NCBI GenBank assembly: GCA_945862295.1
Contig: CAMAXT010000011.1
Coordinates: 1 to 50,264, forward strand
Direction: 5' to 3'
From: Pseudobacteriovorax antillogorgiicola
GTDB taxonomy: Bacteria > Bdellovibrionota_B > Oligoflexia > Oligoflexales > CAIYRB01
Length of the DNA stretch: 50,264 nucleotides
Part shown: positions 1 through 50,264 of the stretch, piece by piece
Layout of the letters: every line of letters begins with the position of its first letter
Position numbering within the stretch: position 1 is the stretch's first letter
Notes under the pieces: model-generated
The model's database searches: none
The model's input: only the letters and a program-made list of their open reading frames with translations
What the model was told of the DNA's origin: nothing
Translations under genes and position numbers: made by a program

Positions 1-1184
1 ACGACTAACTCACCAGTGCGGTATTTTTGCAGGAATACGAGTGTTTTTTCAAGAGCGTCAGGTGTGTGAGCATAATCGACAAAGGCGACTTTTCCGTCTT
101 TTCCAGAAATTTTTTCTAATCGTCCTGGCACCTGACTGACCTTTTGCCAGTGGGCGTTGTCCCAGACTTTTGACGAAACCGTCGAGCCCAGAAGTAAGGC
201 AGCCGTGAAGTTCTCTATAGCATGCGCACCGAAAAACGGAATATCTCCGCTGTAAGTGGTCTTACCTGAAACAAATGCGACTTTTGAACCGTCAAAACTT
301 TCTTTTGCGACGTCTATTTTAAGACGCGGCACCTTTGGGTCTAAATTGTCTTTGGCAGCCATCGGACCATAGATCACGGGTTTGCCATGACTAAGGCGTC
401 CGGGTAACCGCGACAGACCTGAACAGAAAAACATCGAGCCGTTGTTCTTCGTCATCGAAACGAATAGCCGGCATTTTGTCTGCCAGTAGTCTTCCTCGTC
501 CTTGTGGAAATCAAGATGATCGCGAGAAAAACTCGTAAAAGCAGCCGCATCAAACATCACAGGCGTTAGTTTTTCTTGCGCGATGGCGTGTGAGGAGACT
601 TCCATGATGCAAGTTGTAGCGCCGTCCGCGACCGCTTTTTTAAGTATCGGATAGAAAAAATCGGGATCCGGTGTCGTATGCTTTGTAGGGTGAAAGACTT
701 CGCCGATCCAAGCACCGATTGTACCGATCATTACGGTTTTTTCGCCAACGGCGTGCAGAAGCTGTCTTGTCATCCAAGCGGTACTAGTTTTACCGTTGGT
801 GCCAGTTACTCCAAGCATACGGAGCTTTTCTTGTGGATTTCCGCATGCAGCGGCAGTCAGTACACTCCAGGCAGCTCTACCAGAGGTGACGACATAAACC
901 GGGATATTTTTTGGACCAGCTGGTTCAGGTTCTTTTTCGCAAACGATGAAGGCAGCGTTAACCGCGACCGCTGTTTTTATGTAGGTATGGCCGTCACTAG
1001 CAACACCCTGATAGGCGATAAAACCGCATGTTTTACCGACTTTGCGCGAATCAGTAGAAAAGCTGACCGCCTCTGATTGCAGAGGCTTAGTATGAATACT
1101 TTTTTTCAGAATTTTATATTTAGTAAGAAGCGGCTCGATATCTTGCAGGCGGAGATTAAAGACGGGTGGAGGATTGTTGCTCAT
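1..1184 (-). CDS. murE: UDP-N-acetylmuramoyl-tripeptide synthetase (Mur ligase), C-terminus beyond window
   Basis: MurE adds the third amino acid of the peptidoglycan stem peptide to UDP-MurNAc-L-Ala-D-Glu in the cytoplasm. Reading leftward from an ATG at 1184, the frame stays open to the window edge (about 394 codons seen). The Mur ligase P-loop GTNGKT lies at about residues 128-133, followed by TTPD, MEVSSHA and SRDHLDFHKD, all typical of the MurE central domain. The C-terminal domain begins with VPGRLEKI and DYAHTPDAL near the edge. The motif that separates diaminopimelate from lysine enzymes is outside the window, so the substrate cannot be told. The start lies inside the 3' end of ftsI (29-base overlap), which fits translational coupling in the dcw operon. 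Confidence 0.95.
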   Translation of the reverse strand, partial: MSNNPPPVFNLRLQDIEPLLTKYKILKKSIHTKPLQSEAVSFSTDSRKVGKTCGFIAYQGVASDGHTYIKTAVAVNAAFIVCEKEPEPAGPKNIPVYVVTSGRAAWSVLTAAACGNPQEKLRMLGVTGTNGKTSTAWMTRQLLHAVGEKTVMIGTIGAWIGEVFHPTKHTTPDPDFFYPILKKAVADGATTCIMEVSSHAIAQEKLTPVMFDAAAFTSFSRDHLDFHKDEEDYWQTKCRLFVSMTKNNGSMFFCSGLSRLPGRLSHGKPVIYGPMAAKDNLDPKVPRLKIDVAKESFDGSKVAFVSGKTTYSGDIPFFGAHAIENFTAALLLGSTVSSKVWDNAHWQKVSQVPGRLEKISGKDGKVAFVDYAHTPDALEKTLVFLQKYRTGELV

Positions 1185-2985
1185 GTGTTCCAGCTTTTGC
1201 ATTTGTTTGAGATGCAGTCGGTAATGGGCTTACCTTGTCGGGCGCAACATTCATGTATTTTAACGTTCTATCGGTAATTTTTGAGAATATTGGCGCTGCC
1301 CAGGTACCGCCATGATAAGGCTTTATGCGCGGTTCATCAACTTGAACGTAGATGACGATATAGGGATCTTTGACCGGTGCGAATCCGACGAAACTCGCGA
1401 TGTACTTGTCTTTTGCGTAGCCCTTGATTCCCGGATCGACCTTTTGCGCCGTACCTGTTTTACCAGCGGTTGAAAACGCTGCGGTCGCGGCCCTCCGACC
1501 CGTGCCGTCGAGTACGACTTTTTCTAGAATGTTACGCATGGTTTGTGCAGTTTTTGGTGAGATCACTTGGCGGACGATGGTTGGTGTACCGTTCGTTACA
1601 ACGCTTCCGTCGGAGGAAGCAACCTTTTCCACAAGCATTGGTTTCATCAGCTTGCCGCCGTTCGCGAGCGCGCCCATCGCCTGCACCATTTCAAGACCGG
1701 TAACCATGAAACCTTGGCCGAAAGCGACGTTGGCGAAGCGAATGGTTTTCCAGGTGCTGTGATGAGCTAGGCGGCCGAACATCTGACCAGGGAAACCCAA
1801 GGTTTGCTCTTTTGAGGTAAATCCAAAGTCATTGATTGATTTGTGCGTAGCCTCTTTACCCATCTTCATAGCGATCTTGTAGGTACAGATGTTGCTTGAT
1901 TTGATGATTGTTTCTTCAGTAGTGAGCTTATCTGCAGGGTGCGTATCGTGAATGCGCTCACGCCCGACTTTCAACACACCTTTTTCACAGTCATGAACCT
2001 CACCGGTGGTCGTTTTTTTCTGGTCCATTGCAGTCGCAATAACAAACGGCTTTGTGACCGAACCTGGTTCAAATACATCGAGAAATGCCGCATTTTTCGT
2101 ATCAGCCATCTTAAGTGCTTTTGGATAATTTGGATCGAATGCCGGGTAGTTGGCCACGGCGAGAACTTTTCCAGTATGCGGATCTGAAACGATAACAAAG
2201 CCGCGTTTCGCATTGGCGTTTTTGATACCTTCTTCAAGCTCCGACTCAGCGATTTCTTGAATAACGCGGTCAATTGATAGGTAGAGGTTATTTCCGCTCT
2301 TCTCTGGTGCTGCACCGAGCGTTTCTTTTAGTATGAACTGACCCTTAGCATCCTTGGTAGCGATCACTTTGAACGCTTGACCTTTCAAATCGCTATCAAA
2401 TTGTTTTTCTAGACCGCTTAGTCCAGCATTGTCCGAACCGATAAAGCCGATCAAATGCGCTGCGGATTCGCCGGTAGGATAAAACCGCGATGGCTCAGCA
2501 ATGACGTTGATTCCAGGTATGTTTAAAGCCTGAATTTCTTCGGCTTTACGCAAGTCAATCCGGCGAGAAAGCCAGGAAAAATAGGACTTTTTGCTCGTTA
2601 GAGCTTTGATGCGTTTAAAAGGAATCTGCAGGATACGAGCAACAGTCGCTGCTTCTGGTGACTTTGCGTTGAAGAGGCGAGGGTTTACCGCGACTGAAGG
2701 TTTGCGGATACTGATAGCAAGTGGTTCTCCGCGGCGGTCGAGAATCGCACCGCGGTACGGTGATAGTTCGATAGTGCGTTGGTATTGATTGTCAGCCATC
2801 CGGGAAAGTGATGATTGCTGGGACGGAAACATGTGCAGCATACCGGCACGAAGGAGAACTGCTGCGAAAACGAAGGCAACCAGGTAATGGACGAAAGCAA
2901 AACGGTTCATATTGAATTCTCCCGGCTGAGAAACTCTCTGCCGGGAGACCATATCTTTTAGTTTCGATTTAACTTTCTTTTTCAA
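1156..2985 (-). CDS. ftsI: Peptidoglycan D,D-transpeptidase FtsI (PBP3-type)
   Basis: Septal class B penicillin-binding protein that cross-links peptidoglycan during division. A cytoplasmic N-terminus of about 28 residues is followed by one membrane helix (about 29-50) and a periplasmic part. The PBP dimerisation domain starts near SPYRGAILDRRG. The transpeptidase domain carries all three active-site motifs: SVTK (S309 nucleophile, K312), SSN (363-365) and KTGT (509-512). At 609 residues it has no room for PASTA domains. The start ATG overlaps the stop of the upstream ftsL-like gene by 4 bases, and its end overlaps murE by 29 bases, as in a coupled dcw operon transcribed from the mraZ promoter. 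Confidence 0.96.
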   Translation of the reverse strand: MKKKVKSKLKDMVSRQRVSQPGEFNMNRFAFVHYLVAFVFAAVLLRAGMLHMFPSQQSSLSRMADNQYQRTIELSPYRGAILDRRGEPLAISIRKPSVAVNPRLFNAKSPEAATVARILQIPFKRIKALTSKKSYFSWLSRRIDLRKAEEIQALNIPGINVIAEPSRFYPTGESAAHLIGFIGSDNAGLSGLEKQFDSDLKGQAFKVIATKDAKGQFILKETLGAAPEKSGNNLYLSIDRVIQEIAESELEEGIKNANAKRGFVIVSDPHTGKVLAVANYPAFDPNYPKALKMADTKNAAFLDVFEPGSVTKPFVIATAMDQKKTTTGEVHDCEKGVLKVGRERIHDTHPADKLTTEETIIKSSNICTYKIAMKMGKEATHKSINDFGFTSKEQTLGFPGQMFGRLAHHSTWKTIRFANVAFGQGFMVTGLEMVQAMGALANGGKLMKPMLVEKVASSDGSVVTNGTPTIVRQVISPKTAQTMRNILEKVVLDGTGRRAATAAFSTAGKTGTAQKVDPGIKGYAKDKYIASFVGFAPVKDPYIVIYVQVDEPRIKPYHGGTWAAPIFSKITDRTLKYMNVAPDKVSPLPTASQTNAKAGTHEQQSSTRL

Positions 2986-3272
2986 CGAGACGCGTACCGC
3001 CCTTTGGTATCTGCTTTTCCGGTGTCGACATCAGTCATGAGTTGTAAGCTGCGCTTAGTTGTTAGTTTAGCATGCTGCATCTTCAAATAGCTTCTTTTCT
3101 CAAGGAGCTCAGCTTCTTGGCCTTTTAGTTTGCCGATCTCGTAACCAGTTAAAGTTGTTTTCAAGCAAATATGAATGCGGCCGACGATGAAGGCCGTGAA
3201 CAGCGTGCAAATGAACAGTGCAGCGAGTTGTGATTTTTTGAAAAATCGTTTTTTTGTACTTCTGTTGTCCAT
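2982..3272 (-). CDS. ftsL: FtsL-like cell division protein
   Basis: A 96-residue bitopic protein between rsmH and ftsI, the place where ftsL sits in dcw clusters. It has a short basic N-terminus (KKRFFKKS), one membrane helix (about residues 14-33) and a heptad-like, charged periplasmic segment (about 40-75) that could form the coiled coil FtsL makes with FtsB. FtsL links FtsQB to the FtsWI synthase. The sequence itself is weakly conserved, as is usual for FtsL, so the call rests on size, topology and position. It overlaps ftsI by 4 bases and starts 18 bases after rsmH. Confidence 0.8.
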   Translation of the reverse strand: MDNRSTKKRFFKKSQLAALFICTLFTAFIVGRIHICLKTTLTGYEIGKLKGQEAELLEKRSYLKMQHAKLTTKRSLQLMTDVDTGKADTKGRYASR

Positions 3273-3290
3273 GGTTGGATTCCTGAGATG

Positions 3291-4253
3291 TTAAAGTTTT
3301 TCTATCACTCTAAGTTTTGCGCTTCTGGATCTTGGATTCTCGCTGAGTTCTTTTTCACTCGGTCCCATCGGAAACGGTTTCACTATCACACCTTTGGCAC
3401 CAACGATTTGATTCATCTGAATCGAGGTCACCGGCAAGTCTCTTGGAATCGCCTGCTGAAGATGTTGGGCCGTCAATGCTTGCATTGCATGCTTGATGAT
3501 CCGGTCTTCAAGAGAGTGAAATGAGATAACCGCTAATCGTCCGCCCGGCGCCAAACCCTCAAAAGCGCTGAGAAGTAAGGCTTTTAGCTCCTCAAGCTCA
3601 GCATTAACATGGATCCGGAGGGCTTGAAAAATCTTTGTCGCCGGGTGCTTCTTGCTTGGCTTTGGGTAACGCAACTCACGTTTCACAAACTCTGCAAATT
3701 CACCGGTGCGCGAAAAAGGCTTCTCGTCTCTCGCCTTAACAATCTTTGCAGCGATCATCCTGGATTTAGGCTCTTCACCGTACTGCCAAAAGATCTTTGC
3801 TAGCTCAGCATCAGAGAGCGTATTGACGACATTTGCCGCCGTCTGCCCCGTACTTTGGTCCATCCGCATGTCCAGAGGACCGTCACTCATGAAAGAGAAT
3901 CCGCGCTCTGGCGCGTCTAGCTGCATACTGGAGACACCGATGTCTGCAAGGACACCATTTATCTTGCCAAACACGCCGCACTCTTTTGCTATGCGTTCGA
4001 ACTCGGAAAAACGCCCCTGTACAGGCTTAAACCGGCCGCTATCCACATCTACCGCCAATCTGGAGCGTGCGATGTTGAGAGCGTTCATGTCTTGGTCGAT
4101 ACCAATGACCTTCCCAGTAGTGCCGACTTGTTGCAGGAGGTGCTCAGTATGACCGCCAAGCCCGACTGTGCAATCTACTGCGACCATGCCTTCCTTTAAT
4201 TGAAGGCCCTGAATGGTTTCATCAAGCAGCACGGATATATGTTTAAAGCTCAA
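3291..4253 (-). CDS. rsmH: 16S rRNA (cytosine(1402)-N(4))-methyltransferase RsmH (MraW)
   Basis: SAM-dependent enzyme that methylates N4 of C1402 in the ribosomal P site. The 320-residue protein shows the SAM-binding segment DCTVGLGGHTEHLL near the start, the RsmH signature LADIGVSSMQLD followed by RGFSFMSDGPLDMRMD, and the C-terminal FHSLEDRIIKH block. The length fits the family (about 310-320). It lies 8 bases downstream of mraZ and 18 bases before the ftsL-like gene in the standard mraZ-rsmH-ftsL-ftsI-murE order. Confidence 0.97.
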   Translation of the reverse strand: MSFKHISVLLDETIQGLQLKEGMVAVDCTVGLGGHTEHLLQQVGTTGKVIGIDQDMNALNIARSRLAVDVDSGRFKPVQGRFSEFERIAKECGVFGKINGVLADIGVSSMQLDAPERGFSFMSDGPLDMRMDQSTGQTAANVVNTLSDAELAKIFWQYGEEPKSRMIAAKIVKARDEKPFSRTGEFAEFVKRELRYPKPSKKHPATKIFQALRIHVNAELEELKALLLSAFEGLAPGGRLAVISFHSLEDRIIKHAMQALTAQHLQQAIPRDLPVTSIQMNQIVGAKGVIVKPFPMGPSEKELSENPRSRSAKLRVIEKL

Positions 4254-4261
4254 TTTTTTTC

Positions 4262-4729
4262 TCAGATCTGGATGCCGAATTCCGCCAACGAAGCATAAAC
4301 AGATGCTACTTGGTCAGAAAGCTGGTTGAACGATTCAGACCAACGCTCGGCGGACCAGATTTCAAACTTCTCAATCTGTCCGACCACAACGCAGTCACGA
4401 GCGATTCTTACATCTTTACGCAGGTCTGCGGGAAGAAGAATCCGGCCAGCTTTGTCGATTTGGCACTCTTGAGCGCAGCCAATAAAGATTCTTTTGAAGG
4501 CCATAACTTTTGGGTCAAACTGATTTAATTTAGAAATTTGAGCGATTTTAAGCGCCCATTCACTTGCTGTATATGCTGCAAGGCACTGATCAGAGATCGT
4601 CACGAAAACTGAGATGTCCTCTGAATCTTGACCTGGACTAATTTCGCCTTGGAGTTTCTTACGAAACGAAGCCGGGACCGCTAAGCGACCCTTGTCATCA
4701 ACAGAATGTTCAAACTTTCCCTGAAACAT
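4262..4729 (-). CDS. mraZ: Transcriptional regulator MraZ
   Basis: First gene of the dcw operon; MraZ is an AbrB-fold DNA-binding ring protein that represses this operon in E. coli by binding TGGG repeats. The product starts MFQGKFEHSVDDKGRLAVP, the classic first MraZ half, and a second half is seen at QIDKAGRILLPADLRK; together they give the two SpoVT/AbrB-like repeats. The frame stays open upstream to a GTG at 4825, but that codon lies inside one of the MraZ boxes and the extension has no family similarity. The ATG at 4729 (155 residues) is therefore chosen. Its Shine-Dalgarno is weak, leaving a leader of about 90 bases after the boxes. Confidence 0.94.
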   Translation of the reverse strand: MFQGKFEHSVDDKGRLAVPASFRKKLQGEISPGQDSEDISVFVTISDQCLAAYTASEWALKIAQISKLNQFDPKVMAFKRIFIGCAQECQIDKAGRILLPADLRKDVRIARDCVVVGQIEKFEIWSAERWSESFNQLSDQVASVYASLAEFGIQI

Positions 4730-4820
4730 TACTGCACCGGCTGAATAGTTTTGGAAGTTGGGATGATTTGGTATGATGGTAAGCAGCAGAGTGTTGTTAA
4801 GAGCGAGTCGGTTAGACCTT

Positions 4821-4845
4821 CCCACTTTCCCCCACTTTTTCCCAC
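4821..4845 (-). promoter_or_regulatory. Three phased MraZ boxes (operator)
   Basis: On the minus strand GTGGG occurs three times with starts exactly 10 bases apart (plus-strand CCCAC at 4821-4825, 4831-4835 and 4841-4845). Direct TGGGN repeats with 5-base spacers are the known MraZ binding pattern. They lie just downstream of a good -35/-10 pair, so MraZ bound here would block initiation or early elongation of its own operon. Confidence 0.9.
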
Positions 4846-4856
4846 TGCGTATTTTT

Positions 4857-4886
4857 ATAATAGCGCGTTCAGGAATGGTTCGTCAA
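4857..4886 (-). promoter_or_regulatory. Predicted housekeeping promoter of the mraZ (dcw) operon
   Basis: On the minus strand a -35 hexamer TTGACG (plus 4881-4886) is followed after 18 bases by a -10 hexamer TATTAT (plus 4857-4862). The start site would fall near 4850, directly at the first MraZ box, and about 120 bases before the mraZ ATG. Confidence 0.72.
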
Positions 4887-4957
4887 ATATGCGAACAAGG
4901 TTCTTCTTTGGAAAAATGTGGTTTTTGCCCTAGTTTCAGGGAATTCAGCGAATTCAG

Positions 4958-5803
4958 TTATCTGGTTACGAACGTTGTTATACCTGGACCGGTGCTACGC
5001 TGACGTCCGGTATTGCGTCTATCTGCGGTAGAAAGAGCAAGGGCCAAGCAAACGGAAAACGGAATGATCAGTAGATAGGAAGGCCATCCAGTTACGAAAG
5101 CTAGAACGAAAAGAGTCGGCAGACTCATTAGAGGTAATGTCACGTTTCTAGTGAAGCCAAGAACAACACTTAGCCAACCGATAAAAATCCCGATTAAAAG
5201 GAACAAAATAACAACTTTCGGGATATCGATACTCATGACTTGCATCACCCACTTTTGAAACGATGGAATTTTGGTGAATGCTGCGGTCATAAGGCCCAAC
5301 GATGCGATGCCCATACCAACGACTAGGATGTCCCTGATCTTCTGCGCTGTACCGTTTGAAAAGCGCTTTGAGAGCCAAGGCATTTTGTCGCCTAGAAGTG
5401 CTACGAACGTGACTGCACTCGTAAACAAGTAAAGACAGCCAGACGAACTCGCCGTGATGCCAGAACTAACAAAACGTTCAATGGTAAAGCTGAGTGTTGC
5501 GAAAGCGATAAGAAAACCGATTTTTGTCATGAAAAGCGGACCGACAACAAAGAGTACGGTCAGTTCAAGTGTGGTAAAAAACTTTCCTAAATCCAGCGCA
5601 GCCGGCAATTGGCCTTGTTCACTAAGAAGATTTACAGCGAGCAGACTCATGTAGATCGCAGTTGCGAGAACAGGCAACCAAGTCGACCAAATATTTACAC
5701 CGAAGTAGTAGCTGCGTTTCAGATACTCGTATCGAGCACCGAGGATTGCTACAAGAACGATAAGTGAGGCAGCGATGACAGTTGCAGTTAAAGACGATCC
5801 CAT
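4958..5803 (-). CDS. Polytopic inner-membrane protein of unknown function
   Basis: A 281-residue, very hydrophobic protein. I count about eight likely membrane helices: near the N-terminus (TATVIAASLIVLVAILGA), then around residues 40-62, 78-102, 115-138, 160-178, 193-213, 218-238 and 240-258. A polar, basic C-terminal tail follows (STADRRNTGRQR). I recognise no family and see no catalytic motif. A GGTGG sequence a few bases before the ATG at 5803 could be the ribosome binding site. It precedes the dcw operon in the same direction, but the mraZ promoter lies between them, so co-transcription is not required. Confidence 0.75.
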   Translation of the reverse strand: MGSSLTATVIAASLIVLVAILGARYEYLKRSYYFGVNIWSTWLPVLATAIYMSLLAVNLLSEQGQLPAALDLGKFFTTLELTVLFVVGPLFMTKIGFLIAFATLSFTIERFVSSGITASSSGCLYLFTSAVTFVALLGDKMPWLSKRFSNGTAQKIRDILVVGMGIASLGLMTAAFTKIPSFQKWVMQVMSIDIPKVVILFLLIGIFIGWLSVVLGFTRNVTLPLMSLPTLFVLAFVTGWPSYLLIIPFSVCLALALSTADRRNTGRQRSTGPGITTFVTR

Positions 5804-6159
5804 ATTCCACCCGCGCTTTCAGATTCCGGTTCAACGAGGGTAGAAAAGCAATAACTGTGCCTCGCGATTTAAAATATTTTTTGGATGATTCCAGTGGCTT
5901 AGAGACCAGTATAGACAGGAAAATATGTATATACAGTTAACACTGATCATCCCTTTAGTAGTGGAAAGAATTGGAAAAATACGGTGCTATTAGACTTATG
6001 CCTGTACACGGGTGTCTAACAGGCATTTTGCACCTGTTCTTTCTGGAAATGTTTGCCCCTTGCGGCTGCCTAATAATCCGATTGTAATAATTAAAGGAGT
6101 TATTGCGTCCAACCGAAGGTTGAACGTAGTGGCAAATTTAATTTTTTAGGAGGATTCGA
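5804..6159. other. 356-bp divergent intergenic region
   Basis: Lies between the starts of the minus-strand membrane protein and the plus-strand LysM lipoprotein. It is AT-rich around 5868-5940 and holds a terminator-like hairpin (5998-6029, listed separately), a small hairpin CAACC-GAA-GGTTG at 6110-6122, and a strong AGGAGG ribosome binding site at 6148-6153. I see no convincing -35/-10 pair and no coding frame. It could carry a long leader or a small RNA. Confidence 0.5.
5998..6029 (+). terminator. Terminator-like hairpin in the leader of the LysM lipoprotein gene
   Basis: ATGCCTGT (5998-6005) pairs perfectly with ACAGGCAT (6019-6026) around a 13-base loop that contains a smaller ACAC/GTGT pairing; the stem ends in a run of four T. 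It sits about 130 bases before the downstream ATG, so it may be an attenuator or the 3' end of a small RNA. The short T-run makes it a modest terminator. Confidence 0.45.
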
Positions 6160-7221
6160 ATGAGGTTTAGAGTGAGGCGCCTGCTCGGCGTTTCGGCACT
6201 AGCCCTACTTTTCGGTCTGCATCTGCCTGGGTGTTCCAGTCAGCAGCAAGGCGAAGAGGGGCTAGAGGTTTCCGAGCAAGGCAACGAGGCATCAGGGGAG
6301 GGCGAAAACGCCCAAGGTGAAGAAGGCGAACAAACCAACCAAGGTGAAGAAGCTCAGGGCCAAGAAGGCCAAGGTGAAGAGAACGCAGAAAACGCCGAAG
6401 GCGAAAATTCTGCGGAAGCAGAAGGCAACGCAACTGAGAACGATCTTCAAGAGATCATCCAAGAAATGAACGGCCAACAAACAGCTGACACCGGTGAAGG
6501 TGAAGCTCCATTACAACAAGATGCAGCAGCTAGCGACCCAGCGGCGATGGCAGCAACACCACCACCACCAGCAGCAAGCACCGAACCAAGCGCAAGCCCA
6601 ATGCCTTTCCAACCAGGCGGTTCTCCGGCAGCTCCGGGACTACCAGAAGTCGGATCGAAAATGGGTTACATCGTAGAAGCAGGTGACACCCTTGGCAAAA
6701 TCTCACAAAAAATCTATGGAACAACAGGCCGTTGGAATGAACTGGCCACACTAAGCGGATTGTCAAACCCGAGCCGTATTTATCCAGGTGATCTGGTTTA
6801 TTACACTCTCGACGAGAGCGCGGTCTCATTTGCAACAGCTTACGAATCAGCACAACGCGGCACTGAAAACGTTCAACCAGGTGACACACTAGCAACAATC
6901 GCACAACGCATCTACGGCAGCAGCAAAGCATGGCGCTCACTATGGCGTCACAACGATAAAATCGACAACCCAGATATCCTCGCAGCGGGTTCAGCTGTTT
7001 ATTACGTACCATCAGGATCAGCAACAGCGGCAGTTAACACAATCAAAACCAGCATCGCAAAAGTCTCTAAATCAGCTCTCGAAACCAGCAAAAAAGCGTC
7101 TAAATCTTTGGTAAACAAAGCAAAATCAATGAAAGTTTCTCAAGTAACATCTAAACTCAATGTTAACTCATTTGCATCAATCTCTAACGTTCTTAGCAGC
7201 GGCTTAGCGGCAGCAATCTAA
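6160..7221 (+). CDS. LysM-domain lipoprotein with acidic low-complexity linker
   Basis: A 353-residue exported protein. The N-terminus has basic residues, a hydrophobic core and a lipobox LPGC (C at about residue 25), so it should be a lipid-anchored envelope protein. Residues about 30-105 are dominated by E, G, Q, N and A. A proline/alanine-rich stretch follows (about 120-160). Two LysM peptidoglycan-binding domains come next: one from GYIVEAGDTLGKISQKIYG, the other from NVQPGDTLATIAQRIYG. The last 65 residues are rich in Lys, Ser and Ala. No enzymatic domain is visible, so it probably binds or tethers peptidoglycan. Translation should be strong: AGGAGG lies 6 bases before the ATG. Confidence 0.88.
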   Translation: MRFRVRRLLGVSALALLFGLHLPGCSSQQQGEEGLEVSEQGNEASGEGENAQGEEGEQTNQGEEAQGQEGQGEENAENAEGENSAEAEGNATENDLQEIIQEMNGQQTADTGEGEAPLQQDAAASDPAAMAATPPPPAASTEPSASPMPFQPGGSPAAPGLPEVGSKMGYIVEAGDTLGKISQKIYGTTGRWNELATLSGLSNPSRIYPGDLVYYTLDESAVSFATAYESAQRGTENVQPGDTLATIAQRIYGSSKAWRSLWRHNDKIDNPDILAAGSAVYYVPSGSATAAVNTIKTSIAKVSKSALETSKKASKSLVNKAKSMKVSQVTSKLNVNSFASISNVLSSGLAAAI

Positions 7222-7624
7222 CAACTGATCATAGTGCCAGATACCATCAGAAGTTCACCAAGTCCTATTTAGAGAAAACTGTTTTTTAAATGTGACTGAA
7301 TGTCTGAGGTAGGTTTCAAACATCTGATCGACAGCAAAAGACAGGCTGACTTTCTAGATCGAGACCAACGAAAGTAACAGTGCCTTGAAAGATTGACCGG
7401 ATTTGCAAACAGGTGTCCCCAAGTGTTCTCAGGCCAGAAAACACGAAGGCTCACTCAGATGTAAACAGATGTCGGATTTTACAAGGCCAGATGCTTTCTT
7501 TACCCCCCCCAATCTCCCTAGTCATCCGCACGTAAAAAATCCCCATAAAAATCCCTATTTCGGATCTGTATAGGCGATGTGTCTAGTCATGTTGTATAGG
7601 TGAACAAGGTACTCGTGGGTATGA
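7222..7624. other. 403-bp convergent intergenic region
   Basis: Lies between the 3' ends of the LysM lipoprotein gene and the minus-strand nucleotidyltransferase gene. I see no credible gene and no strong terminator. It contains a run of eight C near 7503-7510, short repeats of TGTATAGG (near 7567 and 7593), and on the minus strand weak ATCC/GGAT pairing followed by T-runs near 7535-7565 that could help end transcription of the minus-strand operon. Confidence 0.4.
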
Positions 7625-8629
7625 TCAGGCGATGTCTATGGCAAAGCTTTTTCCTAAAATTTTATTTTTTACCAAGTCACCTTTTTTTACAGTTGCACCG
7701 CTGAGAACAAGGCTGTTTTCGATGTAAGCGTCCGCTTCAACTGTGGCTCCGAATTCAATGAAGGTATTCTTTCCTAGCACAGCTTTCGGATCGACCAAAG
7801 CCCCCCTGACAACTAATGCCCCCCCACCTGAAACGCTAACGTGTGGTGATCTTTCAAACGAAATCCCGAGGTCGGTGACAGCATGACGGATGTTTGCGAG
7901 TTCTGTATTTTGCCAGCGCGCGGCCATATCGATTAGTGCTGCGAAGTAATATTTAGGCGAGCGAATGTCGTGCCACATACCAGAAAATTCAAAGGCCCCG
8001 ACCGGTAGTCCTGCGTTAATTAGAGCTTTGTAGGCGGTCGTAATGATGTCGAAGACACCTTCCGTCGGCAGATGGTCGAAAAACTTCGGTGAAAGAACCT
8101 GCATACAGGCGAAATTACCTTCTTTCTGACTCTTTTTTCCAAATTTACCAATGCCTGAGATCAAACCATCGTGGTGGGAAACCCCGTTTTCACCTGGAAT
8201 TACATTCGGAAGAAGGACCATTGTCGCCAAAGCACCGCTTGCGAGGTGCGCACTTAATATTCTGCTGACATCCATTGTAGAAACGATATCGCCGTTGATC
8301 ACTGCGAGATGAGAATCCTCCAACCAACCGCGCAGCGGATTGTATGCACCACCTGTTCCGAGAATGGTTGGTTCATGAGAGATTTTGATGCCGGCACTAC
8401 CGGAGTGTTTTAGGTAGTGCTCGATCTTGTCTGCTTGATAGTGGGTGTTGACTGCAATTTGGTCGATACCGGCTGACCTCAGTTGATGGATAGCAAGTGC
8501 GAGCGGATTAACACCGAACATTGGTACGAGTGGTTTTGGGTATTCGTCGGTAATCGGCCGAAGGCGGGTTCCAAGTCCAGCAGCTAAAACCATCCCCTTC
8601 ACACTGGGTGTCCCAGGTGTTTTAACCAT
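7625..8629 (-). CDS. murU: Sugar-1-phosphate nucleotidyltransferase, MurU-like (MurNAc-1-phosphate uridylyltransferase)
   Basis: The N-terminal nucleotidyltransferase fold has the pyrophosphorylase signature AAGLGTRLRPITDEYPKP (about residues 14-31) and a metal-binding INGD. The next gene upstream encodes an AmgK-like sugar kinase overlapping by 8 bases. Together these match the AmgK-MurU pair that turns recycled MurNAc into UDP-MurNAc without going through GlcNAc-6-phosphate (known from Pseudomonas). At 334 residues it is about 110 longer than Pseudomonas MurU. The extra C-terminus (from about residue 260) has hexapeptide-like repeats such as PKAVLGKNTFIEFGATVEADA, suggesting a left-handed beta-helix. 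Alternative: another NDP-sugar pyrophosphorylase such as a mannose-1-phosphate guanylyltransferase. Confidence 0.78.
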   Translation of the reverse strand: MVKTPGTPSVKGMVLAAGLGTRLRPITDEYPKPLVPMFGVNPLALAIHQLRSAGIDQIAVNTHYQADKIEHYLKHSGSAGIKISHEPTILGTGGAYNPLRGWLEDSHLAVINGDIVSTMDVSRILSAHLASGALATMVLLPNVIPGENGVSHHDGLISGIGKFGKKSQKEGNFACMQVLSPKFFDHLPTEGVFDIITTAYKALINAGLPVGAFEFSGMWHDIRSPKYYFAALIDMAARWQNTELANIRHAVTDLGISFERSPHVSVSGGGALVVRGALVDPKAVLGKNTFIEFGATVEADAYIENSLVLSGATVKKGDLVKNKILGKSFAIDIA

Positions 8630-9698
8630 GTTCTTTAACCAACGCCGCTTCGATCATTTTTGGAATTTCTGAGGAAATGAACGGCCAACGGCCATCATGA
8701 ACATTAGCACCAGTCAACGTTGCTACGGCCGGGGCAACATATTTCAAATAGTCGCCGCGTTTTTTGTCGATAGTAAGGAATCCGAAGCTACCAATCGCTT
8801 TCAGCTGCCGTTGGATCAGCATCGGTTTCCAGGTGTCGCGCACCTCAGTGACTGTACTCTTTGGTACAAGTTCGCTAAAGCGCTTCAAACCCTCTTCCAT
8901 CAAGGAGCCTCTAAGGCCAGCACTGAACGGTACGTATGAATCAAAGCATAAACTTACGAGGTCATAGGACGGTGGCCCGAGGCGAGCATCTTGAAAGTCA
9001 ATAACCGCGAGCTTACCGTTTTGCACCATAATGTTTCGGCTATGGAAGTCGCGGTGCACGAAATAATTGGAGTACCTTGCTAAAAAAGAACTCAGTAATC
9101 CGACTTCTTTTTTAAACTGCTCCGCCTGTGCGCCATTAAATTCAACAGACAGTGCCGCTTTTAAATATTTATCGGCGAAGAAGTTCAGTTCCCATTCAAA
9201 GCGTTCCTTGTCAAAGGCCCGACTGCACCAAGTCGCGTTCTTGTCCTGAGGAACTCTAAGAAAATGCGCCAGCATATCGAAGCAGGATTTGTAGTGAACC
9301 ATGATCGTGCTGGAATTCTGCTCAGCTGCGAGGCCAAAGACGATGTTCTCAAGCATCTGATCGCCGTAGTCTTCGATAATCAGTGCTGCATGTTGAGGCA
9401 TCGACGCGATCACTCGTGGGACAGAAATCTTTTGCTCAGTAAGAAGGTCGGCGATCTTGATCCAGTCGTACCCATTCTCCGCCAGGGCTTTGGCATCTTG
9501 CCCAGAAAGCTGCATTAGGACATAGGATGCGCCAAGTTCCGGTGAATTAATACGGTAGTAACAGCGGTCTGAGCCATCACCAGCGAGCCATTCAATCGTA
9601 AGAGTCGAGATTTTTAGAGCAGCTCCAACTTCTGCAGGTGATGGTGGAGGTAAAGCATTGGTTCTAGGTTTTTTTGTTTGATCGCTGCGCCCGTCCAC
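8622..9698 (-). CDS. amgK: Aminoglycoside-phosphotransferase-fold sugar kinase, AmgK-like (anomeric MurNAc/GlcNAc kinase)
   Basis: APH-fold kinase with the catalytic loop HRDFHSRNIMV and metal-binding IDFQDARLGPPSYDLVSL. In Pseudomonas AmgK phosphorylates the anomeric carbon of MurNAc to feed MurU, and here the MurU-like gene follows with an 8-base overlap. The frame is open to 9854, well inside the preceding kinase gene. However, a GTG at 9698 has a GAGGAG ribosome binding site 9 bases upstream and gives a 358-residue protein close to family size, so I chose it; the gap to the previous gene is then 43 bases. Confidence 0.8.
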   Translation of the reverse strand: MDGRSDQTKKPRTNALPPPSPAEVGAALKISTLTIEWLAGDGSDRCYYRINSPELGASYVLMQLSGQDAKALAENGYDWIKIADLLTEQKISVPRVIASMPQHAALIIEDYGDQMLENIVFGLAAEQNSSTIMVHYKSCFDMLAHFLRVPQDKNATWCSRAFDKERFEWELNFFADKYLKAALSVEFNGAQAEQFKKEVGLLSSFLARYSNYFVHRDFHSRNIMVQNGKLAVIDFQDARLGPPSYDLVSLCFDSYVPFSAGLRGSLMEEGLKRFSELVPKSTVTEVRDTWKPMLIQRQLKAIGSFGFLTIDKKRGDYLKYVAPAVATLTGANVHDGRWPFISSEIPKMIEAALVKEHG

Positions 9699-9741
9699 CT
9701 TCGAGAGCTCCTCTTTTCGGTAGTTTTCAATTTGAATCTGG

Positions 9742-10680
9742 TTAAATGCGAATGAATTCAATTTTTGGGCCCGTCCTGATTTCCAATGCTTTCGAAGTTG
9801 AGGTGTATAGCTCACCATCAAGCGTGTACTCAAAACTTTGACCCTCAGCTTCAATTTTCATGGCTGAGGTTGTAAATGACATTTTGTTGGCGTTATTTTG
9901 CTGATGCAGTTTTACCATGGTCCAGGGCAGTTTCCAAACTGCATCTTTTGCAGACAGTGTGAAACTCACGCATTGAAATTCATCGCTTCCGAGCTGTACC
10001 GATTGAAACAGCGGATAGCTAAGAGGCATTTTTTTAAGGGTCGAAACAAAGACCGCAAGAGAGCTGTGGGTGATTGATGGCGAACCAAATGGAAATAGTT
10101 CTTGGACCTGTTCAGAAATTACCGACCGGTACAATTCGCCGTTCCAGAGTCCTGAAAACCAAACGGCGATCGCCCAAAACAATGCACCGACTGGTCCAGA
10201 CTTGCGCTTATAGTATTCCTTCAGAAAACTAGCAGCGGCACCGTTACCAAAAAGAAAACCGTAAGTGCCTTCGACTTCGATCGTTGTCAGCACCTGTGTT
10301 CCAAAATCTTTTTCTTCGTTGCTATAAACTTCGACCAAGCGGTACAAAACCTGCTCGGGTGAGCCCGCGATGCCAAGGTTGTTCGCAAGCACGTTGATTG
10401 TACCGCCGCGTAAAAGCGCAACCCGTGGTAGCGGGGTCTCGCCGTACACCTGAATAAATGCTGTAAGCGTTCGACAGATAGTCCCATCACCGCCATTAAT
10501 TGCGAGAATACTGATGTCCTTAGATTTAAACTCGCGCGCCACTCTTCCTAAGTCTTCGAGATTACTAGTAACTTCTAAACGACCCTTCTCCCCTAAAATA
10601 TAGCCTAAAAGCGCAGTGCGCTGAGGGTTTCGCTTATTTAATTTTGAATGTGGATTTGTTATGATTCCAATTCCTGACAC
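9742..10680 (-). CDS. Diacylglycerol kinase / lipid kinase family protein
   Basis: A 312-residue protein with an N-terminal DAGK catalytic domain: IITNPHSKLNKRN at the start, the nucleotide-binding GGDGT motif (about residues 63-67) and LRGGTINVLANNLG. The C-terminal half resembles the beta-sandwich of the YegS/DgkB lipid kinase fold (ending TLDGELY...). Such enzymes phosphorylate diacylglycerol or related lipids at the membrane; the exact substrate cannot be read from sequence. It is the first gene of a probable three-gene operon with amgK and murU, and is divergent from rpoH with a 57-base gap that must hold both promoters. Confidence 0.85.
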   Translation of the reverse strand: MSGIGIITNPHSKLNKRNPQRTALLGYILGEKGRLEVTSNLEDLGRVAREFKSKDISILAINGGDGTICRTLTAFIQVYGETPLPRVALLRGGTINVLANNLGIAGSPEQVLYRLVEVYSNEEKDFGTQVLTTIEVEGTYGFLFGNGAAASFLKEYYKRKSGPVGALFWAIAVWFSGLWNGELYRSVISEQVQELFPFGSPSITHSSLAVFVSTLKKMPLSYPLFQSVQLGSDEFQCVSFTLSAKDAVWKLPWTMVKLHQQNNANKMSFTTSAMKIEAEGQSFEYTLDGELYTSTSKALEIRTGPKIEFIRI

Positions 10681-10737
10681 CGTGTTTTCCTTATCTTTTT
10701 TGCAAATTAGAAAAAATATTCGTTCAAGTAGGCCAAT

Positions 10738-11631
10738 GTGACTAAGTTACCAGCGATTCGACCCTCGCAACAAAAACCAGCAACTATTTCTCCGCTACAG
10801 CTGTATCTGCAGCAGATTGCGAAATATCCGTTGCTAGAGCCAGAGGACGAATACGAACTGGCGGTAAAACAATTCGAAGAAGGTGACGTCAATGCCGCAC
10901 ACCGGCTTGTGACCTCAAACCTAAGACTCGTCGTTAAAATAGCCAATGACTTCCGCCAAGCTCAGATTAATCTTTTAGATCTGATCCAGGAAGGAAATTA
11001 CGGTCTCATGCAGGCCGTCAAAAAATTTAATCCTTATAAAGGCGTCAAACTCTCGAGTTACGCTGCTTGGTGGATTAGAGCCTATATTCTTAAACACATC
11101 ATGGATAATAAGAGCCAAGTTCGCATTGGGACGACGGCTGATCAGCGCAAACTTTATTATAATCTCGAGAAAACAGCCCGCAAGCTGCTGCAGGAATACG
11201 ATGAAATCGATACCAAGATGATCGCAGAGATCTTAGATGTTCGTGAAAAAGATGTTCTGGAAATGCAGGCAAGATTAGCAGCTCCGGACCTCTCTCTGGA
11301 CGCACCACTTGGTGACGATGCTGATGGTCCAACGCGTGGAGCTATGCTCGCAGATGATCACGAAGCCGTAGACGATATGCTGGCGAATGAAGAAACGCGG
11401 GCGATTTTTGCAGAACACATAGAGGATTTTCGCAAATCTCTGAAAGGCCGCGATGTAGATATTTTCGATGCGCGTTTAGTTGCTGAGACGCCTCTTACGC
11501 TGCAAGAAATTGGCGATAAATACGGCATTTCGCGCGAGAGGGCTCGCCAATTAGAAGCTCGCATTCTCGAGAAATTGCGAACCTACGTCGACAGCCGCGG
11601 TATGCTCGATGCAGAAGTTATCAAAAAATAA
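10738..11631 (+). CDS. rpoH: RNA polymerase sigma factor, RpoH (sigma-32) type
   Basis: A 297-residue sigma-70-family factor. Region 1.2 starts at ISPLQLYLQQIAKYPLL, region 2 is NLRLVVKIANDF...DLIQEGNYGLMQAVKKFNPYKGVKLSSYAAWWIRAYI, and region 4 helix-turn-helix is PLTLQEIGDKYGISRERARQLE. The size and the short region between 1.2 and 2, with no region 1.1 or non-conserved insert, point to the heat-shock RpoH group rather than RpoD. Start is a GTG at 10738. Its stop codon is separated by one base from that of the convergent helicase gene. Confidence 0.88.
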   Translation: MTKLPAIRPSQQKPATISPLQLYLQQIAKYPLLEPEDEYELAVKQFEEGDVNAAHRLVTSNLRLVVKIANDFRQAQINLLDLIQEGNYGLMQAVKKFNPYKGVKLSSYAAWWIRAYILKHIMDNKSQVRIGTTADQRKLYYNLEKTARKLLQEYDEIDTKMIAEILDVREKDVLEMQARLAAPDLSLDAPLGDDADGPTRGAMLADDHEAVDDMLANEETRAIFAEHIEDFRKSLKGRDVDIFDARLVAETPLTLQEIGDKYGISRERARQLEARILEKLRTYVDSRGMLDAEVIKK

Positions 11632-11632
11632 A

Positions 11633-13672
11633 TTAGGTTGGTTTTAACAGCGCACGTAATTGACCAAGGCGCGCTACGGTTTTTTCCTTGCGTCCTTCGG
11701 TTGTCGTAGCTTTCGCACGCTGCAGTTCTTGTCCCGCAAGATAGGTTTCTTTCGGAAGCTCTTCGATAAATCGCGATGGTCTTTTGTAAAGTTTTTGATT
11801 AGCGACTTTTCTTTCGAGGCACCAACTTAGGTAAACATTGATCTTGGCGCGCGTCAAAGCAACGTAAAATAGGCGGCGTTCCTCACAAACAGAAGCTGGA
11901 ATCGCAACGCTGTTTTTGTGCGGTAGAATATCTTCTTCAACGCCAACAACAAAAACATGGAGGAATTCTAGGCCTTTTGCTGCGTGAATCGTCATAAGCG
12001 ACACGTGGTTTTTCTCGCCCTTCTGATCTTCTTTCTTGTCGTTGTCGAGTGAAAGAGAGTCTAAAAGCGCTTGATAATCGACGTATCCGTGATTCGCAAT
12101 ATGGTCGCCGACGATAGTGCTGATCCAATTGGGGAGGCCGCGTAGATTTTCCAGTTTGCGTTCGCGCACTGCTGCGTTATCAGATTTTGCTCTGATCTCG
12201 TTTTCCATGCCGCTAGTTTTGAGGATTTTTCTGCAAAGTTCCTCGGCATCTGCCGCTGAATTTAGGGGCATTGCTCGGTAACTTTCGATCAAATCGGCAA
12301 AACCTTGCACCGCATCTGTCCGAACCGTGGCGAGGAGCTCTGGATCTGTAAGGACCGTGCTCGGTGGTTTTTTCAATTTATGGGCGTATTCCTCGATCTT
12401 TTCTAGTGTTTTAAGTCCGATGCCGCGGTTTGGAGTATTGATTATCCGCCAAAGCGCCATATGATCACTGGGATTTAACACGAGGCGCAGATAGGAAATA
12501 AAGTCTTTTACTTCTTTGCGCTCAAAGAAACTTTGTCCACCGTATGTTTTATAGGGAATGCGCGCTTCTTTTAAGCCTAGTTCGATATGTCGTGCCAAAT
12601 TATTTGCACGGTAGAGAACAGCGATGTCCTTCGGCGCAGAACCAGCGCCCATCAAAGACAAGCATTTTTCCGTTACGAACGCCGATTCTTTCCCGTCATC
12701 CTCGCAGTTGAGAATTTCAATCGGAGAGTTTTCTTTGCTTTCACTCCAAAGGACTTTGTCTTTTCTGCGGGTATTATTGGTAATAACTTTGTTAGCTGCA
12801 CTTAAGATCACGTTAGAACAGCGGTAGTTTTGTTCCAACTTAATCATCTTAGTGCCGGAGAATGTTTCCTCGAATTTCTCGAGGATTTCGTACATGGCAC
12901 CGCGCCAGCTATAAATTGATTGATCATCGTCGCCGACCACACAGACGTTCTTGTGACGGCCCCCAATCATTTCCATGATTGCCAACTGCGCCGAGTTGGT
13001 GTCTTGAAACTCATCAACCATCAAATACTGGTATTCTTTTTCAAGGCGTTCTTGGATCAGAGGATTGTTTTTTAGCAGGCGAACAGTCTTGTAAATACAG
13101 TCGTCAAAATCGATGACCCTATTTAAAAGAAGCTGCCGCTCGTAGAGATTATAGACAGCCGCGAGGACTGAAATGTCGGTGGTATCTGGAATATGGTGAC
13201 TTCCATTCGCGATGTCTTCCGGAGATAAAAGATTGTTTTTTGCCGCGCTAATCTGCGAGTGCAGCTGTTCGGCTTGGTAGAGCCCATTCCATTTATTCTC
13301 TTCCAAAGCCTTGCGCACCAAGTCAACCTGGTCGCCCATATCAGCGATCGAAAAACGCGGACTGAGCCCTGCTTCTGCGGGGAAACGGCGCAAAATTGAG
13401 AGACAAAAGCTGTGGAACGTACCGAGCCAGACTTTTTTTGCGCGCGCTCCAACAAGCTCTTTCACGCGTTCGGTCATTTCTTTGGAGGCTTTATTGGTAA
13501 ACGACAGAGCAACGATCTGTTCGGGCTGAATGCCGCAGTTAAGCATGTACGCAATGCGGTAAGTGATCACCCGAGTCTTACCTGTACCGGCGCCCGCAAG
13601 TACCATCAGAGGCCCATCGATAGATGTCGCTGCAGCATACTGCTCGGAATTAAGTGACGTTAAATCCAGCAT
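11633..13672 (-). CDS. UvrD/Rep/PcrA-family superfamily 1 DNA helicase
   Basis: A 3'-5' DNA helicase of 679 residues. The motifs come in order: Q-motif LNSEQYAAA, Walker A GAGTGKT (27-33), motif Ia SFTNKASKEM, Walker B VDEFQDTN, motif III GDDDQSIYSWRGA, motif IV EQNYRCS, motif V LMTIHAAKGLEF and motif VI VALTRAK. The length is close to Rep (about 670) and a little below UvrD/PcrA. Such helicases act in repair and replication restart; Rep versus UvrD cannot be fixed by eye. The C-terminus is short and basic. Confidence 0.95.
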   Translation of the reverse strand: MLDLTSLNSEQYAAATSIDGPLMVLAGAGTGKTRVITYRIAYMLNCGIQPEQIVALSFTNKASKEMTERVKELVGARAKKVWLGTFHSFCLSILRRFPAEAGLSPRFSIADMGDQVDLVRKALEENKWNGLYQAEQLHSQISAAKNNLLSPEDIANGSHHIPDTTDISVLAAVYNLYERQLLLNRVIDFDDCIYKTVRLLKNNPLIQERLEKEYQYLMVDEFQDTNSAQLAIMEMIGGRHKNVCVVGDDDQSIYSWRGAMYEILEKFEETFSGTKMIKLEQNYRCSNVILSAANKVITNNTRRKDKVLWSESKENSPIEILNCEDDGKESAFVTEKCLSLMGAGSAPKDIAVLYRANNLARHIELGLKEARIPYKTYGGQSFFERKEVKDFISYLRLVLNPSDHMALWRIINTPNRGIGLKTLEKIEEYAHKLKKPPSTVLTDPELLATVRTDAVQGFADLIESYRAMPLNSAADAEELCRKILKTSGMENEIRAKSDNAAVRERKLENLRGLPNWISTIVGDHIANHGYVDYQALLDSLSLDNDKKEDQKGEKNHVSLMTIHAAKGLEFLHVFVVGVEEDILPHKNSVAIPASVCEERRLFYVALTRAKINVYLSWCLERKVANQKLYKRPSRFIEELPKETYLAGQELQRAKATTTEGRKEKTVARLGQLRALLKPT

Positions 13673-13792
13673 GGTTCATTCCGAAAGGGGTTTCGCGTGT
13701 GGGCCCAAACTGCCAAAAATCGCTTCTTAGAGCAATAGGTAACCCCCCTTTCGATAAGCGAGTGCAATTGTCGGGGGATTTGGGTAATATAA

Positions 13793-13811
13793 GGTTATTA
13801 ATCAAATAACC
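13793..13811. promoter_or_regulatory. Inverted repeat upstream of methyltransferase gene
   Basis: GGTTATT (13793-13799) and AATAACC (13805-13811) form a perfect 7-bp inverted repeat with a 5-base spacer, 41 bases before the TTG start at 13852 and just after a TAATAT that could be a -10. It could be an operator; it is too AT-rich to be a strong terminator. Confidence 0.4.
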
Positions 13812-13851
13812 AAATTTGAAAGCCAGTGTTCGTCTCTAAGAAGAGGAATAT

Positions 13852-14406
13852 TTGCAACCAACTATAATATTTAGCTTAATCGTCGCCAGTGCCTACCTAT
13901 TGAACCGCTTCGCTGAGCGGCGAATTTCTATTGGTAATTATAAGATTTTAAAGAAGGCTGGAGGCGAGGAACTCGGCACTAACCTACTGAAAAAATACTA
14001 CCTCATTTGTCTTTTGGTGTTCCCATGCTCTTTGGTTGAGCAGAGCATTCTCGCGCCACGCATCTTTAAAGAAATGCTTCTTCTAGGCCTCTTTCTTATT
14101 TTGACCGGTCACATACTCCGGTACTGGGCGATCTCTAGCCTCGGTACACTTTGGAGTATGCGTTGCATCGCATTGCCTGGTCTGCGTGCGGTCAACGCCG
14201 GACCATACCGCTATCTGAATAATCCTGAGTATATTTCGCGAATTATGGATGGAGTTGGGATCTGTTTACTTACTGGAAGTAAGGCCACGGGTTTAGTTTA
14301 TATGGTGATTAGCACCGCGCTCATTCGTAAGATGAACGTCATGGAACAGAGGCAGCTCGCTGAGCTGAATTCCGGGTTTTCTCATCTTCACCGTCAGCCC
14401 GTCTGA
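13852..14406 (+). CDS. Isoprenylcysteine carboxyl methyltransferase (ICMT/PEMT)-family membrane protein
   Basis: A 184-residue protein with several hydrophobic helices. Its C-terminal part matches the ICMT/PEMT family: GHILRYWAISSLGTLW, then AGPYRYLNNPEY (the family GPYRxxRHPxY block) and a final EQRQLAEL. These are SAM-dependent integral membrane methyltransferases; in bacteria the substrate is usually unknown. Start is a TTG at 13852 preceded by AAGAGGA. It is divergent from the helicase gene and 65 bases before yajC. Confidence 0.75.
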   Translation: MQPTIIFSLIVASAYLLNRFAERRISIGNYKILKKAGGEELGTNLLKKYYLICLLVFPCSLVEQSILAPRIFKEMLLLGLFLILTGHILRYWAISSLGTLWSMRCIALPGLRAVNAGPYRYLNNPEYISRIMDGVGICLLTGSKATGLVYMVISTALIRKMNVMEQRQLAELNSGFSHLHRQPV

Positions 14407-14471
14407 TCGTCTTGCCATATATAGACTGTTCATATAATGTCCGCTCCGAACACGATTATAGGAGCACTCAC

Positions 14472-14828
14472 ATGGATTTTTTGTCTTTTTTCCCAGTTGC
14501 AATGGCACAAGAAGCGGCTCAAGCAGCTGAAAAGGGACCCTCTTTGGTCGAGATGCTGGTTATGCCAGCTGTCTTTTTAATGATCATGTATTTCCTCATT
14601 ATCAAGCCGCAGCAGAGAAAAGCTAAAGAACAGAATGAGCTTTTAACCAACATGAAGGCTGGCGATGAAGTAGTGACCACAGGTGGAATCATCGGTAAGG
14701 TTAAATCTGTTGCTGACACTTTCGTCACCCTCGAGATTGCAAACAACACCAACGTCAAAGTGTTGAAAGCAAACGTCACCGCTCTTACAAAATCCCCAGC
14801 AGCAGCACCACAGGCCGTTAAAGCTTAA
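14472..14828 (+). CDS. yajC: Sec translocon accessory protein YajC
   Basis: A 118-residue single-pass membrane protein. The hydrophobic helix (LVEMLVMPAVFLMIMYFLII) is followed directly by the YajC hallmark KPQQRKAKEQNELL and the soluble block GDEVVTTGGIIGKVKSV. YajC associates with SecDF at the translocon. The ATG at 14472 is chosen because AGGAG lies 7 bases upstream; the open frame extends back to 14412 without family similarity. secD and secF do not follow, unlike in many genomes; a hairpin terminator and an exported-protein gene come next. Confidence 0.93.
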   Translation: MDFLSFFPVAMAQEAAQAAEKGPSLVEMLVMPAVFLMIMYFLIIKPQQRKAKEQNELLTNMKAGDEVVTTGGIIGKVKSVADTFVTLEIANNTNVKVLKANVTALTKSPAAAPQAVKA

Positions 14829-14846
14829 GCCTGATCAAAATCCTCG

Positions 14847-14886
14847 CAGGGACATCTTCCATGTCCCTGGATCTCTGCGTCATTTT
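14847..14886 (+). terminator. Terminator hairpin after yajC
   Basis: CAGGGACAT (14847-14855) and ATGTCCCTG (14861-14869) form a perfect 9-bp stem with a 5-base loop, 18 bases after the yajC stop. The T-run (ATTTTTA at 14882-14888) comes about 12 bases after the stem; an alternative CGCAG/CTGCG pairing would bring the stem closer to it. Confidence 0.65.
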
Positions 14887-14977
14887 TATGGCACGACTTC
14901 CTTCTTAGTTTGATAACATATTTTATCGCTACAATAGCAGTTCCCAGAAGTTCGGGACTCAAAGACTGGAGACTTAC

Positions 14978-15955
14978 ATGTTCGCCTGGATCTTCCTCAT
15001 CTCTCTTATTGCGTCCTCAACCGGAGCTTTGGCAGCGGAGTCTGTTGTCACCCACATTCCTGACGAATATGAATCCAACTCGGCATTTAGTGCAGCGATG
15101 AATAATGGCGGTTATGCGTCGAACGATCCGCATTCGGCGATTAGAGCAAACCCAGCTTTGTTGGGTACACAGAAAGCTTATTCGGTCGCGGCAGGATACC
15201 ACTGGCCAGTTGAAGGCAGAGATTATTATCAAGCTTCGATCGTTGACACCAAAACGTCGGCGATCGCCGCAGGGGTGTCCTATACGAGTTTCATCGATAA
15301 ATTTAAATACAGCGACAATGTAAATCCGGATGCGTCGCGGTTTGATTCACCACTTGAAAAAAGAGGCGTCGTTGCATTTAGCCACGCCGTGGGCAAAGGT
15401 ACGGCAGGCGCAGGAGCTACGTATGTCAGCACAAAACCCATCCAGAATGTGAAGATTCAAGGACGAGAAGGTTCGATTCAAGGGACAGGATTAAATTTAG
15501 GTTTTGCTTATCCCGTTACGAATCAAATCGTAGTGGGCGGCGCCATTGAAAACATGTCGAACTCTAAAATAAAAGATTATGCGCCGAGAACGCAAAAGTT
15601 AGGCGCGGCCTATATTGGGCCGCAAATTACCGCTAATTTTGACGTCCGCCAAAGGGAGCGCGTTGGTCAGTTTGAACTTCCTCCAACCGATATCCTCGCA
15701 CCAGCAACACCCGCATCGGTTAATGATGACGAGCCTGAGAAAATGGCGATCGCATCTTTGTCAGGGAAAATGCAAAATTATTTGAAAATCACTGGTTCGT
15801 ACGGCCAGTCGTTGACTGATGATCGCAAGCAGTTAGGTGGCGGCGTAAGTTTGCAGAGTCAGAATTTCGTTTTGTCATATACTGCGAATCGTCCATATCT
15901 TTCGAAAAGTGCAGCCCATCAGTCTATCGCGCTGATTTTAGATATAGCCATGTAA
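14978..15955 (+). CDS. Exported, probably outer-membrane beta-rich protein of unknown function
   Basis: A 325-residue protein with a clear signal peptide (FAWIFLISLIASSTGALA, cleavage likely after ALA). The mature part has many alternating short strands with Gly/Ala/Ser turns, for example AAGVSYTSF, GAGATYVST, NLGFAYPV and GGGVSLQSQNFVLSYTANRP, and begins with NPALLG. This recalls beta-barrel proteins of the PorV/FadL-like type, but I cannot place it in a family. It lies 18 bases before the M16 peptidase gene, so the two are probably co-transcribed. Confidence 0.7.
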   Translation: MFAWIFLISLIASSTGALAAESVVTHIPDEYESNSAFSAAMNNGGYASNDPHSAIRANPALLGTQKAYSVAAGYHWPVEGRDYYQASIVDTKTSAIAAGVSYTSFIDKFKYSDNVNPDASRFDSPLEKRGVVAFSHAVGKGTAGAGATYVSTKPIQNVKIQGREGSIQGTGLNLGFAYPVTNQIVVGGAIENMSNSKIKDYAPRTQKLGAAYIGPQITANFDVRQRERVGQFELPPTDILAPATPASVNDDEPEKMAIASLSGKMQNYLKITGSYGQSLTDDRKQLGGGVSLQSQNFVLSYTANRPYLSKSAAHQSIALILDIAM

Positions 15956-15973
15956 CGTTGAAGTAGGCACCTA

Positions 15974-18583
15974 TTGAATCATTATATTCTGGAAAATGGC
16001 GTTGAGGTCGTACTTAAGAACACAACATTCTCAGATACTGTCACCATGCAGGTTTGGGTTGGAGTTGGTTCTGTCCATGAAAATGACGCCGAACGAGGCA
16101 TGTCGCATTATCTTGAGCACATGCTTTTCAAGGGCACAAAGAAGTACGGGCCCGGAGAAATAGCCTCCACTGTCGAGATGTGCGGTGGGGAGATCAATGC
16201 CTATACAACGTTTGATAACACAGTTTACTACCTAACTCTAAATAGTGATCACGCCCATGACGGCCTCGACTTATTGTTTGAAGCGGTTGCCAACAGCAAT
16301 ATCGACGCGACTGAATTTTCTCGTGAAAAAGAAGTTATTTTAGAAGAAATTCGCCGTTCTAATGATAGTCCAGGAAGTAAAATTGGCCGGCGGGTTTTCG
16401 AACTTGCATTCCATGACACCCAAGCAGCACTTCCGATCATTGGTAGCTCGCAATCTGTCTCGGACTTTACGAGAGACCAGGTCTATAACTACTATAAAAA
16501 ATGGTACGTGCCGAACAACATGCGCATCATTGTTGTTGGGAAATTCCACGAACAAGACATGCTTGACCTCATTAGCAAAACATTTGGTGGGCTAGAAAAA
16601 GCTCAGTTGCCATTTTTATTTAACCCGCTTGAGATCTACGACAACAGAAAGCCAAATGTAGAAAATAAAGGTGATAAGAAAGTTTCGGTGCTTAAAGGTG
16701 ACTTTAAGCAGACGAGACTTGAGATTGTTTTTCCCGCACCGTACCTAGAGCATCCGGACACAATGGCGCTTGATATCGCTTCATTTGCCCTCGGAACAGG
16801 CGAAATGGGGCGTTTAACAAGACGTCTTCGTGATGAGTTGGGACTAGTATCTTCGATTGGTTCGTCGGTATTCTCGCCAGTCTTTGGCGGCATCTTTGAA
16901 TTTAGTGCACTCCTTGAAGAAAAAGATTTGGTGGCGACGCTGCGTGCGATCGAAGACGAATTAACGATATTCCTAACCGATAAGCCTATCACAGAAGAAG
17001 AGTTGGCGCGCGCAAGAGCGACGCTGCGTGTCGACCGCATTTACCGCGATGAAACCGTCGATGGTCAGGCGCGCAGTATTGGATTTGGGCTTAAGACAAA
17101 ACTCCGTATGCATTTTGATGCGGTGTCGATGGCGATGATGGAAGACATCTCTCGTTCGGAAATTCATGGCGCAGCGAAGCGTTGGTTGAATCTTGAAAAT
17201 GCTAGGATCGTTGTTCTTGTTCATGATGATTCCGAGCTTAAAACCTCAGATTTAGATGGTGTTTTTGTAAATCAGAAACTGATGCATTTGCCAATTCACC
17301 TAGGTGAAATCCTCGAAGGGAAGGCGCAAGAGAACCAAGCGGTTGAAAAGTTTAAAATCGCAGACAACATCACGCTGCTCACCAAACAAAACGCGAATAT
17401 ACCGCTGTTTACTTTAGTCGGTGCATCGCGCGGCGGTATTCGCGAAGAGGAGCGCAAGCAGGCTGGAGTCTATAATTTCTTAGCTGGCATGCTTGCCACA
17501 GCTACGAAGAGTATGAACTTTGATGAGTTTGTTGGAACCGTCGAAGCGCATGGCGCGTCAGTTGAAGGTTTTTCGGGTAAGGATTCTTTTGGCATTCACG
17601 CACAGTGTGCGATCGATGACTTCCAGATTTTTCTTCCGATGGTTATTAAATCTTTGCTTGAGCCGGTATTCCCTGAAGAGCAGTTTGACTCGTTAAAAAG
17701 AGAGATTTTGCAGGCTTTAATTCGCGCAAAAGACTCGCCGTCTTCTGTGTGCTTTCGCCGTTTGCAAGAACTGATGTACGGCGACCGTTCTTACAGTTGG
17801 CCGGTTGCTGGTCTTGAAGAAACAGTTCAAGATATTACGCCTGCGTCGCTGATGCAGTTCTATCAAAACTACGCCTTAGGACGCGACTGGGTGTTTAGTG
17901 TTGTGTCGCCGTTTGATCACGCGACGACCCATTCTATTTTAGAGCCATTTCTCTCGCAGCTTGCCGATAAGAAGCAGTCAAAACCAAATAAGCCGGAGAT
18001 GGCGCCTCTCGATATTAAGGATGTGAAAGTCGAACGCCTCGTCATGGAGCGCGAGCAAAGTCATATTGCAATCGGCTTCCAAGGCATGACCTGGGGTCAT
18101 TCCGATCGCCCTGCACTGGATGTTTTGATTAATGTTTTGGGAGGTCACGGTGGACGATTGTTCCGCGAACTCCGAGATAAGGAAAGCTTCGCATACACAG
18201 TTAGTCCTATTATTTCATATGGTTGTGAGAGTGGAATCGTCGGCGCCTACATCGCCTGTGCTCCGGCAAAATCTGAATTAGCACTCAAAAGACTTTTAGA
18301 AGAAATTCAAAAGATCGTGGATCATCCACCCGAAGCAATCGAATTGAAACGGTCGGTAAACTACATCGTTGGGTCCCATGCGATGGGACTTCAGAAATGC
18401 GATTCTCAGGCCAGCACGATGGCTCTGATGGAACTCTATGGCTACGGGTTTGACGATTTTAAATCATACCCAGACCGCATTAAACGAGTCACGGCAGCGG
18501 AAGTGCAAAAAGTTGCAAAAAAAGTGTTCACGAATAATGCTTATCGTGCAGTCATTGTTGGACCGTCTCAAATTCAACAATGA
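15974..18583 (+). CDS. M16-family zinc metallopeptidase (two-domain, insulinase type)
   Basis: An 869-residue protein with two tandem M16 halves. The first half is catalytic: HYLEHMLFKGT gives the inverted zinc motif HxxEH, and the distal glutamate is in EKEVILEEIRR about 75 residues later. The second half (from about residue 450) lacks the zinc motif, as usual, and shows the typical GGHGGRLFRELRDKESFAYTV block. No signal peptide is obvious, so it may act in the cytoplasm, or export is not visible by eye. Start is a TTG at 15974 after AAGTAGG. It follows the exported protein by 18 bases. Confidence 0.92.
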   Translation: MNHYILENGVEVVLKNTTFSDTVTMQVWVGVGSVHENDAERGMSHYLEHMLFKGTKKYGPGEIASTVEMCGGEINAYTTFDNTVYYLTLNSDHAHDGLDLLFEAVANSNIDATEFSREKEVILEEIRRSNDSPGSKIGRRVFELAFHDTQAALPIIGSSQSVSDFTRDQVYNYYKKWYVPNNMRIIVVGKFHEQDMLDLISKTFGGLEKAQLPFLFNPLEIYDNRKPNVENKGDKKVSVLKGDFKQTRLEIVFPAPYLEHPDTMALDIASFALGTGEMGRLTRRLRDELGLVSSIGSSVFSPVFGGIFEFSALLEEKDLVATLRAIEDELTIFLTDKPITEEELARARATLRVDRIYRDETVDGQARSIGFGLKTKLRMHFDAVSMAMMEDISRSEIHGAAKRWLNLENARIVVLVHDDSELKTSDLDGVFVNQKLMHLPIHLGEILEGKAQENQAVEKFKIADNITLLTKQNANIPLFTLVGASRGGIREEERKQAGVYNFLAGMLATATKSMNFDEFVGTVEAHGASVEGFSGKDSFGIHAQCAIDDFQIFLPMVIKSLLEPVFPEEQFDSLKREILQALIRAKDSPSSVCFRRLQELMYGDRSYSWPVAGLEETVQDITPASLMQFYQNYALGRDWVFSVVSPFDHATTHSILEPFLSQLADKKQSKPNKPEMAPLDIKDVKVERLVMEREQSHIAIGFQGMTWGHSDRPALDVLINVLGGHGGRLFRELRDKESFAYTVSPIISYGCESGIVGAYIACAPAKSELALKRLLEEIQKIVDHPPEAIELKRSVNYIVGSHAMGLQKCDSQASTMALMELYGYGFDDFKSYPDRIKRVTAAEVQKVAKKVFTNNAYRAVIVGPSQIQQ

Positions 18584-18612
18584 AAAGTTTCTCTGATATG
18601 ATACATAGTTAA

Positions 18613-18624
18613 CCAAACGTTTGG
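18613..18624. promoter_or_regulatory. Perfect 12-bp palindrome upstream of sdhC (candidate operator)
   Basis: CCAAACGTTTGG reads the same on both strands. It lies 11 bases after a possible -10 (TATGAT, 18597-18602) and 36 bases before the sdhC ATG, so it would overlap the first transcribed bases. No recognised consensus is claimed. Confidence 0.55.
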
Positions 18625-18659
18625 CGCGTTGTTGTTGTACACATTACTAAGAGGCTGCT

Positions 18660-19328
18660 ATGAGTTGGTTCAAGCGGACGCTGAATTCCTCTATTGGTGG
18701 AAAGTTGATAGTCGCGGTCACAGGACTCGGCCTCGTCGGCTTTATTATTGCCCACTTATCCGGCAATTTACTGATTTTCGTTGGCCGCGAAGCACTTGCC
18801 GAATACGCAGAAGGCTTGCGAAAATTCCCCGCAATTCTCTGGGCTCTTAGAATTGGTTTGGTGGGTATGGCGGTAGCGCACATAGGATTTACCATAAAGC
18901 TAAATCTTGCGAATAAAGCTGCAAGACCAGTTGGCTATGCAAAGAAGACATACCGCCGTGCAACTTTAGCCTCGCGGACGATGGTGCTCTCGGGCCTTAC
19001 CCTTCTTGCTTACATTGTTTATCACCTACTGCATTTCACCTGGCGAACAACAGACGCGGAAATTGCGGCACTCGGTCCTTACGAAGTCTATGACATGCTG
19101 ATTATTGGATTTAGTAGCCCAGCAATCTCCGCGTTCTATATCATCGCTACAGTTCTTCTCGGCATGCATTTATCGCACGGCATTTCCAGTGTTTTCCAGA
19201 CTCTTGGTATCAACAATCCAAAATACAACAAACTATTTAGGTGTCTAGGTCCAGCACTGGGGACTGTTCTAGCCCTTGGATTTATAACTATTCCTGTAGC
19301 GGTAATGACCGGTTTTGTGACGCGCTGA
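18660..19328 (+). CDS. sdhC: Succinate dehydrogenase / fumarate reductase cytochrome b subunit (B-type)
   Basis: A 222-residue membrane subunit with about five helices that anchors SdhAB and carries haem b. Conserved histidines occur in IIAHLSGNL, VAHIGF, YHLLHF and LSHGISSVFQ, consistent with a di-haem B-type (Wolinella/Bacillus-like) cytochrome. A single anchor subunit and the order C-A-B fit this type, in place of separate SdhC and SdhD. The ATG follows AAGAGG; the gene is 76 bases after the M16 gene with a candidate promoter and palindrome between. Confidence 0.93.
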   Translation: MSWFKRTLNSSIGGKLIVAVTGLGLVGFIIAHLSGNLLIFVGREALAEYAEGLRKFPAILWALRIGLVGMAVAHIGFTIKLNLANKAARPVGYAKKTYRRATLASRTMVLSGLTLLAYIVYHLLHFTWRTTDAEIAALGPYEVYDMLIIGFSSPAISAFYIIATVLLGMHLSHGISSVFQTLGINNPKYNKLFRCLGPALGTVLALGFITIPVAVMTGFVTR

Positions 19329-19355
19329 TTCTATGAAGATCTGAAAGGATTTAAG

Positions 19356-21269
19356 ATGAAACTGGATGCCAAAATTCCTTCGGGCCCAATCGAAGAAAAA
19401 TGGAATAATCACAAGTTCGATTTGAAGCTAGTGAACCCAGCAAACAAGCGGAAATATGACGTCATCGTCGTTGGCAGTGGCTTAGCGGGCGCATCGGCTG
19501 CTGCGACACTTGCAGAGCTAGGCTACAATGTTAGCTGCTTTTGCTTTCAAGATAGTCCGCGCCGCGCGCACAGTATTGCGGCGCAGGGTGGTATCAACGC
19601 AGCAAAAAATTACCAAGGTGACGGCGACAGTGTGCACCGACTTTTCTACGATACGGTGAAAGGCGGTGACTTTCGCTCTCGTGAAGCAAACGTGCACCGT
19701 TTAGCTGAAGTATCAGTAAACATCATCGATCAGTGCGTTGCGCAAGGTGTGCCGTTTGCTCGCGAATACGGTGGTCTTTTAGATAACCGCTCCTTCGGTG
19801 GTGCCCAGGTTTCACGAACTTTTTATGCCAAAGGTCAAACAGGTCAGCAGCTTCTAATCGGCGCCTATCAAGCCCTTGAGCGACAGATCGGCCTCGGCCG
19901 CGTGAAGATGTACACCCGTGCGGAGATGTTAGAACTCGTGGTCGATAACGGCCGGGCTGCCGGCATCATCGTGCGCGACCTCGCAACTGGAGAAATCACG
20001 CGCCATGCGGGTCATGCCGTATTAATGGCGACTGGTGGATACGGAAACGTTTTCTACCTCTCGACAAATGCAAAAGGTTCGAACGTCACCGCTGCTTACC
20101 GCGCTTATAAGAAAGGCGCTGGATTTGCGAATCCTTGCTTTACCCAGATTCACCCGACTTGTATTCCTGTGAGCGGTGACTACCAATCAAAACTTACGTT
20201 GATGTCTGAGTCTCTTCGAAATGACGGACGCGTTTGGGCCCCTAAAAACAAGGGCGATAAACGCGCGCCGTCGCAGATCCCTGACGCAGAACGCGACTAC
20301 TATCTTGAGCGAAAATATCCAAGCTACGGTAACCTTGCTCCGCGAGATATTGCGTCTCGCGCGGCGAAAGAAGCCTGCGATGACGGCCGCGGCGTCGGCG
20401 ACACCGGTCTCGGTGTTTATTTGGATTTTAGAGATTCAATTAAACGCTTAGGAAAACACACCATTCAAGAACGGTACGGCAACCTTTTTCATATGTACCA
20501 GAAAATCACTGCTGAAAATCCCTATGAAATGCCGATGCGCATCTTCCCTGCGGTGCATTACACCATGGGTGGTCTTTGGGTCGACTACAACTTAATGAGC
20601 ACAATTCCAGGTCTTTTCGTTCTCGGTGAAGCAAACTTTTCCGATCATGGTGCGAACCGCTTGGGAGCGAGCGCACTTATGCAAGGCCTCGCGGATGGCT
20701 ATTTCGTAGTACCCTCGACGCTCAGCGGCTACCTTGCCGATCTGCCGCGCACATCGATTGCGACGGATACTTCTGAATTCAAGAAGGCAGAGACCGAAGC
20801 GACCGACCGTCTCAATCAGTTTATCAATATCAAAGGCAAAAAAACGGTCGATACCTTCCACCGCGAGCTTGGCAAAATCATATGGGACCGTTGCGGAATG
20901 GCTCGTAACAAAGCTGGCCTAGAGAAAGCAATCAGCCAAATTCCAGCTCTGAGAGAAGAGTTCTGGAAGAATCTTAAAATCAACGGCACTGGATCTGAAC
21001 TCAACCAAGAACTTGAAAGAGCGGGTAGGGTCGCAGATTTCATGGAGTTTGGTGAGCTTATGTGCCGTGACGCGCTAGCGCGCGAAGAATCCTGCGGTGG
21101 CCACTTCCGTGAAGAGCACCAAACTGAAGACGGCGAAGCAAAGCGCGATGACGAAAATTTCGCGCACGCAGCTGTTTGGGAATACAAAGGCGACACAGCA
21201 ATCCCTGCGAGACACAAAGAGCAACTCGAGTTTGAAAACGTCAAACTGGCGACAAGGAGCTACAAATGA
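19356..21269 (+). CDS. sdhA: Succinate dehydrogenase / fumarate reductase flavoprotein subunit
   Basis: The 637-residue catalytic subunit that oxidises succinate to fumarate (or the reverse). The N-terminal FAD-binding motif is [19 protein letters not shown], the covalent flavin histidine lies in [20 protein letters not shown], and the substrate-binding and capping segments include [28 protein letters not shown] and [18 protein letters not shown]. The sequence resembles the B-type flavoproteins of Bacteroidetes and Deltaproteobacteria. AAGGA precedes the ATG; the end overlaps sdhB by 4 bases. Confidence 0.96.
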
Positions 21270-22018
21270 AACTTAAACTGCACGTCTGGCGTCAGAAAAG
21301 TCCAAAAGCTCAGGGAAAAATGACTAGTTATGACGTGAAGCAGGCGAGTCCTGATATGTCATTTCTCGAAATGCTGGACGTTTTAAATGAAGATTTGGCG
21401 CAAAAAGGCGAAGATCCAATCGCTTTCGACCACGACTGCCGTGAGGGAATTTGCGGGTCTTGCTCCATGGTAATCAACGGTCAGCCGCACGGACCAGAGC
21501 AAGGCACAACCGCTTGTCAGCTGCATATGCGCAAGTTTAAAGACGGCGACGACATCTTCATCGAACCTTGGCGTGCTAAGGCTTTCCCGGTTCTCAAAGA
21601 TCTTATTGTTGACCGAGGTGCCTTCGATCGCATAATACAAGCCGGCGGTTTCGTTTCTGTGAATACCGGGGGAGCTCAGGATGCAAATTGTATCCCTATC
21701 CCAAAACATAATGCCGACCTGGCAATGGATGCCGCAGCTTGTATTGGCTGCGGAGCATGTGTCGCCGCCTGCAAAAATTCCTCAGCAATGCTTTTCGTCT
21801 CAGCTAAAGTTTCCCATCTCGCACTATTGCCGCAAGGACAGCCTGAAAAAACGCGCCGAGTGCTCAACATGGTCAACCAAATGGACAAGGAAGGCTTCGG
21901 AAACTGCACTAATCAATATGAGTGCGAGGCCGCTTGCCCAAAAGAAATTTCAGCTAACTTTATCGCAAAAATGAATCGGGAGTATTTAGGTGCCAGCTTT
22001 TTTAGCCAGGAGGAATAG
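21266..22018 (+). CDS. sdhB: Succinate dehydrogenase / fumarate reductase iron-sulfur subunit
   Basis: A 250-residue electron-transfer subunit with three cysteine clusters: [10 protein letters not shown] plus a later Cys for the [2Fe-2S] centre, [11 protein letters not shown] for the [4Fe-4S] centre, and [16 protein letters not shown] for the [3Fe-4S]/[4Fe-4S] part. Electrons pass from the SdhA flavin to the SdhC haems and menaquinone or ubiquinone. It overlaps sdhA by 4 bases (ATGA) and is followed by purS after 11 bases, so the purine genes may share its transcript. Confidence 0.96.
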
Positions 22019-22029
22019 TTAAAAACTCT

Positions 22030-22266
22030 ATGAAATTTGAAATTATCGTCCAACTAAAACGCGAAGTTTTAGACCCCGAAGGCCGAGCGATCCATGAAAC
22101 ATTAGGTCGCCTCGGCTTTCGCGCATTAAAAGGGGTCGTTGTCTCTAAACGCTACGAGCTAGAGTTTAGCGGCTCGGAGGCAGAGGGGCAGGAAGCAGCC
22201 AAGAAAATCGCCGATGAATATTTGGCTAATCCTGTAAGCGAAACATTTGAGATCAGAAAGATCTGA
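22030..22266 (+). CDS. purS: Phosphoribosylformylglycinamidine synthase subunit PurS
   Basis: A 78-residue protein matching PurS throughout: a start like KFEIIVQLKREVLDPEGRAI, then TLGRLGF and GVVVSKRYELEF. PurS is the small structural subunit that links PurQ and PurL in the four-protein FGAM synthase system of Gram-positive and some other bacteria. Its presence, with separate PurQ and a small PurL, shows that the single-chain PurL of enterobacteria is not used here. It is followed by purQ after 5 bases. Confidence 0.93.
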   Translation: MKFEIIVQLKREVLDPEGRAIHETLGRLGFRALKGVVVSKRYELEFSGSEAEGQEAAKKIADEYLANPVSETFEIRKI

Positions 22267-22271
22267 AACTG

Positions 22272-22988
22272 ATGACGCAATTTACAAATATTGGAAAACC
22301 AAACGTTGGTCTTATCCAATTCCCAGGTTCTAATTGTGATGCAGACTGTGTCGATACTTTAAAAAGGCACTTCGGTCTTGATACGACTTTAGTGTGGCAC
22401 ACCGAAAAATCTTTACCGAAAGTTGATGCGGTTATCTTACCTGGAGGTTTTAGCTACGGCGATTACCTGCGCAGCGGAGCTCTCGCATCTCATTCGCCGG
22501 TCATGGCGTCCGTCAAAGAGTTCGTGAAAAAAGGCGGCCCGGTGATTGGGATCTGTAACGGATTTCAAATTCTCACCGAGTCCCATCTTTTGCCAGGGGC
22601 ATTACTAAGAAATGCCAGCCGTGAATTCATCTGCAAGTATGTCCACCTGCAAGGTCAAACTGGTACTAGCGTCTATTCAAGTATGCTATGTGGAAAAACT
22701 CTCAGCATGCCGATCGCGCACGGTGAAGGGCGCTACTACATCGATCCAGAAGGATTAAAGAAGCTAAATGACAAAGGCCAGGTGGTGTTCCGCTATGCCG
22801 CCGCCGACGGTTCGGTCTCTGATGCATCGAATCCAAACGGCGCGACCGAACACATCGCGGGCATTGCTAGCGAAAATGGCCGCGTTTTTGGCATGATGCC
22901 GCACCCAGAACGCGCAACTGATGTGGTCATGGGTGGAAGTAACGACGGCCTCCAGGTTTGGAAGGCATTTTTCGCGTCATTTTTGTAA
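22272..22988 (+). CDS. purQ: Phosphoribosylformylglycinamidine synthase, glutaminase subunit PurQ
   Basis: A class I glutamine amidotransferase of 238 residues that supplies ammonia to PurL. Motifs seen: FPGSNCDADCVD near the start, LPGGFSYGDYLR, the nucleophile elbow GICNGFQIL (catalytic Cys), and the His/Glu pair in MMPHPERA at the C-terminus. It lies in the tight array purS-purQ-purL with gaps of 5 and 14 bases. Confidence 0.96.
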   Translation: MTQFTNIGKPNVGLIQFPGSNCDADCVDTLKRHFGLDTTLVWHTEKSLPKVDAVILPGGFSYGDYLRSGALASHSPVMASVKEFVKKGGPVIGICNGFQILTESHLLPGALLRNASREFICKYVHLQGQTGTSVYSSMLCGKTLSMPIAHGEGRYYIDPEGLKKLNDKGQVVFRYAAADGSVSDASNPNGATEHIAGIASENGRVFGMMPHPERATDVVMGGSNDGLQVWKAFFASFL

Positions 22989-23002
22989 TTCGGAGATAAC
23001 GA

Positions 23003-25294
23003 ATGTCTTTGTATTTTAAAGATCTAAACTTAGCGAAATTTTCAAAGGCAGAAGCCATCGACGGTACGCCCGGCGAAAAACTAAATGCGCTGTTAAAAAA
23101 ACATAAAATTAACGCCGTAGAGTTTGCGAAGATCAACGGCATTATGAACGGCAGATTGCCATCGATGTCCGAACTGGGTGTCTTCTCCGCTATGTGGAGT
23201 GAGCACTGCTCTTACAAATCTTCCCGCGTCCATCTAAAGCGGTTTCCGACAGAAACCCCTGACGTTGTAGTCGGCCCCGGCGAAAACGCTGGGGTCGTTC
23301 GCATTTCAGGCAAGCTCTGTCTCGCGTTCAAAATGGAAAGCCACAACCATCCAAGTTACATCGAGCCTTATCAAGGTGCAGCGACTGGTGTTGGCGGCAT
23401 TCTGCGAGATGTATTTTGCATGGGTGCTAGACCGATCGCCAATTTGAACGCTCTTCGTTTTGGCAAGAGAACGCACGAACGCACAAAATATCTCGTAGAA
23501 AACGTGGTCAAGGGCATCGGCGACTACGGCAACTGCATCGGCGTTCCAACTGTTGGCGGCAACGTTTCGTTCGACGAATCTTACGACGGCAACTGCCTCG
23601 TTAATGCGATGACTGTTGGTACAATTCACGAAGATAAAATCTTCAAAGGCTTCGCTTCCGGTACCGGCAACATCGTGGTTTACCTTGGTTCGGCCACAGG
23701 TCGCGACGGTATCCACGGTGCAACAATGGCGTCAGATAGCTTCGCTTCATCTGAAAATTCTGAGCGCAGTACCGTCCAAGTAGGCGACCCGTTCACTGAG
23801 AAACTACTTCTTGAAGCAACGCTCGAAGTTCTAGAAAAAGGTCTTGTTATTGGCCTCCAGGACATGGGTGCTGCAGGGCTAACGAGTTCATCCTTTGAAA
23901 TGGCCGGCCGCGCCGGCAATGGTCTTTACATGGACCTCGACCAGATACCTGTTCGTACCACTGCTATGACAGCTTACGAACTTCTCCTCTCAGAGTCCCA
24001 AGAACGCATGCTGATGGTTATTGAGCCACACAACTGGGGCGCTTTAAAAGAAGTTCTAGACCGTTGGCAGCTCGCTTCTGCCGTAATCGGCGTCGTGACC
24101 GATACCGGTCGCGTCCATATTTCTCACAACGGTGTTTTAGAAGTCGATCTTCCAGTTGGGCCAATCACGGATGACGCTCCAAAATATGATCGTCCGCAGA
24201 AAGCTCGGCCTTTAGCCGAGAGCAATAGCCCGGAGTTCAACAACAAAACCCTCGCTGGCATCAAAGAGATTGGCGTGGAAACCTTCTTAGCCAACATGTT
24301 GAGCGATACCGGCGATAAAGAGAAAATCTATACGCAGTATGACCAACATATCGGTGCAAAAACAGTCAAAGGCCCAAAAGATCAGGGCGCAGCTGTTATG
24401 TGGCTTCGTTCAGATATAGCGGATCAAAGTGAACCAAACCTTGGAGTCGCTATCGCGGCGAGCTGTAATGAGCGCTACTGCAGCATCGATCCTCGTCTTG
24501 GTGCGGCGCACGCGGTTTTAAAATCAGCGCGCATGATCGCAGCAACGGGCGGCCGCCCGATCGCTATCACCGACTGCCTTAATTACGGCAACCCAGAAGA
24601 TCCAGAAGTGATGTGGGAGTTTTCTCAAGGAGTCGATGGGATCAGCGAAGCGTGTAAAAATCTCGGTATCGCCGTCGTTAGTGGCAACGTCAGTCTCTAT
24701 AATCAGACCGATGGCGTCTCTATTAAACCAACCCCAATGATCGGTATGGTCGGCAAGGTTAGCGACGTCACAAAAGTACCCGCGGGCGTTACACAGGCAA
24801 ATCTTAAGGTACTTCTACTACAACCTAAAAGTGCGGCACCGGCGTTTGGTGGTTCACTCGCAGCTAAACTCACGCGCACAGCCGGACTGAGTGCGATCCC
24901 TGCGATCAACTGGAAAGCAGAGACCGAGGCGATCGATTTCATGAGAAAAGTTATATCAACAGGTTCTGTTACCGCAGCACGTGACGTAGGCGACGGCGGC
25001 CTTGCAACAACGATGGCTAAGATGCTTCTTCCTCATCAAGTTGGTGCGAAAATCACGCTTGGTATTTCTGATAAAATCAGCGATTTAGGCAACTATTTCG
25101 GTGAAGTGGCCGGATCATATATTTTAATGTGCCCTGCGGATGCAGCTGCAAAGATACTTTCGACCGGAAAAGAGCTAAAAGAATGTCAGCTCCAAGAAAT
25201 TGGATCAACAAACACCCAGTCAGCTTTTGAATTCGGTTCGTGGTCTGCTCCTATAAAACAACTTACTTCAGCGTTCGGACGATCGTTGACCTAG
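23003..25294 (+). CDS. purL: Phosphoribosylformylglycinamidine synthase, synthetase subunit PurL (small type)
   Basis: A 763-residue ATP-dependent FGAM synthetase of the small PurL type. Recognisable blocks are SEHCSYKSSR, KMESHNHPSYIEPYQGAATGVGGILRD, VGGNVSFDESYDGN and QDMGAAGLTSSSFEMA, with the second repeat half holding DCLNYGNPEDPEVMW, GNVSLYNQT and RDVGDGGLATTMA. The length fits the family that works with PurS and PurQ. An ATG at 23003 follows a GGAG; purF begins 13 bases after its stop. Confidence 0.96.
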   Translation: MSLYFKDLNLAKFSKAEAIDGTPGEKLNALLKKHKINAVEFAKINGIMNGRLPSMSELGVFSAMWSEHCSYKSSRVHLKRFPTETPDVVVGPGENAGVVRISGKLCLAFKMESHNHPSYIEPYQGAATGVGGILRDVFCMGARPIANLNALRFGKRTHERTKYLVENVVKGIGDYGNCIGVPTVGGNVSFDESYDGNCLVNAMTVGTIHEDKIFKGFASGTGNIVVYLGSATGRDGIHGATMASDSFASSENSERSTVQVGDPFTEKLLLEATLEVLEKGLVIGLQDMGAAGLTSSSFEMAGRAGNGLYMDLDQIPVRTTAMTAYELLLSESQERMLMVIEPHNWGALKEVLDRWQLASAVIGVVTDTGRVHISHNGVLEVDLPVGPITDDAPKYDRPQKARPLAESNSPEFNNKTLAGIKEIGVETFLANMLSDTGDKEKIYTQYDQHIGAKTVKGPKDQGAAVMWLRSDIADQSEPNLGVAIAASCNERYCSIDPRLGAAHAVLKSARMIAATGGRPIAITDCLNYGNPEDPEVMWEFSQGVDGISEACKNLGIAVVSGNVSLYNQTDGVSIKPTPMIGMVGKVSDVTKVPAGVTQANLKVLLLQPKSAAPAFGGSLAAKLTRTAGLSAIPAINWKAETEAIDFMRKVISTGSVTAARDVGDGGLATTMAKMLLPHQVGAKITLGISDKISDLGNYFGEVAGSYILMCPADAAAKILSTGKELKECQLQEIGSTNTQSAFEFGSWSAPIKQLTSAFGRSLT

Positions 25295-25307
25295 GAAAAC
25301 AGAAGTA

Positions 25308-26753
25308 ATGAAGCAGTCGTTTAGAGAAGAATGTGGTGTCGTCGGCGTTTTCGGTGACAGCGAAGCCGCGAATCTGGTTTACCTCGGACTATTCGCTCAA
25401 CAGCATCGCGGGCAAGAAGGCTGCGGGATTGTAACTTTAGATCTGACGACCGACTCTGGAGACAACACAAAGTTTCGTTCTCATAAATCCTTCGGTCTCG
25501 TTGCCGACAGCTTTAGTCCCAAAACACTCGGAGAACTCACTGGTAACGCCGCGATAGGTCATGTGCGTTACTCAACGCAGGGCGGCCATATCATTCAGAA
25601 CGTGCAGCCGTTCCATTTTCGCTCAGCACTGGGCTCGCTTGCTATCGCTCACAACGGCAACCTGACCAATGCGACGGGCATCCGCAAAGAATTAGAAAAT
25701 TCCGGCAGTATTTTCCAGACCACCAGTGATACGGAAGTTTTCGTCCATCTCATCGCCAGAGCTGAGGCTCCAACGGTTCTCGAACGGATCTTCCATACGA
25801 TGAATCGTGTTCAGGGTGCTTATTCGATGGTGATCATGTCAGAAGACGCACTCATCGCTGTGCGTGACCCCTTTGGTTTTCGCCCACTTGTTCTCGGTAA
25901 AAGGCACGATGCTTACATCGTCGCAAGTGAGACCTGCGCTTTGGATCTCATCGATGCTGAATTTATCCGTGAAGTTCAGCCAGGGGAAGTCATTCAGATC
26001 ACTAAAGACGGCATGAAGTCGTTCTACCCAGTAGCTAAGAAAAATACAGCTTTCTGTTCTTTCGAACCTATCTACTTTGCGCGTCCAGACAGTAAGATTT
26101 TCGGCGAAGTCATTTACACCATGCGTAAAAAGATGGGAACGATTCTCGCGCGAGAAGCTCCAGCACTCGGTGCGGATGTCGTTATTGCCGTTCCTGACTC
26201 AGGCGTGCCGATGGCGATGGGATACGCAGAACAAGTCAAAATCCCCTTGGAATTAGGTCTTGTCCGCAACCATTACGTCGGGCGAACCTTTATTCAGCCG
26301 GCCCAAGAAATTAGAGATTTCGCAGTAAAACTGAAGCTTAATCCGGTGGTCAGCGTCTTAAACGGCAAGTCGGTTGTTGTCGTAGATGATTCACTGGTTC
26401 GCGGTACAACGTCAGCAAAGATTATCCGCCTAATTCGGCAAGCCGGCGCTCGGGAGATCCATTTGCGTATTGGCTCGCCGCCGATTACGCATTCCTGCTT
26501 TTATGGGGTCGATACCCCACGCCGTGAAAACCTCCTCGCCGCTCAGAGGGACGTCGACTCGATTCGCGAATTCCTCGGATGTGATTCGATTGGATACTTG
26601 AGCACTGAAGGCTTACGAGAGGCTGTAGATGATGCTGGGCAGAATAAATTTTGCACAGCGTGCTTCACTGGCAAGTATCCTGAGAAGATCTGTTCTGAAA
26701 TAATACCGCAGCCAACAGATAAACTCGGTACCGGACTCCGTAGCGGTGTTTAG
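25308..26753 (+). CDS. purF: Amidophosphoribosyltransferase PurF
   Basis: First enzyme of purine synthesis: it transfers glutamine ammonia to PRPP. A short propeptide (MKQSFREE) precedes the N-terminal nucleophile Cys of CGVVGVFGD, as in the Bacillus-type enzyme that is processed. The glutaminase domain includes IGHVRYSTQGG and AHNGNLTN. The PRPP loop is VVVVDDSLVRGTTSAKIIR. The C-terminal CTACFTGKYP has cysteines expected to hold an iron-sulfur cluster, again like the Bacillus type. It ends the purSQLF array and is followed by a hairpin. Confidence 0.95.
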   Translation: MKQSFREECGVVGVFGDSEAANLVYLGLFAQQHRGQEGCGIVTLDLTTDSGDNTKFRSHKSFGLVADSFSPKTLGELTGNAAIGHVRYSTQGGHIIQNVQPFHFRSALGSLAIAHNGNLTNATGIRKELENSGSIFQTTSDTEVFVHLIARAEAPTVLERIFHTMNRVQGAYSMVIMSEDALIAVRDPFGFRPLVLGKRHDAYIVASETCALDLIDAEFIREVQPGEVIQITKDGMKSFYPVAKKNTAFCSFEPIYFARPDSKIFGEVIYTMRKKMGTILAREAPALGADVVIAVPDSGVPMAMGYAEQVKIPLELGLVRNHYVGRTFIQPAQEIRDFAVKLKLNPVVSVLNGKSVVVVDDSLVRGTTSAKIIRLIRQAGAREIHLRIGSPPITHSCFYGVDTPRRENLLAAQRDVDSIREFLGCDSIGYLSTEGLREAVDDAGQNKFCTACFTGKYPEKICSEIIPQPTDKLGTGLRSGV

Positions 26754-26758
26754 GCTAG

Positions 26759-26779
26759 AGCTGACGGCACCCGTCAGCT
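26759..26779 (+). terminator. Hairpin after purF (possible terminator)
   Basis: AGCTGACGG (26759-26767) and CCGTCAGCT (26771-26779) form a perfect 9-bp stem with a CAC loop, 5 bases after the purF stop. There is no T-run behind it, so it could be a Rho-linked or stabilising 3' hairpin rather than a classic intrinsic terminator. Confidence 0.5.
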
Positions 26780-26859
26780 GCCGTTGAACCGACCAAAACT
26801 TAGACTATATTTCCGGCCGCATATTAATATAATCAACTGAAATTGTTAGAAAAAGTTTC

Positions 26860-26874
26860 TGGCAGAATCTTTGC
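26860..26874 (+). promoter_or_regulatory. Candidate sigma-54 (-24/-12) promoter
   Basis: TGGCAGAATCTTTGC matches the sigma-54 pattern TGGCAC-N5-TTGC with GG and GC at the required spacing; the next base is A, as preferred. Transcription would start near 26886, 35 bases before the ATG of the von Willebrand A lipoprotein gene. No enhancer-binding-protein site was identified. Confidence 0.5.
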
Positions 26875-26920
26875 ACAACCTATTAGGTCTAAATAGTCCT
26901 TTGGAAGTGGAGTTGCGCAG

Positions 26921-28072
26921 ATGAGTAGAATTGCTTTTGCTAAAGGTATTTTGGTTTGTCTCACCGCTCTCGGAGCACAAGGCTGTAACGAAACATCTTT
27001 CAAGTCTGGCGCCGACAAGAAGCCTGGAGCTCAGGTTACGCCAGTCCTGCAACCAACACATAAAAACATCAAAATACCTTGCAAGGACGGCGAGTCTAAG
27101 CTGGTAACGACTTTAAGCGGCTCGGTTAAAACCTCATTAGTGGTTGATGGCGAGTTTTGTGGGATCCCTGGCAATACAGAAACAGGCAAACTTACAGTAT
27201 TCTTTGTCTTGGATTTTTCGGGATCGATGCAACAAAACGATCCGATTGAAGCGGGAAGCTGCGGTCGTCTTAAGGCTGCTCAAGCTATTGTTTCTAAACT
27301 AGAAAGCTCAATGAAAGACGGGATCGAACTCTCGGCTGGTCTCTTACAATTCGGTGATAAAGCCCTTCCGGCATTTAATCCAGAAGCTTTAAATACTTTC
27401 AAATCCCATCTTACTGAAGCTAAGTTCTGTGAAAATACCCGCAGCGCGACCAACTACCAAGCAGCATTTGATGCAACAAAAGAAGTTCTAGCTAAGGTTG
27501 ATGGCCCCAAAGTGATTTATTTTATTTCTGACGGCATGCCGACGGTCTCTGCAAACAGCAGCGGTAATATCTTTACTGGGAAGATCGATAATAAAGTTTA
27601 TGAAGACGGCATTGCATCGGCAAAAAGCCTACGCACTTTAAAAGACCTGACCTTGAATGCAGTTTATTTAGGTGCAAACGAAGGCCTCGAAGGCGCTCCA
27701 GACAGCTTTGCTCCGGAATCTTACCTAGAGCAGATCACTGGCGACAAAAAGAACGTTAAGCTCGCGAGCAATGCTGACGCCCTAGCTGCTGAGATCGTAA
27801 AATTTGAAACTCCTGATGTTTCAGAACTAGATACCGCTTCTGTGAAAGGCGAAGTTTCGGCAGACGGCTTTACGACCCGGACCTTTGTTGTGAAAAACCT
27901 AGTTAAAGACCCGACGAAAGAAGGCGTTTGGACCTTTTCGACCGACGCCGTCGAGCTCTTTGCTTCAAACTCAAAGTCAGTGGCAAACAATATCAAAATC
28001 ACGATCCAAGGTTCTGACAGCAAGATCTATGAAGCTCTTGCGACCGTAACGCTGGATACCAAAAGCAAGTAA
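26921..28072 (+). CDS. von Willebrand factor A domain lipoprotein
   Basis: A 383-residue lipoprotein: signal peptide ending in the lipobox AQGC (C at about residue 22). A short linker and a Cys-containing segment precede a von Willebrand A domain from about residue 88. The MIDAS metal site is visible as DFSGSM, with an Asp of the ISDGMPTV strand further on. A beta-rich segment of about 80 residues follows the vWA fold (from about 300). It should be an envelope adhesion or scaffold protein; the partner is unknown. The ATG at 26921 has GGAG about 10 bases upstream, and a sigma-54-like promoter lies before it. Confidence 0.85.
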   Translation: MSRIAFAKGILVCLTALGAQGCNETSFKSGADKKPGAQVTPVLQPTHKNIKIPCKDGESKLVTTLSGSVKTSLVVDGEFCGIPGNTETGKLTVFFVLDFSGSMQQNDPIEAGSCGRLKAAQAIVSKLESSMKDGIELSAGLLQFGDKALPAFNPEALNTFKSHLTEAKFCENTRSATNYQAAFDATKEVLAKVDGPKVIYFISDGMPTVSANSSGNIFTGKIDNKVYEDGIASAKSLRTLKDLTLNAVYLGANEGLEGAPDSFAPESYLEQITGDKKNVKLASNADALAAEIVKFETPDVSELDTASVKGEVSADGFTTRTFVVKNLVKDPTKEGVWTFSTDAVELFASNSKSVANNIKITIQGSDSKIYEALATVTLDTKSK

Positions 28073-28125
28073 CAGCACTCCTAGGCTGTAATCGCTTCAG
28101 ATTTTTAAAACTACGTGTTACCAAT

Positions 28126-28155
28126 AACCCCTTTCACGTTCTCGAGAGGGGTTTT
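28126..28155 (+). terminator. Intrinsic-terminator-like hairpin overlapping the rph ribosome binding site
   Basis: AACCCCTTTC (28126-28135) pairs with GAGAGGGGTT (28144-28153; one T-G pair) around an 8-base loop, followed by TTCTT. It should terminate the vWA gene. The 3' arm GAGAGGGG is also the only Shine-Dalgarno-like sequence for the rph ATG at 28159, so the same hairpin could hide that site. Confidence 0.75.
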
Positions 28156-28158
28156 CTT

Positions 28159-28893
28159 ATGCTTAGATCTGGCGGCCGCACTTCCACACAACTTAGACCA
28201 CTGCGGCTTACACCCGGCTATACCAAGCAAACTCCAGGCAGCATTTTGATCGAGCTGGGTGAAACAAAAGTCATTTGCACGGTCTCAGTAGAAGAATCGA
28301 TACCGCCATTTTTGCGAAATGTTCACCCGGCTCAAGGCTGGTTGACGGCGGAATACTCGATGCTACCAGGTTCGTCGTCTCAGCGTATCCGCCGCGAACG
28401 TCAGAGCGTGGGTGGTAGAACCCAGGAAATTCAGAGACTTATTGGTCGTTGCCTGCGCGGCGTCGTTGATTTAACTAAATGCCCAGATATGACTTTCACC
28501 ATCGATTGCGATGTGATTCAAGCAGATGGCGGAACCCGAACCGCATCGATCACCGGTGCTTATGCCGCTTTAAAAATGGCAGTCGATAAACTCATGCGCT
28601 CTGGGAAATTGCACAAGAATCCCATCATTGACGCTGTTGCTGCAGTTTCAATCGGTATGAAGGGTAGTGAGCTGCTAGTTGATTTGGATTACAAAGAAGA
28701 CAGCTCGGCAGATCTCGATATGAATGTTGTTATGACGCAAAGTGGAAAAATTCTTGAAATTCAAGGGACCGCTGAAAGAGCAGCGTTCTCCAAAAATGAT
28801 GTCATGCGTATTATGGATGCCGCAGAAGAAGCATTGATGCCGGTATTTGACCTTCAGCACTCAGCCGCAGACGGTCATATTGTTGAGTCTTAA
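28159..28893 (+). CDS. rph: Ribonuclease PH
   Basis: Phosphorolytic 3'-5' exoribonuclease that trims tRNA 3' ends. The 244 residues fit the family. Motifs: RSGGRTSTQLRPL near the start, the basic patch RIRRERQSVGGRTQEIQRLIGR and the catalytic-site strand TIDCDVIQADGGTRTASITGAYAAL. The ATG lies only 5 bases behind a terminator-like stem, whose 3' arm supplies the GAGAGGGG ribosome binding site, so initiation may depend on opening the hairpin. It converges on the minus-strand run with an 8-base gap. Confidence 0.96.
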   Translation: MLRSGGRTSTQLRPLRLTPGYTKQTPGSILIELGETKVICTVSVEESIPPFLRNVHPAQGWLTAEYSMLPGSSSQRIRRERQSVGGRTQEIQRLIGRCLRGVVDLTKCPDMTFTIDCDVIQADGGTRTASITGAYAALKMAVDKLMRSGKLHKNPIIDAVAAVSIGMKGSELLVDLDYKEDSSADLDMNVVMTQSGKILEIQGTAERAAFSKNDVMRIMDAAEEALMPVFDLQHSAADGHIVES

Positions 28894-28901
28894 GTCGTAA
28901 G

Positions 28902-29378
28902 TTAGGCAAGTAACGCGTAAGCCAATAAAACAAGGCCAGCGATTAATAAAGCAACCGTTATCCTCGTTGTCCAATCGGATAATGGGGATTCCGGCTTTAA
29001 GGACTCCATTTCCGTGCCGAGCCTTGTCGAGTTGCTGAGATTATCCGGATCAAAATTCCCATGCGACCTTGATTCAGACTTTTTAGTCACCGGCGCAGCT
29101 CTAGGCGCGGTCACCTGCTGCGGACTTGATTTGTCTGACCTACGGCTGCTTGCCGGTGGTGGCGGAATAGTAGGAGCATCGCTATCACTGAGTGCTTCCG
29201 AAGGAACAAAATGCTGCGCCGTGCTTTCGCCTTCTTCACTAAAAACTGTCTTAGTGAACTGCCGCGACGAATTTTGCAGGGTTGGAAACTTTTCGTCGAT
29301 GACCTGATGCACTAGCAATAAAACTCGCGAAACTACGGCTTCTTCTTGTGATGCTGTAATTTCGAGGATTTTACTCAT
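28902..29378 (-). CDS. Predicted tail-anchored membrane protein of unknown function
   Basis: A 158-residue protein. Residues 1-35 look like a small helical segment (ASQEEAVVSRVLLLVHQVIDEK). A long Pro/Ser/Arg-rich, probably disordered region follows (about 60-130), and the chain ends in one hydrophobic helix (TVALLIAGLVLLAYALLA) with nothing after it, a tail-anchor layout with the N-terminus in the cytoplasm. No family is recognised. It starts 15 bases after the secA stop and so is probably co-transcribed with secA. Confidence 0.7.
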   Translation of the reverse strand: MSKILEITASQEEAVVSRVLLLVHQVIDEKFPTLQNSSRQFTKTVFSEEGESTAQHFVPSEALSDSDAPTIPPPPASSRRSDKSSPQQVTAPRAAPVTKKSESRSHGNFDPDNLSNSTRLGTEMESLKPESPLSDWTTRITVALLIAGLVLLAYALLA

Positions 29379-29393
29379 GCAATCTCACTTATG

Positions 29394-32066
29394 TTAAATC
29401 GACGCTTCTGGACCAGCTAGGCCATGGCACTTTTTGTACTTTTTACCTGAGCCACAAGGACAAGGATCGTTACGTCCCACTTTGTCCGCTTCGCGCTTGA
29501 AGGTTTGGGCCAGAGGAGTTTTTTCCTGAGGTGCGGACTGTTGCTGACGGCTACCATGATAGATCATCGCAGATTCGTTTGGCTCACGCGAATTTGGCAG
29601 GTTCATGCCACCATTTCCGTTTGACCCATGGTCGCCACTAATCGCTGATTGCGCCTGTGGGTGTCGCATCTGCATCTTAGATTCATCGGGTTCAGCTAAT
29701 TGCGGCTCGATGACTTGCTCTTTCGGAATTTCCACCGAAATAAGCGCCGTTGCGGTTTCTTCTTCAATCCGGTGCATCATGGTTTCGAAATGACGGAAGC
29801 CTTCTTTTTTGTATTCTTGCAGAGGATCACGCTGGCCGTAGCCGCGTAAGCTAACGCTGTCTTTTAGCGAGTCCATTGCTTGCAAATGATTCTTCCAAGA
29901 CTTGTCGATGACCTGTAGGTAGACCCAGCTCTCAAGGCGAGCTTGGTTTTCTGGGCCGATCTTTTCCAACTTATCTCTGTAGACAGCAGAAACTTGGTCG
30001 CTAATCTCGGTAGCAACTTGATCGGGCGAACTTTCCGCTGGATCAAGATTTGTAATCTTCACGTCGGTATGGAAGAGCTTACTGACGTGTTCATCGATGA
30101 CTTTAAAATCCCAGCTGCCGGCATTGGTGCGGTCAGGCGAATGCTCGATGATCGCACCATAAGCCACTGCATTTACTGCTGAATTAATGAATTCGATCTT
30201 CTTTTTGCCATGCAACGCTTCGCGGCGCAGGCTGTAAATAACCTGACGCTGTTGGTTCATAACATCGTCGTATTCAAGAAGGTGTTTACGACTGGAGAAG
30301 TTTTGCTCTTCAACGCGTTTTTGCGCACGAGCAATCGCCCTAGTTACCATCGGCGAGATAATCGCTTCGCCTTCTTTCATACCGAGTCGGCTCATGATCG
30401 CAGACAATTTGTCTGAAGCGAAGATCCGCATCAGATCGTCTTCCAGAGAAAGATAGAATTTCGTGCGACCTGGGTCACCTTGACGACCAGACCTTCCGCG
30501 CAACTGATTATCGATACGGCGTGATTCGTGGCGTTCAGTACCGACGACGAATAGGCCGCCGAGTTCTTTAACTCCTGGGCCAAGAACGATGTCTGTTCCG
30601 CGACCAGCCATGTTAGTCGAGATTGTTACCGAGCCTTTTTGACCGGCATTGGCGATGATTTCGGCTTCACGAGAGTGGTTTTTCGCATTCAAGATTTCGT
30701 GCGGAATCGATAGCTTTCGCAGTAGAGACGCAAGAAGTTCTGATTTTTCTACTGAAACGGTACCAACAAGAACCGGTTGGCCTTTCTTTTGTGCTTCCGC
30801 AATTTCTTCGGCAATGACAGTGAACTTTTCGCGTGCTGAGCGGAATACTACGTCTTCTTCGTCTTCACGAGTTAGGACACGGTTTGTTGGAATACACAGA
30901 ACATCAAGTTTGTAGATCTTTTGAAATTCGACCGCTTCGGTATCAGCTGTTCCAGTCATACCGGCAAGCTTTTTGTACATACGGAAGTAGTTTTGGAATG
31001 TAATCGTCGCGAGTGTTTGGGTTTCGTTCTGAACTTCTACGTGTTCTTTCGCTTCCAATGCGCCGTGTAATCCGTCGCTGTAGCGACGTCCAGGCATCAA
31101 TCGTCCTGTGTGCTCATCGACGATCAAAACTTTGCTGTCTCGGACGACGTAGTCGACGTCTTTTTTGAAAACGATGTGAGCTTTCAAAGCTTGTTGAACG
31201 TGGTGGAGATGCTCGATGTGCGATGGATCGTAGAGATTATCGACACGCAGTCTTTTTTCAAGCTTACTGATGCCGTCTTCAGTGAGTGCAACAGTACGAG
31301 ATTTTTCGTCGTATATGTAGTCGCTGTCTTTTTGTAGACCCGGAATAGCGGTATTTACTTTTCCATATAACTCAGTGTTTGTTTCTGAGGGTCCGGAAAT
31401 AATGAGCGGTGTTCTAGCTTCGTCAATAAGAATGGAGTCAACTTCGTCGACGATCGCGAAAAAGTGTTCGCGTTGAACCATACGCGCAACTTCTGTTTTC
31501 ATGTTATCGCGGAGAAAGTCGAATCCGAATTCGTTGTTTGTACCGTAAGTGATATCGCAGCCGTATGCTTCGCGGCGTTGCTTATCGGTGAGTCCGTGCA
31601 AGATACAACCGGTAGTTAAGCCTAGAAAATTGTAGATCTTTCCCATCCACTCAGCATCTCGATGAGCGAGGTAGTCGTTCACTGTAATAACATGCACGCC
31701 TTTTCCAGCGAGTGCATTTAAGTAAACCGGTGCGGTCGCTGTGAGCGTTTTACCTTCACCGGTCTTCATTTCAGCGATTTTACCTTCGTGAAGACCGATG
31801 CCCCCGACGAGCTGCACATCGAAATGGCGTTTTTTATCAACACGCCACCCTGCTTCACGCACCACTGCAAATGCTTCCGGTAAAACTTGATCTAGAGTTT
31901 CGCCTTTTGCAAGTCGCTCTCTAAATTCAGGAGTTTTTGCTTGCAGCTGCTCGTCAGAGAGCTTTTGCATATCTGGCTCGAACGCGTTGATACGAGTTAC
32001 GATCTGCGTAATTCGTTTTACTTCGCGGTCGTTTTTAGTGCCGAAGAGTTTCTTTAAAATTTCCAT
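29394..32066 (-). CDS. secA: Preprotein translocase ATPase SecA
   Basis: The 890-residue motor of Sec export. Visible parts: the Walker A site MKTGEGKTL, the DEAD-like [16 protein letters not shown], the preprotein-binding region after it, the second nucleotide-binding fold with NMAGRGTDI and [10 protein letters not shown], and the helical scaffold [16 protein letters not shown]. The C-terminal zinc motif [19 protein letters not shown], which binds SecB and lipid, is intact after a Gln/Asn-rich linker. It is 152 bases downstream of the M23 gene, and a tail-anchored protein gene follows. Confidence 0.98.
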
Positions 32067-32218
32067 ACGCTCAATTTCTGTAAAGTTGATCTTAGCAAAG
32101 GGCGCACAAAGTTATTTGCGTGGCCTGATCTTTTCCTCGCCAAAGCAAAGCTTAAAGCTGGGAAGCGAATTTTCCCATAGATCGTATGACTTTACATGTG
32201 AAAATTGAAGTATTGTTT

Positions 32219-33229
32219 CTAGTGAACGTTTAGTTCCGCTTCTTCGATGGCTTGCTGGTCGATTTCGATGTCTGAATCCTGAAACTCTGTGATATCTAAA
32301 ATAAATTTCCCAGGGTTTTCGTATTTGCCGTTCACAAGAATTTCATAATGGAGATGCGGACCAGTTGTGCGGCCTGACATGCCGACAGTAGCGATTTGTT
32401 CCCCGCGCAGTACGCGGTGTCCCGGTTGCACCAGATTCTGATGATTGTGACCGTAGCGGGTAACTAATCCATAACCATGCGCTATCATTATGAAATTTCC
32501 GAATCCGGCCTTAGCGCCTGAGAAGATTACGACCCCATCAGCAGGCGCATAAATTGGCGTTCCTACCGGTGATGCAATGTCGATTCCAAGGTGCGTCGTC
32601 TTTTGACCTGTGAACGGCGAGATTCTTTTTCCGAAGCTACTGGTAATCCAACCATCGACCGGTCGAACAGAAGGAATACTCGCGAGAAGTGATTTTTGCT
32701 GACTCAAATTTGAAAGTAGATGCTGCAAGTCGAGCGCGTGTTGGTTTGCTGTTTTGCCTAAACCTTCGAGGGTCTCAAAAACTGGGCGGAACACTAATTT
32801 CTCAGTATTTAGGCCAGAAGGAAGATAATTGGTTGGATCTTTCAGCACTTCGATGTTTTGTGACGACTGATATTCTTCGGGAGTGAGCGGACCTATTCCA
32901 GTTTTCTCACTGATGCTTTTGACTTTGAAAGTTGTGATTTCTTCTAGTTTTAAGCTGTAATCTCGCACTCTTCGGATTGCTTGCTTTACTTCGTCGAGGT
33001 TCTGTTCAAGTAGGCGCGCTTCACCTTTGATGACTTCGTTTTCTGTTGAGGTGTAATGGAAGGTGTGACGTAGCGCACGGAGTTCGATGTAATCAACAAC
33101 GAAAAAGCCAAGAACACCGGAAAAAACAATTGAGAAACCAACAAGCATATTGATCAGCAACGCGGGAATGCGTATCTGACGAGTATTTTTAATTCCTTCT
33201 GGAATGATCATTAACGTGATCTTTTTCAA
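32219..33229 (-). CDS. M23 (LytM) family peptidoglycan endopeptidase, membrane-anchored
   Basis: A 336-residue protein with a short cytoplasmic N-terminus, one membrane helix (about residues 23-47), a charged helical stretch likely to be a coiled coil (about 50-115), and a C-terminal M23 domain. The zinc and catalytic residues are all present: THLGID, RYGHNH and GPHLHYEI. It should face the periplasm and cut peptidoglycan cross-links, or regulate others, as coiled-coil LytM proteins do. It lies between the PP2C phosphatase gene (51 bases upstream) and secA. Confidence 0.9.
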   Translation of the reverse strand: MKKITLMIIPEGIKNTRQIRIPALLINMLVGFSIVFSGVLGFFVVDYIELRALRHTFHYTSTENEVIKGEARLLEQNLDEVKQAIRRVRDYSLKLEEITTFKVKSISEKTGIGPLTPEEYQSSQNIEVLKDPTNYLPSGLNTEKLVFRPVFETLEGLGKTANQHALDLQHLLSNLSQQKSLLASIPSVRPVDGWITSSFGKRISPFTGQKTTHLGIDIASPVGTPIYAPADGVVIFSGAKAGFGNFIMIAHGYGLVTRYGHNHQNLVQPGHRVLRGEQIATVGMSGRTTGPHLHYEILVNGKYENPGKFILDITEFQDSDIEIDQQAIEEAELNVH

Positions 33230-33280
33230 GAAATGCCTCTTAGCAATCTTTAAAAATATGCATGCAGTATGTTTAACGGA

Positions 33281-34039
33281 TTATTTTGAAGAAACTTTAA
33301 CAATCACCCCAGTGATGTTGTCTTCCCCGCCTCTTTGGTTGGCGGTGGCAATCAAGCCAGGGACGGCTTCCGCCCCCTTATTTTGAATTTGTAGTGAGAT
33401 TTCTTTGTCCGGAACTTTACCGTGTAGCCCGTCGCTACAAAGCAAAATCAGGTCGCCGTCCTCTAATTCAAATGACGTTGTATCAACGTCTTCTTCTTCC
33501 TGGTAGCCGACACTACGAGTGATAACATTGCGCAAATGATGCTGTTCCGCCTCTTCTTTGGAAATAATTCCAGCGCGAACTTGCTCACTTACTAATGAAT
33601 GATCATTTGTGATTTGGTAAATATATCCGCAGCGTACAAGGTAGCAGCGGCTATCCCCAACGTGGGCGATATAGGCGTAATTCTCGATGATTTTAAGGAC
33701 TGTCGCGGTAGTGCCCATGCCTTTAAGTTTCGGGTTTTCGAGCGCTTTTTCATAAATTTTTGTAGAAGCGAAATTTATGGAACTAGCGAGTGCGTTGGCG
33801 ATGCGTTGATCTGGATGTGATTTGCAGACATCGAAAATAGTACCCTGGTCTCTGACATGCGGTGGGATAATGTCAACACATAGGCCACTGGCGATCTCGC
33901 CTCCTGCGTGCCCACCCATGCCGTCTGCGACCAGATAAAGCTGCTGCTTGTCATCCGCAAAGAACGAATCTTGATTAGCCGAGCGCACTAGCCCGACGTC
34001 AGTCGCTCCTTGGGAACTTAGCTCGATGTCCACAGCCAT
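33281..34039 (-). CDS. PP2C-type serine/threonine protein phosphatase
   Basis: A metal-dependent phosphatase, 252 residues from the ATG at 34039. Metal-binding and core motifs are intact: RSANQDSF, VADGMGGHAGGEIAS, GMGTTATVLKI, AHVGDSRCYL, LILLCSDGLHG and GGEDNITGVIVKV. It is most like the bacterial Stp/PrpC group that opposes Hanks-type kinases; no such kinase is in this window. The open frame reaches 34138, but GGAG lies 7 bases before the ATG at 34039 and the family begins there, so that start was chosen. Confidence 0.93.
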   Translation of the reverse strand: MAVDIELSSQGATDVGLVRSANQDSFFADDKQQLYLVADGMGGHAGGEIASGLCVDIIPPHVRDQGTIFDVCKSHPDQRIANALASSINFASTKIYEKALENPKLKGMGTTATVLKIIENYAYIAHVGDSRCYLVRCGYIYQITNDHSLVSEQVRAGIISKEEAEQHHLRNVITRSVGYQEEEDVDTTSFELEDGDLILLCSDGLHGKVPDKEISLQIQNKGAEAVPGLIATANQRGGEDNITGVIVKVSSK

Positions 34040-34162
34040 TGTCAGTCTCCGCTCCGCATTCAACACCTTCGGATACTTATATTTTAGCACAGGAATTATC
34101 TTACCGACGACTGTTTGCGACAATTTGCATTTCGCCAACGACCGGATTATCTACTGATATTA

Positions 34163-34705
34163 CTAACTTATTTTAATGTACTTAGCAGCTAGCATAATAC
34201 AGAGCGCACTTAGGCTGTGATTTATTTGGCCTGAGCGCACTAAATGCTCGAGCTCTTCAACGCCGTAGACTTCAAGTTCAATTGATTCATCAGCATCGGG
34301 AAAAAAAGTTCGAGGGTTGGCTGGTTCGCAGTTCATTGCCAGAAAAAAATGACAGGTGTTGTTCATGATAGCGGGATTTGGATTAAGCGAAGCGAGGGGC
34401 AAAATTCTCCGGCTGGTAAAACCAGTTTCTTCTTCTAGCTCACGAACAGTTGCCATCGTCATATCTCTTTCGCCTTGGTTGACGACACCACCAGGCGTTT
34501 CGAGAACGTTCATTAGATTGCCAGCGCGTGGTTGCCTGATGAGGATTGCTTTGTTGTCCTGAGTGATTGGCAACACGTTAACCCAATCGGGACAATCAAG
34601 TCGATAGTAGGGATGGGGTAAAACGCGGTCTTTTATCGATAGATTGAGTTCTTCGACATTGAATGGATATGTTTTAAGAACGACTTTTTTGTCTAGAAGT
34701 TTCAC
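34163..34705 (-). CDS. NUDIX hydrolase (ADP-ribose pyrophosphatase-like)
   Basis: A 180-residue protein with the NUDIX box GGVVNQGERDMTMATVRELE followed by EETGF; the catalytic glutamates are present, and the stretch between the first E and RE is one residue longer than the classic consensus, a known variation. Blocks upstream (VNVLPITQDNKAILIRQPR) resemble ADP-ribose or sugar-nucleotide pyrophosphatases. The substrate is not certain. Its start overlaps the upstream nucleosidase gene by 4 bases, which hints at a shared role in nucleotide clean-up. Confidence 0.87.
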   Translation of the reverse strand: MKLLDKKVVLKTYPFNVEELNLSIKDRVLPHPYYRLDCPDWVNVLPITQDNKAILIRQPRAGNLMNVLETPGGVVNQGERDMTMATVRELEEETGFTSRRILPLASLNPNPAIMNNTCHFFLAMNCEPANPRTFFPDADESIELEVYGVEELEHLVRSGQINHSLSALCIMLAAKYIKIS

Positions 34706-35304
34706 TTTTTTCTCATACTGAGTGCATTTTTAAAATATTCGGCGGTCTCTGTTGCGGCACTCAGAAAGTGCTGCTTCCACTGACTGTGCGAGTCAGGACC
34801 GACTGTGTTTGTGACACATAATACAACGGAAAACTCAGCGGCTTTCGCAGAAATTTCCGCGGCACAGGAATAGAGTTCGAGATTTTCAACACACTGGTCA
34901 GCAGCGTATTGCTCTGGAAGCGTGCCAATCGTACTGATCGATGGACCACAAAGAATGATTTTTTCGGCCAATCCTTGCACAAGATCGCAGCGTTTTTTTA
35001 AAGGAATGCTCGGAGCTGTGTCTTTGATTGTGTAACTAAATCCCATACGGTCGCTTGTTGGCAACCAATGGACTTCTTTTCCTGTTACTAAATAAGGCTT
35101 GGAAAAATGATTGAACGAGCCGCAGGTCCCGACAAAAACGACATTTTTTCCGCGGCATGCTTCGGCGATTGGCCGGGCATTTTTCGCAGCATTTAATGCG
35201 CCAATACCGAGAACGTGCACTTCCGGAGTGAACCCAAGCTGCTCGAGTACATTCTTTAGGGCTTCAACTTCGAATTTTGCTGCTGCGATAATTGATAAAT
35301 TCAC
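34702..35304 (-). CDS. Purine nucleosidase/phosphorylase-superfamily protein (MTAN or futalosine hydrolase-like)
   Basis: A 200-residue protein of the nucleoside phosphorylase/hydrolase fold. Seen are a beta strand start LSIIAAAKFEVEAL, the glycine motif VGTCGSF, a ribose-binding VENLELYS (equivalent of the MTAN MEMA segment) and a C-terminal VTNTVGPDSHSQW with an Asp/Ser pair in the place of the catalytic-loop Asp. It could be a methylthioadenosine/S-adenosylhomocysteine nucleosidase or a futalosine hydrolase of menaquinone synthesis; I cannot choose between them. It is 2 bases after the RNase J gene. Confidence 0.7.
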   Translation of the reverse strand: MNLSIIAAAKFEVEALKNVLEQLGFTPEVHVLGIGALNAAKNARPIAEACRGKNVVFVGTCGSFNHFSKPYLVTGKEVHWLPTSDRMGFSYTIKDTAPSIPLKKRCDLVQGLAEKIILCGPSISTIGTLPEQYAADQCVENLELYSCAAEISAKAAEFSVVLCVTNTVGPDSHSQWKQHFLSAATETAEYFKNALSMRKK

Positions 35305-35306
35305 GG

Positions 35307-37004
35307 TCAGACAATTCTGATTTTGTTGAGAACAACGGGTTTCTTGTTAATGAGACTTGAAACATTTCGTCGAAACGATATCCGCACTTCTTCGTTTAAA
35401 GCTTCGGTCCCATTGTTATTATTTTTTGTCAGTTCAGCAACTACTTTGATGATGTAGTTGCTTTGCTCTTTGTACCACTTTGCTAGTTCGATATGGCGGG
35501 GGAGTTCGATGCCGACTAGATCAATCTCTGGTTCCGATGACCACTTGTTTTCTTTTCGGTGAAACGTACCAGTTAAAATCGCGCAACCGAGTTCACCAAT
35601 TTTGTGGCGGTCTCGCATCGTTTCCCGTTTTAATGGAATATATGATTCGCTATCGACGAATTTCATATCGAAATCGACACGTTTTAACCAATGCACACCT
35701 TTTTGATCGATGTCGACGACGTCTCCTGCGGTAATGACTTGGCACTGGCTAGGGCGTAAATTAGCGGTTAAGCCGGTATCGGCGTTCGCAGATTGTTGCT
35801 GAAAATTACCGTGAATTGGCAAAAAAGTCTTCGGCCGAACTAAGTTAATCAGTCGGGTAATGTCGCCGCGGTAGCCATGACCAGAAACGTGAATTCCAGG
35901 GTTCTCACGAGCAGTAATGACTTTCGCCCCTGACTGCAAGATCTGATCAATCATATCGATGATTGGCTTTTCATTGCCTGGGATAATTCGAGAAGAAAAA
36001 ATGACAGTATCAGTTGCGCTGAGTTTGTATTTTTTCCCCTCATTCTTTGCGATGCGCGCTAATGCAGATCGCCATTCTGCTTGGCAACCAGTCAGCATGA
36101 TCATAAGTTTTTCGCGCGGGCAGTTGTTTACAGACGTTTCGGTGAGCATCATGCTTTCTGGAATGTCGATAAGACCAAAAGATTTGCCAAAAGCAATGGT
36201 TTGCTCCATTCCGGCTCCCATAATGAAAAGCCGTCGGCCGGTCGTTTTGCAAACTTCGATAACCGACTGTAACCGCCAAAGGTTACTGGAAAAAGTTGTC
36301 AAAAGAACTGCGCCGGGAGCGCGCGAAACCTCATCAAGTAACGGCTTAAATACGGATTTCTCGCCCGGACAATTGCCCTCTCTGTGCGCGTTCGTTGAGT
36401 CGCAGAGCAAGACGTCAACGCCTTCATTGCCGATAGCGTGCAGCCGCGCCGAGTCGAAAGGCTTTTCTGTCAACGGATCGGGATCGAGTTTGAAATCGCC
36501 GCTGTGAAAAACTTTCACTTCCGGCGTTTTGATCAGGAGAGAGCAGGCCATGGGAATCGAGTGGTTGATGTGCACATATTCAAACGAGATGTCGGAATTT
36601 TTGACTTCATCACCAGGTTCAACTTCGCGCAGCTGGTATTTATCGATGTTGCCTTTTCGACGAGCGATCTTTGTTCGGAAGAGCTCACAGGTCCAGGGTG
36701 TCCCATAAATCGGAGCTGGCCATTGATCAATTATGTAAGGCAGTGCACCGAGGTGATCTTCATGTCCGTGCGTGAGAATATACGCTTCAACCCCGCCGCA
36801 GGCCTCAATAAGAGGCGCAAAATCAGGGAAAATCGCTTCAATGCCGAGCTTTGCGGGATCTGGAAAGCGGACGCCGCAATCGATGAGATAGAGCTTGCCG
36901 TTATATAATATGCCGGTGGAATTCATACCGAATTCGCCGCAACCACCCACCGGAACCATACGAAGAACGCCTTTTTTGGCGTAGGTAATAAATGGAGTAT
37001 CCAA
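35307..37004 (-). CDS. rnj: Ribonuclease J (metallo-beta-lactamase / beta-CASP RNase)
   Basis: A 565-residue endo- and 5'-exoribonuclease. The metal site THGHEDHLGAL is followed by NHSIPMACSLLI, FHSGDFKLD and DSTNAHREGNCPGE, the beta-CASP domain, then HVSGHGYRGD and FLPIHGNFQQQ, and a C-terminal domain. It follows the RNase J family closely, including the start GGCGEFGMNSTGI. It lies 18 bases after the agmX-like gene and 2 bases before the nucleosidase gene, so it appears to be an inner member of the exbB-agmX transcript. Confidence 0.94.
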   Translation of the reverse strand: MDTPFITYAKKGVLRMVPVGGCGEFGMNSTGILYNGKLYLIDCGVRFPDPAKLGIEAIFPDFAPLIEACGGVEAYILTHGHEDHLGALPYIIDQWPAPIYGTPWTCELFRTKIARRKGNIDKYQLREVEPGDEVKNSDISFEYVHINHSIPMACSLLIKTPEVKVFHSGDFKLDPDPLTEKPFDSARLHAIGNEGVDVLLCDSTNAHREGNCPGEKSVFKPLLDEVSRAPGAVLLTTFSSNLWRLQSVIEVCKTTGRRLFIMGAGMEQTIAFGKSFGLIDIPESMMLTETSVNNCPREKLMIMLTGCQAEWRSALARIAKNEGKKYKLSATDTVIFSSRIIPGNEKPIIDMIDQILQSGAKVITARENPGIHVSGHGYRGDITRLINLVRPKTFLPIHGNFQQQSANADTGLTANLRPSQCQVITAGDVVDIDQKGVHWLKRVDFDMKFVDSESYIPLKRETMRDRHKIGELGCAILTGTFHRKENKWSSEPEIDLVGIELPRHIELAKWYKEQSNYIIKVVAELTKNNNNGTEALNEEVRISFRRNVSSLINKKPVVLNKIRIV

Positions 37005-37022
37005 AAAATTCCTCAGACCGTG

Positions 37023-38654
37023 TTAGCCCTTATTGGGCGAAAAAACAAATGGGTAACTAATCTCGACGCTACCATTCTGAGGATTAGGAAATTGCCACGT
37101 GCTCATTTTTTCTTTGATGCACTTTTCGAGCTTCTTGTCCTTGATTGTTGAGCTAGCTAACTCAACCCCGCTGACCACACCTCGAGAATTGATCGTCCAT
37201 TTCCATTCCATCGTTCCAACCGCTTTATCGTTTCGACGGAGGCTTTGTTCATAGCAGATTTGCAGCTGAAATTTATGCTGATTTATAAAACGTTCGACCA
37301 AAGCCTTCTCGATGGTACCTGTTTTCACCGTGGCAACTTTGTCTTGGTGTGCAACTTGTTTGGACGCAAATCCCATTCCCTGCATCTGCTTTAGACGATC
37401 ATCGAGACTTTGAAAATCGAAATCGGAAAGATAAGTAGCGAATGTCGACTCGGGGAGAAATCTAATCGGTTCTTCGAATGATGATGCTTTCTTTTTAAGA
37501 TGGATTTGGGCAATCTGTGCAGTTTTTCCGAGTTTCAAAGCATCAAGATACATCTGATCTTCAGACGATTCCGGATTGAAGGCGGCCGAAACACTGTCAA
37601 CGAACTTCTTTAGCGCGTCATTGCCGCGACCGACGTTTCGGTAGTCATCGAAAGTGTATTCTTCTTCTTTCGGGAATTCTGCCGACACGACGCGGCGAGC
37701 TTTTAGGGAGAATTCGAAGCCTTCTTGCATGATATCGAGCTTATCAATGACTCTTTGCATCGTGCCGACCATGGTTTCGCCAACGACGGCGGGAATCGCC
37801 ACCATTGTGGTTTTACCGCGCGCTTTGATGTGATCGCGGGTATCACTTTGTTTGGAGGCAAAAGATTGGATCAATGCCGCCTGATTTTCGCGCATCTCCT
37901 CGTATTTTGCCACAGATGTTGGAAACAAAAGATTTTCGTTACGTATTTCCATGCCAACCATGTTTTCAGCAACGGCTGAATAATAGTTGATCACAGAACG
38001 AACCGGTGCTAAGCGGTTGTAGTTTTTCTGAAGTGCTTCAGGCGCGGTTTCAAAGTGTTTTGGGTGAACGAATGGTAGGCTATATTCCGGTCTGATCTCT
38101 GCGATGTTCTTGGGGTTGTATGATTTTCGACCCATCAAGCCAACCACGAAACTACCGACTAACACGGACCCTACCAATAATGCAGAACCAAACGCCATGC
38201 GTTCAGTGCGATTGGTTAAGTGCAGACCAAGAAGACTGCCCTTATAGGACTTACTGACGCCAGATTTCGCTTTTTTGTCGGACTTAGGCTTCTCATTAGT
38301 GATTTTAACCATAATCCGTAGATCGTTGTGCGTGATACTTGCGTAGTCTCCCCGCACCATATCGATAGAGGACTGACCTTTTTCTTGCCTGGTAATGCGG
38401 ACAAGTTCGCCCGTTGTCGTGGCGAAACCTTCCCAGCCATGTTCAATAATAAGTTTGGCGGTAGATTTAGTGCAGCTGAGAAATAGATACTGCGTATTGT
38501 TAATCGGATAAAATGGCAGAACTAAAGGCCCTGTGCCTTTTGAGGTAAGTTTCAGGTTTTCGTTTGTAAGATCCTTTTCAACAGTAGCAAGAGTAGCCCC
38601 ATTTTGGAGTACTTTTATGTATAGATAAAGTTTTCTTTTCGAGCTTTTGGCCAT
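37023..38654 (-). CDS. AgmX/PglI C-terminal-domain protein (TonB-like energy transducer)
   Basis: A 543-residue protein with three parts: a cytoplasmic N-terminal domain of about 150 residues, one membrane helix (about 175-200, GSALLVGSVLVGSFVVGLMG) and a long periplasmic part. The last 95 residues match the AgmX/PglI domain: ICYEQSL, then GTMEWKWTINSRGVVSGVELASST, KKLEKCIKEKMSTWQFP and ISYPFVF, with the conserved pair of Cys. In Myxococcus such proteins work with ExbB/ExbD-like AglRQS motors in gliding. Here the ExbB-like and two ExbD-like genes lie just upstream, so the four form a proton-driven transducer by inference. Confidence 0.85.
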   Translation of the reverse strand: MAKSSKRKLYLYIKVLQNGATLATVEKDLTNENLKLTSKGTGPLVLPFYPINNTQYLFLSCTKSTAKLIIEHGWEGFATTTGELVRITRQEKGQSSIDMVRGDYASITHNDLRIMVKITNEKPKSDKKAKSGVSKSYKGSLLGLHLTNRTERMAFGSALLVGSVLVGSFVVGLMGRKSYNPKNIAEIRPEYSLPFVHPKHFETAPEALQKNYNRLAPVRSVINYYSAVAENMVGMEIRNENLLFPTSVAKYEEMRENQAALIQSFASKQSDTRDHIKARGKTTMVAIPAVVGETMVGTMQRVIDKLDIMQEGFEFSLKARRVVSAEFPKEEEYTFDDYRNVGRGNDALKKFVDSVSAAFNPESSEDQMYLDALKLGKTAQIAQIHLKKKASSFEEPIRFLPESTFATYLSDFDFQSLDDRLKQMQGMGFASKQVAHQDKVATVKTGTIEKALVERFINQHKFQLQICYEQSLRRNDKAVGTMEWKWTINSRGVVSGVELASSTIKDKKLEKCIKEKMSTWQFPNPQNGSVEISYPFVFSPNKG

Positions 38655-38671
38655 GTTTCTCGAACCGTTTA

Positions 38672-39244
38672 CTAGAAATTATCTGTTTTTAATCGGCTTG
38701 CGTTGTCGTTAAGAGCCGACGCGTTTTCGTCATAGAGATTTATTGTTTCGAACCCGTAGTTTGAGATCCCGGCTTCAGCTAGAGCGTAAAGTATTGGGCG
38801 GAAGTGGCGGTATTTGAGCTTTTGATCGACCGCCAATACAACGCGCTTTTGGCTTTGATAGATACGCTTGGAAAGTGCTGCTGATTTAATTTCTTCGTTT
38901 ACACGTGCTTTCAGGTGCAAGACGAAAGCGTCGAGTGATTCAATAGTTTGAACTTCCTCGGACCAACTAAAAATACGTCGATTGTTGTCTGCGACAGTAA
39001 TTTTTCCTTCCTCGGATGTAACAGAGAACCAAATTACACTATCCTCAGCCTCTTCTCCTGATAATGGAAGAACTGAGGCGCCGTGTCCTGCGCGAGGATT
39101 TGTACTTAAAACCACATGTGCGGTTAACAATAGTACGAGGAAAAACGAAATCAGGCAGGGAAATGGGTACCATGAAGACGATTCTCTTAATCGCTGCTTT
39201 GCAGCCATCATCGCATAATAAACATTTGGTGATCTTGGTTTCAA
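38672..39244 (-). CDS. ExbD/TolR-like protein, second copy
   Basis: A 190-residue bitopic protein: basic N-terminus, one helix (about residues 27-46, PFPCLISFFLVLLLTAHVVL) and a periplasmic domain. The end of that domain, VVLAVDQKLKYRHFRPILYALAEAGISNYG, follows the ExbD/TolR pattern. The helix contains no Asp or Glu, although ExbD and TolR use an Asp there to carry protons. Its start overlaps the other ExbD-like gene by 4 bases. It may be a structural partner of the active subunit. Confidence 0.8.
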   Translation of the reverse strand: MKPRSPNVYYAMMAAKQRLRESSSWYPFPCLISFFLVLLLTAHVVLSTNPRAGHGASVLPLSGEEAEDSVIWFSVTSEEGKITVADNNRRIFSWSEEVQTIESLDAFVLHLKARVNEEIKSAALSKRIYQSQKRVVLAVDQKLKYRHFRPILYALAEAGISNYGFETINLYDENASALNDNASRLKTDNF

Positions 39245-39798
39245 AGCGCAAAACCTCCGCCCAAGATGACCCGAGCGTAGTTTCCATGTTCTTTAAGTTG
39301 AGCCAGAACTTGGATCACTATGGGCATCGGAATGTCGCCAGAAGGCACAAAAACTAGGACATTATCTCGTGGGATATTTGCTTTTGCAGTTCGATTTTTC
39401 TGCCATTTTTCCAGATCAACAATCAGATCGCCGGTGCGCGGAATGTTGTCAACATGCGGAACGACAAACTTATTATCGTTTCTTTCAATTGCACTCGAAA
39501 ACGATGCGAGGTCACCGAAATAGAAACCCTTCAGCGTCATCAGAACTGCTGTAGTGTTGTCTTTTAGTGAGTCATAGGTTGTTTCTTCGAAATTGTGGAA
39601 GCCTAGATCCTTGACAGCGGCTTGAACCACCGGGATTTCAGCAGAAACGACGCCGTAGCGCGACTGCATGGTCACGGCTCTGAAGCCAAACCCTAAGATC
39701 ACAGAAAGCCCAAGAATCCCGATGGTGGCGATTACGATGGGCCACTCTAGATCAGATGATTTCTTCTTCGTCCTTGATGTCATCCACCGATACGTCAT
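39241..39798 (-). CDS. ExbD/TolR-like protein, first copy
   Basis: About 185 residues from the ATG at 39798. One helix (about residues 20-40) follows the acidic SSDLEW, and a periplasmic domain ends NVLVFVPSGDIPMPIVIQVLAQLKEHG, as in ExbD. An acidic D/E pair stands at the edge of the helix, but none lies in the hydrophobic core. The frame is open to 39933, which would overlap exbB by about 180 bases. Of the internal ATGs at 39798 and 39783, the first has a GGAAGA upstream and is preferred. The overlap with exbB is then 47 bases. Confidence 0.76.
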   Translation of the reverse strand: MTYRWMTSRTKKKSSDLEWPIVIATIGILGLSVILGFGFRAVTMQSRYGVVSAEIPVVQAAVKDLGFHNFEETTYDSLKDNTTAVLMTLKGFYFGDLASFSSAIERNDNKFVVPHVDNIPRTGDLIVDLEKWQKNRTAKANIPRDNVLVFVPSGDIPMPIVIQVLAQLKEHGNYARVILGGGFAL

Positions 39799-40543
39799 CA
39801 AACGATTCTTCCGGTTGAGTTTGTGTTTCTGCGGCCATTGGTTGAGCGGATTCGCTGACTGAGCGGTCAGAACTTGCATCAGAAACCGAGCCAGATTCCA
39901 TAGGCATAAAGGCAGCCATTTCTTGCGGTGCAAGAAGGTTGGTTACGACCGCAACACCGTGGTGCATACGGTCTGTAAGAGTTGCGGCTATTCCTTTCAG
40001 GAAATAGAACCCAGCCATCAACACCATGCCGAACAAGAGTCCCATGGCAGTTGGGTTAAGTGATGCTGCAATCCCTTGCGCAAGAGATGATTGCTTGCGT
40101 GCCGAATCAAGGACGTCGATTGATTGGAATGCGCCAAACAAGGCATCGATTGTTCCTAAGATACCAACGAGCATGATGATCATACTGATTGCTGGTAGAG
40201 CACCAAGTCTTCGTTCGATGTTTGGAATGAATCCGATTGCTTCTTCTTCAATCGTGCCGCGGATGCGTGACGGATCTGATTCCGCAGCTTCTAAGGCGCG
40301 CAGAGATATTTTAGGCAGTGATGTCGACGACACGTTTTTACAAAGTGTGATCGCGCGGTCGTGATCTTCTGCATGAACCATTTTCTTAAGGTTCAGTAGA
40401 AACTTTGGAAAGTCGATGTTGTAAACAAATTGCAACATGATCAAACGCTCGATCATCAGCACAAAGGCGATGAACCCGAGCACTAAGATTGCAATTACAT
40501 ACCCATTAGCTGATTGTAGGCTTAGTGCCAGCTGACCCCACAT
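39752..40543 (-). CDS. ExbB/TolQ/MotA-family proton channel protein
   Basis: A 263-residue, three-helix inner-membrane channel subunit. The first helix is VIAILVLGFIAFVLMIERLIML. The cytoplasmic loop leads to the paired helices with the family blocks RRLGALPAISMIIMLVGILGTIDALFGAF and AASLNPTAMGLLFGMVLM. The TA of the last helix, equivalent to the proton-path Thr of ExbB/TolQ, is kept. The C-terminal tail is long, rich in Ser, Glu and Asp. It is the first gene of the exbB-exbD-exbD-agmX-rnj array and has an AT-rich hairpin in its leader. Confidence 0.88.
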   Translation of the reverse strand: MWGQLALSLQSANGYVIAILVLGFIAFVLMIERLIMLQFVYNIDFPKFLLNLKKMVHAEDHDRAITLCKNVSSTSLPKISLRALEAAESDPSRIRGTIEEEAIGFIPNIERRLGALPAISMIIMLVGILGTIDALFGAFQSIDVLDSARKQSSLAQGIAASLNPTAMGLLFGMVLMAGFYFLKGIAATLTDRMHHGVAVVTNLLAPQEMAAFMPMESGSVSDASSDRSVSESAQPMAAETQTQPEESFDDVSVDDIKDEEEII

Positions 40544-40556
40544 GGTTGCCTCGCTT

Positions 40557-40593
40557 AGATAATAATTTTCTCTTTGATTATTATATATTATCT
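40557..40593. promoter_or_regulatory. AT-rich inverted repeats in the exbB-like gene leader
   Basis: Two overlapping 8-bp perfect inverted repeats occur: AGATAATA (40557-40564) with TATTATCT (40586-40593), and ATAATAAT (40559-40566) with ATTATTAT (40577-40584). On the minus strand a TATAAT lies within them. The structure sits 14 to 50 bases before the ATG at 40543, next to a GAGG ribosome binding site, so it could be an operator or could restrict translation. Confidence 0.5.
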
Positions 40594-40692
40594 CGTTGGC
40601 TGCTGCGAAATCGCTCGCGACAGATTCATGCTTAAAATACCAATCTCACATTGGATTTGAGTCATTATGTTGAAAACATCAAATTTTGATCA

Positions 40693-42285
40693 TTATTTCT
40701 TACGAGAACGAATGCGGCTAGGTTTTGGATCTTCGATGTCAATTTGAATGGCTTCGGACTTCTTTTCTGCTGCACCAGGAGAGTTATTGGCCGTGCTTGT
40801 TTTTAGAGTCATCGCTCCAGAGTCATGGGCCCTGACGCAGGCTTTTAAAATTTCTGGATCAAAGAGTTCTTTTTCTTCGACGATGCGCTGAACCGCTGCT
40901 GATTGATCCATAAATCCAGAATATGCTCTGCCAGACACCATCGCATCGAATACATCTGCAATGGCGACAATTCTTCCAAAAAACGGAATATCTTCGCCCG
41001 CCAAGCCATCTGGGTAACCTGTACCGTCCCATTTCTCATGATGATGTTTCACACCGGAAACAAAGCGATGTGCATTCGGCATGTGGGAGATGATGTTACT
41101 ACCGATCGTTGGGTGCAGTTTCATTTCGTCATATTCTTCGGAACTCAGAAGTGAGGCTTTCTTTAATATTGCGTCGGGAATACCTATTTTTCCGATGTCA
41201 TGACAAAGTGCGCTGACAAGGAGGAGTTTTTTTGTTTCGCGATTGAGCTTAAGTTCGTCAGCGATCGCAACACAGTAGCGACTGACTCGTTCTGAGTGAC
41301 CGAGTGTGTAGGTGTCTTTGGCTTCAATTGTGGCAACGACTGTTTCGATCATACCGACCATCCAGGCGTCGATCTCGCGTCTTAGAAGCATGGTCTCAAA
41401 GCTTGGCGCTGAGCGGCTGATGAGGGCTTGGACCATTTCAAGTTCTTTAGGCGTGTTGGCGTACTCGACATTATCGATTTCAATGTGAATGACACAGATC
41501 GTTTCGTTATTATGAATCATTGGAAAGATGATGCGGTTGCGGTTTGCACTTCCAGCATTTCCCGCATCTGAGATCAAAAGCACACCTTGCTTTCTCGCGA
41601 CAACGTCTTCGAGTGACCGTTGGCTGAGAAGAAAAGACTTCTGCTTCTTTTTGAATTGTCTCGACGCGTAGGGAATAAGTTGTCTATTCGCGGCAGCCCA
41701 AACGAAAACCGCGGCTCTTGAAATCGACGGCATCAACTGACCAATGGACTTTAGCAGAGTTTTGCTGGCCTCTTCGAGGTCGTCAATCACCAGGATGTTG
41801 CTGTGCAGGTCATAAATTTCTTTGACCGATTTTAAATTGTCTTGCAGCTGTTCGACGACACTGACTTGACTCAGTCTTATCGGCGTGTATTTAACGTCAT
41901 CGTGGCTTTTTCCAAGGTCGATTGGTCCTTTTAGGCCGAGGTCATCGGAGAGCACCATATCAAAATTGACGAATTCAGAGGTGATTTGGATGTCTGGCTC
42001 GGAAGCGGCAAACTGAAACTCCGTCGAGCCGATCAGGATTTTGTCGCCGTTCTTTATGATCGAGTTGAGGATCTTGTCGCCGTTGATATAGGTGCCGTTT
42101 TTTGATTCGAGGTCCTCGCAAATGTAGAGTCGACCGCGTTTTTTGATACGAAAATGAAACCGCGACACTTCTTCGTCATCGACAACGAAGGTGTTGGTTT
42201 GATCCCGGCCAAAAGTTGCGGGGAATTCGGTTAATGCTAGACGTTTGCCCGCATTGTATCCGCGTTCCACAATCAATAATGACAT
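40693..42285 (-). CDS. FHA domain plus HD-GYP domain signalling protein (putative c-di-GMP phosphodiesterase)
   Basis: From the ATG at 42285 about 530 residues. An N-terminal FHA domain contains FGRDQTN, SRFHFRIKK and SKNGTYINGD, the residues that read phosphothreonine. A middle region (about 150-310) looks like a GAF-type sensor by position. The C-terminal HD-GYP domain has HSERVSRY, CHDIGKIGIPD, HHEKWDGTGYPDGLAG and IVAIADVFDAM, all metal and GYP residues in place, so it should be able to hydrolyse c-di-GMP. The frame continues upstream to a TTG at 42372; the ATG was chosen because it has a G-rich ribosome binding site. It stands 149 bases before exbB, in the same direction. Confidence 0.86.
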   Translation of the reverse strand: MSLLIVERGYNAGKRLALTEFPATFGRDQTNTFVVDDEEVSRFHFRIKKRGRLYICEDLESKNGTYINGDKILNSIIKNGDKILIGSTEFQFAASEPDIQITSEFVNFDMVLSDDLGLKGPIDLGKSHDDVKYTPIRLSQVSVVEQLQDNLKSVKEIYDLHSNILVIDDLEEASKTLLKSIGQLMPSISRAAVFVWAAANRQLIPYASRQFKKKQKSFLLSQRSLEDVVARKQGVLLISDAGNAGSANRNRIIFPMIHNNETICVIHIEIDNVEYANTPKELEMVQALISRSAPSFETMLLRREIDAWMVGMIETVVATIEAKDTYTLGHSERVSRYCVAIADELKLNRETKKLLLVSALCHDIGKIGIPDAILKKASLLSSEEYDEMKLHPTIGSNIISHMPNAHRFVSGVKHHHEKWDGTGYPDGLAGEDIPFFGRIVAIADVFDAMVSGRAYSGFMDQSAAVQRIVEEKELFDPEILKACVRAHDSGAMTLKTSTANNSPGAAEKKSEAIQIDIEDPKPSRIRSRKK

Positions 42286-42445
42286 TCCTGCCCCCAGTAC
42301 TTTCCTATCGGCGGTTTTAATGGCTAGCTGAACCCTTTGGCGATTTGAGCCGGGGGTAAAGTTTTCTGGCAACTTGCCGAAATGTTTGGAGAGTAGGTGT
42401 GCCTGGGTTCAGGCCCATGCCCTACAGATAGCGGGAGGAGTTACC

Positions 42446-42883
42446 GTGGCAATTGCCAAAATAAAAATGACGATGTTTGCGGTTTTCACATGCGTGTCCT
42501 TCGGGACTGTGGCTCGCGGAACTGGCTTGCCGAAAATTGGTGAGCGCGTTTACGTGATTAAAAAAGATAGCTCTCAACCTGTTTCGATCGAGAAAGATGT
42601 GAGCGCAACTAAGGACAGCGATGTCGTTTTGAAAGACCCGAGTTTAACGACGACGACACGACAACCGGTTCGAAAAGTAGAGAATAAGACTGTTTTGAAG
42701 GTGATTAAGCCAGCAAAAAAGAGTGGCCAGATGAGCTTTAAACCAGTGGCAATTAATGGAAATATGAAAAATCCACGCGTGGAGTTTCAGCGCGAATACC
42801 TGAAAGTAGGCATTGCTGAAGAGTCCTACGGTGTGGACTTTTTCCAAAAGGTGAACGAGCCGCTCACCAACTCAGATTTCTGA
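42446..42883 (+). CDS. Small exported protein of unknown function
   Basis: A 145-residue protein starting at GTG 42446, where GGGAGGAG lies 5 bases upstream. A signal peptide is likely (MTMFAVFTCVSFGTVARG). The mature part is basic and Lys/Val/Thr-rich with no Cys (about residues 30-100) and ends in a segment NPRVEFQREYLKVGIAEESYG. I recognise no family. It is divergent from the FHA/HD-GYP gene, so the two may share regulation. Confidence 0.65.
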   Translation: MAIAKIKMTMFAVFTCVSFGTVARGTGLPKIGERVYVIKKDSSQPVSIEKDVSATKDSDVVLKDPSLTTTTRQPVRKVENKTVLKVIKPAKKSGQMSFKPVAINGNMKNPRVEFQREYLKVGIAEESYGVDFFQKVNEPLTNSDF

Positions 42884-43143
42884 GTGAGTCAGCGGAGCGA
42901 AGTTCCCCGATCCGTCAGCCCCCGAGCCCCTTAGAGCCCTTCCCGTTTCTGCCGGCCGTATATTAAGTTTGTATAAGCGATACCATATGAGTATCAGCAT
43001 TTGACTGGCTGGTCAACTTAAAAGAAATTGCAGGCCCCAGCGCGACTTCTGATAGATATCATGCAATGAAATTAATACTATACCATTCAATCGGGACAAT
43101 CCTTAATCGGTTTAAAACATGTTTCAGAATGTGAGCACCTGTT

Positions 43144-43707
43144 TTGCAGTTCATTCTCGACCTCGATAAACAGCTCTTTCTCGCCATCAATGAGATGTCT
43201 GGGTCTTATCTGTTCGATCAATCGATGCTGGTTGTTTCGGCGCGTTGGCCTTGGGTGGTTTTGATTTTAGCGATCGCTTTAGTGACGATTGTTAAACGGC
43301 AGTGGTCCAAATTGCGCGTCGTACTTGTGAGTGTTGCGATCTTAGGTTTCTGCGATGCGGTAACAACCTATGGGTTGAAGAACAATTTCGAAAGACTTAG
43401 GCCGTGTAATGAGCTGGAAGGCGTCAACTTGGTTCAACCAAGTTGCGGCAGTAAGTTCGGATTTCCTTCAAACCACGCAGCAAACGGTGCAGCACTTGCG
43501 AATTCTATCTTTATTCTGGTTCGCAATCGACGCTACAGTTTAGGCATAGCTGGCTTAGTAGTGGCGGTCTGTTTTAGCCGCGTTTACCTGGGAGTTCACT
43601 ATCCACTGGACGTTCTTTGTGGGGCACTCTTCGGTGCGATAATTGCTTTTTTGATACTGAAGAGTATAGAGACATTTCATCCGGGCTTTTTTAAAGCTCT
43701 CCAGTGA
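43144..43707 (+). CDS. PAP2-family membrane phosphatase
   Basis: A 187-residue inner-membrane protein with about five helices and the full PAP2 phosphatase signature: KNNFERLRP (Kx6RP), PSNH (PSGH variant) and SRVYLGVHYPLD (SRx5Hx3D). Such enzymes dephosphorylate undecaprenyl pyrophosphate, lipid A or phosphatidic acid; undecaprenyl or lipid A substrates are the likely ones here, but cannot be separated. Start is a TTG at 43144. Its 3' end overlaps the convergent M1-like gene by 17 bases. Confidence 0.9.
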   Translation: MQFILDLDKQLFLAINEMSGSYLFDQSMLVVSARWPWVVLILAIALVTIVKRQWSKLRVVLVSVAILGFCDAVTTYGLKNNFERLRPCNELEGVNLVQPSCGSKFGFPSNHAANGAALANSIFILVRNRRYSLGIAGLVVAVCFSRVYLGVHYPLDVLCGALFGAIIAFLILKSIETFHPGFFKALQ

Positions 43708-46468
43708 TGTCAAAAACGAAACCAGGTTTTTTCTTAGTCTCGCTTCCAGCCGAGGAAGATAGGATCGCAAGAAATGTAAAGCGAGTAACTGCTAGGGAAC
43801 CGACGCCAGAAATATCGCCCCCAAGAGGCAAGACTACACCGAGACCTTTTGATCTGTACTCGATATCAAAGTCATAGGCTTTGCCCCAGTCAGCATAGAC
43901 CCGCCACTGGATTTGCCTGGACAACACGACAGTGCTTTCTGGAATCGGCAGATAGAACGGAAGAGCGATACTTGCCTCACCAGCGACAATGTCGGCTGAT
44001 TTATCCAGTCCCCTAATATCTATTTTCAAATTAGCTTCTTTGATTTCGTTTGGTTTAAATTTTGCTGAATCAGGCGGCGATCCCGAAGAAATGGTTTTAC
44101 CCCTGAAAAACCGCGCCATGATTCCGGAGCGCTCGGTAAAATTAAAGATACCCATGGCCGCAACTTTGTTTCTCTGGAACGAAAAACTCTGACCTTGCTC
44201 AGGTGAAATTTCGCTTTCAGTGCTTAAATCGTAAAAATAATTTAACGATTGGCCTTTTGGCCGCAGATTAAGATCGGCACCGAAGGTTTGGTGGGTTTGC
44301 TCTTTGTCTCCCGGGTGATCGCGGTTACGGACTTTTACCTGACCGCTTACTTGCAAGGAGTCGTTATCTAGGATCGGCGAGCGGATAGCATTTAACTCAA
44401 CGACCCGGTCATTTTCAAAAGAATAATTTACTGAGAGCTCTCCTTTGAGTGCCCAATCGGGAAGGGCATAGAGGAGTCTCAACTGATAGAACCATTGATT
44501 GGTCGACGGCGCGTGTTCGATCCTGCCGAGAATGCCGCTTTGCACGTACTTAAAGATCGCACTGCCAATTCCAATCGCCGCCGGTTCACCAGGAAGCCGA
44601 TAGCCGTAGGGAAACCAAACGACGGAGTATCGGTCATCATGGATTGTTTCGACCGTACCTGGAAAAAAGACTAGGCTCGGCATGCCGGTCTTATTGTCAA
44701 AACGATTTGAATCGAATGTCTCGTGATCAGGATCGACAAGTGCTTTTTCTGGTTTAAAGGGGGAACGAAATTCCGCAACCCAGAGGCCATCGGCTCCACG
44801 TAACGCCCTTGTTTTTTGCGAATTTCCAGCTTGATCTTTAATTTGAATCATCGGCGGGTAATCGACAGATCCAGTCTGTTCAGCAACGACTCTGACGCGA
44901 TGCGAAGCGCCTTCGAGGTTGCTTTCAAATGATTCGATAGAAAAATCCGGCCAACCGGAATCCGTCCACCACGCGAGCAGGCCTTTTGACACACTCTGGC
45001 GCACTTCACTGCTAAACGGTGAGGGCAGATCGTTGACGAATTGATAAAAATTTAACGGGGTGATGGCCTGGTTTTGATAGCGAAGATAGAATGCGCGCAA
45101 AAATGCAGCGAATTCTTTCTTCCCAACCAAATGCATGATTTGTCGAAGAGAAAATGCGGCACGTATATATGAAAGTCCGTGCTGGGTATCCTGAGTTCCC
45201 AGACTTTTCAAATCACTGTCTGTTAGGGTCGTGTAGGGAGAAAGGCGGCGCAGACTGGCTGCAGTAAACGCGCTCATTTGAAGATAATTGAAGGAAAGAA
45301 AGCGGCCACCTTTATTGTATTCTTTGAATAAATCGAATGCCGGAGAAATCTGTTGCAGTGTTTCGAGAGTGAGAAATTCAACCAGTCCCGAGATCAACCA
45401 TTCGTCATCTTTTCCAGAATCGATCGACGCCCCAAACCATTGACGGACAAGTTGGGTGACGGCAGTCCAGTGGATCCAATTTAACCAGTCCTTTTGAATT
45501 CTGTTGGCAAACTCTTGCTTGGGGCGATTGATAGAGATCATTTCTGGAATTGAGTAACGCTGAAGTTCGTCAGTTTCGATGATATTGAGAGTCTTAAAAG
45601 GGAAAGCACCGAGATATTCTTGAATTATAGGAAGTGCTGCCGAGACCGTCTTCGTCACATCTTTGAATTCTGGCGATGAATATTTGTAATTTACCTTTAA
45701 TGCACCGAATGTTTCGGTATGGCTGATTAAGCCCTTTGTTAAAACAAAGGCTAAACTTCGCTGTGACGATGATATTGTCGCGACCGAATCAGAACTTGTC
45801 CCCGTTCCGGTATATTCCCAGCCTGCAGGGAATTTTATCGTACCAGCGAAATCAACTGCTTTTGGGGCACTAAGAGACGTTTCTGCGCCGACTAAACATT
45901 CGTCGGCGATGACCGGTAAAAATCCATCAAAAAATAGCTCGCGTTCACTAGATTCAGCTAGTTTTGGGATCCTTGAATTTATCTGAAACTCGAGTGTGTC
46001 GGCACTTGTCCAGCCGATCGGAAGTTCAACTCTCAGAAAATGATTCATGGGTGTCGAAATAATTTTTGCAGGTGCTGCTAGGGTTAAGCTTGTTCCGCCG
46101 CCGGTAAACTGTAGGACATTTCGCTGGGACGTAATGTCATTGAAACGTTTAATCGAGCCCCTATCAAGACCGTAGCCACTCCAATTGTAGGGAATGAAAA
46201 GACAGTTGCTCGAACCAGCGTCGAAATTAGTGATTCTGAGTTTTCCAACGACAGAGTCGGGAAGATTTCTGTTATTGGGAATGACGTTAAGATCGAAATC
46301 GAACTTAATCGCATTGTCTTTTGGATTTTGCGCATGAAGAGAAGCACCATAAAAACCGACGCCCATCAATGTGATGAACGCCAGCAGCATTGCCTTTAGG
46401 GTTGAAGCCCTTGAATGCGGAAATGGCTGCAATTTACGCCTCAGATTCGAAAAATCTCTTTCCTTCAT
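43691..46468 (-). CDS. Exported M1-aminopeptidase-like protein with lost active site and beta-rich C-terminus
   Basis: A 925-residue protein with a signal peptide (AMLLAFITLMGVGFYGASLHAQ). Residues about 50-270 are beta-rich like the M1 N-terminal domain. At 335-365 the M1 core can be aligned: canonical HELAHQWFG is TQLVRQWFG (338-346), and NEGFA is ISGLV (359-363). Both His and both Glu needed for zinc and catalysis are gone. A helical region follows to about 520, then a long beta-rich part (about 530-925) with segments such as KGLGVVLPLGGDISGVGSLAVTRFTF that recall an outer-membrane barrel. The start at 46468 overlaps fadJ by 35 bases; an alternative ATG is at 46390. Confidence 0.72.
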   Translation of the reverse strand: MKERDFSNLRRKLQPFPHSRASTLKAMLLAFITLMGVGFYGASLHAQNPKDNAIKFDFDLNVIPNNRNLPDSVVGKLRITNFDAGSSNCLFIPYNWSGYGLDRGSIKRFNDITSQRNVLQFTGGGTSLTLAAPAKIISTPMNHFLRVELPIGWTSADTLEFQINSRIPKLAESSERELFFDGFLPVIADECLVGAETSLSAPKAVDFAGTIKFPAGWEYTGTGTSSDSVATISSSQRSLAFVLTKGLISHTETFGALKVNYKYSSPEFKDVTKTVSAALPIIQEYLGAFPFKTLNIIETDELQRYSIPEMISINRPKQEFANRIQKDWLNWIHWTAVTQLVRQWFGASIDSGKDDEWLISGLVEFLTLETLQQISPAFDLFKEYNKGGRFLSFNYLQMSAFTAASLRRLSPYTTLTDSDLKSLGTQDTQHGLSYIRAAFSLRQIMHLVGKKEFAAFLRAFYLRYQNQAITPLNFYQFVNDLPSPFSSEVRQSVSKGLLAWWTDSGWPDFSIESFESNLEGASHRVRVVAEQTGSVDYPPMIQIKDQAGNSQKTRALRGADGLWVAEFRSPFKPEKALVDPDHETFDSNRFDNKTGMPSLVFFPGTVETIHDDRYSVVWFPYGYRLPGEPAAIGIGSAIFKYVQSGILGRIEHAPSTNQWFYQLRLLYALPDWALKGELSVNYSFENDRVVELNAIRSPILDNDSLQVSGQVKVRNRDHPGDKEQTHQTFGADLNLRPKGQSLNYFYDLSTESEISPEQGQSFSFQRNKVAAMGIFNFTERSGIMARFFRGKTISSGSPPDSAKFKPNEIKEANLKIDIRGLDKSADIVAGEASIALPFYLPIPESTVVLSRQIQWRVYADWGKAYDFDIEYRSKGLGVVLPLGGDISGVGSLAVTRFTFLAILSSSAGSETKKKPGFVFDITGEL

Positions 46469-48593
46469 CCGCCATTTTCTGCAACAGGGCTGACGGTTTA
46501 AACCGCGGCCCGTACTTGTCAGATAGACCGTTTAGTCGTTCTATGATGACGCGTGCGCCCATATGATCGACGTATTTGAAAGGTCCACCTAAAAACGGAG
46601 GGAAGCCAAGGCCAAAAACGGCGCCGACATCGCCATCGGATGCAGACGCAAGGATACCTTCTTCCAAGCAACGAATGCTTTCGTTCACGAAAACAAGCAC
46701 ACAGCGATCAGAAATCTCTTCCTGGTCGAGTTTTCCTGGTGTTGGGGTGATCCCAAGAAGTTGATAAACCGAATTGTCCGCACGGCCTTTTTTACCATCT
46801 TGATACAGGTAGAAGCCCTTGTTGTTTTTTCGGCCCAAACGCCCGCTTTCTGCTACTGGCAGGAGTCCTTTTGGCGTACTCATCCGTTCAGGAAATGCAG
46901 CTTGAATTGTCTCGAGAACATGCATACCAACGTCGATACCGACTTCGTCGATCAGTGTGATTGGTCCAACAGGGAAACCGAATTCAACAAGCGCGCTGTC
47001 GATTGATTCGATAGGACAACCTTCCATCAACATCAATGATGCTTCATTGAGGAAAAACGAAAGCGCTCTCGTTGTATAAAACCCTGGGCCATCTTTGACG
47101 ACGATGACTTGTTTTCCGATGTCTTGACCGATTTCGACCGTACGTGCAGTTACCCATGGCTCTGTGGAATCAGTCACAATAACTTCAAGTAGAGGCATTT
47201 TTTCTACTGGCGAGAAGAAATGCATACCAATGACTCGGCCAGGATTTTTTGCGGCGGCAGCAATTTTTGTAATTGGAATTGCCGAGGTATTTGTCGCAAA
47301 AATGAAATTTTCACCTGCGTTTGCTTCGGTTGCTTTCAAAATCTTTTGTTTCAGGTCTAGGTCTTCGAACACAGCTTCAACAATGATGTCACAGTTTTTA
47401 AAGCCGGTTGTGTTTAACCCCGGTGAAACTAACGCCATTTTTTGAGCCATTTCAAATGGCTTCATACGCTTACGGGTTACTTTCTTGCCAAAGTAGTCGG
47501 AAATATGTTTGAGACAGCGGCCGACAGAATCCTTGTTTGGATCAGAAATGAGGACTTTATAGCCTTTTTCTACCGAAATTGTTGTAATGCCCGCACCCAT
47601 AAATCCAGCGCCGATGACGCCGATGTGTTCGGCCTTCTTCTTGCCAAACTTCTTGTCCCCCGCCTCCTTGAAGCGGTGTTTTTTAAGCGCGTTTGTCGCA
47701 TGGTAAAGGTGAACAAGGCTTTTACTTTCTCTCGTCAATGCAAGGTGACCAAAGAACTCAGCTTCTTTTTCCAAGCCTTTTGCGAGAGTAGCATCAAAAC
47801 CATCGAAAATCGCATCGAGTGCTTTGTAAGATGCTGGATAGAATCCCTTAGTCTTTTCGTCGATCATTTCTTTCGCTTTTTTGTAGATCAGTTTTCTACC
47901 AAGCGGGTTGCCTTCGGTCGCCCATTTCGGCAGATCCGACGACCATTTTTTCGATAAAGAGATTCCGGTTCCGCCAGATTTTTTTCGTTTTTGAACGGCA
48001 AGACGGATGGACTGTTCGCGCAGAAGTTGCGGAGGTACAACTTGATCTACGAGGCCTATTTTAAGTGCCTTTTTTGCAGGTACCTTTTTACCGGTAAGAA
48101 TCATATCCAGCGCACTTTGGATACCAATCAGCCTAGGCAGACGCTGGGTGCCGCCAGCGCCAGGTATAAGGCCCAACTGAATCTCAGGAAGCGCGAGCTT
48201 AGTTGAGTTTTCATCTGTTGCGATTCGCCAGGTGCAGGCAAGGGCTAACTCAAGACCGCCGCCAAGTGCCATGCCAGAGATGGCGGCGACGCTGGGCACC
48301 TTTAGAGTCTCAAGCTTTGTTAAAATCGCCTGCATGCTGCGGGCACCAGCAGACGCTTCGTCCGCTGTTTTAAATTTGGTGATCTCTTCAATATCGGCAC
48401 CGAGAATAAAATCTTTTTTCCCGCTCGTAATGACGATGCCGGCTAGGGTGCTGTCAGATTCGAACGACGCAAGAATATCATTGAATTCGCGAAGAGGTGC
48501 TTCGGACAGCACATTTACTGGCTTTTCTGCGTGGTTTAAAATGCAGACAGCGACGTTGCCGATCTCGCGTTCAATTTTCCAATACTTGTACAT
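46434..48593 (-). CDS. fadJ: Fatty acid oxidation complex subunit alpha (enoyl-CoA hydratase / 3-hydroxyacyl-CoA dehydrogenase)
   Basis: A 719-residue bifunctional enzyme of beta-oxidation. The crotonase-fold N-terminal domain contains GADIEEI, GMALGGGLELALACTWRIA and LPEIQLGLIPGAGGTQRLPRL, including both catalytic Glu positions. The NAD-binding domain starts at GVIGAGFMGAGI (about residue 311), with HFFSPVEKMPLLEVI further on, and the two C-terminal 3HCDH domains follow (GFPVGPITLIDEVGIDVG). Length and partner resemble FadJ. It is preceded by the thiolase gene (12-base gap) and followed by the M1-like gene with overlap. Confidence 0.93.
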   Translation of the reverse strand: MYKYWKIEREIGNVAVCILNHAEKPVNVLSEAPLREFNDILASFESDSTLAGIVITSGKKDFILGADIEEITKFKTADEASAGARSMQAILTKLETLKVPSVAAISGMALGGGLELALACTWRIATDENSTKLALPEIQLGLIPGAGGTQRLPRLIGIQSALDMILTGKKVPAKKALKIGLVDQVVPPQLLREQSIRLAVQKRKKSGGTGISLSKKWSSDLPKWATEGNPLGRKLIYKKAKEMIDEKTKGFYPASYKALDAIFDGFDATLAKGLEKEAEFFGHLALTRESKSLVHLYHATNALKKHRFKEAGDKKFGKKKAEHIGVIGAGFMGAGITTISVEKGYKVLISDPNKDSVGRCLKHISDYFGKKVTRKRMKPFEMAQKMALVSPGLNTTGFKNCDIIVEAVFEDLDLKQKILKATEANAGENFIFATNTSAIPITKIAAAAKNPGRVIGMHFFSPVEKMPLLEVIVTDSTEPWVTARTVEIGQDIGKQVIVVKDGPGFYTTRALSFFLNEASLMLMEGCPIESIDSALVEFGFPVGPITLIDEVGIDVGMHVLETIQAAFPERMSTPKGLLPVAESGRLGRKNNKGFYLYQDGKKGRADNSVYQLLGITPTPGKLDQEEISDRCVLVFVNESIRCLEEGILASASDGDVGAVFGLGFPPFLGGPFKYVDHMGARVIIERLNGLSDKYGPRFKPSALLQKMADEGKRFFESEA

Positions 48594-48605
48594 AAATATG
48601 ACTCC

Positions 48606-49928
48606 TCAAATTCTTTCGATTAGCATGGCGCCGGCCATGGCGCCGGCAGCGCAGATTGCAATGACGCCAAACTGTTTGTCTGAGCGAATGAGTTCGTTTG
48701 CTAAGGTGGTGGCAAGCCTCGCGCCAGTTGCACCGAATGGATGTCCGATCGCAATCGCGCCCCCGTTAACATTCAAGCGGTCCATCGGAAATGCACCGAT
48801 ACCTTTTTCGCCAAAGTATTTGTCCATGAACCCATCGGATTCCATCGAACGAATGCAGCTAAGAACCTGGGCCGCAAATGCTTCGTGGATTTCGAAAAGG
48901 TCGATGTCGGATACTTTCAAATTATTTTTCTTAAGCAGAAGTGGGATCGCGATCGCTGGACCGATGAGCAGTTGCTCGTAGGGATTTACCGCTACAAAAA
49001 CAGAGTCGCGGATGATTGCTTTCGGTTTGAGCCCGAGCGAGCGCACGCGGGCGTCATCGCCAATTAACGTGATGGAAGCGCCATCTGTTAATGAGCTTGA
49101 GTTTGCGGCAGTAAGTGAGCCGTATTTTTTATCAAATGCAGGCTTTAGATTCGCCATTGCTTCGAGTGAGGTGTCGGCTCGGACGATGTTGTCTTTATCG
49201 ACGCAAACGTTGTATTTCGGCGAGGGCCAGATTGGAATGATCTCGTCGTTGAATCTGCCGGCTTCTTGGGCGTTGGCAGCTTTATGATGGGATTCAACAG
49301 CGAAACGGTCTTGATCCTCGCGGCTAATCAAATTGAATTTAGCCATCATCTCTGCGTGCTCACCCATAGTGAAACCAGTAAGTGGCTCACTAAGAGCCGG
49401 TGGTTTTGGCAGCCAGTCTTTAGCACTGAATTGTTTGACCATATTCAGTTTGTCGGTGGCAGAGCGAGATTTGCTGACTTTCACAAGGAATTTGCGGGCT
49501 TCTTTCGAATAGACGATTGGCACATCGCTCAAACATTCCACGCCACCAGCTAGGACGATTGCCGGTGTTCCGGATGCAATTTGGCGCGCAGCATCTGCGA
49601 TAGTTTGCATGCTGCTAGTGCACGCACGGTTAAGTGTATAGCCGTGAATGTGGGGCGGCAGTCCAAGATTGATCGCTGCATCTCTGGCAACGTTGCCGTT
49701 TTTTGTTTGGGGGACCACCACACCGCAACTGAGTTCATCGACCTCCATCATGTCGATGCCGACTTTTCTGATAAAGCCTTCGGTTACACGGCTGAATAGT
49801 TCCAGTGCGTCGCAATCCTCGAAAGACCCAAATGATTTAACAAAAGCCGATCTGGCTCCATCTACTAAAACCGGTTTGCCGTTTCCTTTTGGCAATGGTC
49901 GTTTAAACTTCGATTCTGTCATTGTCAC
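48606..49928 (-). CDS. fadI: Acetyl-CoA acyltransferase (3-ketoacyl-CoA thiolase), FadI-like
   Basis: A 440-residue thiolase that cleaves 3-ketoacyl-CoA in the last step of beta-oxidation. The nucleophile Cys lies in NRACTSSMQT (about residue 100), the His in GGAIAIGHPFGATGARL, and the second Cys in ICAAGAMAGAMLIERI, which varies from the usual CAAGGxGAAM of FadI at several Gly positions. The length and sequence suit FadI (about 436). First gene of the fadI-fadJ operon; a short near-palindrome lies about 20-30 bases before its ATG. Confidence 0.93.
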   Translation of the reverse strand: MTMTESKFKRPLPKGNGKPVLVDGARSAFVKSFGSFEDCDALELFSRVTEGFIRKVGIDMMEVDELSCGVVVPQTKNGNVARDAAINLGLPPHIHGYTLNRACTSSMQTIADAARQIASGTPAIVLAGGVECLSDVPIVYSKEARKFLVKVSKSRSATDKLNMVKQFSAKDWLPKPPALSEPLTGFTMGEHAEMMAKFNLISREDQDRFAVESHHKAANAQEAGRFNDEIIPIWPSPKYNVCVDKDNIVRADTSLEAMANLKPAFDKKYGSLTAANSSSLTDGASITLIGDDARVRSLGLKPKAIIRDSVFVAVNPYEQLLIGPAIAIPLLLKKNNLKVSDIDLFEIHEAFAAQVLSCIRSMESDGFMDKYFGEKGIGAFPMDRLNVNGGAIAIGHPFGATGARLATTLANELIRSDKQFGVIAICAAGAMAGAMLIERI

Positions 49929-49946
49929 TCCACTAGGGCGCAGTTT

Positions 49947-49958
49947 TGAACGCGCTCA
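49947..49958. promoter_or_regulatory. Near-palindrome before fadI (candidate operator)
   Basis: TGAACGCGCTCA is a 12-base sequence whose reverse complement, TGAGCGCGTTCA, matches at 10 of 12 positions (core CGCG). It lies 19-30 bases before the fadI ATG at 49928. It could be the binding site of a fatty-acid-responsive repressor, but I recognise no consensus. Confidence 0.35.
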
Positions 49959-50177
49959 TAAATTGCCTTAAATTATGGCTTACAGCTTATTAAATGTAGG
50001 CAATAAAATCGATAAATGATCTATGAATCGGCACTGTACAGATTTGAGGCGGAAGTGGTTCCTCATCGACCGCTTTTTGTGTCCGGGCCGAGGTTGGTGG
50101 TTAGTTGGTGAACATGCGATAATAAGCATAAGAATCTCGCTTTTCGGCTTGTCCAATGCCACCATCCGAGGACAAAA

Positions 50178-50264
50178 TTGATAAAAAATCTAATTACCAT
50201 TTTATCGTCAGTGGTTATCGTTTGTTGCGTCAGCGCTTGCGGGGGCGGCGGTGATGGCGCTAAG
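50178..50264 (+). CDS. Start of a lipoprotein gene, cut by window edge
   Basis: A TTG at 50178 is preceded by GAGGA (50168-50172) with a 5-base spacer. The first 29 residues form a type II signal peptide: basic IKN, hydrophobic core LITILSSVVIVCC and lipobox VSAC followed by GGGG. The rest of the gene is outside the window, so function is unknown. It is divergent from fadI; 249 bases separate them. Confidence 0.65.
   Translation, partial: MIKNLITILSSVVIVCCVSACGGGGDGAK

Follow-up and report, generated by a model that had tools for sequence, protein, structure and literature searches.

A family of Oligoflexia proteins that joins a maintained M1 pseudo-aminopeptidase module to a predicted Omp85-like barrel

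Omp85 proteins build the outer membranes of bacteria and organelles. Their N-terminal module receives the substrate, and POTRA domains are regarded as the part that handles it. M1 domains, for their part, are peptide-binding folds, and one of them, TAF2 (the M1-like subunit of eukaryotic TFIID), has the fold without aminopeptidase activity. A survey of Omp85/TpsB proteins distinguishes ten subfamilies, among whose front domains are POTRA, WD40, patatin, metallo-type and others; some lack POTRA, an M1 module is described in none of the ten, and the word "peptidase" appears nowhere in the text (PMC4104836).

The window analysed here is a stretch of 50,264 nucleotides from Pseudobacteriovorax antillogorgiicola. 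It encodes a 925-residue protein in which an M1 module and a predicted outer-membrane barrel are combined, and whose parts and neighbours are the following (.. marks positions in the window).

43691..46468, minus strand: whole gene, fusion of an M1 pseudo-aminopeptidase with an Omp85-like barrel, 925 residues (a single open reading frame; homologues are of like architecture)
46331..46468, minus strand: N-terminal extension and signal peptide, residues 1-46 (read directly from the sequence; low pLDDT, helix 21-37)
45677..46318, minus strand: M1 domain I-like beta module, residues 51-264 (AlphaFold2 model and PDB fold search)
44954..45676, minus strand: M1 domain II, the catalytic fold (dead), residues 265-505 (profile E 2.7e-9; fold search E 4e-17)
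45545..45556, minus strand: place of the lost GAMEN, about residues 305-308 (nine true M1 enzymes of related genomes as alignment reference)
45443..45457, minus strand: place of the lost HExxH, T338-Q-L-V-R342 (alignment with true M1 enzymes)
45431..45442, minus strand: kept QWFG, residues 343-346 (Q, W and G invariant across the family)
45389..45391, minus strand: Ser360, standing for the distal zinc-ligand Glu (alignment)
44660..44953, minus strand: M1 domain III-like beta-sandwich and linker, residues 506-603 (model strands; conservation)
43694..44629, minus strand: predicted 16-stranded barrel of Omp85 fold, residues 614-925, replacing M1 domain IV (separate AlphaFold2 model; PDB fold search)
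43994..44083, minus strand: longest loop, beta11-beta12, residues 796-825, at the position of loop L6 in Omp85 proteins (model loop lengths)
46434..48593, minus strand: upstream neighbour fadJ (Pfam, NCBIfam)
48606..49928, minus strand: upstream neighbour, thiolase of the fadI/fadA type (Pfam, NCBIfam)
43144..43707, plus strand: convergent neighbour, PAP2 phosphatase (Pfam; in most loci of the conserved region it lies next to the gene)

The hydrophobic stretch of the signal peptide comprises residues 21-37, with likely cleavage after LHA. The gene does overlap fadJ, as the original prediction had it, by 35 nt when the first ATG is used; the true start codon may lie slightly downstream of that ATG, because the overlap is just 4 nt in four close relatives. 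Elsewhere in the window (15974-18583, plus strand) an 869-residue protein matches the M16 families of both the YfmH and the YfmF type, and looks like a fusion of these partners into a single chain.

Whole-genome searches find 20 further copies of the gene in 18 related genomes, none with an internal stop, and the family alignment comprises 20 rows, the window protein and all copies except a truncated one (L019). Homology of the 925-residue protein to M1 aminopeptidases is established, since the family profile, the PF01433 matches, the AlphaFold2 model and the fold search agree. The PF01433 match is weak in the window protein (residues 339-480, 18.5 bits, below the Pfam cut-off of 27.7); 16 of the 20 family members match this profile, the best with E 7.4e-11. 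Searched against the PDB, the 20-member family profile matches solved M1 aminopeptidases over the catalytic domain (best the cold-active aminopeptidase 3cia, E 2.7e-9) and also TAF2 (6hqa, E 0.0019). The full model, run on the family alignment, has mean pLDDT 84.3 and pTM 0.84, and a PDB fold search with it places IRAP and ERAP on top (E 4e-17, about 600 aligned columns). Thus the model does contain the M1 fold. QWFG (343-346) and WL..G (357-361), the landmarks by which the original prediction had located the M1 core, align with those of true M1 enzymes. With ColAP (3cia), tricorn factor F3 and IRAP/ERAP the protein shares the fold of domains I-III together with the QWxG and WL..G landmarks. 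It differs from them in lacking HExxH, GAMEN and (in most members of the family) the distal Glu, in its predicted outer-membrane location, and in having the barrel where the helical domain IV, absent from the model, would stand; shorter forms exist among true M1 enzymes as well.

For the loss of the active site the reference is a set of nine true M1 enzymes encoded in related genomes; HExxH and G[AG]MEN are present in every one. In the window protein HExxH reads TQLVR (338-342) and the distal Glu is Ser360, as predicted; neither the zinc ligands nor the general base survives. None of the 20 family members has an HExxH at any position, none has GAMEN where the alignment would place it, and none keeps the first His or the catalytic Glu of HExxH. 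Only three members (L002, L003 and L011) have a His at the second position, and only two (L011 and L017) have the distal Glu, a scatter that looks like stepwise decay. The claim that every catalytic residue has been replaced holds for the zinc ligands, the general base and GAMEN, but not for the catalytic-Tyr position, which is occupied by Tyr434 (and by Tyr in nine of the 20 members, the window protein included).

Loss of catalysis has not been followed by loss of the domain. E298, N314, Q318, Q325, W331, W334, Q343, W344, G346, W357 and G361 are invariant in the family, and all of these other than the two glycines lie in or around the old groove, which suggests a kept binding surface. Between close pairs, dN/dS is 0.06-0.15 for the dead catalytic domain, similar to that of the barrel (0.06-0.09). 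The dead M1 domain is under purifying selection; what is observed is a maintained pseudoenzyme and not a decaying gene, in keeping with the retention of a dead M1 core that had been proposed for it. (The groove might alternatively have re-evolved a different hydrolytic active site, and the invariant E298, N314, Q318 and Q325 of the catalytic fold as well as Tyr434, Tyr in nine of the 20 members, could be taken that way. Trp, Gln and Asn dominate the conserved positions, however, and conservation does not pick out any candidate for a metal triad or a nucleophile, which makes such a hydrolase very improbable.)

The beta-rich C-terminus had been put at about 400 residues, perhaps forming an outer-membrane barrel. 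It is shorter, about 320 residues (604-925), and a barrel is indeed predicted: the full model has 16 strands over residues 614-922, and 16 strands are found again in a separate AlphaFold2 model of residues 596-925 (pLDDT 86, pTM 0.82). Odd/even alternation of hydrophobicity in these strands exceeds that of 2000 shuffles, but ordinary M1 beta strands alternate too, and the alternation is therefore by itself no proof of a membrane barrel. In a PDB fold search with the barrel, TamA of Pseudomonas and E. coli comes first (best E 4e-8), followed by BamA, CdiB, Sam50 and FhaC; the TM of 0.60 to TamA signifies a likeness at the level of predicted fold only. A BFVD search with the barrel yields only generic porin-like and nameless barrels. 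As to the alternatives of Omp85 and FadL that had been left open, the predicted fold argues for Omp85, and the 16 strands (a FadL barrel has 14), the fold search and the absence of a Pfam PF03349 (FadL) match in the window protein argue against FadL.

Assignment to Omp85 rests on the predicted fold, because sequence profiles fall short of significance. PF01103 (Omp85) is matched by none of the 20 members in Pfam; hhalign against BamA and TamA profiles built from related genomes gives no significant match (best E 0.03, 1.6% probability), and a PDB profile search with the barrel alone returns chance matches only. D860 is invariant, position 862 is G or A in 19 of the 20 members, and G-x-G and P-x-G-G come next, a stretch reminiscent of F-x-D-x-G ... 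G-x-G ... P in the BamA of these same bacteria. The window protein is without the (V/I)RG(F/Y) of Omp85 loop 6, at whose place five members have xRGF; the family has R786-x-F788-x-G790, which the model sets in strand 11. The family resembles TamA, BamA and other Omp85-TpsB proteins in its predicted 16-stranded barrel, in the long beta11-beta12 loop, and in an invariant Asp within an (F/Y)xDxG-like stretch with GxG...P near the end, as in the local BamA. It differs from them in having dead M1 domains in front in place of POTRA, and in lacking a PF01103 match and a clear (V/I)RG(F/Y). No POTRA-like unit is found in the model, in which M1 domain III precedes the barrel. Replacement of M1 domain IV by a predicted 16-stranded Omp85-like barrel is nonetheless well supported by modeling, and among the 58 genomes searched this barrel is seen only fused to the M1 part.

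The signal peptide, the even number of strands, the entry of the N-terminal module from the inside, and the Cys89/Cys191 pair, which is invariant in the family, lies within the M1 domain I-like module and probably forms a disulfide, are the grounds for regarding this as an outer-membrane protein, the M1 part of which would be on the periplasmic side. The opposite disposition would be generated by autotransporter-like display, in which the barrel moves the dead M1 module to the cell surface as an adhesin or receptor (as in PlpD, type Vd). An enzyme domain placed N-terminal to an Omp85-type barrel has its precedent in the patatin-Omp85 proteins (PMC4104836). Neither a patatin passenger nor POTRA, the marks of PlpD-like type Vd proteins, is detected by Pfam or in the model, and POTRA is thus missing between passenger and barrel. 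Moreover, the linker that joins the M1 beta-sandwich to the barrel (D586-G604) is short and strongly conserved, with D586, R589, F590, N592 and P603 standing out in the family alignment of the domain III-like and linker part; it suits a fixed periplasmic position, and display is improbable.

The family is present in 19 of the 58 genomes searched and found only in Bdellovibrionota of the Oligoflexia type, bacteria that have been little studied (named records include Pseudobacteriovorax and Oligoflexaceae). A scan of genome contigs with two degenerate patterns returns nine loci, all in MAGs of the Oligoflexia kind, and a tblastn search of plasmids has no match to the family. Roughly two in three of the related genomes searched do without the gene, so that it is not generally essential. 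The tree has two clades. In clade A the locus is conserved, with the gene order oxidoreductase - PilZ - fadA - fadJ - M1-barrel gene - PAP2 - FHA/HD - ExbB - ExbD - TonB-like. Clade B, which consists of the f6 family and the second copies in G004 and G005, occupies other loci, in f6 beside tig-clpP-clpX-lon. These second, diverged copies (L068 8065-10857 in G005; L069 8059-10851 in G004) join the f6 clade in the tree, a sign of an event long past, either duplication or transfer.

Two further features of these neighborhoods deserve record. The surroundings of the gene in the window (37023-43707 and 46434-49928) belong to a locus that is conserved across the order (L128-L136) and comprises PilZ, fadA/fadI, fadJ, PAP2, FHA-HD, ExbB-like, ExbD-like and AgmX/TonB-C-terminal proteins. 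By its appearance this is an energised envelope module with genes for beta-oxidation at its side. Clade-B copies are preceded by a gene, divergent from tig-clpP-clpX-lon, for a 96-residue protein with an HPt-like pattern (L073 7935-8225; same place in L070, L074, L075 and L076), its phospho-His position apparently lost in some; this protein has no match in Pfam or NCBIfam.

Overlap with fadJ had been taken as tying the protein to fatty-acid breakdown. On that account it would be a porin for uptake of lipids or fatty acids, serving the adjacent beta-oxidation genes, and fadJ is in fact directly upstream in nine of 21 loci (with the 4-nt overlap in four). In G010 (L064 3-2782), where fadA-fadJ is missing from the locus, the genes immediately downstream are acyl genes of the LuxE and LuxC kind, and this also is of a piece with uptake. 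On the other hand, fadA-fadJ is kept where the gene is not: PAP2 directly follows fadJ in G001, G006, G013 and G020, the locus of G007 has neither the M1-barrel gene nor PAP2, and in G011, G022 and G033 the copy is located elsewhere. Conversely, the gene is at the locus with no fadA-fadJ beside it in G010 and G028. Either can thus persist in the absence of the other, and the link to fatty-acid genes is mainly one of position. FadL-type proteins occur in these genomes independently of the M1-barrel gene, the fold is other than that of FadL, and clade B lies beside tig-clpP-clpX-lon; a specific tie to fatty-acid breakdown is not upheld. Fatty-acid uptake was rejected as the main function after this comparison of loci, in view of the independent losses, and such an uptake porin is quite unlikely.

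A receptor placed before an Omp85-like barrel is the simplest joint reading, because the N-terminal modules of Omp85 proteins receive substrate and M1 domains bind peptide. Operationally, the protein would be exported to the outer membrane, where the 16-stranded Omp85-type (TamA-like) barrel would sit in the membrane, while the three front M1 domains, devoid of the zinc site and of the substrate-anchoring motif, would reach into the periplasm where other Omp85 proteins bear POTRA. The dead groove might then bind, but not cleave, a peptide or unfolded polypeptide and offer it to the barrel, or else keep a partner there. The protein would thus be an accessory for outer-membrane assembly or translocation. 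Both ligand and role are inferred; the reading as a whole is preferred tentatively, and falls somewhat short of being probable. Against an Omp85-type role stands the fact that no dedicated substrate gene is linked to the M1-barrel gene. The main rival, which is possible if doubtful, makes the barrel a mere anchor and the dead M1 module a periplasmic receptor or scaffold (for a lipoprotein, an envelope peptide or a signalling partner) that moves no protein. It accounts for the same architecture (M1 fold, Omp85-like barrel, lost motifs), it agrees with the lack of POTRA and of a clear loop-6 motif, and sensor kinase genes adjoin clade-B copies in L070 and L075; but a simple anchor needs no 16-stranded Omp85-like barrel, and barrel residues are conserved at least as much as those of the M1 part.

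The known Omp85 subfamilies without POTRA (WD40-, metallo-type and others, and patatin-Omp85) likewise place an alien domain before the barrel, but not an M1 module (PMC4104836). TAF2 resembles the family in reusing the M1 fold without aminopeptidase activity, and differs from it in being nuclear, in having no barrel and in its unrelated role. Literature searches, for which subscription papers were mostly out of reach, found no precedent for an M1-Omp85 fusion, that is, for a dead M1 module and an Omp85-like barrel in one protein, the distribution of which is known from Bdellovibrionota-related genomes. That the family constitutes a new Omp85-type subfamily, with a dead aminopeptidase groove as receptor in place of POTRA and a pseudo-peptidase feeding an outer-membrane insertase or translocon, is a conjecture to be held more loosely still than the accessory role. 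With a dead enzyme as its alien front module, the Omp85-like barrel is a variant on the known theme of Omp85 front domains. If the accessory role proposed above is true, the groove of an enzyme that binds peptide can perform the substrate-handling job of POTRA or take its place. The family also provides a testable bacterial M1 pseudoenzyme, naturally present in some and absent from others among close relatives in which the locus is otherwise intact.
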